Shown: one piece after another, positions 1-64,000 of the stretch
Numbering within the stretch: the stretch's first letter is position 1
How the letters are laid out: every line of letters begins with the position of its first letter
Source: an uncultured Victivallales bacterium
GTDB lineage: Bacteria > Verrucomicrobiota > Lentisphaeria > Victivallales > UBA1829
Direction: 5' to 3'
Assembly (NCBI GenBank): GCA_944390795.1
Contig: CALXRI010000007.1
Coordinates: 1-64,000 of the forward strand
Length of the DNA: 64,000 nucleotides
The notes under the pieces: model-generated
Databases searched by the model: none
Told to the model about the DNA's origin: nothing
Seen by the model: the letters and a program-made list of their open reading frames with translations, nothing else
Made by a program: the position numbers and the translations under genes

Positions 1-96
1 TTTATACAGTATCACATCTTTTGAGAGTCAGCCTTCTTTCTTTTTACGCTTCCTTTTACCATAGCAACTGTATTCATCGGAAGAACGCAATCGCCT

Positions 97-1533
97 TTAC
101 ATCGTCCCCAGAAGATCCCGGAAATCGTTCACGGCATCTTCCAGGGAACCGGGATAAGCCGCACCGCCGCCAAGGCAGAGGAAGCCGTTGAAATTGTGAC
201 AGCGGAGGATCGAAACCAGCTCCTTGATCTCTCCGTTTCCGCATGCAAGCGCGGTCGCTTCACCGTCCCATTTGCAGTCCGCGACATCGAGCTGACGCAG
301 AACCTTGATGAAATGCCCGATGCGGTAGGACTGCAGGAAAGGCATTTCGCCTGCCTGCACAAAGCGCGGACCGTTGAACGTAAGATCGCAGCCGGATTTT
401 TCCGCCAGCTCCGCAACCGCCTTCTTCGCGGAGAGTGCGCTCTGGCAGAGATTGACGAAACTGACTTCGACTCCCGCCTTTTTCAGGACATCCGCGGCAT
501 CCCGGGAATTCATCAGGGGAAGAATCACGCGCCGGATGCCGCACGAGGAAGCCAGTCCGGCAAGCTTCGCCGGATCGTCCGGAACGGCGGGAACGCGCAG
601 CGCGGAGACGGCAATTCCCGCTTCGGCAAGTTCCTCGACGGCGCGTCTGAGCTTGTCCGCCGGAGTCAGCGCGCACGCCTTCCCCTGCAGATAATCCAGT
701 TCGATCAGCGAGATTCCCGTGCGTTTCAGATTCTCGATCATCTCGGGCACATAACGCCCGGCAAGGCGCGAGGAGACGGTCAGGCGGAACGATTCCTCCG
801 CCATCTCCGCCGCAAAAATCGCGGCGCGCTGGCGCACGCAGTCAGCGCAGGAGGGATTCGTGCAGAGCGCAAAGGCGGGATCCTCCTCTCCGAGCGCAAG
901 CAGGACTTCAAACATCTTCGATGCGCGGATCAGCCGGACCTGCGCGTTTCCGATCCGCCCGACGCGCATCGCCCCGCTTTCCAGCAGGATGCGGTCAAGC
1001 CCGATGAAATCGCGATGGGGACCGGGATAAAAACTCCATGTCTTTGTCAGTTCCTCGCCCTCCGGCGTCCGGAAGGTGCGCGTCACAGGCGAAAGATACG
1101 GCAGTTCGAGAAGCGCTTCCACGGAATGGAGCGACGTGTTGCGGTCCTGGTCCACGCCGAGAAGACAGATCCAGCCGTCCTTCTCCGCGAGCTTCGTGAA
1201 CGGCGTATTCTTCCCGTGCGCCGTATCGGCCTTCCAATGTCCGGCGCAGAACTCCTCTGCCGCTGCGCCGACCGCAGCGACCGTGCCGACCGGACAGTCG
1301 CTGAACACGGCGTCAGAACGCTTCTTCAACACCTCCGGAATAATCCCGAGCGCGCCGAAGGCAGGCACAAGAAGAGTGCCGCGTTTCCCGATCACATTCA
1401 GAAAAGCCTTCACGACGGCTTCCGCGCCGCCTTCCATATGCCCCAGGCTGATCAGGGAGCTGTGCAGCAGGACGGCATCCCCTTTCCCAAGTCCAAGTTC
1501 ACGAAGCGATTTTGTCAGTTCGACAGCATTCAT
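97..1533 (-). CDS. AAC(3)-like N-acetyltransferase fused to a sugar phosphate isomerase/epimerase-like TIM barrel
   Basis: The protein has 478 aa from the chosen start. Residues 1 to about 215 resemble the AAC(3) aminoglycoside acetyltransferase/YokD fold (LLHSSL at 22-27, GTLLVPAF at 52-59, NTSLHSVE at 132-139). A cysteine-rich linker CTNPSCADC (224-232) follows. Residues from about 250 to the end look like a xylose isomerase-like TIM barrel with a typical tail (LACGNGEI, then GFLCLGGG). A longer frame opens at 1584, but the ATG at 1531-1533 has AAGGAG eight bases upstream and begins where the family begins, so I chose it. It is the last gene of a minus-strand run with a cyclase and a fucosidase, which suggests an amino-sugar or glycan-derived substrate rather than an antibiotic. 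Single-domain AAC(3) enzymes are about 260-270 aa, so this is a genuine two-domain protein. The substrate is unknown. Confidence 0.75.
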   Translation of the reverse strand: MNAVELTKSLRELGLGKGDAVLLHSSLISLGHMEGGAEAVVKAFLNVIGKRGTLLVPAFGALGIIPEVLKKRSDAVFSDCPVGTVAAVGAAAEEFCAGHWKADTAHGKNTPFTKLAEKDGWICLLGVDQDRNTSLHSVEALLELPYLSPVTRTFRTPEGEELTKTWSFYPGPHRDFIGLDRILLESGAMRVGRIGNAQVRLIRASKMFEVLLALGEEDPAFALCTNPSCADCVRQRAAIFAAEMAEESFRLTVSSRLAGRYVPEMIENLKRTGISLIELDYLQGKACALTPADKLRRAVEELAEAGIAVSALRVPAVPDDPAKLAGLASSCGIRRVILPLMNSRDAADVLKKAGVEVSFVNLCQSALSAKKAVAELAEKSGCDLTFNGPRFVQAGEMPFLQSYRIGHFIKVLRQLDVADCKWDGEATALACGNGEIKELVSILRCHNFNGFLCLGGGAAYPGSLEDAVNDFRDLLGTM

Positions 1534-1593
1534 ACCAACAACTCCTTCTCTTGATAAATCCAGTTTTTTTGTCTCCCGCGGCAAGGCGCACGG

Positions 1594-2220
1594 TCACTCC
1601 TCCTGTTCGGCGATCAGGCGGCAGGGAATCTGGGTGACTCCGGCAAGCGGCAGAAAGAGACAGGTGATTTTCACCTCTCCGCAGTGGAGCGCGGCAAGGT
1701 TCGCCGGACAGCAGACCGTCGTTACGCCCGCCTGAAAAAGCTTCAGAAACACCCCGTGCAGCGCCCGGCTCTCATACACGTCGGAAATCAGGTAACGCAC
1801 CCCGCAGGCAATGATCCAGTCGAGCGCGCTGTGATCCAGATAGACGATACGGGGCGGCAGCTCGGTTTCATCGCGCGCGCCAAGGGCGTTGATCACCAGG
1901 ACGGGCGTATGCGCTTTCCCGCCGAATGCGGCCTCCAGTTCAGCACCGGACACCGGCCCGTGGTCGCGGTCCAGCCGGATCACCGAGGCGGGGGCGCGGT
2001 AAAGTTCCTCCGCGGGAAAGTTTCCGGCATCCACGCCGTTGTCCGTTTCCCGGATGTGACCGGGGAAATCGATGTAAGTTCCGAGCATGGAGCTTTCCGC
2101 AATGCGGTAGACGACTCCCGTATAGCGTGTATTCGCGGATTCCAGCGCGACTTCGGACTCGGCTGCCTCAAAGCCGTCTTTGCCGCCCCTCCATCTTCTT
2201 GTCAGGTCAATGATATGCAT
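1594..2220 (-). CDS. cyclase-family (kynurenine formamidase-like) hydrolase
   Basis: The 208-aa length is typical of the metal-dependent cyclase/arylformamidase family. The N-terminus (MHIIDLTRRW) is the usual IxDLT opening. The segment LGTYIDFPGH (about residues 46-55) matches the family metal motif HxGTHxDxPxH, but with Leu and Tyr where the first two His usually sit, so the metal site may be altered. The start is the ATG at 2218-2220, preceded by a GAGG-like sequence. It lies between the GH29 fucosidase upstream and the AAC(3)-TIM fusion downstream on the same strand, probably co-transcribed. Substrate not predictable. Confidence 0.7.
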   Translation of the reverse strand: MHIIDLTRRWRGGKDGFEAAESEVALESANTRYTGVVYRIAESSMLGTYIDFPGHIRETDNGVDAGNFPAEELYRAPASVIRLDRDHGPVSGAELEAAFGGKAHTPVLVINALGARDETELPPRIVYLDHSALDWIIACGVRYLISDVYESRALHGVFLKLFQAGVTTVCCPANLAALHCGEVKITCLFLPLAGVTQIPCRLIAEQEE

Positions 2221-2325
2221 CCTTCATCCTCATGTATTTCACAACAGGACAATATAGACCGCTTTCCGCCACGGGCAACAGGGTTGAAAAAAAATCAGAG
2301 GGTTTTATGATACGGAAACGAATCA

Positions 2326-3594
2326 TTAATACTGGATGTCCGGCGGCGCGGGATCGTAGCGGGTGTGGCGGCATTTCGGGATGCGCATGCCGCCGGTCCG
2401 GTAAATGGACGGAATGCCGTCGCATTCGAATTTCAGCACCGGGCAGAACGCGTCCGCCATCGCCTCCGGCAGGGAAACGGCGATTTTTCCGCCGTCCTGC
2501 GTGAAGGAAAGCTCGCCGAAGGAAACGCTTGTCACGCGCTTCACCTGCATTTCAAATCCGGAGAAGGTCAGCGTGTTTCCGGGATAATAGAACATTGTGA
2601 AGAAGAGATTCGATCCAGATGCGGAAAAAACGCCCGCCCCGTCCCAGTCCGTATGCTCGTCTTCCGTGCGGAAACAGGGACCAAGCTTCATGATCCTGTT
2701 GTCCGTCACGGCCTCGCGGCCGCCTGCGCGGAGCCATGCGCCGACCTTGCGGATGATCGAAACGGACTTTTCCGGAATCGAACCGTCGCCGCGCGGGCCG
2801 ATGTTCAGAAGCAGATTCCCTTTTCCATTGGCACAGGTCAGGAGCATTTTCACAACAGCACGGGGCGACTTCCACTCCTCGTCGGAAATATGGAATCCCC
2901 AGTGTTCGTTCAGCGTCATGCAGGCCTCCCAGGGACGCCAGGGATCGGGCACGGAAAGATGATTTTCAGGCGTCCCGAAATCGCCGGGCAGACAGTTCCG
3001 CCCGTTGAAGATCAGATGCTTCTGAATGCTCCGCGCCATCTCGTTCATCCGTTCGGCCTGCCATCCTTCTGCATCGAAGGGCCACCAGCCGTCGTACCAG
3101 AGGATGTCGACTGGATTGAAACGCGTGAGAAGCTCCCGGATCCGGTCAAAGGTATGCCGGATGAAGATCCGATAGTCGGCATCGGATTCCAGCGCGGCGA
3201 CCGCGTCGGGCCGGTCGTGCCAGTTGTTCAGGCTGTGATAGAGTCCGATTCCGAGTCCGTGTTTCCGTGCGGCCTCAACGATTTCAGCCACAAGATCGCG
3301 TCCGCAGACCGCCTTTGCATTGAAAGAGCTCAGCGCGGTGTCGTAGAGACGGAACCCCTCATGATGCATGGTTGTGAAAACAATGTATTTCATTCCGCCG
3401 TCAACGGCAAGCCGGCAGATTTCCTCCGCGCTGAAGCGCGAAGGGTTGAACTTTTCCGCAAGTTTCTCCATTTCCGCGGGAGGGATCTGTTCGCGGTTCA
3501 TCACCCACTCTCCGCGGCCCAGCATGCTGAAGAGCCCGTAATGAACGAACATTCCGTAGCGCATTGCGCTGAATATTTCCACTTCTTTTTTCAT
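2326..3594 (-). CDS. alpha-L-fucosidase, GH29 family
   Basis: The 422-aa protein has the GH29 catalytic domain: MFVHYG (15-20), TTMHHEGF (74-81) and DILWYDGWW (163-171). By family precedent the nucleophile is the Asp of WYD, D168. It should release terminal alpha-L-fucose from glycans. No clear signal peptide is visible, so it is probably cytoplasmic or exported by an unrecognised route. The SD AAAGGA lies upstream of the ATG at 3594. It is the first gene of a three-gene minus-strand operon with a good promoter at 3644-3671. Confidence 0.87.
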   Translation of the reverse strand: MKKEVEIFSAMRYGMFVHYGLFSMLGRGEWVMNREQIPPAEMEKLAEKFNPSRFSAEEICRLAVDGGMKYIVFTTMHHEGFRLYDTALSSFNAKAVCGRDLVAEIVEAARKHGLGIGLYHSLNNWHDRPDAVAALESDADYRIFIRHTFDRIRELLTRFNPVDILWYDGWWPFDAEGWQAERMNEMARSIQKHLIFNGRNCLPGDFGTPENHLSVPDPWRPWEACMTLNEHWGFHISDEEWKSPRAVVKMLLTCANGKGNLLLNIGPRGDGSIPEKSVSIIRKVGAWLRAGGREAVTDNRIMKLGPCFRTEDEHTDWDGAGVFSASGSNLFFTMFYYPGNTLTFSGFEMQVKRVTSVSFGELSFTQDGGKIAVSLPEAMADAFCPVLKFECDGIPSIYRTGGMRIPKCRHTRYDPAPPDIQY

Positions 3595-3643
3595 GGCAGC
3601 ATTCCTTTCATGCCTTGCATGAGATTTCTCTGAAAAACGGGAT

Positions 3644-3671
3644 ACTATACGCTTCCGGGCGCGGATTGCAA
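3644..3671 (-). promoter_or_regulatory. sigma70-type promoter of the fucosidase operon
   Basis: Read on the minus strand: TTGCAA (3666-3671), a 16-bp spacer, TATAGT (3644-3649), about 50 bases before the fucosidase start. This is a close consensus match seen directly; activity is inferred. Confidence 0.5.
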
Positions 3672-3885
3672 GGCGCGAAGTTCAGGATTGCCGTTGTCCG
3701 CGGCGGGAAGCGGCCCGGAACACAGGGAAAGGGAGAGGCGGAAAGCCGGAACGCCGCAGGATCGGAGGGAAAAGACCGGCGCCGGCCGTTTCCGCCGTTT
3801 CCGGATCGCAGAATTCATTCCCTTTTTCTGTATTCAAATACTAAAATGGCACAATAAGGAAAGGGTTTGCAAACAGGAAAATCTC

Positions 3886-3916
3886 TCTTCCGGGAAATCA
3901 TTCTCCCGGGAGAGAT
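3886..3916 (-). terminator. hairpin at the end of rsmA
   Basis: On the minus strand ATCTCT and CCGGGA pair with TCCCGG and AGAGAT a few bases later, followed by TTTT. The left arm overlaps the last codons of rsmA. It would act as a Rho-independent terminator for the corA-like/fmdB/rsmA operon. The rest of 3595-3897 holds only the fucosidase promoter and no supportable gene. Confidence 0.45.
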
Positions 3917-4752
3917 GGATTTTCCGCGCCGGAAGCGCCGAGAAGATCCGCCATGCGGAGGAATTGCGCGCCGCTCACCTTTTCCGCACGGATGTCCGGA
4001 TCAATGCCGAGCGTGCGCATGGCGTTCTCCACCTGCGCGAGACCGAAAACAGCCCCCGCCTGTTTGAGCATCTTTTTCCGGCGATGGGCGAAGGAGGCGT
4101 TCACAAGGCGCGTCAGATTGCGGAAGCGCGAAGCGTCGGGCGCGTCGGGTCGGAGCGTCAGGCGCAGCACGCTCGAATCCACCTCGGGACGCGGGTGGAA
4201 CATCTGCGGCGGCGCCGTTTTGACAAGCTCGACCGTGTACATCGCCTGGATGCGGATGGACAGCGCGCCGTAGTCGTCGGTATCCTCCTTCGCGGCAAAG
4301 CGCATCGCCACCTCCTTCTGCAGCATGATGAACATTTCGGAAGGCGGCGTTTTCAAAGTGAGCATGTTCGCGACGATCACCGTCCCCGCCGAATACGGGA
4401 GATTCGAGATCAGACGGAACGGCGTGTCAATGCCGTAGATGCTCGCGATGTCCACCCGGCACGCGTCGCCTTCGATCAGGCAGAGCCCGCGGTTTGCGTA
4501 GGTCATCCGGAGCCATGCCGCCAGTTTGCGGTCGAACTCGATGGCGGCGACCGAAGCGCCGGTTTTCAGCAGACGCGAGGTCAGCGCGCCGAAGCCGGGA
4601 CCGACCTCGATGATCCGGTCCCCGGGTTTGACGTCGGCAAGGCGGATGAGCGCGTCCAGAAAATTGTCGTCGATCAGGAAATTCTGCCCGAGCTTCCGGT
4701 TCGGGGCGATCCCGAGCGACATCATCAGCTGGTCAAGTTCGCTTTTTTTCAT
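3898..4752 (-). CDS. rsmA: 16S rRNA dimethyladenosine transferase RsmA (KsgA)
   Basis: The 284-aa protein is full length for RsmA, which dimethylates two adjacent adenines near the 3' end of 16S rRNA using SAM. It has the family opening (LGQNFLID at 21-28), the SAM-binding loop EVGPGFG (49-55), the acidic residue of IEFD (71-74) and the catalytic NLPYS (117-121). It starts 10 bases after the fmdB-like stop with no strong SD of its own, so translation is probably coupled. It is the last gene of an operon with a CorA-like protein and a zinc-ribbon protein. Confidence 0.93.
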   Translation of the reverse strand: MKKSELDQLMMSLGIAPNRKLGQNFLIDDNFLDALIRLADVKPGDRIIEVGPGFGALTSRLLKTGASVAAIEFDRKLAAWLRMTYANRGLCLIEGDACRVDIASIYGIDTPFRLISNLPYSAGTVIVANMLTLKTPPSEMFIMLQKEVAMRFAAKEDTDDYGALSIRIQAMYTVELVKTAPPQMFHPRPEVDSSVLRLTLRPDAPDASRFRNLTRLVNASFAHRRKKMLKQAGAVFGLAQVENAMRTLGIDPDIRAEKVSGAQFLRMADLLGASGAENPSLPGE

Positions 4753-4762
4753 GAAAAAACCG

Positions 4763-4996
4763 TCAGTGTCTATGGCCGCAGCAGCCGCCGCAGCCGCAGG
4801 AGGAGGACGCGGAGGGACATGATTCCGCCGCAGGGCATTTTCCGGAGGAGGACGGCACCGAAGGCGAAAAGGTGGAGAGACGGCGCTTCAGGTTCCGGGA
4901 GTCGCATTTCGGGCACGAAGGTTTCGATTCTGAATTCCGGACGAGCGCCTCGAACGCGTTTCCGCAGTCTTCGCAGATGTATTCATAGATCGGCAT
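4763..4996 (-). CDS. FmdB-family zinc ribbon protein
   Basis: The 77-aa protein begins MPIYEYICEDCG, the standard FmdB regulatory-family opening, with a four-Cys zinc ribbon (CEDC and CPKC). The C-terminal tail is unusually rich in Cys and His (CGCGGCCGHRH), a second possible metal site. SD AAGGAG precedes the ATG. It sits between a CorA-like gene and rsmA on one transcript. Exact role unknown; the family is small, widespread and poorly characterised. Confidence 0.85.
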   Translation of the reverse strand: MPIYEYICEDCGNAFEALVRNSESKPSCPKCDSRNLKRRLSTFSPSVPSSSGKCPAAESCPSASSSCGCGGCCGHRH

Positions 4997-5009
4997 AATG
5001 GAAAACTCC

Positions 5010-5942
5010 TTATGAATTTCTGTCGGATCGTGTAATAAGCCAGTAGATGAACAGCGCGAGCAGAAGCATCACGATGAGAAAAACAGGATATCCGAAGTAC
5101 CATTTCGAACCGGCCAGCAATTCCGAAAATTCCGACATGCCGAACACACCGGTGAAAAACGTCGGAACGGAAATCGCAATCACGATCGCGTTCATGTTTT
5201 TCATCATGATGTTGAGATTGTTGTTGATGATCGAGGCCCGCGCATCCATCAGCCCGGAAAGCACCTGGGAATAGACTTCCGCCTGGTCGAGGAACTGGCG
5301 GTTTTCAATGGCGAGGTCGTCAAGAAGCTCAATATTTTCCTCTGTGAAATTGAATTTCTGGGCGTTCACCTTCATGCGCTCAATCACGCGCCGGTTTCCA
5401 TTGAGCGCGTTGACATAGTAGACCAGGCCCTTTTCCAGCGTGAACATATTCAGAAGGTTCTTGTTTTCACAGGACTTGTTGATTTCATGCTCGATCTCAT
5501 CGCTGCACATGTTGATGACGCGCAGATGGGTCTCGAAATGGCGGATGGTCTGAAGCAGAGTTTTCAGCAGAACATCCTGCGCCGCCTTGACATTCGAGGC
5601 GAGGCGGCCGGTGAAAAGCGGGACGCTGTCATCCAGAACGATTACGATCCGCTCCGGGGGAAAAAGGAAAATGCCCATGGACTTGACCTTGAAGAGGAAG
5701 TTGTCCTCCGCGGAGTAGTTCTTGGGATACTTGAGGATGATCGCGGTATGGTTGTCCTCGAACTCGATACGGGGCGTCTCGTCGGGGTCGGTGGACGAGA
5801 GAAGCGTATGCTCGTCCACGCCGTAGTCGTTGATCAGGCGGTTGCGTTCGGTCTCATCGGGCAGGATGTAGACTTCAATCTGCGGAAACCCTTCCGTACC
5901 CTTCGCGATTCTTCCATTTACAACTGAATAACTCTGAAGCAC
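5010..5942 (-). CDS. CorA-like divalent cation transporter
   Basis: The 310-aa protein has the CorA layout: a large N-terminal cytoplasmic domain with long helices, then two C-terminal membrane helices (starting AIVIAISVPTFFTGVFG and YFGYPVFLIVMLLLALFI). CorA proteins are pentameric Mg2+/Co2+ channels. The signature GMN at the end of the first membrane helix reads GMS here (TGVFGMSEF), which may change ion selectivity. The start is GTG (5940-5942) with AAAGGAG just upstream. It is the first gene of the operon with fmdB-like and rsmA. Confidence 0.82.
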   Translation of the reverse strand: MLQSYSVVNGRIAKGTEGFPQIEVYILPDETERNRLINDYGVDEHTLLSSTDPDETPRIEFEDNHTAIILKYPKNYSAEDNFLFKVKSMGIFLFPPERIVIVLDDSVPLFTGRLASNVKAAQDVLLKTLLQTIRHFETHLRVINMCSDEIEHEINKSCENKNLLNMFTLEKGLVYYVNALNGNRRVIERMKVNAQKFNFTEENIELLDDLAIENRQFLDQAEVYSQVLSGLMDARASIINNNLNIMMKNMNAIVIAISVPTFFTGVFGMSEFSELLAGSKWYFGYPVFLIVMLLLALFIYWLITRSDRNS

Positions 5943-6042
5943 AGTGCGGCTCCTTTCCTCTTCGCGACAGATTGAAAACCGGACGGAGAAGGCCGGTGAA
6001 CCTCCTCCGCCGCATACGAACGTTCAGAAACAACTGGAAAGA

Positions 6043-7116
6043 TCAGTTGTTCTTTCTGAACTCGTTCATGATGGAGACGAGCTTTTCGACCCCCTCCATC
6101 GGCATGGCGTTGTAGATGCTTGCGCGAATGCCGCCGACGGAACGATGGCCCTTGAGACCGATCATGCCGTTGGTCTTGACGACATCAAGGAACTTCGCCT
6201 CGAGCTCCTCGGTCGGGAGCCGGAAGACGACGTTCATCTTCGAACGGCTGCACTTCTGAACCGGCGTGCGGTAGAAGCCGTTGGAGTCGTCGATCGCCTG
6301 ATAGAGCAGAGCCGCTTTCGCGTCATTGATCTTTTCAAGCTCGGCAAGTCCGCCGACCTCCTTGATCCAGTCGGTCACGAGCCCGATCATGTAGATGCCG
6401 AAGGTCGGGGGCGTATTGTAAAGGGAGTTGTTCTCCGTGTAGGTGGCGTATCTGAGCATCGTGGGAACCTTTTCCGGCGTGCGGGAAACGAGATCCCTGC
6501 GGATGATGACAAGCGCCAGCCCGCTGGGGCCGAGGTTCTTCTGGGCGCCGGCATAGATCATGCCGAACTTGGAAACGTCAACGCGGCGGGACATGATGTC
6601 GCTGGACATGTCGGCGATCAGCGGCGCCTTGGTCGTCGGAAAATCCTGATACTGGGTTCCGTAGATCGTATTGTTGCTTGTAATGTGGACATAGGAGGCG
6701 TCATCGGAGAGCTTCCAGGTGTCAAACGCCGGGATGTGATCGTATTTCGTATCCTTGCTCTGGGCGGCGACACGGACCTCTCCGAAGAGCTTGGCCTCCT
6801 TCATCGCCTTGCCGGACCATGTGCCGGTATCGACATAGTCGGCCGCCCCGGTATTCATGAGGTTCATCGGGATCATGGCGAACTGCATGCTGGCGCCGCC
6901 CTGAATGTAAACGATGTCATAAGCGTCGGAAACGCCGAAGATGTCGCGGATGTTCTGATTGGCATGATCGAGAACGGCCTGGAAGTCCTTGCCGCGGTGG
7001 GAATGCTCGAGAATGCCGCATCCTGTACCGTGGTAATCGCAGAATTCCTTTTGTGCCCGTTCCATCACGGATGTCGGCAGCATGGCCGGCCCTGCATTGA
7101 AGTTGAATACCTTCAT
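6043..7116 (-). CDS. serC: phosphoserine aminotransferase
   Basis: The 357-aa length is normal for SerC, the PLP enzyme that makes 3-phosphoserine in serine biosynthesis and also acts in pyridoxal phosphate synthesis. It has the family opening (VFNFNAGPAMLP) and the PLP-lysine region GAQKNLGPSG. SD AAGGAG lies 8 bases before the ATG. It is divergent from the LptF/G gene, with about 210 bases between them that hold both promoters. Confidence 0.95.
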   Translation of the reverse strand: MKVFNFNAGPAMLPTSVMERAQKEFCDYHGTGCGILEHSHRGKDFQAVLDHANQNIRDIFGVSDAYDIVYIQGGASMQFAMIPMNLMNTGAADYVDTGTWSGKAMKEAKLFGEVRVAAQSKDTKYDHIPAFDTWKLSDDASYVHITSNNTIYGTQYQDFPTTKAPLIADMSSDIMSRRVDVSKFGMIYAGAQKNLGPSGLALVIIRRDLVSRTPEKVPTMLRYATYTENNSLYNTPPTFGIYMIGLVTDWIKEVGGLAELEKINDAKAALLYQAIDDSNGFYRTPVQKCSRSKMNVVFRLPTEELEAKFLDVVKTNGMIGLKGHRSVGGIRASIYNAMPMEGVEKLVSIMNEFRKNN

Positions 7117-7330
7117 GGCATGTTCTCCTTATTGTTCATGTTGATCCGGAAGCATATAAGATACCACGTTTCCGCCATTTTGCCAGAGAAAAACGGGAGA
7201 ATCGGAAAATAAAAAAACAACTTTTTCTTGAAAAAGCATGTTTCCCCGCCTTTCCATTCCGCGTTTCGCATGCTAAATTGACGTGTATACTGCGGCAAAA
7301 AATCTCTAACGGCGAAAACCGGATGAAAAT

Positions 7331-8425
7331 ATGAAAATACTGAATCTGTATGTGACCCGGAACTTCATGGGGACCTTCCTCATGGCGATCGGAATTCTCA
7401 CATTCGGCATGACGGGTTCGCATCTGATGAAGGTGTTTGAATACATCTCCAGCGGCGTGCCGATCCGGAATGCGTTCATCTTCCTGCTTTACGTGCTGCC
7501 GATCGTGCTTGCGTTCACGATTCCCTGGGCGGCGCTGGTATCGGTCATGCTCGTTTTCGGGCGCCTTTCGGCGGACAACGAGATCACAGCGATGCGCGCC
7601 TGCGGCGTATCCATTCTGCAGATCGTCGCGCCGATCATCGTGATCGCGTTCATCCTCACCTGCACCTGCCTCTATCTGCAGCTTCAGGTGGGGCCGCACT
7701 ATCTGGGCGAAGCGCGCAACCTCGTCAAAAACGTCATCGTCGAACAGCCGACCGCCATCTTCGAACCCGGAATCCCGGTCCGCTACAGCGATCTTTACAT
7801 TTACATCGGCTCCAAGGACGGCAACCGCATTCATGACATCCAGGTCTACCGGATGGGGAAAAACGGCAAATGGGAGCAGGATGTCACGGCGGCAAGCGGC
7901 CTCGTCGAAGTGGACAAGGAAAAGCAGATGCTCAACGTGATCCTGAAAAACGCAACCGTGGCGGCATACGAAGGCGGCAGAAACAGCAAAACCATGCGCC
8001 GCACCTTCAGCAAGGAGCTCACCTTCCAGATCGACTACGGGCGCGGATTCAACGCGGCGCGCGTCTCCAGACGGGACAAATATCTCACAGCCATGGAGCT
8101 CCTCGCCAGAATGAGCCTTGACAAGAAGCGCGGGGAAGACACCACGCAGCTGGAGGTGGAGCTCAACCAGCGCGTCGCACTCGCGCTTGCGCCGATCGCC
8201 TTCCTTCTGCTCGGAATGCCGCTCGCCGTCCGGACCTCCCGGCGCGAAACCTCCATCGGACTCTTTCTGAGCGTTCTGCTCGCCGGACTCTATTTCGGGG
8301 CGGTGCTCGTTTCCGACACCCTGCGGGAATCTCCGAAACTCTTTCCGCAGTACATCGTCTGGATTCCGCCCGCGCTCTATCAGATATTCGGCGCCTTCTA
8401 CATCTTCAAAATCGCGAAACGCTGA
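7331..8425 (+). CDS. LptF/LptG family LPS-export permease
   Basis: The 364-aa protein fits the YjgP/YjgQ family: membrane helices near the N-terminus, a central periplasmic beta-jellyroll region (about 110-250), then three more helices (ALALAPIAFLLLGMPLAV onward). LptF and LptG form the inner-membrane part of the LptB2FG transporter that extracts lipopolysaccharide, which supports a Gram-negative envelope. Only one of the pair is in the window and I cannot decide F or G. thrC follows 44 bases later. Confidence 0.88.
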   Translation: MKILNLYVTRNFMGTFLMAIGILTFGMTGSHLMKVFEYISSGVPIRNAFIFLLYVLPIVLAFTIPWAALVSVMLVFGRLSADNEITAMRACGVSILQIVAPIIVIAFILTCTCLYLQLQVGPHYLGEARNLVKNVIVEQPTAIFEPGIPVRYSDLYIYIGSKDGNRIHDIQVYRMGKNGKWEQDVTAASGLVEVDKEKQMLNVILKNATVAAYEGGRNSKTMRRTFSKELTFQIDYGRGFNAARVSRRDKYLTAMELLARMSLDKKRGEDTTQLEVELNQRVALALAPIAFLLLGMPLAVRTSRRETSIGLFLSVLLAGLYFGAVLVSDTLRESPKLFPQYIVWIPPALYQIFGAFYIFKIAKR

Positions 8426-8469
8426 TTTGCTGAAACAGAAAAAATCAATCAATATCACCAACGGGAAAA

Positions 8470-9765
8470 ATGAAAATGATCAGAACCGAATCCTATCTGC
8501 AATGCGTCCGGTGCGGCAGAACCTATGACATCGGGGAACTCCGCTACAACTGCGAATGCGGCGGCATTCTGGACGTGAAGCGGGACTTAAGCAGACTTGA
8601 CGGAGAGGAGCTCAAGGCTCTCTGGGAAAAGCGCTGGGGAATGAAGCGCGGCATCGAATCCTCCGGCGTCTGGCGCTACCGCGAACTCATCCTGGATGCG
8701 CCCGACGACAAAATCGTCACAAGGCAGGAAGGCAATACGCGCCTCTATCCGGCGGGCTCCGCCGGAAAATGGGCCGGGCTTGACAATCTCTACTTCAAGC
8801 ACGAGGGAGAGAATCCGACCGGAAGCTTCAAGGACCGCGGCATGACCTGCGGCGCCAGCGCGGCGAAGCTCTTCAACGCGAAAACCGTCGCCTGCGCCTC
8901 GACCGGCAACACCAGTGCGAGCATGGCCTCCTACGCCGCCGTCAGCGGCATGAAATCCGTGATCTTCATTCCCGAGGGAAAAATCGCTTACGGGAAACTG
9001 GCGCAGGCGCTCGCATACGGCGGAATCACTCTGCAGATTTCCGGCAATTTCGACGACGCGATGAGTCTGGTGCAGGATGTCTGCCGGGAGCTGGGCATCT
9101 ATCTGCTCAACTCCATCAATCCCTTCCGGATCGAGGGTCAGAAGGCCATTACCTTTGAGACGCTCCAGCAGCTCGACTGGGAGGTGCCCGACTGGTTCGT
9201 GATCCCCGGCGGCAATCTCGGCAACAGCAGCGCCATGGGCAAGGCCCTGATGGAGCTTCACGAGCTGGGAATCCTCTCGAAAATTCCGAAAATCGCAGTG
9301 ATCCAGGCGGCGGGAGCCAATCCCCTTTACAAAATGTGGACGCAGCACACACCCTACGAGGCGGTGAAGAATCCCGAAACGATCGCGACCGCAATCAAGA
9401 TCGGCAATCCGGTTTCCTGGGAAAAGTCTCTCCGCGCGGTCAAATGGAGCGGCGGAACCGTCGAACAGGTCACCGAACAGGAGATCATGGATGCGAAGGC
9501 GAAGCTCGACGCCGCCGGCATCGGCGCGGAGCCGGCATCGTGCTGCTCGCTCGCCGGAGCCAAAAAACTGGCGGACGCGGGCGTGATCCGTCCGGAGGAA
9601 AAGGTCGTCGGCATTCTCACAGGAAACATCCTCAAGGATCCCGACGCCGTCGTGGGCTATCATCAGGACCAGCTCGGAAAACTGGGAATCCGGGGAACCT
9701 TTGCAAACCGTCCCGTACAGATTCCGCCGACGCTCGAAGCCGTCCGGAACGCGCTCGGGTGCTGA
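8470..9765 (+). CDS. thrC: threonine synthase
   Basis: The 431-aa PLP enzyme converts O-phosphohomoserine to threonine. It starts with a small zinc-ribbon-like segment (CVRCG and CECGG, residues 12-32). The PLP lysine is K121 in ENPTGSFKDRGM. Other conserved parts are ASTGNTSASMASYA and GGNLGNSSA. The next gene starts 3 bases after its stop, so the two are very likely translated from one message. Confidence 0.93.
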   Translation: MKMIRTESYLQCVRCGRTYDIGELRYNCECGGILDVKRDLSRLDGEELKALWEKRWGMKRGIESSGVWRYRELILDAPDDKIVTRQEGNTRLYPAGSAGKWAGLDNLYFKHEGENPTGSFKDRGMTCGASAAKLFNAKTVACASTGNTSASMASYAAVSGMKSVIFIPEGKIAYGKLAQALAYGGITLQISGNFDDAMSLVQDVCRELGIYLLNSINPFRIEGQKAITFETLQQLDWEVPDWFVIPGGNLGNSSAMGKALMELHELGILSKIPKIAVIQAAGANPLYKMWTQHTPYEAVKNPETIATAIKIGNPVSWEKSLRAVKWSGGTVEQVTEQEIMDAKAKLDAAGIGAEPASCCSLAGAKKLADAGVIRPEEKVVGILTGNILKDPDAVVGYHQDQLGKLGIRGTFANRPVQIPPTLEAVRNALGC

Positions 9766-9768
9766 ATC

Positions 9769-10956
9769 ATGCCGGCGCCGAGACCCTTCCCCGGAATTGA
9801 AAAGGTCCCGTTTCTGCAGAACGCCTACATCGAAAAATATTCGAAAATGGCGGGACTCGAGGAAACGGACATCCGGAAGATCATCGCCGTCAAGGACGCG
9901 CTTCTCACGCGCGACTCCTTCATGCGTCTCCTCTGGGATCTGCACGATCTGCTCTACCGGCAGGAACTGAGGTTTTCCGAGGTGCTCCCGGAAGACCCCA
10001 AGCTGGAACGGATTCTCGGCGAGGAACAGTGCGGCGTCTTCTACTTTCTGCTGGTGCTTTCCGGCTTTCCCTTCGGAATCCGGAACTATGAAAGCCGCGG
10101 ATGGGACGACGCGATGCGTGACTCGGCCTTCCGCGACATGGCGGTCTGGGTGGCGCACTACAAGCGGAACTTCGGAACGCCGGGCATCGCCTGGATGATT
10201 CTCGTCTGGCTGCAGGGGCATTTGAACTGCACGCTTCTGAGCTTCGGCCGACTCCAGTTCAATCTGCGCGCAACCTTTCAGTCGCGCACCTTCGTTTTCC
10301 GGAACAATCTCAGCGGGGAAGTCACGGCCCTTTCCGACGCCGGTTTCCGCTACACCGCAGACGGCATCCGCGACGATCTCGGCAAGACGCCCTCCCCCGG
10401 AAGCTGGGTGAGCATCTACCGGGAAAACGAAAGCTCCTATACGGGCAACCGCATCACACCGGACGGCCGCGCGGAACGCGAGCCGATCTCCCTGCCGAAA
10501 ACCGACTGGGACCCGGTTCTCTCCTTCGGCGATCCGGTCCTGAACATCCACATTCCGGAAGGCGGCGCCCTGACCCATGCGCTCTGTGTCGATTCCATGC
10601 GCCGCGCCATGGACTTCTTCCGGCGCTATGAACCGGATTACCACTGGAAAGCCTTTTTCTGCAGCACCTGGCTTCTGGACCCACGGCTCCAGAAAATCCT
10701 GCCGTCCGACTCCAACATTCTGGCCTTCCAGCGTGCAGCCTACCTGATCCCCTACCCCGGGAAAGCCGACACGGTCTTCCGCGTCTTCGGCATCAAGGCG
10801 GACCGCGACGGCGCGGAGACGGTTCCGGTCCGCACCTCGCTTCAGAGAACGCTTCTGAAATTCATCCGCGACGGCGGAGAGTTCCATTACGGCGCAATGT
10901 TCCTGCTCCGCGAGGACGCCGACGGCAGGGAAAATCCTTACGGACAGCGTTTCTGA
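9769..10956 (+). CDS. acyltransferase-like protein of the NAT_N/GNAT_C type
   Basis: The 395-aa protein has no signal peptide or membrane helices. It resembles bacterial two-domain proteins with an N-terminal N-acyltransferase-like helical domain (residues about 1-150) and a GNAT-like C-terminal domain (about 150-300, segments VHYKRNFGTPG-like and HIPEGGALT). I recognise the family only by general resemblance. It follows thrC after 3 bases and precedes a small secreted protein by 16 bases. Confidence 0.6.
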   Translation: MPAPRPFPGIEKVPFLQNAYIEKYSKMAGLEETDIRKIIAVKDALLTRDSFMRLLWDLHDLLYRQELRFSEVLPEDPKLERILGEEQCGVFYFLLVLSGFPFGIRNYESRGWDDAMRDSAFRDMAVWVAHYKRNFGTPGIAWMILVWLQGHLNCTLLSFGRLQFNLRATFQSRTFVFRNNLSGEVTALSDAGFRYTADGIRDDLGKTPSPGSWVSIYRENESSYTGNRITPDGRAEREPISLPKTDWDPVLSFGDPVLNIHIPEGGALTHALCVDSMRRAMDFFRRYEPDYHWKAFFCSTWLLDPRLQKILPSDSNILAFQRAAYLIPYPGKADTVFRVFGIKADRDGAETVPVRTSLQRTLLKFIRDGGEFHYGAMFLLREDADGRENPYGQRF

Positions 10957-10972
10957 ACAGAGGAGCGACGGA

Positions 10973-11500
10973 ATGGGACGCACCTGCTTTCCGCTTCTTC
11001 TGATTCTGACCGCCGCGGCGTTTCTCCGCGCCGACGATCTCGTCACGCTGAAAGGAAAGGTTTTTGCCGATTATAAAATCGTCGAAGTCGCTCCCATCGG
11101 CATCCGGATCACGTATCAGAAAGCAAAGAAGACACGCACGGCAACCATTCTCTTCAAGGAACTTCCGGACGAGTTCCTGGAACATTATCAGGGAAAGGAC
11201 CCTGTTGAACGCGAAATCTTTGCCGCAAGTCTTGAGAAACGGAAAAAAATCCGTGAACTGGAAGAACAGCGCGACGCAAAGCTTGAAGCGCTGGAGATGA
11301 GCGAAGCCGGTTTGAAAGAGAAGAAACTCCCGGCGGAACGGCGGAAACTCCTGCGGAGCCGGATCCGGGAGGAAAAGAAAAAACTTGTCCGGGCATTTCA
11401 CCGGGCGAGCGCAAAACTTGACGCAGAGGAACGCGCCCGCATCGAGACGGCAAGAAAAAAGGCCGAACAGCAGAACGACGCTCCGAAAACAGGGAAATGA
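10973..11500 (+). CDS. small secreted coiled-coil protein of unknown function
   Basis: The 175-aa protein has a probable signal peptide (MGRTCFPLLLILTAAAFLRA). A short beta-like domain (about 20-70, LVTLKGKVFADYKIVEV) is followed by a strongly charged Lys/Glu/Arg coiled coil to the end. The N-terminal part looks like the small domains found before coiled coils in other PVC secreted proteins. SD GAGGAG precedes the ATG. Probably co-transcribed with thrC and the acyltransferase. Function unknown. Confidence 0.65.
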   Translation: MGRTCFPLLLILTAAAFLRADDLVTLKGKVFADYKIVEVAPIGIRITYQKAKKTRTATILFKELPDEFLEHYQGKDPVEREIFAASLEKRKKIRELEEQRDAKLEALEMSEAGLKEKKLPAERRKLLRSRIREEKKKLVRAFHRASAKLDAEERARIETARKKAEQQNDAPKTGK

Positions 11501-11546
11501 ACTGCCCCGGTGCAGAGCATGACACGGAGGGATCGGAGATTTCGCG

Positions 11547-11788
11547 GCCGGATTGCGCTGCCGGATCGCACAAGGGGCAACGACCCTTGACCCCGAGAAG
11601 AATGCGTGCGCATTCTTCCGTCTCCTGGAAGCCGGGGAAAGTTCCCGACGGAGGCCGGCTTGCGCTGCCGGATCGCACAAGGGGCAGCGACCCTTGACCC
11701 CGAGAAGAATGCGTGCGCATTCTTCCGTCTCCTGGAAGCCGGGGAAAGTTCCCGACGGAGGCCGGCTTGCGCTGCCGGATCGCACAAG
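11547..11788. repeat. 107-bp tandem direct repeat, about 2.3 copies
   Basis: Units begin at 11547, 11654 and 11761 (the last about 28 bases). The two full copies differ at about two positions. Each full unit contains a perfect 10-bp inverted repeat, GAAGAATGCG and its complement around a 2-base loop (11597-11618 and 11704-11725). No credible gene covers 11501-11871, so this lies in the spacer between a secreted protein gene and a nucleotidyltransferase-like gene. The strong symmetry suggests an RNA hairpin, terminator-like or protein-binding element. Confidence 0.9.
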
Positions 11789-11796
11789 AACTGAGA

Positions 11797-11834
11797 GAAG
11801 AGCACGAAGCCATTCTGGCGATGCGGAGCATCGC
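11797..11834 (+). repeat. dispersed hairpin repeat, copy 1
   Basis: It has the conserved box GCACGAAGC, then a hairpin with a 7-bp stem (GCGATGC / GCATCGC). Further copies lie at 35940-35973 (inverted), 36034-36060 (hairpin half only, inverted) and 36621-36658. It sits directly after the 107-bp tandem repeat and 38 bases before the next start codon. Confidence 0.65.
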
Positions 11835-11871
11835 ACTATGAAACAGATTTTTTGAATAAGAAGGGACCGTC

Positions 11872-12585
11872 ATGTCCGGAAAAGTCACACAGGAGAAAAA
11901 GATGGAAAAATCCCGCGCCGCAAAGGAGTTTGATACGAACCTTTCCCAGTTCCCGGCATCTCTGTGTACAACAGGGCTTGCACAGCAATTCGAACCGCCG
12001 CCGGGAACGGACGAACCCGCGGCGGAAAATCAGCGCGCGGCGTGGCGTCTTCTGCGGACAAGCGGCGTGCTTCAGGCCTGGGAGAGCATCGGCGCGGAAA
12101 TCCGTCTTGTCGGCTCTCTGCGGACGGGACTTCTGGCGAAACACAGGGACATTGATCTGCATGTTTACACGGCGGAACTCAATCCTGCGGAAAGTTTCCG
12201 CGCAATGGGACGCTTCGCGGAGAATCCCGCCGTGACGCAGATGACATACCGCAATCTTGCCGGCACCCCCGAAGAATGTCTCGAATGGCACGCGGACTGC
12301 CGCGCGGAAGACGGCGCGCTCTGGACGCTCGACATGATCCAGATCCGCAAGGGCTCCCGCTACGACGGCGTATTCGAGAAAATCGCGGAGCGGATCGAAG
12401 CCGTTCTCACGCCGGAAACACGCCGGGCCATCCTGCATCTGAAATACGCCGCGGACGAAACGGAACATGTCATGGGAATTGAATACTGCCGCGCAGTCCT
12501 CGAAGGAGGAGTGTCAACGCCGGAAGAGTTCCGCGCATGGCGCAGGGCCCATCCGGTCGAAGGCATCCCGGAGTGGTCGCCGTAG
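11872..12585 (+). CDS. nucleotidyltransferase-fold protein
   Basis: The 237-aa soluble protein has a nucleotidyltransferase core signature, VGSLRTGLLAKHRDIDLHVY (about 85-104): a GS motif followed by DxD. A third acidic residue in TLDMIQI (about 147-153) could complete the metal site. The C-terminal part is helical (IAERIEAVLTPETRRAILHLK). I do not recognise the exact family. An alternative start at 11902 (MEKSRAAKEF) also has a good AGGAG; the first ATG is kept because it has an AAGGGA upstream. Confidence 0.65.
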   Translation: MSGKVTQEKKMEKSRAAKEFDTNLSQFPASLCTTGLAQQFEPPPGTDEPAAENQRAAWRLLRTSGVLQAWESIGAEIRLVGSLRTGLLAKHRDIDLHVYTAELNPAESFRAMGRFAENPAVTQMTYRNLAGTPEECLEWHADCRAEDGALWTLDMIQIRKGSRYDGVFEKIAERIEAVLTPETRRAILHLKYAADETEHVMGIEYCRAVLEGGVSTPEEFRAWRRAHPVEGIPEWSP

Positions 12586-12698
12586 CACGGAAAACGCATC
12601 CGGACGCATCTGCCGCAAAAAATTCTTTTCCCCGCTCCCGAGGCAAAAACGGGAAAGCGAACCCCTTGCAAAAACATCCTGATTTTCAGGACGCCCCC

Positions 12699-12763
12699 TT
12701 GACAAAGAGACTCTTTTATTTATAATTAATGGTATTAAAGGTATTAATGGTTCTGATGGTATT
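12699..12763 (+). promoter_or_regulatory. consensus promoter plus 9-bp tandem repeats and a possible leader peptide upstream of the GntR/LacI regulator
   Basis: TTGACA (12699-12704), a 16-bp spacer and TATAAT (12721-12726) form a perfect consensus. From 12731 to the start codon run four 9-base units (GGTATTAAA, GGTATTAAT, GGTTCTGAT, GGTATTATG). The same bases encode a Val/Leu-rich frame, MVLKVLMVLMVL, whose TGA overlaps the ATG of the regulator. There is no Shine-Dalgarno. The repeats are either operator sites for autoregulation or a translationally coupled leader. Confidence 0.7.
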
Positions 12764-13897
12764 ATGACGATTTACGATTATCTGAAAATCGACCGGCGGA
12801 CAGGAACGCCGATTTACCGGCAGCTGCTTTCCGGGCTCGAACGGTTCTGCCGCGACTGCCCTGCGGAAACGCCGATTCCCCCCGAGCGCGATCTATCGAA
12901 GACGCTCGGAGTCAGCCGCACGACATTGCGTCAGGCGCTCCGGGAAGGCTGCTCCCGGGGTCTGATCGTCAGCCGCTGGGCCAAGGGAATTTTCGTTGCA
13001 GAACAGGAAAAACGCCGGCGCATTCTCGTCCTGCTGCCGGATTCGACGGAAATCAGCATGCCGTGGAACTATACCATGCCGGGAATCGAACAGCGCGCGG
13101 GGGAACTCTCCATCACAGTGGAAAAGATGTCCACGACCTTTCTGCGCAGCCAGACGCCCGGGGAGATCGAACAGTTTCTGAACCGCGAGCGGTTCACGGG
13201 GATTCTGCATATGGATCACACCTCCTGGGAAGAAGCCGAGGAAATGCCGGTGCTCCGGAGACTCCGCACGCCGATTCTCTTTCCCCACAGCTGCCTCCAC
13301 TGGTTCCGCCGGATTCCCTTCCCGATGAACATCGTGGACGAACGCCGGGCATTCCGGGACGCGGTGGCTTCCATGGTGAAAATGGGGCATACAAAAATTG
13401 TGACGCTGGCGGCGCTTTCCACCAGCAGCGCAATCCGGGGCTATTCCGGCGGCGAATATTCCGCAATGCTCAAAGCGCTCGGCGCGGACCCGGATCCGGA
13501 ACTCTTCCTGAAAGCGCCTTATCGGGAGGACCAGGTCGCGGAGGCGATCGGATCGCTCATAAGGCAGAAAAAGGAGTTCACAGCGGTCGTCTGCTTCTCG
13601 GATTTCTTCGCGATCATGGCGCTGAAGGCGCTGAAGACGCATTCGCTCCGGGTTCCGGAGGATGTTTCGCTCATGGGCTTCTGCGGTTTTCCCGGCGGGC
13701 AGTTCCTCACACCGGGGCTTTCCACCATCGACTTCCATTACTTCCGGATCGGAAGGAACGCCGTCGACCGCCTGCTGACAATTCCCCCGGACTGGCAGAA
13801 TATGAAAATGTCCGAACGGATCGCCTATTCCCCGTATGATGTTGTCATCCGGGACAGTATGAGAACGCGGAATAGCGGAAACAGGAAAGGAACATGA
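12764..13897 (+). CDS. GntR/LacI hybrid transcriptional regulator (cassette A)
   Basis: The 377-aa protein has an N-terminal GntR-type winged helix (YRQLLSGLERF, then IPPERDLSKTLGVSRTTLRQ, residues about 18-65) joined to a periplasmic-binding-protein-like sensor domain of the LacI/GalR type (about 85-365, beginning RRRILVLLPDS). Such hybrids usually sense sugars. The pseudopilin gene begins 4 bases after its stop, and the DUF4838 gene follows, so the regulator probably heads and controls the cassette and itself. The start codon has no SD and sits at the end of a tandem repeat in a short leader. Confidence 0.88.
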   Translation: MTIYDYLKIDRRTGTPIYRQLLSGLERFCRDCPAETPIPPERDLSKTLGVSRTTLRQALREGCSRGLIVSRWAKGIFVAEQEKRRRILVLLPDSTEISMPWNYTMPGIEQRAGELSITVEKMSTTFLRSQTPGEIEQFLNRERFTGILHMDHTSWEEAEEMPVLRRLRTPILFPHSCLHWFRRIPFPMNIVDERRAFRDAVASMVKMGHTKIVTLAALSTSSAIRGYSGGEYSAMLKALGADPDPELFLKAPYREDQVAEAIGSLIRQKKEFTAVVCFSDFFAIMALKALKTHSLRVPEDVSLMGFCGFPGGQFLTPGLSTIDFHYFRIGRNAVDRLLTIPPDWQNMKMSERIAYSPYDVVIRDSMRTRNSGNRKGT

Positions 13898-13900
13898 TTC

Positions 13901-14572
13901 ATGTCCAGACGAAGCAGATTCACATTGATCGAGCTTCTCGTCGTGATTGCGATCATCGCAATTCTTGCGGGAATGCTGCTGCCTGCCCTGAACAAGGCGC
14001 GCGAATCCGCACGCAGAACCTCCTGCATCTCGAATTTCTCCCAGCTGGGGAAAGCCGTGGCGATGTATACGTCCGACCACAAGGAGCACATTCCGCCGTA
14101 CCGCGACTACGGTTCGCCGGAAAAATATTTCTTCGGGGGAGGAAACGCGAACGGGTATCTCGCCGTCTACCTCGGAGAGAGCGGCAATACGGCAAAGAAC
14201 AATTTCGGGATCATCACCGAAACGGGGAAACATACCCGCCTTGCCTGTCCGAGTTATGTCCCCGTTCCCGGACAGAGCGTCTTCTGTTCCGGAATCAACT
14301 ACCAGACCTTCCTTTCCGGGAACAAGGCAGTGCTTTCCCGTTTCAGGCGTCCGGTCAAAACCATGATTGCAGGAGAATGCGCCGGACAGAATGCGGCCCA
14401 GCTGCTTTCCTTCTCGAACGCCCATACGACCTATAAAACCGGGACTCCGCATTCCGGAGGCGCGAATATCCTTTTCGCGGACTTTCATGTGGAACGGGTG
14501 CCGTTCCAGGATATCCCGACGCCGGAAAATTATACCGTCGGCGACCGGCGGTATTTCTGGTTTTTTGAATGA
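13901..14572 (+). CDS. pseudopilin with prepilin-type N-terminal methylation domain (cassette A)
   Basis: The 223-aa protein begins [19 protein letters not shown]: a short basic leader, then the FTLIE(+5) signature and a single hydrophobic helix, so it is membrane-anchored with the body outside the inner membrane. The residue before F+1 is Arg, not the usual Gly. The C-terminal part carries an H-x9-D tail ([12 protein letters not shown]) in which the usual DG is DF. SD AGGAAAGG precedes the ATG. It lies between the GntR/LacI regulator and the DUF4838 protein. Confidence 0.87.
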
Positions 14573-14614
14573 CGCCGCCGCACTGCAAATCAGTTCAAAG
14601 GAAAAGGAAAAAGT

Positions 14615-17464
14615 ATGAAACGAAAGGAACTGGCCCTCCTGATTTTCATCTGCTGCGCCCTGACCGCAAACGCGATGGAGTTCAAACAGGGGGAACGGAT
14701 CGTCCGGATCGGGGGAACCCCCGCGAAGGCGGAATATCCCGTGATTGTCGTCCCGGAGGAAACCCCTCTTCTCAAATTTGCCGCAACGGAGCTCCGGACC
14801 TTTCTCGGAAAGGCGACCGGCGTAAAACCGGAAATCGTGAAAACCCCCCGGGAAAGCGGGGTGTCGCTGATTCTCGGCGACAATGCGCTTGCCCGGAAAG
14901 CCGAAATCCGGGTATCCGCACTCCCCGAACAGGGATACTATATCCGGCGCATCGGCAACAGCGTTTATCTTGCGGGAAAGGATTCCCCGGATGACGCGCC
15001 CGCGCAGAACAGGTGGGCACAGTGCTACCGGCGCGGGACACTGAGCGCGGTCTACGATTTTCTGGAACGTTTCGCCGGAGCGAGGTTCTTCTTTCCCGGC
15101 GAAACCGGCACAATCGTTCCGGCGAAAGGCGCACTGTTCCTGCCGCCCGTCATCGACATTCTGGAGCGTCCGGATTTCATCGACCGCCGTTTTCTCCATT
15201 ACGACGGAAAATGGTATGAAGGAGACGGCAGCTACGGCGGCGTCAAGGGGATCAATCTGAATCTGCTTCGTCTCCGCATGACGGAAAACGTGATTCCGTT
15301 CGGACACGGGCTTGCTCACATGGAATACATCAGACGCTTCCGGAACCATCCGGAATATTTCGCCATGATGCCGGACGGGAAGCGTTACAACGATCCGTCG
15401 CTTCCGCACACAGGCCATCTCTGCTTCAGCAGCGGCATCCGCGAGGAGATCTTTCAGGATGCGAAAGCGTATCTGACAGGCAAAGCGCCCGCGTCGCGCG
15501 GACTCGGACACTGGAATTTCAACGCCGCGCGCCCGGGTTATTTCTCCCTGATGACGCAGGACTGGCTCTACTGGTGCGGCTGCGGGAAATGCCGCGGAAT
15601 CGCGCCGGCGGGACGAGGCAAATCCTACGGGCAGAACAGCCAGGCGGTCAGCAACTTCATCTGGCGCTTCACGGCGGAGATCGCAAACCGTCTGGCAAAA
15701 GAGGGCATCCCCGGGACCGTCACGCAAATGGCCTATCCGCCGTATGACAAAATTCCGGATTGCGACATTCCGCGGAACGTCGCCGTGCAAATCGCAGTGA
15801 CCGGACCCGGAAAAAGCGATCAGACAAGCGACGACGCGAAGATCAAGGCATGGACGGACAAGCTTGACAGCAAAGTTTCGCTCTGGACCTATCCCGGAAA
15901 ATACGGGAAGAAAGCCATGCCCGGCATCCCCGCCATGATGCACCGCCATATCGGAAGTTATTTCCAGGAGCGCAGGGAGCACCTCTACGGTGCTTTCATC
16001 GAGTCCGAAACCGACTTCTACATCTTCAATTATCTGAACTATTACATTTTTGCGAAGGCGACTTGGAACAATCACGCCGACGTGAATGCGCTTCTGGAGG
16101 ATCACTACAAGGCGATGTTCGGACCGGGCGCGCCGATGATGCGGCAGTTCTACGATGAACTCGAGACGGTCTGGGTGGAAAAAATCGCCGGCGGCACCGT
16201 GGACACCGCGCTCGGTCCGGTCGCACAGGTTCCTCCTGACATTGACGTCTGGACAAAAATCTACTCTCCGGAAAAACTGAAATCATTTGCCCGGCTTTTC
16301 GACCGCGCGGAAAGGGCTGCGGCGAAGACGCCGGACGCGCTCAAACGCATCCGTTTCATGCGCAGACACCTTCTGGTCCCCCTTCTGGAAGGCTCCGCAC
16401 GCTTCGAAAACAACCGGAACGCCATCGGGAGCTGGTCTTCCGCCGTTCCCGGAAAAGTCCATCTGCGCCCCTTCCGGGGGGAGGTCAACGAGGTCGGGAC
16501 GCGCGTCCGCATCACATGTGACGAAAAGGATCTGATTTTCTCCTTCCACTGCGAGGAAGTGCGTATGAAGGATCTGATTGCAAAGGAGACCGCGCGCGAC
16601 GCCGCCGAGACCTACGCCGACTCCTGCGTGGAAATCTTCCTGAATCCCTCCGGCGACCGGAAACACTATTTTCATCTGGTTGTCAACGCGAACGGCGCGC
16701 TGTTCGATTCCGCCAACTCTGTAAACGAAGCATCCGACCCGAAATGGAACAGCTCCGCCTCAGTGGAAGTGAAAAAACTGCCAGACGCCTGGGAAGCCGT
16801 CGTCAAGGTGCCGTGGCAATCGCTCGGGGAATATGACAAAACGGGATTCCCGGTCAATTTCGCCCGCCACCGGGCGCTGAAAGGTCCCCGTGTCGGGGAG
16901 GTCTACTATCAGTGGAGTCCGATGCCGGGAAGAAGTTTCCATGCGCTGGAACGCTATGGGAAACTCGTTCTGAAAAAGGAACGCGACACCAATCTCCTCG
17001 CCGATCCCGATTTCCGGATCGAAAAACTGGAACGCTACCGGACGGGCGCGTGGAGCCTCTGGCGCAGCATGCCGGACAAGGGGCAGAGTTTTGAACTCGA
17101 TTCCAGGATCTTCATCTCCGGGGGGAAAAGCCTTCATCTGAAAAACATTCCGGGCGGACGCATGAGCGCCGGACAGGCCGTCAAGCTGGAAGCGGACACA
17201 AAATACCGCCTCAGCTATTTCATCCGGACTGAAAACATCAAACCGCCGCTCGGCGCGGGCGCATTTCTCTACTTCACAAAAACAAAGGGGCGCGCGTTTC
17301 CGGACACCCGCATCACCGGCACGCACCCGTGGCACAAGCTCTCGTTCGAATTCACAACGCCCCCGGACACGGGAAAGGACTGCACGCCCCGCCTCGGACT
17401 CTGGATCTGGAACGCCGCGGGCGAAGCGTGGTTCGACGACGTCCGCATCGAAAAGATTCCGTGA
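14615..17464 (+). CDS. secreted DUF4838 protein with CBM9-like domain (cassette A)
   Basis: The 949-aa protein has a signal peptide (MKRKELALLIFICCALTANA). An N-terminal domain like the GH20/GH67 non-catalytic domain (TPLLKFAATELRTFLGKATG, about 50-70) leads into the DUF4838 TIM-barrel-like region, which contains a Cys cluster (WCGCGKCRG, about 320). A CBM9-like sugar-binding or DOMON-like module spans about 615-785, and a further beta-rich module reaches the C-terminus. It is predicted to act on or bind polysaccharide in the periplasm or outside. The catalytic activity of DUF4838 is not established. It starts 43 bases after the pseudopilin with SD AAAGGAAAAGG and is homologous to the large proteins at 39251 and 56652. 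Confidence 0.83.
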   Translation: MKRKELALLIFICCALTANAMEFKQGERIVRIGGTPAKAEYPVIVVPEETPLLKFAATELRTFLGKATGVKPEIVKTPRESGVSLILGDNALARKAEIRVSALPEQGYYIRRIGNSVYLAGKDSPDDAPAQNRWAQCYRRGTLSAVYDFLERFAGARFFFPGETGTIVPAKGALFLPPVIDILERPDFIDRRFLHYDGKWYEGDGSYGGVKGINLNLLRLRMTENVIPFGHGLAHMEYIRRFRNHPEYFAMMPDGKRYNDPSLPHTGHLCFSSGIREEIFQDAKAYLTGKAPASRGLGHWNFNAARPGYFSLMTQDWLYWCGCGKCRGIAPAGRGKSYGQNSQAVSNFIWRFTAEIANRLAKEGIPGTVTQMAYPPYDKIPDCDIPRNVAVQIAVTGPGKSDQTSDDAKIKAWTDKLDSKVSLWTYPGKYGKKAMPGIPAMMHRHIGSYFQERREHLYGAFIESETDFYIFNYLNYYIFAKATWNNHADVNALLEDHYKAMFGPGAPMMRQFYDELETVWVEKIAGGTVDTALGPVAQVPPDIDVWTKIYSPEKLKSFARLFDRAERAAAKTPDALKRIRFMRRHLLVPLLEGSARFENNRNAIGSWSSAVPGKVHLRPFRGEVNEVGTRVRITCDEKDLIFSFHCEEVRMKDLIAKETARDAAETYADSCVEIFLNPSGDRKHYFHLVVNANGALFDSANSVNEASDPKWNSSASVEVKKLPDAWEAVVKVPWQSLGEYDKTGFPVNFARHRALKGPRVGEVYYQWSPMPGRSFHALERYGKLVLKKERDTNLLADPDFRIEKLERYRTGAWSLWRSMPDKGQSFELDSRIFISGGKSLHLKNIPGGRMSAGQAVKLEADTKYRLSYFIRTENIKPPLGAGAFLYFTKTKGRAFPDTRITGTHPWHKLSFEFTTPPDTGKDCTPRLGLWIWNAAGEAWFDDVRIEKIP

Positions 17465-17487
17465 GCGGGGAAAATCCGCTCCGGCAG

Positions 17488-18279
17488 TCAGATTTTCGCC
17501 CGGCGGATCGGGAGCCAGCGGATGATTTCGCGGATCTTCTGATCCCAGTAGCCCCACTCGTGCGTCCCGGGGCCCTCGTCATAGGTGAAATCCACGCGGA
17601 GCGATTCCAGATGCCTGCGGAACTTCTGGTTCTCCTCATAGAGGAAGTCGGATGTCCCGCAGGTCATGAAGAGCTTCGGAAGAGCGACGCCGTTCCTTAC
17701 GCAGGCTTCCGAGCGCGCATAAAGATCGTTGACCGAACCGGGAATGGAGGAAGCGTCGCCGAAGATGTTGCGGAATTCGGCCTTGCGTTCCGGCATGTGC
17801 GAAAGAAGCCCCAGCGGCGAGAGCGCGCCGGAGAGACTGGCCGCGGCGGCGAAACGCTCCGGACAGTTGAACGCAAGCTTGAATGCGCCGTAGCCTCCCA
17901 TGGAAAGCCCCGCAACAAACGTATCCTCGCGCCGGTTGGAAATTTTGAAGAATGCATGCATCAGGCGCGGCAGTTCCTCGCTGACATAGGTCCAGTATTT
18001 CAGTCCGCAGGCCATGTCGGTGTAATAGCTCCGGTGTGCGTTTGGCATCACGAGGGCGAGTCCGTACTGGGTGGCGTAACGCTCGACGGAGGTTCGGCGG
18101 ATCCAGATGCTGTGATCGTCGGACATGCCATGAAGAAGATAAAGCACCGGACAGCCGCCGTCATCGGCGGCCACCCCTTTCAAACCGATCTGCCCGCTCG
18201 TATTCTGAGGCAGGACGACATTGACGCTGGAGGTCATCCCCAGCGACTCCGAAAAAAGACTGCATTCCAGAAAAGCCAT
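17488..18279 (-). CDS. esterase, CE1/esterase D-like alpha/beta hydrolase
   Basis: The 263-aa protein has an alpha/beta-hydrolase fold with nucleophile elbow GLSMGGYGA, an HGM oxyanion region (YLLHGMSDDH) and a C-terminal catalytic His in GTHEWGYWD. It resembles tributyrin esterase/S-formylglutathione hydrolase and CE1 acetyl- or feruloyl-esterases. A GTG at 18288 is in frame, but AGGAG lies 8 bases before the ATG at 18277-18279, which I chose. No signal peptide is obvious. It is convergent with the cassette A DUF4838 gene, leaving 23 bases between them, so deacylation of the same glycan is possible but unproven. Confidence 0.8.
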   Translation of the reverse strand: MAFLECSLFSESLGMTSSVNVVLPQNTSGQIGLKGVAADDGGCPVLYLLHGMSDDHSIWIRRTSVERYATQYGLALVMPNAHRSYYTDMACGLKYWTYVSEELPRLMHAFFKISNRREDTFVAGLSMGGYGAFKLAFNCPERFAAAASLSGALSPLGLLSHMPERKAEFRNIFGDASSIPGSVNDLYARSEACVRNGVALPKLFMTCGTSDFLYEENQKFRRHLESLRVDFTYDEGPGTHEWGYWDQKIREIIRWLPIRRAKI

Positions 18280-18459
18280 TGCGTTCACTCCTGATATCCG
18301 GTTGAAAATCCGCCGGAGCGCATTCCGGCAGACGGATAATATTCCACGGAAACGGGAAAATTACAAATGATTTTTTCATTTCTCCGCTTGCCCTTGGCCA
18401 AAAGAGGAGTAATTTACCTCCTGAATCAACCAAACATTCAATCAGGAGTACATTTCTTC

Positions 18460-19647
18460 ATGCGTCGCGTTATGCTTCTTTTATCGGCGCTGGCGTTTCT
18501 GCCGCTGGCGGCCCAGGTCACAGTCACGGGCGAAGGCAAAAAGGGAAATCCGACAGTCCGGATTCAGAATATCGCGGGGAACGCGGCAACCGCGGCAAAG
18601 ATCGTTTCGGACTTCCGCTGCTGCGGCTGGCTCGACGTCGTGCGCGGCAATACGAGCGACTACATCGTGAGCGGCAAGGCGGAGGAGAACTCGGCCGCCC
18701 TCACCGTCTCCAACGGCGCGGGCGTCCCGCTGTACACCGTCACGGCGCGGGGAGCGGATGCGGCAAAAACCGCCCATGCGGCAGTGGACGCCGTTCTGAA
18801 CAGGGAGTTCGGCATTCCCGGCATCTGCCGGACAAGAATCGTATTCGCAGCCGAAGTCGGGAAAAACAAGAAGGAGATTTATCTCTGCGACTTCGACGGG
18901 GGAAACATCACGAAACTCACGAACAACAACACGCTTTCGATCGAACCTTCCTGGCATCCGAACGGGCGCGCGATTCTCTACAACCAGTTTCTGGTCTCCT
19001 CCACGCCGCTGGTCGAGTATGACCTGGTGAACAACCGCAGCCGCGCGCTGGTGCGCCAGAACGGCCTGAACTCCGGACGCATCTCCCCGGACGGGAAAAA
19101 GATCGCCTTCGTCGTCTCCGTCGGCAACCAGATGGATCTTTACGTGCGCGACGTCGAGGGCGGCAACCTGAAGCGTCTCACCGGGGACCGCGCCGTCGAA
19201 GCGAGCCCCGCATGGTCGCCGGACTCCCGGGAAATCTGCTACGTCTCCAATGTCAACGGGCGTCCGCGCCTCTACATCATCAGTGCGGCGGGAGGCACTC
19301 CCAGACGCGTCCCGGGCGTGCTTGGAAGCGAATCGGTTTCACCGGCATGGTCGAAGGACAACAAGATTGCCTACGCCGCGCGGCTCGGCGCCTACACGCT
19401 CAAGGTGCTGGATCTCTCCAGCGTCATGAACTATGCGGGCCCCAAAGGGGAGAGCGCGCTCATCGCGGACTCCTCCGCGCCCGCCGTCGAGGGGGAAAGC
19501 CCCTCCTGGGCGCCGGACAACCGCCACGTCGTGCTCTCCAGCCGCGGCACGATCTACGTGGTCGACACCCGGACCAACAAAAAAAGGGTGCTGATCTCCG
19601 GAAAATCCAAATGCAACGGCGCGAACTGGTCGCCGATTCTCTACTGA
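18460..19647 (+). CDS. tolB: Tol-Pal system beta-propeller protein TolB
   Basis: The 395-aa protein has a signal peptide (MRRVMLLLSALAFLPLAAQ). A TolB N-terminal domain follows (about 20-130, ending NREFGIPGICRTRIVF), then WD40-like TolB propeller repeats (SIEPSWHPNGRAILYN, SPDGKKIAFVVS, ASPAWSPDSREICYVS, ESPSWAPDNRHVVLSS). TolB is a periplasmic part of the outer-membrane integrity system. A longer frame starts at 18367, but the ATG at 18460 carries the signal peptide and has CAGGAG upstream. tolQ, tolR, tolA and pal are not nearby. folC follows 15 bases later. Confidence 0.88.
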   Translation: MRRVMLLLSALAFLPLAAQVTVTGEGKKGNPTVRIQNIAGNAATAAKIVSDFRCCGWLDVVRGNTSDYIVSGKAEENSAALTVSNGAGVPLYTVTARGADAAKTAHAAVDAVLNREFGIPGICRTRIVFAAEVGKNKKEIYLCDFDGGNITKLTNNNTLSIEPSWHPNGRAILYNQFLVSSTPLVEYDLVNNRSRALVRQNGLNSGRISPDGKKIAFVVSVGNQMDLYVRDVEGGNLKRLTGDRAVEASPAWSPDSREICYVSNVNGRPRLYIISAAGGTPRRVPGVLGSESVSPAWSKDNKIAYAARLGAYTLKVLDLSSVMNYAGPKGESALIADSSAPAVEGESPSWAPDNRHVVLSSRGTIYVVDTRTNKKRVLISGKSKCNGANWSPILY

Positions 19648-19662
19648 GGGTTCTGCGGAATC

Positions 19663-20946
19663 ATGGAAAACGCCGGAGAGCTTCTCGAGTGGCTCGGCGA
19701 ACGCGAATTCTTCGGCGTCAAGCTGGGTCTGGACCAGACGCGCGAACTCTTCCGCAGAATCGGTTCGCCTGAAAAGCGCCTGCGCTTCATTCACATCGCA
19801 GGAAGCAACGGGAAAGGTTCGACCGGGGCGCTGCTGGAAGCGGCGCTGCGGAACGCCGGATTCCGGACCGGATTCTACTCTTCGCCGCACCTGGCTGACG
19901 TGAATGAACGATTCCGCATTGACGGAGAACCCGTCGACGATCTCCGTCTTGCCGGAGCCCTGGAACGCGTCCGCGGAGCGGCGGACGCCATGCAGGCGGA
20001 GTGCGGAATGCGCGTCACCTATTTTGAGGCGGCAACCGCGGCGGCGGCCCTTCTTTTCGCCGGCGCTGAAACCGATTTCGCCGTATGGGAGACCGGCATG
20101 GGCGGCCGGCTCGACGCAACCAATATCGTCACGCCCGTCGCAACGGTCATTACAACGATCTCGCTGGAACACACGGAATATCTCGGAAACACGCTTGCCG
20201 CAATCGCATCTGAAAAAGCCGGAATTCTCAAGCCGGGCGTTCCGCTCTTTCCCGGGCGGAGCATTCCGCCCGAAGCCTATGAAGTCATCGCGGCGCGCGC
20301 CCGGGAGCTCGGCGTCGGCATCACGCGTCCGCCCGAAGCTCCGGCGAAGGCGGTTCTGTCTGTGGAGAACGGCATTCCGTATCAGTGTTTCGAAGGCAGG
20401 AAGCTGCGTCTTCTCGGCGCGCACCAGCGCGGCAATCTTCTGCTCGCCGAATGCGTCCTGAACTATCTCGCGGAACATTTTCATTTTGATGCGGCGAAAG
20501 CCGCCGCCGGATTTTCCAAGGCGCAATGGCCCGCGCGCTTTCAGGTTTTTCCGAAGGAAAACATGGTGTTCGACGGAGCGCACAATCCGGAATGCGCGGA
20601 GGTTCTCGCCTCCACCCTGCGGGAAGTCTGGCCGGGAGAAACATTCAGCTTCATCTACGGAAGCTTCGCGGACAAGAACTCGGAAGCGTTCCTGCGGACG
20701 CTCGCACCTCTCGCCGCCGACTTCACATTCATCCCTGTGAATTCGACGCGCCCGAGCCGCGCGCCGGAGGTTCTGGCGGAGCTTCTGCACGGCATCGCGC
20801 CGGACATTCCAAGCCGTCCCTCCGATCTCAGAACCGCGCTGGAAGCGGAAACGCCGCACAGGAAGGTGCTGTGCGGTTCGCTTCACCTCTGCGGAGAAGC
20901 TCTCGCCATGCGCCGGAAACGCAGATACGTTTCCAGCCGTTACTGA
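19663..20946 (+). CDS. folC: folylpolyglutamate synthase/dihydrofolate synthase
   Basis: The 427-aa protein of the Mur-ligase family has the FolC ATP-binding loop (AGSNGKGSTG, about 46-55), the MGGRLDATN motif (about 146-154) and the ISLEHTEYLG segment. It adds glutamate to dihydropteroate and folates. It lies downstream of tolB in the same direction and is convergent with the PhoH gene. Confidence 0.93.
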   Translation: MENAGELLEWLGEREFFGVKLGLDQTRELFRRIGSPEKRLRFIHIAGSNGKGSTGALLEAALRNAGFRTGFYSSPHLADVNERFRIDGEPVDDLRLAGALERVRGAADAMQAECGMRVTYFEAATAAAALLFAGAETDFAVWETGMGGRLDATNIVTPVATVITTISLEHTEYLGNTLAAIASEKAGILKPGVPLFPGRSIPPEAYEVIAARARELGVGITRPPEAPAKAVLSVENGIPYQCFEGRKLRLLGAHQRGNLLLAECVLNYLAEHFHFDAAKAAAGFSKAQWPARFQVFPKENMVFDGAHNPECAEVLASTLREVWPGETFSFIYGSFADKNSEAFLRTLAPLAADFTFIPVNSTRPSRAPEVLAELLHGIAPDIPSRPSDLRTALEAETPHRKVLCGSLHLCGEALAMRRKRRYVSSRY

Positions 20947-20954
20947 ACACAGGC

Positions 20955-22274
20955 TCAGAGATATTCCGCGGCGGCGGCGGCAAGCTCGCTGCGCTCGCTC
21001 TTCCGGAGCGTGATGTGCCCGTGAAGCGGCAGGTCCTTGAAACGCTCCGCAATGTAGCTCAGCCCGTTGCTGGAGGCATCCAGATACGGGTTGTCAATCT
21101 GTTCCGGGTCTCCGGTGAGAACCATCTTCGTATCTTCCCCGGCGCGGCTGACGATCGTCTTCACCTCGTGTGGCGTAAGATTCTGCGCCTCGTCGATGAT
21201 GACGAACTGATGCGGAATGCTTCGTCCGCGAATATAGGTCAGCGCTTCGAGTTCGAGTTTGTCGGTGCGGATCAGTTCATCGACCTTCCGCTTGACCGAC
21301 TCGCCGCGTTTTTCCGAATGGAGCAGATAATCCAGATTGTCGTAGATCGGCTGCATCCAGACGCTGAGCTTCTCGTTCTTATCGCCGGGCAGATAGCCGA
21401 TGTCCTTTCCGAACGGGATGATCGGGCGCGAAACGAGGATGTTTTCAAAAAGATTGTCGCGCAGCACAAGCTGCAGCGCGGCGGCAAGCGCAAGAAGGGT
21501 CTTTCCCGACCCGGCCTGACCGACAAGCGTGACGATCTGAATTGCGGGATCCATCAGAAGCTGAAGCGCGATCCGCTGTTCGCGGCTGCGCGGCCTGATG
21601 TTCCAGACCATGTCTCCAGGCAGTTCGCGCGGCATGACAAGACGGCCGTCGCGGAACTGGCCGATGGCGGACTTCGAGCCGCATTTCATCGTCACGAATT
21701 CGTTGGCATGAAGAATCATGCCTTCCGGGGGAGCAACGGCTTTCTCCTTGAAAAACGAGTCGATCACGGCCTGGGGGACCTCCGTTTCCGCCGTTCCGGT
21801 GTAAAGTTCCTCATATTTGACATTCTCGCATTCGAAATCCTCGACCGGAATGCCGAGGCCGTCGGCGCGGAGACGCAGATTCAGGTCCTTGGTGATCAGA
21901 ATGACGCTGTTCTTGTCATCCGCCTTCTGCTGAAGCATGTAGGCCACCAGCAGAATCCGGTTGTCGGCGACACTCATGTCCATATTGCCGGGAAGACTTC
22001 CTTCGCCGGAGACGATCCGAAGCGTTCCGGACGGTTTTCCCCCCGCCGCATTCTGGAGCGGAACCCCTTCGGAAAGACGCCCCTTCAGACGCAGCGCGTC
22101 GATTTTCCGCACAACCTGACGGGAGTTTCTGCCAAGCTCGTCCTGATTCTTCTTGAATTTGTCCAGCTCCTCAATGACCGCCATCGGAAGCACGACCTGG
22201 TTGTCCTGAAAAGAGTCAAGCGCCTTTGCGCTGTGAAGAAGGACATTGGTGTCAAGCACATACGTTTTCGCCAT
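20955..22274 (-). CDS. PIN-PhoH protein (PhoH-like ATPase with PIN RNase domain)
   Basis: The 439-aa protein has an N-terminal PIN domain (residues 1-150: YVLDTNVLLH, VIEELD, ADNRIL, ITKDLNLR) and a C-terminal PhoH ATPase (Walker A GQAGSGKT at 252-259; Walker B FVIIDEAQNL). This domain order matches the PhoH2-type proteins described as RNA helicase/nucleases. SD AAGGAG lies 6 bases before the ATG. It is divergent from the RNase II-family gene, so two RNA-processing genes flank the 258-base spacer 22275-22532. Confidence 0.9.
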   Translation of the reverse strand: MAKTYVLDTNVLLHSAKALDSFQDNQVVLPMAVIEELDKFKKNQDELGRNSRQVVRKIDALRLKGRLSEGVPLQNAAGGKPSGTLRIVSGEGSLPGNMDMSVADNRILLVAYMLQQKADDKNSVILITKDLNLRLRADGLGIPVEDFECENVKYEELYTGTAETEVPQAVIDSFFKEKAVAPPEGMILHANEFVTMKCGSKSAIGQFRDGRLVMPRELPGDMVWNIRPRSREQRIALQLLMDPAIQIVTLVGQAGSGKTLLALAAALQLVLRDNLFENILVSRPIIPFGKDIGYLPGDKNEKLSVWMQPIYDNLDYLLHSEKRGESVKRKVDELIRTDKLELEALTYIRGRSIPHQFVIIDEAQNLTPHEVKTIVSRAGEDTKMVLTGDPEQIDNPYLDASSNGLSYIAERFKDLPLHGHITLRKSERSELAAAAAEYL

Positions 22275-22532
22275 GGAAAGCTCCTTGTCCGGGATTGTGT
22301 TTTAGTTCCCTGTTACGGAAAATGAAGCCGGAGGCCGGATTTTGCAAGCGCTTTTCCGAATATTTTCCCGGAAAAAAGTTCGTTTCCCGCGCAAAAGAGC
22401 TGATTTTCCGCGCATTTCTGTTGCATTCGAACCGTTTCGCATGTAAGTTCCCGGTTCCGGAACGCGCGGTTTCCGCCAAAAGGCTCCGCGCCGAAAGACA
22501 AAATCATTTTTGAAGCGGAACGGAACATCGCA

Positions 22533-24356
22533 ATGCTGAAATACAATACAGGCGCGCTGGTCGTCTACCACGGGAAAAGCGCACAGATCACGGGACTCAA
22601 CGGGGATAAAATCGAAATCCGGATTGAAGGAGGAGCGTCGAAATCGGTCCGGGCCAAGGACTTTGAATACCTGCATCCCGGCCCGGTCACAACCCTCCCG
22701 CCGCGCGAAATGCGCGAGGTTGACTGCGCGGAAATTGCCGAACTCATCGAAGGGGAGACGATCCCGTTTGCGGAATTCGCCGCGCTTCTGTATTCCGAAA
22801 ACACGCCGGACGCCTTCTGGGGCGCATGGAAAATCCTTGCGCAGGGCATCTATTTCACAGGGAACCTCACAGACGGCGTGAAAGCGCGCGCAAAAGAGGA
22901 AGTTGAAGCGGAACTCGCGGCGGAGCGCGCGAAGAACGAGGCGAAGGAACACCGCGCCGCGCTGCTGGAGCGGATGCGCGCGGGGACGCTCCTCCCGGAA
23001 GACCGCCCGCTGATGTCGGAAATCGAACAGCTCGCCCTGGGGCGGAGTGAAAACAGCCGTCTGATGCGCGAGCTCGGCATCGAAGCCACGCCGGAAAAGG
23101 CGCATCGGCTTCTTCTGCGCCTCGGCGTCTGGAATGAGCTGACCGATCCCTATCCGGAACGTGCGGGAATCGAGCTCGGAAATCCGGAATTTCCGCTTCC
23201 CGCGCCTCCCTGCGAAACACGCGAGGATCTGACGGGAATGATCTCTCTTGCCGTCGACAACGAGGGCAGCGCCGATCCGGACGACGCAATCGGATTCGCG
23301 GACGGTCTGCTCTGGGTGCATGTCGCCGATCCCGCATCCGTCGTGACAGACGGAAGCGAAATCGATCTGGAATGCAGGCGGCGCGGCGCAAATCTGTATC
23401 TGCCGGAAACCGTCGTCCACATGCTGCCGCCCGAGGCGACGCGCGTCTTCGGGCTCGGGCTGAATGAAACAAGCCCGGCCCTCAGCTTTGCCGTCCGGAT
23501 CGGAGACGACGGACATGCCGTGCTGGAAAAGTGTCTTCTGAGCACCGTGCGCGTCGAACGCCTGACCTATGCCGGAGCGGCCGCGCGGATGGAAGAAACG
23601 CCGCTGCGGGAAATTTCCGAAGCGCTGGAACGCTTCCGCCGCAGACGGGAACAATCCGGCGCGCTCTTCATCCGTCTGCCGGAAACGGACATCCGCTTGA
23701 AGGACGCCAGGGTCGAAGTGACGCCGGTGGAACTGACGCCGGAACGGGAACTGGTCGCCAACGCGATGCTGGCCGCGGGCGCCGCGGTTGCGGAGTTCGC
23801 GGTCAAACAGGAACTTGCCATGCCGTTTGCGGTGCAGCCTCCGATTGAAGGGGAACGCCCGGATGAGAAAACCCTGAGCGGCATGTATGCGCTGCGGCGC
23901 CTCTGCCCGCCGAGCACGGTCCGGACCTCGCCCGGCCTGCATGCGGGGCTCGGACTGGATCCCTATGTCCGCGTGACCAGCCCGCTGCGGCGGTATGTCG
24001 ATCTGCTCGCGCACCGGCAGCTGCGCCGCTGGATCGCCGGGGAGCCCCCGCTGACGGAAGAAGAACTCGAGGAGCGCATTTCAAGCGCGGAGAAGGAGTC
24101 CGCGCTCCGGAGGAAGCTGGAACGGCAGGCGGACGATTTCTGGATGCAGGTGTTTTTCCGTCAGAATCCGGACTGGAGCGGGGAGGCCGTGCTGGTGAAC
24201 CGCATCGACGACCGTCTGACATTTCTGATTCCGTCACTCGCGTATGAGTTCAAAAGCCGCGGAGGCGGGAAGCTGGAACCCGGTGATTCCGTCCGGGTCG
24301 GAATCCAGTCCGCCGATCCGACGACGCTCACCGCCCGCTTCCGGATCGAACCGTAG
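22533..24356 (+). CDS. RNase II/RNB-family exoribonuclease
   Basis: The 607-aa protein has the RNB catalytic domain with the metal-binding acidic cluster SADPDDAIGF (about 250-260) and the typical later segment VTSPLRRYVDLLAHRQL (about 475). Family enzymes degrade single-stranded RNA from the 3' end. The N-terminal region (about 1-230) is not a clear cold-shock/S1 set, which differs from E. coli Rnr, so I give no symbol. It is divergent from PIN-PhoH. Confidence 0.85.
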   Translation: MLKYNTGALVVYHGKSAQITGLNGDKIEIRIEGGASKSVRAKDFEYLHPGPVTTLPPREMREVDCAEIAELIEGETIPFAEFAALLYSENTPDAFWGAWKILAQGIYFTGNLTDGVKARAKEEVEAELAAERAKNEAKEHRAALLERMRAGTLLPEDRPLMSEIEQLALGRSENSRLMRELGIEATPEKAHRLLLRLGVWNELTDPYPERAGIELGNPEFPLPAPPCETREDLTGMISLAVDNEGSADPDDAIGFADGLLWVHVADPASVVTDGSEIDLECRRRGANLYLPETVVHMLPPEATRVFGLGLNETSPALSFAVRIGDDGHAVLEKCLLSTVRVERLTYAGAAARMEETPLREISEALERFRRRREQSGALFIRLPETDIRLKDARVEVTPVELTPERELVANAMLAAGAAVAEFAVKQELAMPFAVQPPIEGERPDEKTLSGMYALRRLCPPSTVRTSPGLHAGLGLDPYVRVTSPLRRYVDLLAHRQLRRWIAGEPPLTEEELEERISSAEKESALRRKLERQADDFWMQVFFRQNPDWSGEAVLVNRIDDRLTFLIPSLAYEFKSRGGGKLEPGDSVRVGIQSADPTTLTARFRIEP

Positions 24357-24448
24357 AAACCGCCTCCGGCAGGAAGGTTCCGGACGCTGGCTTTTTCCCG
24401 GAAGAGATGCTATAGTAACGCAAAACAATGCACAGGGAGGACCTCATC

Positions 24449-25108
24449 ATGGAAAATGAAATTCAGGTTCGCTGTCCGGAATGCGGCTCGTCGCAGATTG
24501 CGCCGGTCCGGAAGAATTACGACATGGGATGCGGCTGCCTCGGGCTGCTTCTTTTCGGCTGGATCGGGCTGCTGCTCGGACTGCTCGGCGCCGGCGACGT
24601 GGAAATGGTCTGCGCCAACTGCGGGGCCCGCTGGGAACCGGGCAGGCACAATGAAAACTCCTCCGGCTGCCTGGCGTCCCTGCTCCTGATTCTGGTGATT
24701 CTGTTTCTTCTGTTCTGGACGTTCCAGCTGATCGGCGGAGAGCCTTCCGGCACGACCAGCTACCGGAATGCGCAGGGAGCCTTCTCCGGCTCCGCCACAG
24801 TCAACGCCTCCGGAAAAACCTACCGCGACGCCGCGGGAAGAGTCACGGGACGCGCCGTGACATCGGGGAACACCACGACCTACCGCGATGCCGCGGGAAG
24901 AGTCACAGGGCACGCCACGAGATCGGGAAACGCCACGACCTACCGCGATGCCGCGGGAAGAGTCACGGGACGCGCCACGACCAACGGCAATGTCACGACC
25001 TACCGCGACGCCGCGGGAAGAGTCACGGGAACGGCGACCAGAACCGGCGGCAGGATCATCTACCGCGACGCCGCGGGAAGAACCGCCGGTTCGGGAACAT
25101 TCCGCTGA
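24449..25108 (+). CDS. zinc-ribbon membrane protein with tandem YRDAAGRVTG repeats
   Basis: The 219-aa protein has an N-terminal zinc ribbon (CPECGSSQ and CANCG) enclosing one short hydrophobic stretch (CGCLGLLLFGWIGLLLG) and followed by a second membrane helix (CLASLLLILVILFLLFWTF). The C-terminal half is five near-identical 20-aa repeats built on YRDAAGRVTG, plus a degenerate first copy. AGGGAGG lies eight bases before the ATG at 24449, so the in-frame ATG at 24428 was not used. The repeat resembles short Gly/Tyr-turn repeats of surface proteins; function unknown. Confidence 0.75.
   Translation: MENEIQVRCPECGSSQIAPVRKNYDMGCGCLGLLLFGWIGLLLGLLGAGDVEMVCANCGARWEPGRHNENSSGCLASLLLILVILFLLFWTFQLIGGEPSGTTSYRNAQGAFSGSATVNASGKTYRDAAGRVTGRAVTSGNTTTYRDAAGRVTGHATRSGNATTYRDAAGRVTGRATTNGNVTTYRDAAGRVTGTATRTGGRIIYRDAAGRTAGSGTFR
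24761..25085 (+). repeat. 60-bp in-frame tandem repeats, 6 copies
   Basis: Repeat starts at 24761 (degenerate), 24821, 24881, 24941, 25001 and 25061 are exactly 60 bases apart. Each begins TACCGCGA and contains CCGCGGGAAG. They encode the 20-aa repeats of the zinc-ribbon membrane protein. Low divergence between copies implies recent expansion or gene conversion. Confidence 0.93.
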
Positions 25109-25176
25109 ACGGCCGGGAGAAATCCGCCAGGGGAAACGGGGATCACTCTTTCCATGATTTTTTCCGCAATCCGGGA

Positions 25177-25204
25177 TTGAAAAAACACCGGATTGTTATA
25201 TAGT
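25177..25204 (+). promoter_or_regulatory. putative purA promoter
   Basis: TTGAAA (25177-25182), a 16-bp spacer and TATAGT (25199-25204), about 50 bases before the purA start. An inverted repeat CAATCCGG / CCGGATTG (about 25167-25195) overlaps the -35 and spacer and could be an operator or the preceding gene's terminator. Confidence 0.45.
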
Positions 25205-25254
25205 GTTCGTGTTTCGTTTTTTAACTCTACAACTGCAAAATCTGGAATAAAAAA

Positions 25255-26526
<1,272 letters not shown>

Positions 26527-26604
26527 CGCTCATTTTCCGTGCGGGACCGTTTTCCGTCGGTTCCGCACTTTCCCCAGACATTCTCCATCCGCCGAGGCGG
26601 CGTC

Positions 26605-27798
26605 ATGAAACAGTCCGTTCCGCAAAAATACGATCTGAAACAGGAGGAAAACGCCGGACACGGCAGGATCCGGATGTTTCTCGGCAGCGTTCTCCATCAT
26701 GTCGATTTCCTTCAAATCATTCCCATGCTGATCCTGCTGGCAATCGGGGCGTGTTTCATCTACGGCATCGGCCAGCAGGTCGGGGGATTCGCCGCCGCGA
26801 CATTCTGGAAGCGCCATCTCTTCTACATGGGGATCGGACTGACGCTCTGGGCCGTGATCTCCTTTGTGGACTACCGCTGGTTCGGCCCGGCCTCGGCCGT
26901 GCTTTACCCGGTCAGCATCTTTCTGCTCGTGCTGGTTCTGATCCCCGGAGTCGGAACGATGTATTTCGGGGCGCGCAGCTGGCTTGAGTTCGGTCCCGTA
27001 AACTTCCAGCCGGCGGAAATCGCCAAACTGGCGGTGATTCTCGCCTGCGCCTGGATTCTCTCCATGAAAGGCGCGGACGTCAACCGCATTCTCTGGATGC
27101 TTCCCGTCCTCGCGCTGGCCGCTCTTCCCTTTGTCCTCATCAAGATGCAGCCCGATCTCGGAAGCGCGCTTCTTCTGCTGCCGATCGTCGGATTCACGGC
27201 CTTTGCCGCACGTCTGAAATGGCGTTATCTCATCATTCTGGGCGTTCTTGCGCTCGTCGTTCTGCCGACCGCCTATTTTTCCCTCAAGGATTACCAGAAG
27301 GACCGCATCATGGTCTTTCTGGATCCGGAACGCGATCCGCAGAACCGCGGCTGGAATCAGATTCAGGCGGAAATCGCAATCGGAAGCGGCGGATTCGCGG
27401 GAAAGGGATTCATGCAGAGCACGCAGAACCCGATGGGATATCTGCCGCAGACCGTTTCCAACTCGGATTTCATTTTCCCTGTGATCGCGGAGGAAACCGG
27501 TTTTCTCGGTTCCCTGCTCGTGGTGCTGATGTACATGCTTCTCCTATTCTCGATTCTCCGGACGGCGCTGCTGGCGGCGGATGATTTCGGGCGTTATCTC
27601 TGCGTCGGAATCGCGACCGTCATTTTTTTCCACTCCGTCATCAACATCGGCATGTGCATCCGCCTGACGCCGGTCACGGGACTGCCCCTGCCCCTGATCA
27701 GTTACGGCGGCACCTTTCTGGTTGCCGTTCTGGTCTATCTGGGAATCGTGCACTCGATTTACGTCCACCGGGAGAAAAACTCCATCATGGAGCTCTGA
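26605..27798 (+). CDS. rodA: rod shape-determining protein RodA (SEDS glycosyltransferase)
   Basis: The 397-aa SEDS-family membrane protein has about ten helices and polymerises peptidoglycan during elongation. It has the conserved loop FGARSWLEFGPVNFQPAEIA, the NRGWNQIQAEIAIGSGG segment and the C-terminal LPLPLISYGGT motif. The ATG at 26605 is preferred over an in-frame ATG at 26539 because of a purine-rich GAGGCGG upstream and the normal N-terminus. RodA rather than FtsW is chosen from overall resemblance. Its 3' end overlaps an opposite-strand frame. Confidence 0.88.
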   Translation: MKQSVPQKYDLKQEENAGHGRIRMFLGSVLHHVDFLQIIPMLILLAIGACFIYGIGQQVGGFAAATFWKRHLFYMGIGLTLWAVISFVDYRWFGPASAVLYPVSIFLLVLVLIPGVGTMYFGARSWLEFGPVNFQPAEIAKLAVILACAWILSMKGADVNRILWMLPVLALAALPFVLIKMQPDLGSALLLLPIVGFTAFAARLKWRYLIILGVLALVVLPTAYFSLKDYQKDRIMVFLDPERDPQNRGWNQIQAEIAIGSGGFAGKGFMQSTQNPMGYLPQTVSNSDFIFPVIAEETGFLGSLLVVLMYMLLLFSILRTALLAADDFGRYLCVGIATVIFFHSVINIGMCIRLTPVTGLPLPLISYGGTFLVAVLVYLGIVHSIYVHREKNSIMEL

Positions 27799-28233
27799 GA
27801 CGGCCGTTTTCCGTTCCGGGAGCTCCGCCGTTCCGACGCCGTACTTCGACAGGACGGCAGACAGTTCCGCGCCGGAAGGCGCTCCTCCTTTTTCCTCCTT
27901 CTCCAGAAAGAGAAAATACAGTTCCGCAAAGCAGCGGCCTTTTTTCAGATACAGACGGCCGAACCCGTGTTTTTCCCGGATATGCAGCCATTCCGGATGC
28001 GGATGCAGAACATATCCGGAAAGCCGGGGCGACAGAACGGACGGCGTTTCCCGTCTGCAAAGCGTCATCCCGGGGATCCGGCAGACCGTGAGAACATTGC
28101 CGGTTCTCAGGTTCAGATACGAAGAGAAATGAACCAGGGAATACAGACGGGGAACTCCCGCAAGGAGAAACGCCGCAATGACAGCAAACGCTGCCGCCGT
28201 GAAAAACAGTTTTCTTTTCGCACGCTCTTCCAT
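27544..28233 (-). CDS. hypothetical single-pass membrane protein, 3' end antisense to rodA
   Basis: The 229-aa frame starts at the ATG 28231-28233, which has GGAGG eight bases upstream. An N-terminal membrane helix (LFFTAAAFAVIAAFLLAGV) is followed by a plausible globular part to about residue 147 (WLHIREKHGFGRLYLKKG, CFAELYFLFLEKEE). The last 85 codons lie antisense to rodA and look like shadow sequence (many Asp, Gln, Arg), so the natural stop may have been lost by frameshift, or the overlap is real. Nothing else explains 27799-28233. Function unknown. Confidence 0.5.
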   Translation of the reverse strand: MEERAKRKLFFTAAAFAVIAAFLLAGVPRLYSLVHFSSYLNLRTGNVLTVCRIPGMTLCRRETPSVLSPRLSGYVLHPHPEWLHIREKHGFGRLYLKKGRCFAELYFLFLEKEEKGGAPSGAELSAVLSKYGVGTAELPERKTAVSELHDGVFLPVDVNRVHDSQIDQNGNQKGAAVTDQGQGQSRDRRQADAHADVDDGVEKNDGRDSDAEITPEIIRRQQRRPENRE

Positions 28234-28287
28234 TTCCTTCACCTCCGCCTCATTTGAAAAACCGGACCCGCGCGGAGCCGCGGACGG

Positions 28288-29250
28288 TCATTTCGCCGGG
28301 CGGTAAAACGTGCCGCGCGTGCCGGATTCGGAAACGACAAGCCCCGCACGCTCCATGCGTCTGAGATGCGGTTCGATGCGCGCGCTTTCAATCCCGACTG
28401 TCGCGGAAAGATCCTCCGCCGTGCAGGGCCGCGAACGCAGCGTCTTGAGGATCAGCTCGTTATACTGCTCAAGATCCAGTTCCCGGTGTTCCGCGTTTTC
28501 AACGCGCCTGGCATGCTTCGCAATCTTTTCGACGGGGACGGAACGGCCGATCACTTCCGCAATCCGGTCGAGAAGCGCGTCGTCCGCAGGCTGCACCCAG
28601 TCGTAAAGTCCGGGCCGGTCGAGAGAATTGAGCTGCACCTTGTCCGGCTGAATTTCCGCGGCAAGTCTGCGGAAGCGTTCCGCCGACTCCATCGAGTCGT
28701 TGACACCCGGCAGGATGAAAATCTCCAGCCATACCGCCGCTCGCGAATGCGCCTTGAAATTGAGAATGCCTTTCACGATACGCTCCAGGGTAATGCCGGG
28801 AGCCTGCCGGTTGATTCTGAAAAGCTCCTCGTCGTTGGAACCGTCCAGCGAAGGGACAAGCAGATCGACAGGCGCGATTTCCTGAACCAGCTCCGCGTCG
28901 TCCAGCAGCGTGGCATTGGTCAGGAGGCAGATTTTCAGTTCGGGGTGCGCCGTGCGGATATGACGGACAATCGCGCCGATCCCGGAATGCAGCGTCGGTT
29001 CTCCGACGCCGGAAAAGGTCACATAGTCGATTTTCTGTCGTCCGGCAAGAACCTCGTCCAGCTCCCGGATCACCTGCGCGGTCGGAAAATATTCCCGACG
29101 TTTGCACGTCAGATTGGTTGTGGCGCCGCATTCGCAGTAAACGCAGTCCATGGAACAGGTTTTGTAAGGCAGGAGGTCTATTCCCAGGGAAAGCCCGAGA
29201 CGGCGGGACGGCACGGGCCCGAATACGCATTTTGTCTTGATTTGATTCAT
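28288..29250 (-). CDS. radical SAM protein (COG0731-like) with C-terminal helix-turn-helix
   Basis: The 320-aa protein carries the radical SAM cluster motif CSMDCVYC (C32, C36, C39), the FSGVGEPTLH segment and LTNATLL. It opens with FGPVPSRRLG, typical of bacterial COG0731-type proteins (related by name to the wyosine TYW1 group, though the bacterial role is unclear). Residues about 255-320 form a winged-helix-like module (ILKTLRSRPCTAEDLSATVG, then HLRRMERAGLVVSE). SD AAAGGAG lies upstream of the ATG. Confidence 0.8.
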   Translation of the reverse strand: MNQIKTKCVFGPVPSRRLGLSLGIDLLPYKTCSMDCVYCECGATTNLTCKRREYFPTAQVIRELDEVLAGRQKIDYVTFSGVGEPTLHSGIGAIVRHIRTAHPELKICLLTNATLLDDAELVQEIAPVDLLVPSLDGSNDEELFRINRQAPGITLERIVKGILNFKAHSRAAVWLEIFILPGVNDSMESAERFRRLAAEIQPDKVQLNSLDRPGLYDWVQPADDALLDRIAEVIGRSVPVEKIAKHARRVENAEHRELDLEQYNELILKTLRSRPCTAEDLSATVGIESARIEPHLRRMERAGLVVSESGTRGTFYRPAK

Positions 29251-29367
29251 AATCGGTGAAAACTCCTTTGAATAACGGCATTTCCGGGATTATAGTAATA
29301 TATGCGTTTCCGGCGACTAGTCCAGCGCAAAAGGCAAGGTAAATCAAAGATTCTAAGGAGGCTTTCT

Positions 29368-30501
29368 TTGGACTGGGCACAAATTTATGCGGCAATCTTC
29401 ATCATGGCGCTGGGACTTTCCCTCATCCTGACCCCGGCCTGCCAGAAACTCGCCCAGAAACTGGGTTTTCTCGACGTCCCCAAATGCGAAGGCCATAAAC
29501 TGCATGCGAAATCCACCCCGCTCCTCGGCGGCGTCGCCATGTACGGGGCATGGGTTCTCACGATCCTCGCCGCCATCGCGGCGGTCACTTTCATTCTGCC
29601 GGACCGGATCATGCGCGACATTCTCGAGGGAGTCGCCGGGATCCGCCTCGTTCTGCGGGAGTTCCTCGTGATCGTCCTCTGCGCTTTTGCCGCGCTCGTC
29701 ATGGGAACCTGGGACGACAGACATCCGCTGAAGGCGCATCACAAGCTCTACGGGCAGATCGCCATTGCGGCGGCGACGGCAACGTTAGGCGGTGTGCGCA
29801 TCACGCTGTTTCTGGACATCCCGGTTCTGGGCTGGGTCCTCACGGTCTTCTGGATCGTCTTCATTTTCAACGCGATCAACTTCTTCGACAACATGGACGG
29901 TCTGGCCGTCGGAACGGCGGCGATCGCCTTTGTCTTCTTCACGACGGCGGCAATCGTCAATGAACAGTATTTCGTGGCCTGCCTCGGCGCCTGCAGCGCG
30001 GGTGCGGCAATCGGCTTCTGGTTTTTCAACCACACTCCGGCCTCCATCTTCATGGGGGATGGCGGGAGCCATTTTCTCGGCTACATGCTGGCGGTCATCA
30101 GCGCAAAAGTCACCTACTTCAATCCGCAGGTGGCGGAGTCGCGCCTCTCGATCCTGATTCCGCTGTTCATCCTTGCCGTTCCGATTTTCGACACGCTCGC
30201 CGTGGTCGTGATCCGGTTATTGAACCATAAGCCGATCTACGTCGGGGATCACAATCATATTTCGCACCGCTTCCTTCACATGGGCATGTCGCGCAAGCGC
30301 GCGGTGCTTCTGGTGCATCTGCTCTGCCTGACGGCGGGACTCGGCGCAATGCCGCTTCTCTGGGGAGATGAAAAGTCCTGTCTGATCCTGATTGCGCAAG
30401 GTGTCACGATTCTTCTGATGCTCACTCTGATTCAATATTCCGGCTCCGTTGCAAACGGGAAACAGGAACAAACGCAGGGAACAACGCATGAAAACCAATG
30501 A
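29368..30501 (+). CDS. WecA/MraY-family undecaprenyl-phosphate sugar-1-phosphate transferase
   Basis: The 377-aa polytopic membrane protein of glycosyltransferase family 4 has the family motifs TWDDRHPLKAHHKL (acidic loop), FNAINFFDNMDG, FMGDGGSHFLG and DHNHISHRFL. It should start lipid-linked glycan synthesis by moving a GlcNAc- or related sugar phosphate to undecaprenyl phosphate. The start is TTG (29368-29370) with a perfect AAGGAGG six bases upstream; the ATG at 29302 lacks an SD and would add a basic tail. It overlaps the next gene by 14 bases. Confidence 0.83.
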   Translation: MDWAQIYAAIFIMALGLSLILTPACQKLAQKLGFLDVPKCEGHKLHAKSTPLLGGVAMYGAWVLTILAAIAAVTFILPDRIMRDILEGVAGIRLVLREFLVIVLCAFAALVMGTWDDRHPLKAHHKLYGQIAIAAATATLGGVRITLFLDIPVLGWVLTVFWIVFIFNAINFFDNMDGLAVGTAAIAFVFFTTAAIVNEQYFVACLGACSAGAAIGFWFFNHTPASIFMGDGGSHFLGYMLAVISAKVTYFNPQVAESRLSILIPLFILAVPIFDTLAVVVIRLLNHKPIYVGDHNHISHRFLHMGMSRKRAVLLVHLLCLTAGLGAMPLLWGDEKSCLILIAQGVTILLMLTLIQYSGSVANGKQEQTQGTTHENQ

Positions 30502-32668
30502 AATCCCGAAAGGGGAAATGAGTTTCGAACGCGTCGGCGACTCCTGGCAGATCGCCGTCCGGAACGCGGACGACCTTTTTTACGTAAGGGATCTGGACGG
30601 TGCGCTGTGGGCAATGACGAGCCTTCCCGTGGAATCCGTCTCCTGCGATCCGGAGTTTCTCGCCTTCATGGATGACGACAACAATGGAAGAATCCGTTTG
30701 GACGAGGCGAAACGGGCCATATCCTGGATGCTCGGCGTCCTGAAGGACTACTCCGGCGTCAACGCACGTTCCGACGTCCTGGAGTTTTCAGCAATCAACG
30801 ACGAAACGCCGGAAGGGAAAATGCTGCTCCGCTCCGCGAAACTCGCCATGGAAAACACGGGATCGGAAAACCCCTCCGGGATTTCCCTCGCGGACATCCG
30901 CGACAAGAGGAAGATCATGGCGGCAGGCCTTCAGAACGGCGACGGAGTCATTCCCCCGAGCCTGATTCCCGATCCCGACACCGCCGAATTCGCCTTCTGC
31001 GCAATGAACTGTGCGGGTAAAGTCGCAGACGTTTCCGGTCTGGACGGCATCAACCTGGATATTCTGACCCGCTTCAGCGACCTCCTGGAAACCTATCTGC
31101 AATGGAGGGACGAACCGCTTCAGAATCCGGACATCCTCCCGTATGGGGAGGCGACAGGGGAAATTTTCACGCTCTATACGGAACTTGCCGCGAAAATCGA
31201 TGAATTCTTCACGTTCTGCGGCATTCTCCGCATGTCGGCGGGAAATACAGCCAAGGCGTTTCCTCCGCTGGATGTCATGGATTCCGGCGCGCTGGAAAAA
31301 TATCTGGCATCCGCTCCCATCCGCGAACCGAATGAAAAGGGGACGCTTCTCCTGAAATCCGCTCTCAATCCGCTCTATGCGGATAAGCTGACAGCCTTTT
31401 TCCGGGGCACGCTTCCGGAGCACAGCGAGATATCGGAAGAAGAATGGCGCGCCGTCAAGACAAAGCTCGGAGTTTTCGAGGCATGGCTCAAACGGAAAAA
31501 CACAACCTGTCTGGATGCGCTGCCGCCAGAGCGCCTGCGGTATTTTCACACGGCGGACATGAGAGCCAGAATCGCGGCGATGATTGAGTTTGATGCCGAG
31601 CGGAAAGATGAAATAGCCTGCTTCAAAGATGTGCGCAAACTCATACTCTACCAGCGTCACATGCTGGAATTCATGAACAATTACGTATCGCTGAAATCCC
31701 TGTTCAATCAGGAAATCACCTCCATGCTGCTTGCAGGCAGACTCATCATGGACGGGCGGCACTTCACTCTGACAACCCGGGTCACCAATCTCGCGACACA
31801 CAAGAAACTGGCGGTCAATTCCAACATCTGCACGATGTACGTCAATGTTTCAACGGGGCCTGTCGGAGCCGTACGCAATATGACGCTTGCCGTGGCAGTC
31901 ACCTCCGGCGACATGTACAATCTGTTCATCGGGAAAAGCGGTGTTTTCATTACACCGGACGGTGTCGCCTGGGATGCGCAGGTCATCGACTATATTCAAC
32001 AGCCGGTCTCCTTCTCAGAAGCGCTGAAAATGCCCTTCTTCCGGTTCGGCACCTTCATCGGCAAACAGATCGACAAGTTCTTCTCGGCACGTTCCAAAGA
32101 GTTTGAAACCGGTTTTGAAAAATCCGTTGCGCAGGCGCAGTCCTTTGATCCGAAAAAGCCTCCGGAGGCCGTGAAACAGCAGACGCCCGCGGTCAGCGGC
32201 TCAATGCTTCTGATGGGCGGCGGCGTCGGTCTGGCCGCAATCGGAAGCTCCATCGCCTTCATGGCCCAGGCGCTGCACAAAATCTCGCTCTGGAACGTAG
32301 TCGTGGTGCTGCTGTGCGTGATACTGATCTTCGGCGGACCGGTGGTGATCATCTCGCTGGTCAAACTCTACCGGCGCAACGTAGCAGGATTCCTGGAGGC
32401 GGGGGGCTGGGCGCTGAACAAACGTCTGCGGCTTTCGCGCAAGATGGGACTCATATTCACAAACCGGCCGCGGATTCCAGTATCCTCGTTTCTGAATCCG
32501 GTGGACGTGGTCGGCAGTTTCCTTAAACCCGCCACGGGAATTCGCACTGCGGTCCGGATGTCCGCGGGAAAAAGATTTCTTCTCATTCTTCTTGCGCTGA
32601 TTCTGGGAACAGCGACCGGCCTTCTGATCTGGTATTGTTTCCTCAGGAACCTGTCCCTGTTTCAGTGA
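30488..32668 (+). CDS. EF-hand membrane protein of unknown function
   Basis: The 726-aa protein has one canonical EF-hand calcium loop at residues 62-73 (DDDNNGRIRLDE). A long predicted-soluble region extends to about 570. The C-terminal part has three membrane helices (around MLLMGGGVGLAAIGSSIAF, NVVVVLLCVILIFGG and LLILLALILGTATGLL). I do not recognise the family. The start overlaps the preceding transferase by 14 bases. A PP2C phosphatase and a GT39-like/TPR protein follow, so the four genes probably form one envelope-related operon. Confidence 0.8.
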   Translation: MKTNEIPKGEMSFERVGDSWQIAVRNADDLFYVRDLDGALWAMTSLPVESVSCDPEFLAFMDDDNNGRIRLDEAKRAISWMLGVLKDYSGVNARSDVLEFSAINDETPEGKMLLRSAKLAMENTGSENPSGISLADIRDKRKIMAAGLQNGDGVIPPSLIPDPDTAEFAFCAMNCAGKVADVSGLDGINLDILTRFSDLLETYLQWRDEPLQNPDILPYGEATGEIFTLYTELAAKIDEFFTFCGILRMSAGNTAKAFPPLDVMDSGALEKYLASAPIREPNEKGTLLLKSALNPLYADKLTAFFRGTLPEHSEISEEEWRAVKTKLGVFEAWLKRKNTTCLDALPPERLRYFHTADMRARIAAMIEFDAERKDEIACFKDVRKLILYQRHMLEFMNNYVSLKSLFNQEITSMLLAGRLIMDGRHFTLTTRVTNLATHKKLAVNSNICTMYVNVSTGPVGAVRNMTLAVAVTSGDMYNLFIGKSGVFITPDGVAWDAQVIDYIQQPVSFSEALKMPFFRFGTFIGKQIDKFFSARSKEFETGFEKSVAQAQSFDPKKPPEAVKQQTPAVSGSMLLMGGGVGLAAIGSSIAFMAQALHKISLWNVVVVLLCVILIFGGPVVIISLVKLYRRNVAGFLEAGGWALNKRLRLSRKMGLIFTNRPRIPVSSFLNPVDVVGSFLKPATGIRTAVRMSAGKRFLLILLALILGTATGLLIWYCFLRNLSLFQ

Positions 32669-32701
32669 GGGAAATAATGCGGCACGGCAGACTCCTCCGG
32701 A

Positions 32702-32729
32702 TTGTTTTTCCCGGGAACGCCGTTATATT
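32702..32729 (+). promoter_or_regulatory. possible internal promoter before the PP2C gene
   Basis: TTGTTT (32702-32707), a 16-bp spacer and TATATT (32724-32729). A transcript from here would reach the ATG at 32767, consistent with the start chosen for the phosphatase. Confidence 0.35.
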
Positions 32730-32766
32730 ATCCGGTAAAACAGGAAAAACGACATGGTTCCCTGAA

Positions 32767-33600
32767 ATGAATCAGACAAAGGCAGATTCGACGGAAAAAA
32801 TAAGCGACACGGGACGGACTGCGCCGCAGCCTCCCGCCGACGCGCTGACACGGATTGATCCGGCCAGTGTCGCGGCGGACTCCCACCGGGGTCTGGTCCG
32901 CCGGAACAATGAAGACAGTTTCTTTTATGCGCTGAATCCGGATGGCTCACGACTCATTGCGGCAGTCGCAGACGGCATCGGCGGCAATGAAAACGGAGAA
33001 ATCGCCAGCAGTCTTGTCTGCAAAATGCTTCTCATGCGCTGGCGGGCGCTGACAGCGTCCGGAGGTCCTGCCGGCTCCGGAGACGCTGCGAATTTCCTGA
33101 AACACGCTATCCTGAAAATCAACAGCGCGCTGTTCAGAATCAACGAATCCGACAATTCAAAACCGATGGGAACCACGCTGGTCGTCATGATGGCGGGGGA
33201 GAACTGGATGGTGTCCGCGCATTGCGGGGACAGCCGCCTGTATCGTCTGCGAGCGGGGGAGCTCACTCTTCTGACAAACGATCACAGCCTCGTCAATGAA
33301 ATGGTTCAGAATGGGGAACTGACACCGGAAGAGGCGAAAACGCATCCCTATGCGCATGTCATTACACGATCCGTGGGACCGATGAAAAACCCGGATCCGG
33401 AAATCCGCATCTGCGAACGTCTCCCGGGAGACCGTTATCTGCTCTGCTCGGACGGACTGACTCTTCATATCGGAGAAGAACAGCTCCGCAGCGTTCTGCT
33501 CGATGCTTTTGAACCGTCCCAGGCCGTGAAAAAATTAATGCGCCTTGTGCTTCAGAGCGGAGCGCGGGACAATACTACCATTGTGAGTGTGTTTGCATGA
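32767..33600 (+). CDS. PP2C-family protein serine/threonine phosphatase
   Basis: The 277-aa protein has the PP2C metal and core motifs: SHRGLVRRNNEDSF, AVADGIGGNENGE, HCGDSRLYRL, LLCSDGL and ARDNTTIVSVF at the end. It dephosphorylates Ser/Thr with two metal ions; the partner kinase is not in the window. The start is uncertain: the frame is open from 32635, and I use the ATG at 32767, which lies about 37 bases downstream of a possible promoter. Its stop overlaps the start of the next gene (ATGA at 33597-33600). Confidence 0.85.
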   Translation: MNQTKADSTEKISDTGRTAPQPPADALTRIDPASVAADSHRGLVRRNNEDSFFYALNPDGSRLIAAVADGIGGNENGEIASSLVCKMLLMRWRALTASGGPAGSGDAANFLKHAILKINSALFRINESDNSKPMGTTLVVMMAGENWMVSAHCGDSRLYRLRAGELTLLTNDHSLVNEMVQNGELTPEEAKTHPYAHVITRSVGPMKNPDPEIRICERLPGDRYLLCSDGLTLHIGEEQLRSVLLDAFEPSQAVKKLMRLVLQSGARDNTTIVSVFA

Positions 33601-35642
33601 AACTTATGAATTCCCTTCCCCGCAGGATCCCTGCCCCCTGGCTTGCCTTCCTCCTTCTTCTTCCGCCGGGCGCCGTCCTGCGCCTCCTGCATCTGCTGGA
33701 TTACTCCGCACTGCCGCTGCTCGCCACGGCAACAGGTCCGGACGTTTCAGAATACCATGCCCACGCGATGCGGATTCTTGCCGGAGAGCTGCTTCCTGCT
33801 GACATCTCGATTCATGCCCCCCTGTATGCCGTATTTCTTGCATTTCTGCTGAAGATCACGGCAATGAATTATTTTGCCGTCCGTCTTGCGCAAAGCATTC
33901 TGCTGATGATTCTCACGGCGCTTCCGGCCTTCCTTCTGATGCGGAACGATGCGCCCGGCGGAGAAGAACAGAAAAAGAGCCGTCTGCTCGCGCCCTGTCT
34001 CGGCGTTCTCTTTCTGACGCTTTATCCGCCTATGGCGGTATACCAGTGCGAGCTGATCAGCGAACCGCTGATGATCGTCCTGAGTCTCTGGGGACTCTTT
34101 TTCGCAGCGCGTGCCGCGGTGAATCAGCAGAAAACGGCTTTCTGTCTTTCCGGACTCTTCTGTGCACTGGCTCTCCTCACACATCCGAACTGCCTGATCT
34201 TCTGTCTCGCGCTCCCGGGTTTTCTGCTTTTCAGAATGAGACGGGACCCGGGGAAAACAGTTTTTCCGCGCATCGCACTCTTCCTGCTGCCGTTTCTGCT
34301 GTCTGCAATCCCCTTTTCGCTCTGGAACTCCCATGTGGCCGGCCGTCCCGTTTTTATTCAGGCGAACAGCGGATTCAACTATTACCTCGGAAACAATCCC
34401 TCGGCAACCGGGACCTGCTGCATTCCCCCGGGACGGACATGGGAGAAAATTCATGCAAATGCCGCCGCGAATGCCGCTGCGGCAGGGACTTCCGCAGACA
34501 CTTATTTCCTGACGGAAACTGTGCACGGTATTCTCCGGCATCCCCTCCGCTTTGCCGGACTTCTTCTCAAAAAAGCGGCGCTGACCCTGAGCGGGCAGGA
34601 ATTCACCACATGGTCTGACATTGCGGTATTGAAAACGCTCTTTCTTCACCGCCATCTGTATTCCTGGTGCTTTTCCATTCTTCTTCTCCTTTCGCTTCCG
34701 GCGCTGCTCTGCGGATGCGCGGACGGATCTTTCCGGAAACGCATGAAGTGGCTGATTCTGTATTTCGCCTCATTTTATGTCTCGCAGATTTTCTTCCTCA
34801 CCGCCGGGCGCTACCGTCTTCCCATGGTGGTGCCGCTGTGCGCGTTCGCCGCATATTTTCTCTGCTGCCCGGCGTCTTATTTCGCAACGGTTCGGAAAAC
34901 CGCACTCTGGTGCGCCGCGCTGCTGCTGACCGCACTGATCACATTCTGGCCCTTCCGGCGCGACATGCCCCGGGAAAGGAATTATGCACTGAGCATGCTG
35001 GCGGAATCCTGGCTCCGCGCGGGAAATCCGGCGCAGGCGGAGAAACTGCTTGCCATCGCGGACGATCCGCTTTTCAATGACCGGCGCTGCAATCTCCTGG
35101 GAGAAGTCATGCTGGCGAAAGGCGATCCTGCCGCAGCGGAACTCTGGTTCCGGAAAGCGATACGGGACTATCCGGATCAATATCACGGCTATATGAATTA
35201 CGGCACTCTGCTTCTTGACGCAAAACGCTGGGACAAGGCGGAGGAGCTGTTTGCAAAAGCACGTACCCTTGTCCGCGATGCGTCCGGCATGGCGGATCTG
35301 GACTACAACACAGGGCGCCTTCATCATGCGCGGGGAGACCTCGGGAAGGCGGAGGAATATTACAGGAAAGCCCTGTCACGCATGCCGGCGCACAGGAAAG
35401 CGCTGAACAATCTTGGAACGCTGGCTCTCGCGGAGAAAAACTACAGGGAGGCAGAACAGCTGTTCCGCAAGGCCTGTGCCCTGGAGCCGCTCAATGACAA
35501 TCTTCATATCAATCTTGCGCTGGCCTGTTTCCTTTCCGGCAGAAAGGCAGCGGCGGAAAAGGAACTTCAGAAGGCACTGCGCCTGAATCCGGCTTCCGAA
35601 AAGGCTCGTTTTCTTCTGGAGGATTTCCGGAAAAACACATGA
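33597..35642 (+). CDS. GT39/ArnT-like membrane glycosyltransferase with C-terminal TPR repeats
   Basis: The 681-aa protein has an N-terminal part of about 450 residues with around ten membrane helices and a first loop with acidic residues (GPDVSEYHAHAM), as in GT-C enzymes that move sugars from polyprenyl carriers. The C-terminal 200 residues are TPR-like repeats (NPAQAEKLLAIA, GDPAAAELWFRKAI, DLGKAEEYYRKAL, NYREAEQLFRKA). The start overlaps the PP2C stop, so they are translationally coupled. With the lipid-carrier transferase upstream it suggests surface glycan or protein glycosylation. Confidence 0.8.
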   Translation: MKLMNSLPRRIPAPWLAFLLLLPPGAVLRLLHLLDYSALPLLATATGPDVSEYHAHAMRILAGELLPADISIHAPLYAVFLAFLLKITAMNYFAVRLAQSILLMILTALPAFLLMRNDAPGGEEQKKSRLLAPCLGVLFLTLYPPMAVYQCELISEPLMIVLSLWGLFFAARAAVNQQKTAFCLSGLFCALALLTHPNCLIFCLALPGFLLFRMRRDPGKTVFPRIALFLLPFLLSAIPFSLWNSHVAGRPVFIQANSGFNYYLGNNPSATGTCCIPPGRTWEKIHANAAANAAAAGTSADTYFLTETVHGILRHPLRFAGLLLKKAALTLSGQEFTTWSDIAVLKTLFLHRHLYSWCFSILLLLSLPALLCGCADGSFRKRMKWLILYFASFYVSQIFFLTAGRYRLPMVVPLCAFAAYFLCCPASYFATVRKTALWCAALLLTALITFWPFRRDMPRERNYALSMLAESWLRAGNPAQAEKLLAIADDPLFNDRRCNLLGEVMLAKGDPAAAELWFRKAIRDYPDQYHGYMNYGTLLLDAKRWDKAEELFAKARTLVRDASGMADLDYNTGRLHHARGDLGKAEEYYRKALSRMPAHRKALNNLGTLALAEKNYREAEQLFRKACALEPLNDNLHINLALACFLSGRKAAAEKELQKALRLNPASEKARFLLEDFRKNT

Positions 35643-35671
35643 AAGACATTCTGCCGTCTCAGAGTGTCTTT
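35642..35671 (+). terminator. weak hairpin after the GT39-like gene
   Basis: AAAGACA (35642-35648) can pair with TGTCTTT (35665-35671), followed by a short T run. It begins at the stop codon. Weak evidence. Confidence 0.3.
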
Positions 35672-35734
35672 TCCGCGCCGAGTTCAGATTCCTTGTCATG
35701 ACCGGAATAAATCAATTTTTTCTGGAAAAACCGC

Positions 35735-35766
35735 TTGCAATATTTCAAAAGACATGTAACTTATAT
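35735..35766 (+). promoter_or_regulatory. putative tRNA promoter
   Basis: TTGCAA (35735-35740) is followed by two possible -10 boxes, TAACTT (35757-35762, 16-bp spacer) and TTATAT (35761-35766). It lies just before the initiator tRNA. Confidence 0.4.
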
Positions 35767-35789
35767 GCCATCGACATTACTGAACATAC

Positions 35790-35864
35790 CGCGGGGTAGA
35801 GCATTGGTAGCTCGTCAGGCTCATAACCTGGAGGTAGCAGGTTCGATTCCTGCCCCCGCTACCA
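35790..35864 (+). tRNA. initiator tRNA-fMet (CAT), CCA encoded
   Basis: The 75-base cloverleaf has acceptor CGCGGGG pairing with CCCCGCT so that position 1 is C and 72 is T, the unpaired end that marks initiators. The anticodon loop is CTCATAA, the T-arm is GCAGG-TTCGATT-CCTGC, and ACCA is encoded at the 3' end. The anticodon stem is TCAGG/CCTGG, so only two of the usual three initiator G:C pairs remain next to the loop; the third is A:T. Not an elongator tRNA-Met, whose 5' end would be paired. Confidence 0.93.
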
Positions 35865-35876
35865 ATTTTTGAGTTC

Positions 35877-35914
35877 AAAAAGCCCTGTTTTCCATGCCGG
35901 AAACAGGGCTTTTT
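35877..35914 (+). terminator. Rho-independent terminator of the tRNA gene
   Basis: AAAAGCCCTGTTT (from 35877) pairs with AAACAGGGCTTTT (35901-35913) around a 10-base loop, ending in a T run. A strong intrinsic terminator 12 bases after the tRNA. Confidence 0.88.
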
Positions 35915-35937
35915 ATTCAAAAAAATTTAGGTTAATA

Positions 35938-36060
35938 CCGCGATGCTCTGCATCGCCAAAAATTGCTTCGTGCAGGACTCTCAGTCCTGCCGCGGTCCAG
36001 CTGCGCAAGCTGGTCGCCGGAGGCGAAATCCCTAATACCGCGCATGCTTGCATCGCGGTA
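35938..36060. repeat. run of consecutive hairpins after the initiator tRNA
   Basis: Five perfect or near-perfect stem-loops lie end to end: GCGATGC/GCATCGC (35940-35956), GCAGGACT/AGTCCTGC, CCAGCT/AGCTGG, TCGCC/GGCGA, and ACCGCG with ATGC / GCAT with CGCGGT (about 36037-36059). The first belongs to the dispersed repeat (inverted copy, 35940-35973) and the last is a half copy. Confidence 0.75.
35940..35973 (-). repeat. dispersed hairpin repeat, copy 2 (inverted)
   Basis: On the minus strand it has GCACGAAGC followed by the GCGATGC/GCATCGC hairpin, matching copies at 11797-11834 and 36621-36658. Confidence 0.65.
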
Positions 36061-36849
36061 ATTTATTTGACTTTTCTGTAGAAATTCTGTAGAAGGGTTT
36101 TCACCCGCGGACCGCTGTTCCGGCAAACGTTCTGATCTTGTCGCGGAGATGGCCGTTCGCAATCCCGAAATTCGCCGCAGTCTCTTTGCTTTCGCTCCAT
36201 CTGCGTCACCTCATCGCTCCGGAATCATGGGCCTGACGGAATATGCCGCCCATCGGAACAAGTCCGGGAATGGACTGGCCGAAGAAAGGAATATCACCCG
36301 GAGGAACTCCTTCGTCTGGCGCAGCCGCACTGGCAACAGCCGCAGCGAGTCGTTCACTTCTCCCGGGAATCCGATTCGCTGCATTTGCCCCCTTGCCGGC
36401 AAGAACATTTCCGGAAATCACTGTTCAAGGAATGCGCAGAATGCTCTCCATATGGCTAGGCTTCCGTCATGCAGATACCGCATTTCACCGCAGGATTATT
36501 TGCAGAGAAAACCGGTCGTCCGGAATTGGAAAAGATGGCCTGGAGAATTCAGGACAGACCTGACGGAATTGTCCCCTTCCGGACCTTCCGGAATATCGGC
36601 AATGCAGATGGAAACCTAAAGAAGAGCACGAAGCAACGGTTGTGGTGCAGGGCATCACACGGGCTCAACCTGATTTTCCTGTAAAAGAGCGCCTGGGATT
36701 TTTCAGCGGAAAATGTCCGGTATGCTCTCGCGACAACAAATCCACGGCATTGCGTGAAAGCCGATCGCCGTTCCAGTTTTCGACCGACGGCAGATCACTT
36801 CCGGCAAGCTCGTTTTGCGACTTTTTCGACAATTTTCCGATTCAGACTC
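36061..36849. other. about 0.8 kb without a supportable gene
   Basis: Short frames exist on both strands, but none has a Shine-Dalgarno, a recognisable domain or a protein-like composition. A direct repeat CTGTAGAA lies at about 36075-36093. Because the stretch follows a tRNA gene it could be the decayed remains of an integrated element, but no integrase or att duplication is visible. Confidence 0.5.
36621..36658 (+). repeat. dispersed hairpin repeat, copy 3
   Basis: GAAGAGCACGAAGC is identical to copy 1, followed by a stem GTGGTGC/GCATCAC that keeps pairing through one G:U. Confidence 0.65.
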
Positions 36850-36877
36850 TTGACGTTTGGTTAATCATGGTTATAAT
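36850..36877 (+). promoter_or_regulatory. promoter of the cassette B regulator
   Basis: TTGACG (36850-36855), a 16-bp spacer and TATAAT (36872-36877). The spacer and -10 contain a direct repeat TGGTTAATCA / TGGTTATAAT, a possible operator. The start codon is 26 bases beyond. Confidence 0.6.
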
Positions 36878-36903
36878 ATATTTTCATGACAGCAGGAGCA
36901 ACA

Positions 36904-38085
36904 ATGGAACTGGTCAGGAAAGAGTCAAAATCCAAGGAAATCGCGGCAATCCTCCGTCATGAAATTCTGTCCGGGCGCATCCGCCCCGGGGAGAAACTGA
37001 CAGGGGAATTGATTCTTGCCGAACGTTTCGGCGTAGGCCGCCAGGTGATCCGTTCCGCACTGAAGCTGCTCAAAGAAGGAAATCTGCTGCGATCCGCACA
37101 GGGATGCGGCGTTTATGTGAATGACTTCATCCCCGCAAACATCTCTCTGCGCAGAGTGCGTATCGGATACTTTTACTGGACGAGGAAGGATTCCCCTTAT
37201 CCGGGGGGCTCTTTTCTGGGGGGATATCAGACTATCATTCAGGATTCCAGGGAAAAGAACTGCGACATTCTGCTGAGCTTCGGAAACCGTATGGAAGCTC
37301 TCAAAGAATGGATGCGGGATTATCAGCTGGACGGACTGCTGCTGAGCGGATATGTGGATGACGATCTGGTGCGGGCGCTGAACAGGGCGGAGATCCTGTT
37401 TCTGATTCTTGGGAACTATGAACTTTCCGAACCGGCCAATATTCTGGAAAAGGAGGTCTTTTCCAGCACGAAAAAGGCGCTCGGCATCCTGATGGAAAGA
37501 TACCGCTTCAAACGCATCGCGGGAATCTTCGACACCATGTTCGGCAACGGTCCGAAAGCAATTTATGCGGCGCTGCGGGAATCCGCGGAAGAATGCGGGA
37601 TTCCCTTTGACGAGACACTGTTTTTTTCCGACAGTGACGAAAAGAAGAGTTATTCCGTCATGAAATATCTTCTGGGAAAGCGTTCCCTGGGAAATGATGA
37701 TCTTCTTTATCTTACCAGTCATACCTTCATCGGAGCCGCGCGGGCGGTTCTGGAGGAAAAGCTGTCTCCGGAAAAACGGCCTTATCTCTTTCTGGACACA
37801 CCGAAATCGCAGATGCCCTACATGGACCTGGTCAACTGTTTCCTGTATGAGGAAAATATTCTTGCAAAACACGCCGTGGACGCTTTCCTGGATCTTTTTT
37901 ACGGAAGAACACACCGTCCGTGGCGCGGCAGACTGGAAGGCGCCACCACGGTTTCGTGGTATCAGAATCACACCAGCATGGAGGAGAGAAAAACGCAGGA
38001 CTCCGGCGACACCGGAATTCGCGCCAGCGCCAGACCTGGCAGGATAAGGCCGGGGTTACGGTCCGGAACCGAACTGCGGCCATAG
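36904..38085 (+). CDS. GntR/LacI hybrid transcriptional regulator (cassette B)
   Basis: The 393-aa protein has a GntR winged helix (SKEIAAILRHEILSGRIRPG, then LAERFGVGRQVIRSALKLL, residues about 7-70) joined to a LacI-like sensor (RIGYFYWTRKD onward, about 90-345). The ATG at 36904 has AGGAG six bases upstream, so it is preferred over the in-frame ATG at 36886. The last 35 residues (from MEERKTQDSG) are low-complexity and look unlike the family, perhaps extension past an ancestral stop. It heads the cassette with the pseudopilin at 38200 and the DUF4838 protein at 39251. Confidence 0.85.
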   Translation: MELVRKESKSKEIAAILRHEILSGRIRPGEKLTGELILAERFGVGRQVIRSALKLLKEGNLLRSAQGCGVYVNDFIPANISLRRVRIGYFYWTRKDSPYPGGSFLGGYQTIIQDSREKNCDILLSFGNRMEALKEWMRDYQLDGLLLSGYVDDDLVRALNRAEILFLILGNYELSEPANILEKEVFSSTKKALGILMERYRFKRIAGIFDTMFGNGPKAIYAALRESAEECGIPFDETLFFSDSDEKKSYSVMKYLLGKRSLGNDDLLYLTSHTFIGAARAVLEEKLSPEKRPYLFLDTPKSQMPYMDLVNCFLYEENILAKHAVDAFLDLFYGRTHRPWRGRLEGATTVSWYQNHTSMEERKTQDSGDTGIRASARPGRIRPGLRSGTELRP

Positions 38086-38199
38086 AGGACCGGGATCGGA
38101 GAGACAGGAGTCATGACAAACTCAGATGATGCGGAATTCCGCATGCCGGAAGAACGGAATTGCAGAAAAACAAAATTCAACATGAAGGGAATACAAGCG

Positions 38200-38979
38200 A
38201 TGGCAATTCGGCAGACACAGATCCGTCCGGAAGTTCGGATGGCCGGTCTTTTCACTTTGATCGAGCTTCTTGTCGTAATCGCGATTATTTCCATACTTGC
38301 CGCCCTGCTTTTCCCCGCGCTGAGCAAGGCGCGCGCAAGTGCGGGACTGACCAACTGCACCGGCAATCTGCGGCAGCTGGGAACGGCCTTCACCATGTAT
38401 GCGGATTCCTACAAGGAATGGGGTATCGGTTACTGCAGGTTTTATCCGATCACCAATACCAAGACCACATGGCCGTATTTCTTTTTCCGGTATGAGGGCG
38501 GAACAGATGAAGGCGCCAGGCTGCGGCGCGCCATGTATACCGGGATCAAACTGAATGTGGGACGGGGCGGCGCGCTCTGGTGCGGGGTTGCCGAAGACAC
38601 CATGATGCAGCGGGGACTGGACATTAACACAGGCGGAGCGACAGTGGCGACCTACGCGGTCAACCGGACTCTCTACACGGCCCCGAGCGGCGGAAGGGGA
38701 ATCTATGACTGGCAGAGGAGTCCCGAAGGCTTTTTCAAGCCCTTCACCGTCAAACGGCCGGACCGTCTCTTCTGGGCGCAATGCTCCTCCAGCCAGGAGG
38801 CAAACGACTACATGTTCACCCATGATCTCGGGAAGCATCCTCTCTTCTTTGTGGATCTTTCCGTGAAAGTCCTGAAGCGCAATGAATTCGCCTATCGGAC
38901 AACGGGGACATACGGCAGATTGCTGTGCAACGTATCCTATTACCCTGCAAACGGTTCGCCAAAAGCGCAAGGCTATTGA
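38200..38979 (+). CDS. pseudopilin with prepilin-type N-terminal methylation domain (cassette B)
   Basis: The 259-aa protein from this start begins [16 protein letters not shown] and has the FTLIELLVV helix. The residue before F+1 is Leu, not Gly. The C-terminus lacks a clean H-x9-DG ([13 protein letters not shown]). The frame is open from 38113, where AGGAG lies only two bases from the ATG. I prefer 38200, which has AAGGGA nine bases upstream, but the start is uncertain. It sits between a GntR/LacI regulator and a DUF4838 protein. Confidence 0.83.
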
Positions 38980-39037
38980 GAAACGGGCATGACGGAAAAA
39001 CTGGATTTCCGGTGACGCCGCCATGTGAAAGACTGCT

Positions 39038-39060
39038 TCCGGATTTGCCGGACGTTTTTT
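39038..39060 (+). terminator. weak hairpin with T-run between pseudopilin and DUF4838 gene
   Basis: TCCGG (39038-39042) pairs with CCGGA (39048-39052), then TTTTTT. A short stem in the 271-base spacer 38980-39250; a possible attenuator lowering expression of the DUF4838 gene relative to the pseudopilin. The other cassettes have spacers of 28-43 bases only. Confidence 0.35.
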
Positions 39061-39250
39061 CAACGGCAGTGCCGCGCACTCCGGCAATGGGGACTGGAAA
39101 CCAGTGAAAATGAAAATTCCGCCCGCTCGGCTGACGCCGCAGAGGTTTCATGCTGCGTCGTCAGACTGCGAAAACAGGATCGGCGGAAAAATGACAGATT
39201 CGGAAAACGATGGAACAGGATTCGGAAATCAGAAAGGAAAGAAGGCGAAG

Positions 39251-42076
39251 ATGAGAAAAAAACAAGAAGTCGGACTTCTGATTGCGCTGGCGGCATTTCT
39301 GCTTGCACCAGCGGAGGGACAGGCAGAAATACTGGCGGGCAAAGGTCTCCCGCCGCCGGTCATTGTCATTCCGGAAAAGGCGGAAATGAACAACTACAAG
39401 CATGCCGTCGGCGAATGGCGGGAGTATCTCCCCAAACTCTGCGGGATCGCTCCGACAGCAGGAAAGAAGGCAGAAACCGGCGGATTCACCGTTTTTCTTG
39501 CTGAGCTTTCCGGGGGAAAACCCTCTTTCGTCCCGGAAAATGCGGCAAAGACTCTTGGATCGAATCCGAAAGAGGACGCATTTCTCATCCGCACTCTTGG
39601 GGAAAAACAGCTTCTCATTCTGGGCAAAACCCCCCGGGCGCTCCTCTACGGAACGGATTACTTTCTGGACAACTATCTCGGGGTCAAATGGTTCTATCCG
39701 GGAACAACAGGCGAGGCCGTTCCGAAACGGGAAAGACTTGTCATTCCCGACGTGATCGACGATCTTCAATCCCCCTTCACGGATTTCCGAATCGCCGCCT
39801 ACACGATTCATGACAAAAAAGATGTGCCGTGGAAACCGGAGGACATGGTCAGGTGGCAGCACCGGAATCTTGTGGCCGTCCTTCCCCGCGCTCATCAGTA
39901 CAGGAGTTATAAGGAGGTCGCCAATGTGGAACTTCCCGGAGGCGGTCACAGGACACTGTGCAATGCGGTTCCCAACAGCCTGTATGAGAAACATCCGGAG
40001 TATTTTCCGCTGATCGACGGCGAACGCGTCCGGTGCACCTGTTCCGCGGGCACATGGAACAGCAAGGCGAAACGCCGCTGGGTGCATCGCTGCGTCTCCA
40101 ATCCGGCGGTGAAAAAGCTGGTGACAGACTCCATTCTGAAACAGGTGAGAAGCAATCCCGAAGGAACCTTCGGAATCTCTTCGGCGGATGTTCCCAACAG
40201 CTGGTGCCAATGTCCGGAATGCAGAAAACTGGGGACATACAATGGGAAGTTCTCCGTTTCCAATCTTTATTACACCTTTTTCAAATCCGTCACGGATGAA
40301 GTTCTCAGGCAGGTCCCGGAAGCCAAACTGTGGATCTACATCTATCTGGACTATCAGACTCTTCCGGATGACCCGAATCTCAAGTTCGACAGAAGAGTCC
40401 ATGCCATCTATTACGCGCACGGCCGCTGCATCGCACACCGCATCGACGATGCCTCCTGCGAAATCAACAGGCCGTTCCTGAAGAATTACCGGGCATGGAG
40501 CGGAATTTTCTCCCGGGTCGGACTCTGCGACTATTACGGCAACGCCAACTGCGATTATGCTCCGCACGAATACAACTATGCAGCAGACACCGCGGAACGC
40601 ATCCGCAGGAACGATTGGGGCGAACGCGAACACATCACAGCCAGACGCTTTTTCCTGAACTGGCTCTTTTATTATGTAAAGGCGAAACTTTGGTGGAATC
40701 CCCGTCTGGATGTGGAACATCTGGTGGATTCCGCCATCCGGGATTATTACGGGAAGGCGGCTTCCCCCATGCTCAAATTCCAGCATATGAAACGGGATCT
40801 CTGGAAAAACGCCCCGGGTCACGCATGGTATCCCGGCCCGGACAGGGGAGCCTACTGCCTTGCGGTGAAGGAAAATGAAAACGCCATGCGCGGCTGTCTG
40901 AAGGACGCGGAAAAACTGGCAAAGGGAGACGCTCTTCTTTCCAGAAGGGTCGCCATGGAGAAGGAAGCCTTCGAGAGCAGCTGGGTGAAGGCGGCGGAAA
41001 AAGTGCGCGCGGACGCCTCCGGGAAACGGGTCGTTGTTCCGGTGAAGAGGGTCAATGTCATCAGAATCGACGGAATTCCGGATGAAGAGGAATGGAAAAA
41101 GGCCGAACCGGTCACAAGATTCATCAGTCCCTATACGAAAAACGCCCTGCAGGAGAGCACCCTGGTCCGCACAGCCTATGACAGTGACGCCTGGTATCTC
41201 TCCGTCGAATGCATGAACGACAAGGCCTGGACTCCCCTCAAGGCGAAATTCACGAAACGCGATGACGGCGGAATCGCGGCGGAGGACGATTCCGTGGAAC
41301 TCTTTCTCTGCACGCCCGGAGACGGAATTTACTATCACTTCATGATCAATACGCTGGGCGCATATTGCGATGCCAAACTCCGGGACAAGAGTTTCGATTC
41401 CGGCTGCACGGTTGCCGCCAGGGTTTACCCGGACCGGTATGTTGTGGAAATCAGGATCCCTGTCAAGCCCTTGAACGTGAAAGAGATTCTTCCCGGACAG
41501 CAGTGGAAGCTTCATGTCTGGCGGAATATCCGGAATCTTCAGTCTCCGGCATCCGTCGACCGGGGCGGAATCGACGGACTGCGTCCCCACAGCGATGTCG
41601 CCTTCTACCGTCCTCTTGTTCCAGGAGGAAGGGAAGTGATCAAAAACGGCAACTTCGCGCAGATCGGGAAGAACGGTTTTGCGGAATACTGGAAAGCCAA
41701 TCCGGAACGCGCCTCCCTGGTGCGGAAAGACGGAAAGAACATGATCCGGCTCCGGGGAACAAAACTCTACCAGATCATGAACCTCTCCGAAACCGGGCAC
41801 AACGCGGTTCGTGCCCTTCACCCCTGCACCGTCACGGTAACGGTGCGCGCGTCGGGAAAAGGAAATCTGGAGTTCCATCCCTCCACGGGACTCTCATTGA
41901 GAGGGAAGAAATTCAGGCATACAAAGAAAGGGAAGACCGTTCTTCGACCGCTGACGGAAAAACCCGAAGATCATGTCTTCACCTTCGACCTGGCGGAAAA
42001 TGAAACGGGCTATATCTATATCGGTGCGCGAAATGCCGATATTGAAAGCGTCTCAGCAGTGAAATACGAAAAATGA
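39251..42076 (+). CDS. secreted DUF4838 protein with CBM9-like domain (cassette B)
   Basis: The 941-aa protein has a signal peptide (MRKKQEVGLLIALAAFLL). The N-terminal GH20/GH67-like non-catalytic region is followed by DUF4838 with the Cys cluster WCQCPECRKL (about 317-326), a CBM9-like domain at about 597-786 (INVIRIDG-like start, DSVELFLC) and a beta-rich C-terminal module. The frame is open from 39104, but the ATG at 39251 carries the signal peptide and has AAGAAGG upstream. Homologous to the proteins at 14615 and 56652. Confidence 0.83.
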   Translation: MRKKQEVGLLIALAAFLLAPAEGQAEILAGKGLPPPVIVIPEKAEMNNYKHAVGEWREYLPKLCGIAPTAGKKAETGGFTVFLAELSGGKPSFVPENAAKTLGSNPKEDAFLIRTLGEKQLLILGKTPRALLYGTDYFLDNYLGVKWFYPGTTGEAVPKRERLVIPDVIDDLQSPFTDFRIAAYTIHDKKDVPWKPEDMVRWQHRNLVAVLPRAHQYRSYKEVANVELPGGGHRTLCNAVPNSLYEKHPEYFPLIDGERVRCTCSAGTWNSKAKRRWVHRCVSNPAVKKLVTDSILKQVRSNPEGTFGISSADVPNSWCQCPECRKLGTYNGKFSVSNLYYTFFKSVTDEVLRQVPEAKLWIYIYLDYQTLPDDPNLKFDRRVHAIYYAHGRCIAHRIDDASCEINRPFLKNYRAWSGIFSRVGLCDYYGNANCDYAPHEYNYAADTAERIRRNDWGEREHITARRFFLNWLFYYVKAKLWWNPRLDVEHLVDSAIRDYYGKAASPMLKFQHMKRDLWKNAPGHAWYPGPDRGAYCLAVKENENAMRGCLKDAEKLAKGDALLSRRVAMEKEAFESSWVKAAEKVRADASGKRVVVPVKRVNVIRIDGIPDEEEWKKAEPVTRFISPYTKNALQESTLVRTAYDSDAWYLSVECMNDKAWTPLKAKFTKRDDGGIAAEDDSVELFLCTPGDGIYYHFMINTLGAYCDAKLRDKSFDSGCTVAARVYPDRYVVEIRIPVKPLNVKEILPGQQWKLHVWRNIRNLQSPASVDRGGIDGLRPHSDVAFYRPLVPGGREVIKNGNFAQIGKNGFAEYWKANPERASLVRKDGKNMIRLRGTKLYQIMNLSETGHNAVRALHPCTVTVTVRASGKGNLEFHPSTGLSLRGKKFRHTKKGKTVLRPLTEKPEDHVFTFDLAENETGYIYIGARNADIESVSAVKYEK

Positions 42077-42095
42077 TCCATTGAATTCCGAATGA

Positions 42096-42140
42096 GAAAG
42101 CGGTTTCTTTCCCAAAAAGCCGCTTTCCTTCATTTTGGCG
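42096..42140 (+). terminator. terminator after cassette B
   Basis: GAAAGCGG (42096-42103) pairs with CCGCTTTC (42120-42127), followed by a T-rich stretch, 20 bases after the DUF4838 stop. The rest of 42141-42485 contains no gene I can support. Confidence 0.5.
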
Positions 42141-42485
42141 ATCCGGAAGAGCCATGCGGGAAATATCCGGCATGCGGACTGTTCATGTCCGCCGGCACGC
42201 CGCTCAGCGGCTCCGGCAAGTCCCTCCGGGAAATTGCTGCATTCACACAGATTCATGGTTTCGGGAACGGCTCCCGGACTGTCCGGCAAGTTGCCTTGAG
42301 CCCTTCCACGGGAAAAGGGCTGCCATGTCAGGGACGACGGTCTCCCGGGAATCCGGAAAAGCCCTCCTGTTGAAACCGCTGACTTGGCTTTCCATTTGCA
42401 TTTCGCGGATTCTGAGATATATTCCCGTCAGAGCGAATCGCATTTTCAATGCGTCCCGCGAAATGATCGAGGAGGAGAGCAGATC

Positions 42486-42839
42486 TTGAACCGGCAGAAG
42501 AACAAAAGACGCCGTATTCGGGTGTTTCTGACCATGATTTTCTTGTTTCTCCTGCAGATATTCAACGGTGTGGACTGGGACTGCGCAGCTGGCTTTCACT
42601 CCTGGAACAGCGATTCGTCTTCACGCGCAGAACACCGGATGGAAACAACAAGCCCGGCCGATGCGGAGCGAAGCCTTTCAGCGGCATGGCAGCTCGCCGG
42701 GTTCCGGACGGATTCGTTTTTTCACTTCCCGGATCCGGGAAAACATCTTATGATTTCCGATCTCCCCCCGCAGCCCATCCTGCTGCGGGAATGGAGTTCC
42801 GGCCCGCCGCCGGAATTGCTGGTGCCATGGCGCTGTTGA
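42486..42839 (+). CDS. small membrane-anchored protein of unknown function
   Basis: The 117-aa protein has a TTG start at 42486 with GGAGG upstream. It has a basic N-terminus (NRQKNKRRRIR), one hydrophobic helix (VFLTMIFLFLLQIF), then a polar region with several prolines. It lies upstream of the aquaporin in the same direction. No family recognised; a chance frame is not excluded. Confidence 0.4.
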   Translation: MNRQKNKRRRIRVFLTMIFLFLLQIFNGVDWDCAAGFHSWNSDSSSRAEHRMETTSPADAERSLSAAWQLAGFRTDSFFHFPDPGKHLMISDLPPQPILLREWSSGPPPELLVPWRC

Positions 42840-42912
42840 TTCCATCCGCACTTCCGCACAGAAGCCTTTTCAACCCGGAACTTTTCACATATACAACAGA
42901 AAGATTTGACTT

Positions 42913-43560
42913 ATGGACTCATATCGCAAATATTTAGTGGAATTCATCGGAACTTTTTTTCTGATCCTGACAATCGGCTCAACAGGAACTCTCAACGGGT
43001 CAGGCGTTATTCCCCCACTGGCAATCGGAGGAATTCTGATGGTGATGATCTATGCCGGAGGACCGGTTTCCGGCGGTCACTACAACCCCGCGGTAACTCT
43101 GGCTGTGCTGCTGCGCGGCGGCATGCCGAAACGGGATGCAGTGCCCTATATGATTGCCCAGTTGCTCGGCGGCATAGTCGGCGCGCTGGCCGTAATGGAA
43201 TTCAAACACAATATGGGACCGGTCCCGCCATTCAATTTCCGGATTCACGACCTGCTGCTTTCGGAGTTTCTTTTCACGTTTGCGCTGGCCTATGTTGTCT
43301 TGAATGTCGCAACCCTCAAAAGAACGGCGAACAACTCCTACTTCGGTCTTGCCATCGGCGGGACCGTGATGGCAGGAGCTTTCGCGGTCGGAGGAACCGT
43401 CTGCTCCGGAGCATTCAATCCGGCAGTTGAAATCGGTCTGGCCTGCATGAAACTGACACCGTGGAGCAACAGTTGGATGACCATTCTGGCGAATCTTGCA
43501 GGCGGAGCCGCCGCGGCCGGATGTTTTGCCCTGATTCATCCGAAGACCGACCGCGGGTAA
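42913..43560 (+). CDS. MIP-family aquaporin/aquaglyceroporin
   Basis: The 215-aa protein has six predicted helices and two half-helices with NPA motifs (GGHYNPAVTLA, CSGAFNPAVEIG). The second motif is NPAV, so the Arg normally next to it in the selectivity filter is replaced by Val. It could pass water, glycerol or another small neutral solute. It is convergent with the GH20-like gene; only 9 bases separate the stops. Confidence 0.9.
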   Translation: MDSYRKYLVEFIGTFFLILTIGSTGTLNGSGVIPPLAIGGILMVMIYAGGPVSGGHYNPAVTLAVLLRGGMPKRDAVPYMIAQLLGGIVGALAVMEFKHNMGPVPPFNFRIHDLLLSEFLFTFALAYVVLNVATLKRTANNSYFGLAIGGTVMAGAFAVGGTVCSGAFNPAVEIGLACMKLTPWSNSWMTILANLAGGAAAAGCFALIHPKTDRG

Positions 43561-43569
43561 GGCGGATTT

Positions 43570-46500
43570 TCAGATTTCCGAAGAAACGGATTCCGCCGGA
43601 CGGCTGAAGGCAGGAAACACCTGCTGCACGGTTGCGCAGCTTCCGGCGGAAAGTTTCTCTGCGGAAAGAGACTCTCCGTTGAAGATGATGTTTTTCATCC
43701 TTGCGCATGCAGGGAAATATCCGGTGTTCATCGCATTGAACTGCACGGCTTCCGCCTCCGTGAAATCCAGCGGAAACGGTTTTTTGTTCTGCGGGTCCTC
43801 AGGCTGAAGTGCACGTGTTTTCCCATCAATTGAAACGGAAAGATCGCAGTTTTCCCTGCCCGTCTTCCAGGCGATCCGGACACGGCACCACTTTTTCAGC
43901 GGGAAGACAGCATTCATGGAACGTCTTTTGAACTGACGGTCCCAGATGGAAACGAAGAGAATTCGGCGGTTTGTATATATCCGGATGGAATTGTTGTTGG
44001 CAGTTCCCGGATACCTGGTGTTGACTTTGCCCAGATGAAACAAGGTGCGGTCCTGACTGACGGATTCCCCGATCCATAGATCAAACTCCACAGAACCCTG
44101 TCTCAATTCCACGCGCTTCGGATAATATGCCGCAAACGGCAGTTCTTCCGCCGGAATACGGCACAGATTTGCAAATGTTTCCGCAGGAACGCCGCCGACG
44201 GGAAAGTCCATCACCCGGCGGTGTCTTTTCCCGTCGAGGACATACTCCGCATTCAGACGGATAATGACTGATTTCTGTATGGTCTCGGTCTGAACGGAAA
44301 TCATTTCAGGATTCAGCAAGGCGGAAACAAATTCCGCCCCGGCGACCGCCGCTCTCCCGACGGTCATTCCTCCGACATCCAGGATCTCCGCCTTGACCGT
44401 CAGATTTCGGACAGGCCGGAAACACTCGACGACAGGCCGGAAGCGGATCTCGGTTCCGGTCCCGCTGGAAAGCAGAACGTTCTTCAGGCTCACGGGTTCC
44501 GGGAAATGGATGCGGAGACAGCTCTCATTGCTTTTTTCCCGCCTGTCGGACAGTTTTCTCAGCAGTTCCGGATTGAAAAAACTGCCGCCGTCCGCAAACG
44601 CCGTCGCATAATACTGACTCAGCGCCTGGCCTTTTTCAGGCATTGTTTCATAGGCGAACAATGCGCAAGCTGGTTTTGCTCCGAGTTCGGAAACAGGAAT
44701 CCTGATTTCGAAACTCCACTGCTGGGGCGTTGCTGCGCATTTGCATTCCGCAAGGCTTTTCCCCGGACGGATATCAGGTTTTCGACTGCCGTTTCCCGCG
44801 CTCCAGACATGCGAAATCATGCTGCCGCCGGGAGCAATCAGCCATTGACGCAGCGATCCGTCCTTTGCAGGAAAAAACAGCTGGGCACACTCGCCGCCGG
44901 CAGTTCTGCTGTCCTTGTAATTCTGCATGCCTTTCCGTTCAATCACGCCGGAGAGATACAGATTCTTCTCGTCATAAAGCATCCGGAAGGCAATCGGTTC
45001 CTTCATCAGACGGAATACACTGCTCTCTGCAAAATGTTCAATCGGAGCGGCATTGCTCCATGCCGCTTCATCCGGAACGCCGTCCACGACGACGGCGCCC
45101 GTGACTTTCCCGCAGGGCAGCGGCTGTTTGAGCAAATCCTTCAGCCAGGCGGGGGCATTCATTGCCGCGAAAAGCTGCCGCTTGCTTTTATCCAGAGAAC
45201 GGATTTCCCCGATCTCTTTTGCAGCATCGGCATGCAGGGACTTGTCCAATGCATAGTAAACCTTCGGCGCCTGCACGGGAGTGAGCAGCAGTTCCCCCGC
45301 CTTCCGCGCCCGGAGGAACTGATCAAATGCGGTCTGATCCTTCAGCAGCATTGCCGTGGCTGTTCCGACCAGCTTTTCCGCCTGATCGAACTTCCCTTCC
45401 CGGATTGCCCCGCTGAGCTCAAGACGCCAATACCTTCCGTCCGCAAAGATCCTCGTTCCATAGAACATCAGCTGGTACTGATTGAAAAGCTGTTCCCCCA
45501 GTCTGCCAATGCCGTAAGCGCCGAATCCGCCTGCCGCATCAACTTTTGCACGCACCTGCTCAAAGGCTCCGATCGCAAGATTGAGTTTTTCCCGCGCCGC
45601 ACGGTAGACGGGAAGCGGATCCTTGATGTTCTGCGCACGTTCCACAATCTCCGGACTCAGCAGATATTCCAGACTGAGGCCGGATGCGAAAGCGGGCGCG
45701 GCCAGCTTTCCGAGTTCCACGCCCCAGGTTGCAATACAGGTATATTCCGACATGAACGGCAGTCTCCCCGGATCCGTTTTCAGCGGCAGCCCGTATTCCG
45801 CGTAATAAGGGGCGCAGCTGTTCCACATGTACTCCGCCGTGATCGGGAGAAAAGGTTCGTGAAAACGGGGATCGCTCATTCTTCCGATCTGAGAGGCAAA
45901 CGGCAGGAAGGTCCGCATTGCGGCAAGATACGGCGAAAGCAGCGGCCAGTCGTCATGCTCCGGGCGCAGCAGGTGCGTCTCGAAATAGATGATCCCGGGA
46001 CGGCCGGGAAACATGCTCATATAGGCGCGCATGGAATCGCGATCCGACTCGCGGATCTCCAGCGGAATTTCCTTCGGAAGCCTCTCATGCAGCTCCCTGC
46101 CCCATTGCATGGTCTTCTGCAGATAACGGTTCACAAGCGGGGAATCCTCCTCCACCCCCAGAAGCGCGCTGACACCGGAGCGCGTGACGGTCTTTCCGGA
46201 ATACGGATAGGGGATATAGGCCAGCTCAATTCCGCTGTTCTGAAACACTTTCCGGTAAACGGCAACCTGATCGGCATCCGCCCGTGCCCGGTCCGTCTCC
46301 TTGGGATAGAGCTTCCGGGACGCGGCGTCCCGCGTGCTCCAGAGTTCCGGATCCGTGATGCTGCCGCTGTCGACGGGATGAAGAGAAATCTGCGCAATTC
46401 CCGCCGCCTCCGCATAACGGCGCAGTTTTTCCGCCGCAATTTTCTGAAGGTCCGGACGTCCCCACGAATTATAGTGATTATGCCACGGAATGAAAGTCAG

Positions 46501-47346
46501 ATTCCCGACTTCGGGATGATTCCCGTTCTGCTGCACAGTGCCAAGCTTCATGTGGACCGTGAAGCGCTGCAGGATTCCCCGTTTTTTCATGTAATCATTG
46601 AGTCTGCGGATGCTGTCCAGATAGGGTTTCGGGACATCCGGGGTTTTCCGGAACGGGGAAAAGCAGTCCTGATACGGGGTATAGGTGTTCACCCCCGTCA
46701 TGTTTATCTTGTGCAGGAACAAATGCCTCATCCACGGAATCGACTCCTGAAAATAAAGTTCCGGATCGTTTCTTGTGAGTTCGCGGTAGTTGGCGCGCTC
46801 GCTGCCGTTTGCCTGCCGGAAAGCAAAATCGGGCCAGTCGGAAACTTCTGCGGCATGAAACAGCGCTCCTTTTTCCGATTTGCCGAACAGCCCCCGCGCG
46901 GTAACGGCGGCATACAGAAGCCCGGTACGGTCTTTTCCGGCGAGACGCAGGCCATGCTCTTCCCGGATCAGGCGATACCCCTGTGAAGGCAGTTTTTCCG
47001 GAATCTCCGCGGCATCGACAATCAGATTAAATTTTCCAGGCCGGATTTCCCTGCCCGCAGGCAGTCTTTTTTCTCCGAGCTCGGCAAGGCGGGAATTAAT
47101 CTCCTCCAGAATGATCTTTCCGGTTTCCGTATCCTCCGGACAAACCAGAAACATCCGTTCCACCTTCACCGCCTCCCGGTAGAAGGAAAGATGTTTCGGT
47201 ATCGGGGAAACCAAAATGTTTCGATCCGTCATCTGCTTATAATTCCGCATAAGCCTGCGGGATACATCCTGCGGGTCCTCCGCATGAATCCGGAACAGCG
47301 GAACCAGCAGTGCCGCCATCATGAGTTTCATCATTTTCGTCATCAT
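43570..47346 (-). CDS. secreted GH20-like glycan-active protein with CBM9-like and LamG-like domains
   Basis: The 1258-aa protein has a signal peptide (MMTKMMKLMMAALLVPLFRIHA). An N-terminal GH20/GH67-type domain 2 (GYRLIREEHGLRLAGKDRTG, about 120-140) leads to a TIM-barrel-like region (about 160-560) whose catalytic acids I cannot assign. A helical part, a CBM9-like module (about 745-930) and a LamG/concanavalin-like domain (about 1080-1230, beginning VEFDLWIGE) follow. SD AAGAAGG upstream. It is the last gene of the minus-strand operon led by the DUF5107 gene at 52295. Glycan hydrolysis is likely by architecture; substrate unknown. Confidence 0.7.
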   Translation of the reverse strand: MMTKMMKLMMAALLVPLFRIHAEDPQDVSRRLMRNYKQMTDRNILVSPIPKHLSFYREAVKVERMFLVCPEDTETGKIILEEINSRLAELGEKRLPAGREIRPGKFNLIVDAAEIPEKLPSQGYRLIREEHGLRLAGKDRTGLLYAAVTARGLFGKSEKGALFHAAEVSDWPDFAFRQANGSERANYRELTRNDPELYFQESIPWMRHLFLHKINMTGVNTYTPYQDCFSPFRKTPDVPKPYLDSIRRLNDYMKKRGILQRFTVHMKLGTVQQNGNHPEVGNLTFIPWHNHYNSWGRPDLQKIAAEKLRRYAEAAGIAQISLHPVDSGSITDPELWSTRDAASRKLYPKETDRARADADQVAVYRKVFQNSGIELAYIPYPYSGKTVTRSGVSALLGVEEDSPLVNRYLQKTMQWGRELHERLPKEIPLEIRESDRDSMRAYMSMFPGRPGIIYFETHLLRPEHDDWPLLSPYLAAMRTFLPFASQIGRMSDPRFHEPFLPITAEYMWNSCAPYYAEYGLPLKTDPGRLPFMSEYTCIATWGVELGKLAAPAFASGLSLEYLLSPEIVERAQNIKDPLPVYRAAREKLNLAIGAFEQVRAKVDAAGGFGAYGIGRLGEQLFNQYQLMFYGTRIFADGRYWRLELSGAIREGKFDQAEKLVGTATAMLLKDQTAFDQFLRARKAGELLLTPVQAPKVYYALDKSLHADAAKEIGEIRSLDKSKRQLFAAMNAPAWLKDLLKQPLPCGKVTGAVVVDGVPDEAAWSNAAPIEHFAESSVFRLMKEPIAFRMLYDEKNLYLSGVIERKGMQNYKDSRTAGGECAQLFFPAKDGSLRQWLIAPGGSMISHVWSAGNGSRKPDIRPGKSLAECKCAATPQQWSFEIRIPVSELGAKPACALFAYETMPEKGQALSQYYATAFADGGSFFNPELLRKLSDRREKSNESCLRIHFPEPVSLKNVLLSSGTGTEIRFRPVVECFRPVRNLTVKAEILDVGGMTVGRAAVAGAEFVSALLNPEMISVQTETIQKSVIIRLNAEYVLDGKRHRRVMDFPVGGVPAETFANLCRIPAEELPFAAYYPKRVELRQGSVEFDLWIGESVSQDRTLFHLGKVNTRYPGTANNNSIRIYTNRRILFVSIWDRQFKRRSMNAVFPLKKWCRVRIAWKTGRENCDLSVSIDGKTRALQPEDPQNKKPFPLDFTEAEAVQFNAMNTGYFPACARMKNIIFNGESLSAEKLSAGSCATVQQVFPAFSRPAESVSSEI

Positions 47347-47481
47347 ATTTCTGCTGCCTTCTTGTTTGGATGCTTTTTTTCTGCCATGTCCCGGAAATGG
47401 AAGGGAACATGCCGCGCGTTTTGATCCGGCCCAGGCCGCTTCGCCTGTCTCTGGCGCTTTCCTTTTCTTACGATTCCTTTA

Positions 47482-48282
47482 TCAGGGGAATCTGGTGTAG
47501 TTCCCCCATTCCTTCACCTGGTCTCTGCGCCCCCAGAATGGGTATCGCATGCAGTTGGCGGAGTCGAGATAATCAAGCGTCGGAATCCGCCGGTAGTCGA
47601 CCGGTGCGACATGCCCGTCGACAAAGGCTATGTTCATTTTTCTGTTGTGCCTTGCCGCATTCCGGAGCTGCTGCATGGTGTTGATGGGGAAGATCGTCCT
47701 GGAGTCGATGTTTTCTACGACATTGCCCTTGTCTCCGAATTTTGCGACCAATGTCGGGGATTTGATCTCTGAAACCTTCTCAAAATACCGTTCCGGATAG
47801 CTGGTGGCCATATAATAATAGCCGATGTAGGCAGCCAGACCGTACTGCGCGTAATACCATGTGGCGTGCTCATTTTCCGCCTCCCGGGAAACCTCAAGCT
47901 CTTCTGCGGGACAGCGGTATATGCCGGCGGGGATCCAGGTATTGCCGGCGGAGCCGAATTTCCAGACCGTTCTCGCTTTTACGTAACCGCACTGCTCCAC
48001 CAGCAGGCGCGGCCAGTAATCATTACGGCTCTCACGGCCTTTCAAGCCGCCGCATTGCGGAAGAATGTAATCCCGGTAGTCCCCGGAATAGGTAAAGGAG
48101 TAAAGGCTGATCTGCTTGAGATTGTTCACGCAGGAAATTGCCTGAGCCGTCTCTCTCGCCTTGTTCAAGGCAGGCAGAAGCATCCCGGCAAGAACCGCGA
48201 TGATCGCAATCACAACAAGGAGCTCTATCAAAGTAAAATGATCCGTCGTTCCGCAAAACGGCCTTTCTGCTGGTCTATTCAT
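47482..48282 (-). CDS. pseudopilin with prepilin-type N-terminal methylation domain (locus D)
   Basis: The 266-aa protein reads [20 protein letters not shown] and then a hydrophobic helix. The residue before F+1 is His. The C-terminal H-x9-DG motif is intact ([15 protein letters not shown]). SD AAGAAGG lies upstream of the ATG. Within the minus-strand operon it sits between the TIM-barrel protein (48422) and the GH20-like protein (43570). Confidence 0.87.
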
Positions 48283-48421
48283 GTTATATCCTTCTTTTTG
48301 TTTCAGTATTGCTCATTTCCAAACCCTGAGGAGAAATGCTTTGCGGACAGCATGAGTGTCCGTGTGCGGCGCTCCTTTTCAAGCCCGTTGATTTCCGCTT
48401 GCCGCAGAGCGTCGAAGTTTT

Positions 48422-50284
48422 TCACCTCCTTTCAATATGGAAGGAATGGGGCGGAATCTGTTCCTGTGCCGCATCGCTGAAGTTTGCCGTAACTGCGACG
48501 CCGTCGGAGAATTCCGTCCGGACCAGTTGATCGTCGCAGAAACGATGGGTCAGCATCTCCGCAAAAAAAGTGGATCGCATCTCATGGGAGATCCGATGGG
48601 AATCACGGTCGAAGCGGTGCGGGAGCATGCCGTACAGCGCCGCATAGTTCTGAAAATCTCCGCCCCAGACCCCAGAAACCCCTTCTCCCGTGAACTGAAG
48701 CACGGAATCGTGGTAAACCAGCTGGAAGAACGGGATCGGCATGCAGTTCCAGCGTCCGTCGCCGGGTTTGATGACGCAGTAGGCGCCCAGATCGATATCC
48801 CGGACGGCAAAATCATGCGGGGAACCTTCCGTGGCAACCGCGCCGATCCGTCGTTTCGCCTCCCGGAAAATCTCCAGACGCCACAGCGCGTCATCCCGAC
48901 GGGAACCGGCATGTTCCGGATGATAGCAGGGACGGAGCGGCACACAGCCCTGCACATCCAGGTAAATCGCGCCGCGTCCGGTCATTTCTGCAATCTCCGG
49001 CAGATCCCGCTTTGCATATTTCAGCGCGCATTTTCCGCACATGAGGTAACAGCGTCCGCCGCGCCAGATTCCGCCGCGGACGGGAACGCCGTCAATGTCG
49101 GTCATCAGTTCCGGAATGCGGAATTCCGGCGAATTCGCGTAGACGTCGCGGTAATTGTCGTGCACGGAATAGATATAATCCGGCGAAAGGGCGCGGGCCT
49201 CTTCCGCCGCACGGGTGAAATCGGCCTTGCTGCCGCGTTCCGGATTCACAGGAAAACGGGTGGGATAGCCGCTGTCGAAGCCATAGCGGTTCCAGCCGGT
49301 GTTGAAAATGCAGACTCTGTCAAATCCGTTCCTGCGGGCAGTTCGAAACACCTCCCGTGCAGTCCAGTTCCCGAGCTTTCCTTCCGACTCGGCGGCCTCG
49401 CGGTTGCGGACGTAGAGGCTCCAGTCGCGTTTCACCCCGGGCGGAAGCTGCGGCGTCGAATAGACATTATGCTTCCAGATCACCGCGCCCGCCAGTTTTT
49501 CGACTTCCGGGCATTGCTCCGCCTTTTCACGGAGAGAGAGAAAACGGTCTTCCGCCTTTACTCTGGCGCGGTACCATTTTGCCAGATCGGCATAGGTCCT
49601 TCCCTCCGGGAAGAAATGCGCGCGGACACTTCGCGCATATTCCGACTTCCCCGGCAGAAATTCATGGACAAATCCGCACCATCCCTGCGGCTCCGGCTGA
49701 TTCACGGAAATCTCCAGACAGTGATCGAAGGAATTCTGCGCATAAATGCCGATTCCGCCGGACTGCCGGAACAGTCCCGCGACCGGAAGAATCCCGTCGC
49801 AGCGCAAAGTTCCCGCCTCGGACGCGGGGAAACGGTACAACTCGCCCGAGGAGCGGAAGGCTCCGGCCACTTCACAGGCTGTCCGGGTGTCCCAGTTCAG
49901 GAAACGGTGCGGAAAACTCAGCTGAAGCGTCTCCATGTCAAGGCCTTCCGGAACCTCCGTTATGAAAACCAGGTCGTCATTCTCCATCCGGATGCGGAAT
50001 GTCAGGCGGATGTCCGGCCCCGGATCCGGTTTGCGGTATCCGTGTTCCGGAAAGCGGGCATACCAGAGAAGTTTCTCCATGCGGATGCGTATTTCATTCC
50101 CCTCCTGCCGGACATCAAGCGCGGCACTCTCCGCGGAAAGTTCCAGATTGATGCAGCCCCCGTAATTCAGGGAAACATAACCGGCTGCATCATATGCGAA
50201 TCCGGGGCCCCGCACGGTCAGGCGGGACCCGTCTTCGGGGATCTGCACGCAAACCTTCCCGTTATCCAGTTTCAGCAGGCGCAT
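48422..50284 (-). CDS. putative TIM-barrel glycoside hydrolase-like protein (DUF5696/GH101-type resemblance)
   Basis: The 620-aa protein has no signal peptide. An N-terminal beta-sandwich region (about 1-230) is followed by a TIM-barrel-like region with possible catalytic acids in GAIYLDVQG (about 455-463) and AVATEGSPHD (about 500), as in GH101/DUF5696-like proteins; both assignments are inference. It lacks export signals, so it may act on imported oligosaccharide. SD GAGGAG precedes the ATG. Second gene of the operon, 13 bases after the DUF5107 gene. Confidence 0.65.
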   Translation of the reverse strand: MRLLKLDNGKVCVQIPEDGSRLTVRGPGFAYDAAGYVSLNYGGCINLELSAESAALDVRQEGNEIRIRMEKLLWYARFPEHGYRKPDPGPDIRLTFRIRMENDDLVFITEVPEGLDMETLQLSFPHRFLNWDTRTACEVAGAFRSSGELYRFPASEAGTLRCDGILPVAGLFRQSGGIGIYAQNSFDHCLEISVNQPEPQGWCGFVHEFLPGKSEYARSVRAHFFPEGRTYADLAKWYRARVKAEDRFLSLREKAEQCPEVEKLAGAVIWKHNVYSTPQLPPGVKRDWSLYVRNREAAESEGKLGNWTAREVFRTARRNGFDRVCIFNTGWNRYGFDSGYPTRFPVNPERGSKADFTRAAEEARALSPDYIYSVHDNYRDVYANSPEFRIPELMTDIDGVPVRGGIWRGGRCYLMCGKCALKYAKRDLPEIAEMTGRGAIYLDVQGCVPLRPCYHPEHAGSRRDDALWRLEIFREAKRRIGAVATEGSPHDFAVRDIDLGAYCVIKPGDGRWNCMPIPFFQLVYHDSVLQFTGEGVSGVWGGDFQNYAALYGMLPHRFDRDSHRISHEMRSTFFAEMLTHRFCDDQLVRTEFSDGVAVTANFSDAAQEQIPPHSFHIERR

Positions 50285-50297
50285 AACGGCTGTCTCC

Positions 50298-52295
50298 TCA
50301 TTTTTTTCTCTTGTTGATCAAACTGTTCATCCGCAGATCGAAACAGAACGGGATCTCCATATCCTCCACGGCCAGAGCCGCGCCCTTGCGCTCCGCCTGT
50401 TTCTGGCGGATGTAGATATAAAGTTCCGAGAGCGAGTTTTCTCCCTCGCGGATGTCCGGAATTTCATCCCCGGCATACTGCATCAGAATCTGTTCCGCCG
50501 CATCCACATCGCCCCGGCGGGCAATGGCATCCGCGTAAAGGAAATGGATCAGGGGAACCTCTCGCATCGCTTGCGCCAGGGATTCGTAAGTCTGAATCAG
50601 ACGCGTATAATCATGCGCTTCCAGCATGGTTTTGAACGCCTCCTTGATAAGCGCCGGATCGTTCCGGCGCATGGCGATGACCTCGGAAAAATGCCGGGAT
50701 GCTCCGGCAAGATCTCCCGTAACGCGGCAGAGATTCGCCAGCGCGTAAATACTCCATGCGTTCCGGGAAAGAGACAGTGACTTCTCCATGCATTCCCGCG
50801 CCTTTTCCCAATCCTCCCGATAGTAGTAAATCGTTCCGAGATGATACCGGACGAACCAGTCCGCTTTCGCCTTTTTCAGCAGTTCAAGCCATTCGTCCTG
50901 CGTTTGATACGACTGCGGCGGAACGTCCGGATCGTGCGGGGGAAGCGTGCCGTGTTCCAGCAGATGACACCAGTCGGACTGTTCCGCGCCGACATTTCCG
51001 AAATCCAGATGTTCCGCAAGTTTTTTCTGTCCGGATTTTTCACGGCGCAGATTTTCCAGCGCTCCCCATCCGGAGCCGCAGGAAACAACCTCCGCGGGTT
51101 TCAGGGCAAAACTTTTTCCGGTTCGTTCCAGCAGAATGTCCAATGTTTCGCGCGGCAGAAGTTCCTCAAGGCGCTCCGCCGTCTCCCGGATCGCGCCGTT
51201 CCATTCGCCGAAGATTTTCCCGGGATCCGTCTGAATTGCGCCGTATGCCTCAATCCACTCCCAGACCGCGCCGGCGGGCATGGGAACATGTTCCATCTGC
51301 GTCCGGCAGAGTCCAGCCTGGATTTCCGCATAATCCACGCCGTTTTCCCCGGTGAGACGCCGCTGCCAGTGCAGCCCGCCGGGGGAACGGCCCCATGTAA
51401 ACAGCTTGCGCCCTTTCAGGCGGTCGGTGGATGTCTGGACCAGGCCATGGCCGTCCCCGTAGATGGAAGCCTCGAATTTCCGCTCCGCATCCGGGATGTT
51501 GAAGAAATGGTCCTTACTGTTCCAGTGACTGAAAGGGAAAGTGCAGTCGAACCCTTCGCATACGGGAAGCGGAAGTTTCTTCAGAATATGCCGGGTGTCG
51601 CTGATGTAAGTGTTGGCGAATGTGGTGGCAGCGGGTGCAATGATGCGCTGTTTCGGGCATTCCTTCACGGCGGTGTTCGACCACCAGTACATGGGAACTT
51701 CCTTCGGATTCGGATTTTCGATCCGGACGCGGACGAACAGAAAGCGGGAATCCTCCGGCAGAAAGAAATCCATCTGATAGACCACAGCGCGGACACGGGA
51801 GAATTCATAAAACCGCAGGACGGGGGTTCCGTCTTCATCCTCAGTCACGGCGGTAAACAGCGGGGAGCAGGTATATGCGTCATGGCCGCGGCTTCCGATG
51901 TTCCATTCCACGCCGCCGGCGACCCATGCGTTCCGGACGGCGAAATTACCCGGCTTGAACACAGGATTCTCCACCACCAGATCCCGTTGTTTCTCCTTGT
52001 CGTAAAGACTCCAGAGCCGGCCTCCGAGGCCGGGCAGGAAACGCGCCTTCAGAAATTCGTTCTCCAGCACGACGGAATCAAAACTCATCTTCTCCATCTG
52101 CGTCCCGTATTCATCCTGGCGCAGATGCGGCATGATGTTCGGAACAAGTCCGTATCCGATCCGAAGCCCGTCGGAAGGATCGACATCGGCCTCAATGCTG
52201 TGGATCAGCGCATTGCGCATGGACGGGAAGACATTCTGCGGCTCCAGCCTGATTCCCGGCATAAGTTTCTTTTCAAAACGGATCTGTGTGCTCAT
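50298..52295 (-). CDS. DUF5107 protein with TPR repeats
   Basis: The 665-aa protein carries DUF5107 in the N-terminal half (residues about 10-330; LKARFLPGLGGRLWSLYD, GGVEWNIGSRGH, MYWWSNTAV), an aldose-epimerase-like sugar-binding fold. Helical TPR-like repeats occupy about 450-640 (NAWSIYALANLCRVTGD). No signal peptide. First gene of the minus-strand locus D operon, divergent from the GntR/LacI regulator at 52575. Confidence 0.83.
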   Translation of the reverse strand: MSTQIRFEKKLMPGIRLEPQNVFPSMRNALIHSIEADVDPSDGLRIGYGLVPNIMPHLRQDEYGTQMEKMSFDSVVLENEFLKARFLPGLGGRLWSLYDKEKQRDLVVENPVFKPGNFAVRNAWVAGGVEWNIGSRGHDAYTCSPLFTAVTEDEDGTPVLRFYEFSRVRAVVYQMDFFLPEDSRFLFVRVRIENPNPKEVPMYWWSNTAVKECPKQRIIAPAATTFANTYISDTRHILKKLPLPVCEGFDCTFPFSHWNSKDHFFNIPDAERKFEASIYGDGHGLVQTSTDRLKGRKLFTWGRSPGGLHWQRRLTGENGVDYAEIQAGLCRTQMEHVPMPAGAVWEWIEAYGAIQTDPGKIFGEWNGAIRETAERLEELLPRETLDILLERTGKSFALKPAEVVSCGSGWGALENLRREKSGQKKLAEHLDFGNVGAEQSDWCHLLEHGTLPPHDPDVPPQSYQTQDEWLELLKKAKADWFVRYHLGTIYYYREDWEKARECMEKSLSLSRNAWSIYALANLCRVTGDLAGASRHFSEVIAMRRNDPALIKEAFKTMLEAHDYTRLIQTYESLAQAMREVPLIHFLYADAIARRGDVDAAEQILMQYAGDEIPDIREGENSLSELYIYIRQKQAERKGAALAVEDMEIPFCFDLRMNSLINKRKK

Positions 52296-52519
52296 CTTTC
52301 CCGTATCTCTCTTTCATCTTGTATCATCATATATCCAATTTAAACAGCATGTTGATTCAACAAGTTTCTGTCCGTAAAATAACATCAAATGAAAGAATGT
52401 CAAGCGGGAAACACCTTTTTTCCGGCATTCCGTGGATTTCCGCATTCCCCATTTTGCATTTCATGTTCCGGTCCTGAAATGAAACCGGCACGTTTTTTCC
52501 GGTATTTTCCGACTGGAAG

Positions 52520-52555
52520 TTGACAATGCTGGATTCCCGGATAGATTACCGGGAA
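52520..52555 (+). promoter_or_regulatory. promoter and palindromic operator of the locus D regulator
   Basis: TTGACA (52520-52525), 16-bp spacer, TAGATT (52542-52547). A perfect inverted repeat TTCCCGG-N8-CCGGGAA (52534-52555) straddles the -10 box, which is the expected arrangement for repression by the adjacent regulator. A second palindrome, TGTTGATTCAACA (52350-52362), lies on the side of the divergent operon. Confidence 0.65.
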
Positions 52556-52574
52556 ACAACCTGATGAGACAACA

Positions 52575-53642
52575 ATGGCAAAACCTTCCTCGCACTACAA
52601 GTATCAGGATTTGAAAGACTACCTGATCCGGCAGATCCAGGCGGGACCGCAGGAAAACGGCGGACAACTGGAATCGGAACCCCAGCTGTGCAGAAAATTC
52701 AACCTGTCCCGCAATACCACGCGCCAGGCAATGCGCGAACTGGAGAACGAGGGCTACATCTACCGGATCCACGGGAAAGGAACGTTCATCCGTTCCGACG
52801 CGCCCGCAGCGCTTCGTAAAATCGCATTGCTGATCTATGACACCGCCTATACGGCGCATCCGGTCACCGGCGCCCTGATCTGCGGAATCGGCGAAGTGCT
52901 GGAGCAGAACGGCTATGTGCTGGACATTCTGGCAAGCAAACGCAGTTTCCATGACGAGAACCTGAAGCGTCTCGCCAAGTCCTACGCAGGATTTCTGATC
53001 GGCTCCTATCAGCTGGACGAATTGACGCTGCGGGAACTGAAAAAAATAGCCAAACCTTATTTCTTTGTAAAAAATTATCTGCCGGGATATGAACAGAACG
53101 CGCTGCGGATTGACTTCCGGCATGCGGGATTCCTTGCCGCGGAATATCTCATACGCACGGGGTGCAGGAATCTGGCTCTGATCTATTCCGGAGAGGGTGT
53201 CGCAATTTCGCGTGATTTCAAAAACGGCGTCACGGAGGCCGCGCTGGAGCATGGGGCCAGGCTCCGCCGCGAGAACATCTTTTCCGTTTATTATTCAGAC
53301 CGTGCGGATATTCCGCAGATTGCGGAAACAATCCTGGAGCGCTCCGACCGTCCGGACGGGATCATCTGCGCTTCCGATGAACAGGGAGCCGCGCTTCTGG
53401 ATGAATTTGGGAAAAAAGGAGTTTCCATTCCCCGCGACATGGCGGTGATCGGGTGCAACAATACCGTGTTCAGCGAACTGGCACAACCTCCGCTGACAAC
53501 TATCGACATTCATATCGACGAACTCGGACGTCTGGCGGGCGCCCAGATCATTGATCTCATTGCCGGCGGGAAATTCTCCCCGCGGGTTCTGACCCCTTCC
53601 TGCATCATACGAGCCTCGACAGGAAAAGAGAAGCCTGCCTGA
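52575..53642 (+). CDS. GntR/LacI hybrid transcriptional regulator (locus D)
   Basis: The 355-aa protein has a GntR winged helix (YQDLKDYLIRQI, then LCRKFNLSRNTTRQAMREL, residues about 10-75) joined to a LacI-like sensor domain (ALLIYDTAYTA, about 90-350; IPRDMAVIGCNN). It is divergent from the DUF5107-led operon, separated by 279 bases holding its own promoter/operator and a second palindrome. Likely a sugar-responsive repressor of both directions. Confidence 0.88.
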   Translation: MAKPSSHYKYQDLKDYLIRQIQAGPQENGGQLESEPQLCRKFNLSRNTTRQAMRELENEGYIYRIHGKGTFIRSDAPAALRKIALLIYDTAYTAHPVTGALICGIGEVLEQNGYVLDILASKRSFHDENLKRLAKSYAGFLIGSYQLDELTLRELKKIAKPYFFVKNYLPGYEQNALRIDFRHAGFLAAEYLIRTGCRNLALIYSGEGVAISRDFKNGVTEAALEHGARLRRENIFSVYYSDRADIPQIAETILERSDRPDGIICASDEQGAALLDEFGKKGVSIPRDMAVIGCNNTVFSELAQPPLTTIDIHIDELGRLAGAQIIDLIAGGKFSPRVLTPSCIIRASTGKEKPA

Positions 53643-53710
53643 AATCCGCCGGACAAAGTTCAAGCGCCTGTTCGGCAGTGCAACGCATGTCCGTCGGCAT
53701 ACGACCGGAA

Positions 53711-54580
53711 TCAGCTTTGGCTGCGGTACTGTTTCGGCGACATCCCCATGACCGCCTTGAAACGGCGGTAAAAATGAAACGGATCCAGATAACCGAATTC
53801 CTGTGCGAGCTGCGCCGCGGATTTCGAGGTGGTCCGGAGACGTTCGCCGATCATCTGCAGCTTCAGACGGTCAATGTATCGCTTGGGCGGATATCCGGTT
53901 TTTTCGATGAACAGGCGCCTCAGGTGCGTCGGACTGAGTCCGCAGATTTCGGCAAGTTCCGGAATGGTCCACCATTTTTCCGGATATTCGCGAATGGTTT
54001 CCAGAAGCATGTCGAAAGCATCCGTTTTTCCGGTTTTTCTCGGCTGTCTGGAGAAATAAATCTCTCCGAGCAAATGCTGAAGTTTCATTGCGGCGGCCAG
54101 ATGGGAATCGACCGTGAGAAGAAGCAGCAGCTCATGAATCGGTTTCAGGCGGCGGATCTGCCCGAGATGGAACACGCCGCTTTGCAGGAGTCCGGATTTG
54201 CGCATCATATCCGCAACCGGCCCCTTGAAACACAGATTGTCCTCCACATATGGCTCTCCCTCTATCGCTCCGTAGCGATTCAGCATGCCGTCAAGAGTAA
54301 TAATGCAGTCACCGGGATTCACGATCCGCTGCATGCCGTTTTCCAGCCAGACGCGTCCTTTCCCCGCCAGCAGATGGGAAATGGAGTTATAATGAAATCT
54401 CCGGATCGGGCAGTGCTCGAAAGTATTCCGCAGCGGAGAGGTGTTCCGTATCAGCTGCGGAGTCGGGCAGTGACTGTTGAAAAGCCAGAGTCCGTAATCA
54501 TGAATCCGCTTCGGAAGTTCCGGAATATAGGAAAATTCCGCGATTGAAAAATTGTCATGCCTCATGGTTGATTTATCCAT
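53711..54580 (-). CDS. AraC-family transcriptional regulator (cassette C)
   Basis: The 289-aa protein has an N-terminal cupin-like sensing domain (about 20-160) and a C-terminal AraC DNA-binding domain with two helix-turn-helix motifs (WWTIPELAEICGLSPTHLRR, then SAAQLAQEFGYLDPFHFYRR). It is divergent from the cassette C genes at 55069-62673, with 488 bases between the starts. Likely an activator of that cassette. Confidence 0.88.
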   Translation of the reverse strand: MDKSTMRHDNFSIAEFSYIPELPKRIHDYGLWLFNSHCPTPQLIRNTSPLRNTFEHCPIRRFHYNSISHLLAGKGRVWLENGMQRIVNPGDCIITLDGMLNRYGAIEGEPYVEDNLCFKGPVADMMRKSGLLQSGVFHLGQIRRLKPIHELLLLLTVDSHLAAAMKLQHLLGEIYFSRQPRKTGKTDAFDMLLETIREYPEKWWTIPELAEICGLSPTHLRRLFIEKTGYPPKRYIDRLKLQMIGERLRTTSKSAAQLAQEFGYLDPFHFYRRFKAVMGMSPKQYRSQS

Positions 54581-55068
54581 TTTATTTTTTTATCCGATGC
54601 GTATAATATATATTGTTAAAATACTTTTGCCATAACCGGACAATACGGTTCTGACAGAAAAGTCCATATAACATGAAAAAGGGAACGGCGGCTTGCAATG
54701 CGGAGCGGTGTTTTGCAGATTGCAGAAGAAATTCAGCCGGACAGGGCGTGTATCGGAACCGCCCGGTCCGGACTCAGACTGATGTCTTCCGTCTGGAAAA
54801 GAATGATTTCCCGTGAAGCATTCTGCCTTTCCCCGGCTGTTTACTGCGGAGGCCGGAAAAACCGGCGCGGCAACACGGAATCGGAATTCCAAACAGAAAC
54901 AGTGCAAAAACGGATTTCAACACAAAAGGAGATTGGTTCCCGGATCAAACATGCAACTTCAAACACTTTTCCTTCCACGCATCTCCCGGACGCGCAGGAA
55001 AAACTCCGCAGGATCGCGGGAAAGGCATTTCGCCATCGGTAAATAAATCCAACTATGGAGCTGTGAAT
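54581..55068. other. long divergent regulatory region, cassette C
   Basis: It contains an AT-rich stretch next to the AraC gene (54585-54625) and the inverted repeat AACCG-N7-CGGTT (54634-54650), a possible AraC-protein site. A 400-base leader toward the first structural gene contains no convincing gene; small frames here lack properly placed ribosome sites. Confidence 0.5.
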
Positions 55069-55683
55069 ATGAAATCTTCAGGAAAAACCACTCTTACCGC
55101 TTTGATTGTCACCTTGGGCATTTCAGCCTTGTCCGCCGCCGAACCAGCAAAAAGCGCCGGCGCCGTTCCCGTCAGTCCTTGCGCATCGCCGGAGGCAATG
55201 GTCCGCAACGGATCTTTTGAAATGCAGACGAATCCGCCTTCGAAGAAGGACAACGGCAGGAACTGGGTATTCCGTTCCAGGACCATAGCGGATTCCTGGA
55301 TCTATCAGACGAACGGGGGGTATGCCGAAACATGCAGCGACAATCCCGCGGCGGGAAAGGTTTATCTGCGTGTTGAACCGCCGAAGCGCGGATTCCCGGC
55401 ATTCCTGCTGCAGGACCTGAAGAAACCGGCAGCGCCGGGAACATATCTTCTCGCCATGAAAATCCGGGGGAACGGGTCCATTGAACCTTACATCACCGTC
55501 CGCACCGGAAGCGGCAAGACCCTGTCGTTCGGAAAAACGAAGTTCCGGGCAAAAGCGGGGGAATGGACTGCAATCGCTCATCCGGTCACCGTGAAGGAGC
55601 AAGGCGTTGCGCGCCTCATGCTCAGAATCTCGGGGCAGAGTCTGGACCTTGACGACATCTCCTTGACTCCGAAGGGAAACTAG
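55069..55683 (+). CDS. small secreted protein, stand-alone copy of the C-terminal module of the DUF4838 protein (cassette C)
   Basis: The 204-aa protein has a signal peptide (MKSSGKTTLTALIVTLGISA). The mature part matches the last ~165 residues of the protein at 56652: both have NGSFE/NGGFET, NWVFRS/NWIFQS, WIYQTNGG/WIYQANGG, PPKRGFPAFLLQ/PPRKGYPAFLLQ, MKIRG and LDLDD/IDLDD. The fold looks like a beta-sandwich carbohydrate-binding module. The ATG at 55069 has GGAG eight bases upstream; an in-frame GTG lies two codons before. Confidence 0.75.
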   Translation: MKSSGKTTLTALIVTLGISALSAAEPAKSAGAVPVSPCASPEAMVRNGSFEMQTNPPSKKDNGRNWVFRSRTIADSWIYQTNGGYAETCSDNPAAGKVYLRVEPPKRGFPAFLLQDLKKPAAPGTYLLAMKIRGNGSIEPYITVRTGSGKTLSFGKTKFRAKAGEWTAIAHPVTVKEQGVARLMLRISGQSLDLDDISLTPKGN

Positions 55684-55798
55684 GGTGTCCCGAAGCACGT
55701 TCAGAACGTCCGGCGAATCTGTCGGGAGTTCTCTCCGGCACCATGTTCTCCCCGTTCTTTCCGATAAAACCATAACCCGTTGAGAAATAAAAACTTCC

Positions 55799-56623
55799 AT
55801 GAAACGGACACCAGAAGATCAAGGTTCGGCGGAAGCCTCCGCGCGGCTCATGGGCGGAGGCCTCCGGAAACATTTCACCCTCATAGAGCTCCTCATTGTG
55901 ATATCGATCATCGCGATTCTGGCGGCGCTGCTGCTTCCCGCATTGAACCAGGCAAGGCGGAGCGCATTGAAAATCAGCTGCGCCGGCAATCTGAAGGCAA
56001 ACGGACAGGGGCTTCTGTTCTATGCGGATGACAACAAGGAAACATTTCCTTCCTTCCGGGAGGATCAGATGCCGAATGGACAGGAACTCCGGTTCTGGAC
56101 GAAGGCCCTGCTTTTCTACCGTTACATTTCCTGGAAGACGCTTGTGGACAAGGCGCTTGACGATGAAGCTCCATATCTCCAGCCGCGTTCCGCTCCGACG
56201 ATCACGGGAACGGACGGTCCGATTTCAATTCAAGGCGTTTCATACACAGGATATGGTTACAATTACGGCGCTCTTGGCTCAGAGCAGGCCAGGAGCGGAA
56301 CCTGGAACGGGAACAGCGCATCGCTGCGCAGTATCAAGCATCCTTCGAAAATGTATGCCGTCATGGACTGCCGGGACGGAGTCACTCTGAACCGGGGCAG
56401 CTCCAACGTCCTCGGCAAGTGGGGATCGCTGGCAAATTCAGGGTATGCCGATGCAATCCGCCACCGGGGACGGATCAATATCGTTTTCGTGGACGGGAGC
56501 GTTCGCGAGATTCTATCCTCCAATCAGCTGAATCCTTATGACTACAGCGCTCTGGGATACGTCAACTACGGAATTGATTACAACTGCGACTTCGGATGGA
56601 CCGGCGGACGCTGGCAGAACTGA
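55799..56623 (+). CDS. pseudopilin with prepilin-type N-terminal methylation domain (cassette C)
   Basis: The 274-aa protein has a 25-residue leader ending GGGLRKH and then [13 protein letters not shown]. The residue before F+1 is His. The C-terminal H-x9-DG motif is intact ([14 protein letters not shown]). It lies between the small secreted protein and the DUF4838 protein. A typical Shine-Dalgarno is not obvious, so the exact start is uncertain. Confidence 0.87.
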
Positions 56624-56651
56624 AGCGCAAACTGTCTTGCAGAGAGAAATC

Positions 56652-59600
56652 ATGAAAAAATTATTTGTCACACTCTTTTTGTCATTCTTTTCCATTCTGC
56701 TTTCCGCGTTCGACCTCGTAAAGGACGGGGAAAGCCTGGTTTACATTCATCTTCCGGAAAACGCCGGTCCAGTCAAGACGTTTGCGGCATCGGAGCTTTC
56801 CGCATGGATCAAGGCGATGACAGGCGCTTCCGTTCCCGTATCCGCCGGGAAACGGCCCGGCCTGCTTCCCGTGTCTTATCATCTGGCAGACGAAGCCGGA
56901 CTGGCAATGAACCCGGATGTCAAAAACGCGGCGGAATCGTTGAAGAATCAGGGATTTCTTCTGGATGCCGGTCCGCGCGGACTCCGGATCATTGCCGACG
57001 ATCCGCGCGGGATCACCTTCGGCAATTATTATCTGCTGCGCAGATACGGCGGGATCCTGTTCTTTCATCCGGATACGGAACCTTATGTCCCCCGGACAAA
57101 GAACTTTTCCGTTCCGGACGGTCTCACCGTGAAAATACCGATGCGCCTGCGGGACATGGGGCTGCCGCCCGGCAACGGGGCTCCGGCCACGCCGGAAGTC
57201 CGCGAGGCATGCGCATTGTGGAATGTCCGCAACGGCTTTCCGCTGAAGAATTACAATCCGGGAAAGAACCCGGAAGAGTATGCCCCGGGCAATTACTACA
57301 CCAATGGAACGATCCGGAAACTGGGCTTTGTGCCTTACGGACAGGGCGGCGGCCATTATTCCATGGGGGTATGCATCAACCGGACTCCGGTCGATCCTGC
57401 CGAACTGAATCGCGAGGTCGCCGCAATCCTGAAAAATGAACGGAAACTTTTTTCCGCGAAGAGGAAAAACATTCTGGAAACCGTCAGGGAAATTGCACGG
57501 TTCCGTCTGATCTCGCGGAAACATCCGGAATATTACGGGCTCGTCGACGGGAAACGGGTCCCGACAGGAATCTTCTGCAGAAAAGGAGATGTTTATCTGG
57601 GAACCTCCTCCATGCCCTGCCTTTCCAATCCGGGCACGAGGAGACAGCTGATCGAGAACACGCTGGCCTTCAGGAACAGGCATTACGCAGGAATGCAGTA
57701 TTTTCACCAGATCTGCTGTGACGATCAGAGCCAGTGGTGCGAATGCCCCGAATGCATGAAACTTCTGAAAGCGAAGGGAGACAAGGCGTTTCCGGACAAG
57801 GCGTCCGACTACTACTGGGATTTTGTCAACGCCGTGGCGCCGGGAATACTGAAAGATCCGACGGTCCATCTGAATGTCTTTGTTTACCGGGACTATCAGG
57901 CGTTTCCGGAAAAGATCCGTCCGGTCCCGCATGAGCGCATGGACATCACCTTTGCCTGTCACGGAAGATGCTATCTGCATTCCATCACCGATCCGAAATG
58001 CCCGCTCAACCGGAAGTTTTTTGCCGAACTTCAGAAATGGATCAGCATCGGGATGCCCGTATCCACCATGGAATATGCCAATCAGACCCCGGGAAAAAGC
58101 AACTATGTGTTCTGGGAAAAGGCGTTTGTCCGGGACATCCGGTATTTCATGAAACACGACATCTCCATTCGGTCCGGCGGAGTCGGACCGTGGGCGGCTT
58201 ATGCAACGGAAGACAACTATTTCCGGCGGAATGCGGCAAAGTCCCGCTGGCAGATCGCCTGGCTCTGCGGCCATTTCATGTGGGACCCGGACGATGATCC
58301 GGATACGGTATGGGAAACGCTTTTCTCCCGCTACTACGGCAAGGCCTGGAAACCCATGCGGGAATACCGCCTTCTGCTCGAAAAAGCCATGCTGGACACC
58401 AGGCAGTGCATGGGATACGGCAGCGGCGGCATCCTGTTCGCCGAAGCGGGAGCGATGCCGGGAGTCCTGGAAAAAGCGAAGGCTCTTCTGGCGGAAGCGG
58501 AAAAGATTGCCGACGACGATCCGGTTCTTCTGAAACGGATCCTGATGGACAGGGAATACTTCCGGACAAACTGGCTGAATGCGGGGATTTCCGGCGACCG
58601 GATCAACGTCGCCAGAATTCCCCGGGCGGAAAAGCCGATCGTTCCGGATGGACGTCTGGATGAAAAGGAGTGGCTGAAAGCGCTCTCCCTGGATCGTTTC
58701 CTCTATGTGCTGAACGGCAACACTCCCGTCATGGGCACGACGGCGTTTCCCGCAAAGACGCAGGTGAAATTTCTGTATGACGACCACTCGCTTTATATCG
58801 GGGTGGAATGCGCTGCCCCGCCCTGGGGCGAAACTGAAATCGCAGGAGACGGTTCCGCGTTTGACGCCATGAAAGGCAGTCATCTTGAAATCGAACTGAC
58901 TTCCCCCTCCTTGAAAGGGAAATACTATCATCTGGCATTTTCCCTGAACGGGCATACGTATTCCGCCCTGACAATGGGCGACCGCCGGCGGGATCTGAAT
59001 GACCGGCTGCCATTTGAGCATAAAATCAGAAAAACCCCGTCCGCATGGACACTGGAACTCAGAATCGATGCGAAAAAGCTTGGAGGCATCCGGGACGGGG
59101 AATTCTGGAAAATTGATGTCGGGCGCTTTGCTCCGCGCAAGGATACCGCATACGCGACTCTTTCCGGCTACGGAATGCACGCTCCCGATTTCTGGCCCGT
59201 CTTCTCGTTCGGCGATGAGACGCTCTGGATCTCCAACGGCGGCTTTGAAACGCAGATTCCCCCTCCCTCCTCCGGCTCGAACGGGAAGAACTGGATCTTC
59301 CAGTCGGAAACCGTTCCCGGAAACTGGATCTATCAGGCGAACGGCGGAACTGCCGAGACGATTTCGAAGGACGCTCCCGAGGGAAAACATCTTCTCAGGA
59401 TCAAACCGCCGAGAAAGGGCTACCCCGCATTTCTTCTTCAGGAGCTGAGCAGTGCGGAAGCGCCGGAGAAGGGATTCCTGATAAAAATGAAAATCCGCGG
59501 ACGGGGTTCCGTTGAGCCCTATCTCGTTCTGAACCGCACACCCGGCGGACAGACATCCGCCCGCATCGGGAACCAGAAATTGCATCCCGCCGGAGAAGAT

Positions 59601-59723
59601 TGCTGGAAGGATGTCGAATGCGGACTGGAGAATGTTCCGGCAGGCGCCAAGAAACTCTTTCTCCGGATCACCGGAGAATGGATTGATCTGGATGATGTGC
59701 GGCTTGTTCCGATCCCGCAGTAA
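56652..59723 (+). CDS. secreted DUF4838 protein with CBM9-like and extra C-terminal module (cassette C)
   Basis: The 1023-aa protein has a signal peptide (MKKLFVTLFLSFFSILLSA). An N-terminal GH20/GH67-type region is followed by DUF4838 with the Cys cluster WCECPECMKL (about 361-370), a CBM9-like domain (about 653-854) and a C-terminal beta-sandwich module (about 858-1023) that is also encoded alone at 55069. The frame is open from 56538, but the ATG at 56652 carries the signal peptide. It starts 28 bases after the pseudopilin. Paralogues at 14615 and 39251. Confidence 0.84.
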   Translation: MKKLFVTLFLSFFSILLSAFDLVKDGESLVYIHLPENAGPVKTFAASELSAWIKAMTGASVPVSAGKRPGLLPVSYHLADEAGLAMNPDVKNAAESLKNQGFLLDAGPRGLRIIADDPRGITFGNYYLLRRYGGILFFHPDTEPYVPRTKNFSVPDGLTVKIPMRLRDMGLPPGNGAPATPEVREACALWNVRNGFPLKNYNPGKNPEEYAPGNYYTNGTIRKLGFVPYGQGGGHYSMGVCINRTPVDPAELNREVAAILKNERKLFSAKRKNILETVREIARFRLISRKHPEYYGLVDGKRVPTGIFCRKGDVYLGTSSMPCLSNPGTRRQLIENTLAFRNRHYAGMQYFHQICCDDQSQWCECPECMKLLKAKGDKAFPDKASDYYWDFVNAVAPGILKDPTVHLNVFVYRDYQAFPEKIRPVPHERMDITFACHGRCYLHSITDPKCPLNRKFFAELQKWISIGMPVSTMEYANQTPGKSNYVFWEKAFVRDIRYFMKHDISIRSGGVGPWAAYATEDNYFRRNAAKSRWQIAWLCGHFMWDPDDDPDTVWETLFSRYYGKAWKPMREYRLLLEKAMLDTRQCMGYGSGGILFAEAGAMPGVLEKAKALLAEAEKIADDDPVLLKRILMDREYFRTNWLNAGISGDRINVARIPRAEKPIVPDGRLDEKEWLKALSLDRFLYVLNGNTPVMGTTAFPAKTQVKFLYDDHSLYIGVECAAPPWGETEIAGDGSAFDAMKGSHLEIELTSPSLKGKYYHLAFSLNGHTYSALTMGDRRRDLNDRLPFEHKIRKTPSAWTLELRIDAKKLGGIRDGEFWKIDVGRFAPRKDTAYATLSGYGMHAPDFWPVFSFGDETLWISNGGFETQIPPPSSGSNGKNWIFQSETVPGNWIYQANGGTAETISKDAPEGKHLLRIKPPRKGYPAFLLQELSSAEAPEKGFLIKMKIRGRGSVEPYLVLNRTPGGQTSARIGNQKLHPAGEDCWKDVECGLENVPAGAKKLFLRITGEWIDLDDVRLVPIPQ

Positions 59724-59772
59724 TGCAGTTTTCCCGCAAAGCGCTATAATTTTTCAAAGGAGATTATTCTTC

Positions 59773-62673
59773 ATGGGACTCAGCAGTTTTTATTATGATT
59801 TCAAGGCGGAACGTCAGATCCGGAACTGGGTCGTCCAGTCGGAGCCGGGGGATGGAGCGGCAAAAATTCTGCGCGGCGCCGTCGAACTGCCTCCCGGACG
59901 CTATTTCCTGCTTTGGAATGATCTCGCCTGCAGCCGACAGCAGCCCTGTCTGATCCGGAAAATCAACGGAAGGAATCCGGAAGAGGGCGAACACTTTTTT
60001 GTCTCCCCCGGGAGAGCCCGTTCCGGCCGGGCCTTTGAACATGCGGGCGGCACCTTTTCCGTGGAGGCGGAAGTGGAATTTCATTCCCTTCCGCCGGAAC
60101 AGTTCACAATGTGGATCGTTCCCGGATGGGAGGAGTGCCGCTCTGCGGAAAATTACCGCAGGACATTTTCCTCGCCGGAGACACCCGTCTCCCTTGCGGA
60201 ACTGCCCGTTCCGGATCATTCCGGGTTCCGCGCGGGGGCCGGAAGGAAGGAGATGCCCGGACGGTTTGGTTTTTTCTGCAGTTCCGGGCTGCTGGACTGC
60301 GCCATGACCCGTTTCGGCGTCATCAATAAGATGTTCCTGTGCGGACACCCCCGGTACCGCAAGCCATACGCCTGGAGTTTCGGAGTGATCCCCGAGGAGG
60401 AAATCAATTCGGAAACGCCTCCGGAAAATCTCTTTGTCAATCATGCAGCGGCATCCTGGCGACGGAACGGCACAACGCTGACTTTTTCGATCGCCATGCC
60501 GGGCGTTGTCGTCGAAAACTCCGACGACAACGCCACGCTTTCAAAACTGGAATTCGCGGGGAATTATCAGTATCTCATGACTTCGCGGGAAACGGTCTCC
60601 CTGGACCGCTTCCCGTGCGAGATGCCGGAAAACTTTCTGATTCTTTTCGGCTGCACCGATTTTCCGGACGTTCCTCTGCTTCTGATCTTTGACAGAAAAG
60701 TGCAGGCTGTTGACATCAGACGCCTTCCGACCGGACAGATTTCCTCTCTCTCTTTCCGCGGCGTCGGGCGCATGACGGTCATGTCGCTTTACGGCTTCCG
60801 GGCCTTCGAACCCCTTTCTCCCGACGATGACGCGTTCCGGAAGGAAGCGGTGTCGCGGGCACGCTTCTGGAGCCGGGCCTGCATGGCCTATCCGATCCGG
60901 ATCCGGGAATATTTCAGGAACGATCTCTCCGAGGACCGCACGGAGATTGTTCAGAAAACGCAATACCGCTGTTTTTCCGATGCCTGGAACACCGCGCCGC
61001 TGGAAATCTCGCTGCTGCCGCCGGTGCTCCCGCTCAGCGGCGAGCCCCTTCCCGAAGGCTGGACCGATCTTCACTTCCCTACCAAATACGGCCCGCTCTA
61101 TGCTTATGCCGGAGACACCTTGACTTATCCGCTCCGTCTGATTTCCCGTTACCGGAAATATCCGCTGCGCAAGGACGGTTCCGAGGCGGAGGCGAAACTG
61201 TCGGAAACGCTCAAGGAGTTCTTCGACTTTGAAGCGCGATTCCCGGATTCCATTCAAAGCTATGCCTATCCGGGCGCAGTTCTGGAATCCTACGCCTATT
61301 GTGCGGGCATGTTCAATTTCATGCCGCCGGAACGCCGGGATTTTCTGGCAAAGACTCTTGCCGAACGCATGAAGCTGGCCTGCGATCCCGGGCGGACCTA
61401 TACGCTGCTGCTGACTCATCATGCCAAACTGATGAAGGAAAATCCTGAAACGGACGAGGTTTACCGCTATTACATGTCCGGAACCATTCCGCGGTTTGAA
61501 AACATGCGGAACATGGTGGAACGGACAGAACCGCTGACCGGCGAGAAATACAATATCTGCTATCTCAATGTCTCGATGCTGAGCAGCGGGGAACTGCCGG
61601 ACGGCACTGAAAAGTCCATTTCCTCCTATCCCCTCCTCTACATGGAGAATGACTGGGGAATCGGAATCACCATGCAGATGCTTTATACGGCGGCGCTGGT
61701 ATCCGGCGATTATTCCGCAGTCCGGAAAAACTGGGATTCGCTGAAGAAAACCTTCCGTTACTTTGACGTCTTTCACGACTGGGCCTGCATGGGAGCCGGT
61801 TATGCCGAGAAGGGCCGGACCTGGATCGAAGGCGCGAACTTCGGGGCGTTCACCTCCTATCCGGTTCTGGCGGAAGCGTCAGGCGATACGGAAGAGTATG
61901 AATACAGTTTGTATCTCGGCGCCAAAATGCTTGCCCTCTGTCTGGCGCGTCCGTTTGCCGGACCGTATTTCGCGGACGCCTACGGAGTGGAGCGATGGCT
62001 GGGCAATCATGTCTTTCAGGATGAATATCTCCGCGGACACAATTTCCAATATGTTCCGGACGATCTCGGAGCCGAACGCATCCGCCGCTTCGGCATTTCC
62101 CTGCTGACGACGGATGCGGTCTATCCGGAACTCTTTGACTCCTTCCGCAAAAGTTCGCCCCGAAAAGCCGGGGAATATTTCGACGCCTACCGCAGGGCCT
62201 TCCGCAACGGCTTCAATATCAAGCATCTGACGGATTACACTTATCTGATCGTCAATGACGCTATGGATGAGGAGCAGTCGGCCGAGGAAGTAAGGAAATC
62301 CATGCATCAGGCGATCGCGGAAGGCCGTTTCCTCACCCGGTGGCATGACATTCACCGTTTTGAAAATTTTCTGCCAGGCACCTGGCTGGAAGCCCAGATT
62401 CTGGCATGGCTGGAAATGCGGGAGCAGCCCGTATGGCTGGAAAACTGGAAGGGAATGCGGATTCTGGACGCGGTCTGGCATGCTTCCGGAAAGAAAGCGG
62501 TGATCCGCCTGGAAAAAAGTGAGGACATCCCCATGCTTCTACGGATTGGAGTCCGCAGTTTTGATTTTGCAGCGGATCTGGACGGCAGACCTGTTCCATT
62601 CCGGCAGGACTCTCTGAACGGCGCGGCGGAAATCCCGATCCCGGGCGCAGGAACATTGACTCTCTCTTTCTGA
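59773..62673 (+). CDS. large protein of unknown function, probable (alpha/alpha) barrel (cassette C)
   Basis: The 966-aa protein has no signal peptide or membrane helices. The first ~480 residues are beta-rich; the second half looks like an (alpha/alpha)-barrel of repeated helix pairs (LLYMENDWGIGITMQMLYT, GPYFADAYG) as in many glycan-processing enzymes. I could not place it in a family or identify catalytic residues. The ATG at 59773 has AAAGGAG about 10 bases upstream. Last gene of cassette C; it may process material taken up by the cell. Confidence 0.7.
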   Translation: MGLSSFYYDFKAERQIRNWVVQSEPGDGAAKILRGAVELPPGRYFLLWNDLACSRQQPCLIRKINGRNPEEGEHFFVSPGRARSGRAFEHAGGTFSVEAEVEFHSLPPEQFTMWIVPGWEECRSAENYRRTFSSPETPVSLAELPVPDHSGFRAGAGRKEMPGRFGFFCSSGLLDCAMTRFGVINKMFLCGHPRYRKPYAWSFGVIPEEEINSETPPENLFVNHAAASWRRNGTTLTFSIAMPGVVVENSDDNATLSKLEFAGNYQYLMTSRETVSLDRFPCEMPENFLILFGCTDFPDVPLLLIFDRKVQAVDIRRLPTGQISSLSFRGVGRMTVMSLYGFRAFEPLSPDDDAFRKEAVSRARFWSRACMAYPIRIREYFRNDLSEDRTEIVQKTQYRCFSDAWNTAPLEISLLPPVLPLSGEPLPEGWTDLHFPTKYGPLYAYAGDTLTYPLRLISRYRKYPLRKDGSEAEAKLSETLKEFFDFEARFPDSIQSYAYPGAVLESYAYCAGMFNFMPPERRDFLAKTLAERMKLACDPGRTYTLLLTHHAKLMKENPETDEVYRYYMSGTIPRFENMRNMVERTEPLTGEKYNICYLNVSMLSSGELPDGTEKSISSYPLLYMENDWGIGITMQMLYTAALVSGDYSAVRKNWDSLKKTFRYFDVFHDWACMGAGYAEKGRTWIEGANFGAFTSYPVLAEASGDTEEYEYSLYLGAKMLALCLARPFAGPYFADAYGVERWLGNHVFQDEYLRGHNFQYVPDDLGAERIRRFGISLLTTDAVYPELFDSFRKSSPRKAGEYFDAYRRAFRNGFNIKHLTDYTYLIVNDAMDEEQSAEEVRKSMHQAIAEGRFLTRWHDIHRFENFLPGTWLEAQILAWLEMREQPVWLENWKGMRILDAVWHASGKKAVIRLEKSEDIPMLLRIGVRSFDFAADLDGRPVPFRQDSLNGAAEIPIPGAGTLTLSF

Positions 62674-62936
62674 AAACGGCATCCGTGCGAGGTTTTCCGG
62701 AAGAAGCGTTCAGAACGTTTTGCAGAAAGGAAACAAGACAGGCTGGTTCAGAATCTCCGCCCGTCCCCCCTGCCCGGCAGCGAGCAGCTTCTCTCTCCCG
62801 TTTTCCCGTGCTCCGCCTCGCAGCATGTTGTTTTCATGACGTTCCCGCCGCGCTTCCGGCTGGCAGGAGCCGCCCGTGACATCCGGAAGCGCCTTCAGGA
62901 CCGGACAATTGCCCATGGCGGCATTCCCGCGCGGAT

Positions 62937-64000
62937 TCAGAGCGGATGCCTGAGACGGTCCGCAAGCCCGGACTGGCGGATTGTCAGACGCTTGAGCGCG
63001 GTGGCAATCACGGTGCGGTCCGCCCACAGTTCCACATGCTCCTCCGCGCGCGTGATTGCCGTATAGAGCAGTTCGCGCGTCAGAATCGGCGTGTCGTGAT
63101 CCGGCAGAATGATGAGCACATTCTGAAATCCCGATCCCTGCGACTTGTGAATCGTCATGGCGAACACAGCCTCATGTTCCGGGAGTTCGAACACATGGAA
63201 CGAACGGAAGGCTCCCGGTCTGCGCGAATCGGGAAAATACACCCGGGTTCCCCCTGAATCGGAATGCCAGACCAGACCGATATCCCCGTTGAAGAGCCCC
63301 GTCTCCGGATGGTTGCGCACAATCATCAGCGGCAATCCGGCGCTGAACGGCTCCGTCATGCGCAGATGCGCCCGGAGCGCGGCGTTGACCGCAAGTGTTC
63401 CATATGGCCCGTTCCGGAGCGCGCAGAGAATCTTGAAACGCCCGATCAGGTCAAAGGCGCAATGCATCGCCCCTTCTCCGCCGCACTCGGCAAGATCGCG
63501 CAGTTCGCGGAAGGCGTGGAAAGTCTCCTCTCCGGGAAGACGGATCCGAGGTTCGGAAATCCGCTGAAACAGCGCACGCTCGAATCCCCCGCGCGGCAGC
63601 TTCCTTGTATGAAAATCGGCGGCATCGCAGTCCGCCACACGGTCTGTGACGCGTTGCAGTGCTTCCGGGGAATCCACGTTCCGGATCGCCGAACCGATCG
63701 CACTGATGTTCGGCGCATTCCCCGAGCGGTGGTTCTTCACCAGCTCCGCAATGCATCCGGAGAGCGGCAGCGTGTCGGAAACAACGGGGAAAGTCCACGC
63801 CGTCTGGCGCTGAAACGCCGCTGCGGTCCGTTCCCGCATGACATTGCGCGCTCCGCATGCGCAGAGATCCGCCAGAACCGCGCCGGCATCCACCGATGCA
63901 AGCTGATCCTTGTCACCGAGGAGAACAATCTTCGCCGCGGGACGCACCGCACGGAGCAGCTTTGCCATCAGGGGAAGCGAAACCATCGAAGCTTCATCCA
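62937..64000 (-). CDS. RecD-like DNA helicase, 5' part missing at the window edge
   Basis: The frame runs off the right edge. At the edge the minus strand reads DEASM, the RecD-type Walker B motif, so the gene continues beyond 64000 and the internal ATG at 63986 is not the start. Visible motifs: IVLLGDKDQLASVDAGAVLA, FAMTIHKSQGSGF and LYTAITRAEEHVELW (helicase motifs III-VI). It could be the alpha subunit of exonuclease V or a stand-alone RecD2. Convergent with cassette C; 62674-62936 between them holds nothing recognised. Confidence 0.88.
   Translation of the reverse strand, partial: DEASMVSLPLMAKLLRAVRPAAKIVLLGDKDQLASVDAGAVLADLCACGARNVMRERTAAAFQRQTAWTFPVVSDTLPLSGCIAELVKNHRSGNAPNISAIGSAIRNVDSPEALQRVTDRVADCDAADFHTRKLPRGGFERALFQRISEPRIRLPGEETFHAFRELRDLAECGGEGAMHCAFDLIGRFKILCALRNGPYGTLAVNAALRAHLRMTEPFSAGLPLMIVRNHPETGLFNGDIGLVWHSDSGGTRVYFPDSRRPGAFRSFHVFELPEHEAVFAMTIHKSQGSGFQNVLIILPDHDTPILTRELLYTAITRAEEHVELWADRTVIATALKRLTIRQSGLADRLRHPL

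Follow-up and report, generated by a model that had tools for sequence, protein, structure and literature searches.

Near one end of a contig from an uncultured Victivallales bacterium lies a gene that reads as an AAC(3)-type acetyltransferase continued by a sugar-isomerase-like barrel, raising the question of whether such a protein exists and, if so, whether it acts on a drug or on a metabolite. Little is known of what AAC(3)-fold enzymes do natively, though clinical resistance genes stem from the AAC(3) family. In the open literature (most subscription journals being outside its coverage), no description of the fusion, or of AAC(3) in polysaccharide loci, was found. Here the fusion was analysed in the first 64,000 nucleotides of the contig (the window) and in other assemblies, with the features of the locus collected in Table 1.

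A single gene that joins two known folds

The gene runs as one 478-residue frame from an ATG at 1533, preceded by AAGGAG, to a stop at 97–99. Its N-terminal half matches PF02522 (Antibiotic_NAT) in Pfam with E = 1e-38 and 133.7 bits versus a curated cut-off of 25, and the C-terminal ~240 residues of the window protein have no Pfam match of their own. An AlphaFold2 model of the whole fusion, built with 25 orthologues as input, reached a pLDDT of 92.3 and a pTM of 0.88. The initial annotation had described an AAC(3)-like domain joined to a TIM barrel in a single ORF, and had suggested a domain search for the same fusion elsewhere. The fusion was confirmed by the Antibiotic_NAT match, by the assignment of the barrel using AlphaFold and Foldseek, and by the recurrence of the full-length fusion, with exactly one match per genome, in 69 of 198 Lentisphaeria genomes. 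Full fusions of the same length were found in other assemblies at 47–91% identity, including one record labelled Planctomycetota. One of the 69 carriers (G150) has an in-frame stop in the gene, and in a phylum-wide sample the fusions outside class Lentisphaeria were confined to one family.

Table 1 Features of the fusion locus and its neighbours in the window.
Feature	Position	Strand	Basis
Fusion gene, 478 aa: AAC(3)/Antibiotic_NAT domain, putative zinc tail and xylose-isomerase-like barrel	97..1533	(-)	ORF, Pfam, orthologues, AlphaFold
AAC(3) domain, residues 1-222	868..1533	(-)	PF02522 match in two pieces, profile positions 39-76 missing
Residues 58-61, site of the absent minor-subdomain loop (W63, D67 of AAC(3)-IVa)	1351..1362	(-)	Alignment; PMC8956665
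Catalytic motif T133-S-L-H136-S-V-E139 (family TxPhiHPhiAE)	1117..1137	(-)	50 orthologues; PMC8956665
Putative zinc tail, residues 223-240, LCTNPSCADCVRQRAAIF; C224, C229, C232, probable fourth ligand H173	814..867	(-)	Conservation, alignment to AAC(3)-IVa
Xylose-isomerase-like (beta/alpha)8 barrel, residues 241-478; invariant E278, D280, N361, D419, E435, E438	100..813	(-)	AlphaFold, Foldseek, hhalign
208-aa protein of the cyclase family (PF04199), 60 bp upstream of the fusion	1594..2220	(-)	Pfam E=1.6e-5
GH29 alpha-L-fucosidase, 422 aa	2326..3594	(-)	Pfam E=1e-68

The architecture is unusual, and it is this alone that would speak for two separate genes having been joined through a frameshift or misassembly. 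That reading was ruled out, and we give it practically no credence: the identical junction recurs in the 69 genomes, the junction cysteines are invariant in the 50 sequences in which the junction was aligned, and the barrel lacks a stand-alone relative, a profile search of 289 genomes having found no separate copy at E ≤ 1e-6. Both halves are under purifying selection, comparison with two near relatives giving dN/dS values of ~0.09–0.14 (AAC(3) half) and ~0.12–0.19 (barrel). In a quick tree, 12 sampled fusions formed one clade (SH-aLRT 100) that joined haloarchaeal AAC(3)s (SH-aLRT 91), whereas most AAC(3)s of Lentisphaeria fell elsewhere. The branches leading to AAC(3)-IVa and -IId were long and their placement was unsure. 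Each half has a known fold.

A second type of AAC(3) fusion, 800–940 residues long, carries an N-terminal DUF4910/M28-like peptidase domain and a C-terminal AAC(3) domain (L049:2255-4876; L051:9935-12355), and is present in several copies per genome in some Lentisphaeria. An apparent triple fusion of cyclase, AAC(3) and barrel (G096, L104:4565-6718) was rejected as an annotation trap, its ORF crossing a run of unknown bases.

The AAC(3) half, its missing loop and its cysteine tail

Catalysis by Antibiotic_NAT enzymes depends on a His/Glu dyad together with a Thr within the TxPhiHPhiAE motif (PMC8956665). T133, H136 and E139 are kept in the 50 orthologues of the fusion, as are H24, H99, D128, D130 and H173, and in Foldseek searches the nearest fold neighbours of the N-terminal half were BA2930 and AAC(3)-IVa (E about 1e-17). 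BA2930, which is also the best single-sequence PDB match to the fusion, shares the Antibiotic_NAT fold with YokD and FrbF, but these proteins differ from the fusion in being single-domain and in that the zinc tail is not seen in the alignments shown; FrbF serves phosphonate biosynthesis. With the group 1 enzyme AAC(3)-IVa (6MN3-6MN5), the fusion shares the fold, the catalytic Thr/His/Glu and a C-terminal tail with Cys-x2-Cys and a preceding Cys/His. Unlike AAC(3)-IVa, to which it is 27–30% identical, it is without the Trp63/Asp67 loop and Glu185, bears a C-terminal barrel and has no resistance context.

The loop is the clearest departure from the family. PF02522 profile positions 39–76 were skipped in every fusion examined, leaving the domain incomplete, whereas the match is unbroken over this stretch in most unfused AAC(3)s from those genomes. 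By alignment, it corresponds to the part of AAC(3)-IVa that bears Trp63 and Asp67, both of which are drug contacts (PMC8956665). Glu185 of AAC(3)-IVa is not conserved either and aligns to F168 of the fusion, so that among the drug contacts W63, D67, E185 and E249 only E249 has an acidic counterpart, D231. This residue, together with the matches to Pfam and NCBIfam AAC(3) models, is what would argue for an aminoglycoside-resistance acetyltransferase. Against this, the NCBIfam scores fall far under the curated equivalog cut-offs (110 versus 270 bits for AAC_3, 91 versus 420 for AAC_3_IV), the Trp63/Asp67 loop is absent from all fusions examined, the gene is a single chromosomal copy throughout a class and has a metabolic partner, and no plasmid match covered 80% of the protein. 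Resistance was thus set aside on the missing loop, the cut-offs and the gene context as a very improbable function, in agreement with the doubt already voiced in the initial annotation, and the fusion is a caution against labelling such genes as resistance genes. Knowing its native function would also shed light on the gain or loss of the drug-binding loop.

The same comparison bears on the cysteine motif, CTNPSCADC, which had been taken for a linker between the two halves. In AAC(3)-IVa, a C-terminal extension holds a C3H1 zinc site as well as the drug contact Glu249 (PMC8956665), and phmmer aligned AAC(3)-IVa FLHPPEAGCEEC with FALCTNPSCADC of the fusion. C224, C229 and C232 are invariant (50/50) and, with the invariant H173, align to the AAC(3)-IVa tail. 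The C-terminal sequence is LCDDPDCWWC, or nearly so, in AAC(3)s that haloarchaea carry unfused, and LCDSPSCSVC in one stand-alone AAC(3)-family protein from Lentisphaeria. Since AAC(3)-IVa and stand-alone AAC(3)s share this tail, the motif is part of the AAC(3) domain rather than a linker. Judged from these alignments, the tail of the fusion would bind zinc, with H173 the likely fourth ligand of the putative site. A four-cysteine site with C445 as fourth ligand was also considered, AAC(3)-IVa homology favouring H173 instead. C445, conserved in 49 of the 50 orthologues, lies at the end of the helix that precedes the last barrel strand. The haloarchaeal proteins (for example Halomontanus rarus WP_276256023.1) are among the closest non-fused relatives, with 36–38% identity and a tail of the form LCxxPxCxxC, but they differ in being unfused and in retaining part of the loop that is missing from the fusions.

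A barrel with altered metal positions

When modelled alone, the barrel reached a pLDDT of 94.7 in AlphaFold. Its top Foldseek matches were the xylose-isomerase-like (PF01261) barrels 3p6l, 3tva, YcjR, UlaE and AtHYD (E 2e-7, TM-score up to 0.70), and its fold is nearest to sugar-phosphate and 3-keto-sugar enzymes, DgpB-C also being among them. Alignment to PF01261 proteins by hhalign was near end-to-end (E 7.7e-6, probability 84%), and hhalign with one single barrel gene gave no match. Pfam's own model of the family, AP_endonuc_2, matched weakly in 5 of 25 orthologues (E ≤ 1, the best being 4.4e-6) and not in the window protein. From the solved PF01261 structures the barrel of the fusion differs in its replaced metal ligands, in the AAC(3) domain fused to it and in sequence, with identities of ~16% or less.

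In the hhalign alignment, the places of the canonical metal ligands Glu/Asp/His/Glu are taken by N361, N387, a residue that is Q or L, and G456. With these ligands replaced, a metal-dependent isomerase is unlikely; of the sugar isomerase originally proposed, the xylose-isomerase-like fold was confirmed by AlphaFold and Foldseek, but not the isomerase activity. Across 50 orthologues the invariant polar residues E278, D280, N361 and D419 lie at strand ends, with E435 and E438 at or after the start of the last-but-one helix, an arrangement that suggests a different active or binding site.

These features are relevant to a reading in which only the AAC(3) domain is an enzyme, and the barrel, a pseudo-isomerase without catalysis of its own, would hold the substrate or supply the pocket wall that the AAC(3) domain lacks. 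The loss of all four canonical metal ligands argues for such a role, as do the absence of the AAC(3) substrate loop exactly in the fusions and the finding that the barrel never occurs alone in the 289 genomes at the threshold given above. However, E278, D280, N361 and D419 sit at the C-terminal strand ends, as in active sites, and the dN/dS of the barrel is just slightly above that of the AAC(3) half. We therefore regard a purely structural or binding role as possible though rather unlikely.

Gene partners and a candidate amino-sugar pathway

In counts and Fisher tests that ignore phylogeny, on genomes that are not phylogenetically independent, the cyclase-family partner was present in 65 of the 71 genomes that have the fusion or a fragment of it versus 3 of the 127 remaining Lentisphaeria genomes (Fisher 4e-41); the corresponding figures were 40/71 versus 7/127 for an orthologue (63–80% identity) of a DegT/DnrJ/EryC1/StrS protein (Fisher 1e-15), and 47/71 versus 14/127 for the creatininase family. 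In 46 of 63 cases the cyclase gene immediately preceded the fusion in the same orientation, with a median gap of ~43 bp. Because the fusion is present in about one third of the genomes sampled from the class, and almost invariably together with one and the same partner enzyme, it is a real enzyme that is probably sugar-related rather than a resistance gene. The cyclase-family and GH29 neighbours of the window had been read as a fucosidase operon; both genes are there as described, but among the loci examined GH29 adjoins the fusion only in the window's genus and is not the defining context.

The cyclase partner itself departs from the HxGTHxDxPxH metal motif: in 39/39 proteins the two His of HxGTH have given way to Met45 and Tyr49, with D51 and H55 kept. 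It was observed that the metal motif of this partner and the metal site of the barrel are both changed, as if altered together. A ROK repressor gene, DegT and creatininase often accompany the fusion and cyclase, eight genomes having DegT no more than ~6 kb from the fusion and in the same orientation, and Gfo/Idh genes are patchy, being present in some clusters. Among solved structures, those of perosamine synthetase and scyllo-inositol transaminase are closest to the DegT protein.

Acetamido-sugar pathways, such as those of UDP-2,3-diacetamido sugars, use an aminotransferase followed by an N-acetyltransferase, an order that the fusion clusters resemble, some of them with Gfo/Idh genes as well. 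On the strength of this pairing and of the closest solved relatives of DegT, we tentatively favour a reading in which the fusion, as a two-domain and probably cytoplasmic N-acetyltransferase, would acetylate the amine of an amino sugar or aminocyclitol in an acetyl-CoA-dependent reaction. The amino-sugar reading is also supported by the conserved T133/H136/E139 and H24, the AAC(3) fold, the sugar enzymes among the neighbours of the barrel, and the co-occurrence with cyclase and with DegT, the latter a link to DegT/StrS sugar aminotransferases that was out of sight of the initial annotation and strengthens the amino-sugar idea put forward there. In such a pathway, a Gfo/Idh/MocA oxidoreductase, where present, would yield a keto sugar, the aminotransferase would convert the ketone to an amine, as expected from its family, and the AAC(3) domain, with H136/E139 as general base, would N-acetylate this amine using acetyl-CoA. 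The barrel, placed right behind the putative zinc tail, might replace the lost drug loop in substrate binding, or run a further non-metal step using the conserved polar pocket E278, D280, N361, D419 and E435. The metabolite may also be a substrate of the cyclase- and creatininase-family proteins, and a sugar of the pathway could be the signal sensed by the ROK repressor.

Several observations weigh against the amino-sugar reading. The DegT orthologue was absent at the threshold used from 31 of the 71 genomes, and creatininase from 24. Since the 31 absences exceed what incompleteness would explain (6 genomes lack the cyclase, taken as a yardstick), DegT is a dispensable partner, and the amine may be supplied in some other way. 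To our knowledge, free amino sugars are not a substrate of any characterised relative, and two hydrolase-family genes are odd in N-acetyl-sugar biosynthesis. These points touch on an alternative in which the amine acylated by the fusion is not a sugar, in the manner of FrbF in phosphonate biosynthesis, within a catabolic pathway that includes the cyclase and creatininase hydrolases, with DegT a partner in some species only. The cyclase is indeed a far stricter partner than DegT, cyclase and creatininase families often cleave amides, and FrbF, YokD and BA2930 are inactive on aminoglycosides despite their Antibiotic_NAT fold (PMC8956665). Conversely, DegT/StrS aminotransferases work on keto sugars and inososes, and the fold neighbours of the barrel are sugar enzymes; we consider a non-sugar amine an unlikely substrate.

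Within the favoured amino-sugar reading, a more far-reaching version is that these genes encode a hitherto undescribed pathway that is conserved across Lentisphaeria, in which a loop-less AAC(3)-fold enzyme would make an acetamido sugar or cyclitol, with a metal-free barrel as second active site and with an altered cyclase and DegT; as a whole, this is a speculative possibility that we rate below the acetylation step itself. A single-copy fusion found class-wide with fixed metabolic partners is a concrete system for finding the native function of an AAC(3)-fold enzyme. The stand-alone AAC(3) gene of Halomontanus rarus adjoins a separate xylose-isomerase-like (sugar phosphate isomerase/epimerase) gene, with Gfo/Idh and creatininase genes within ~5 kb, an arrangement that also supports the amino-sugar reading.

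In the window's own genome, genes for creatininase, a 375-residue protein, DegT, ROK and U32 lie together on another contig (C30, L154, 7696-13786). Because these genes follow the fusion on one contig, in the same order, in a sister genome (G003, L153), the group probably continues the window's contig beyond position 1, the contig end splitting the cluster. Elsewhere in the window (11546-11788), a 107-bp unit is repeated in 2.3 tandem copies; it belongs to an interspersed family with 38 matches genome-wide, several of them near contig ends.
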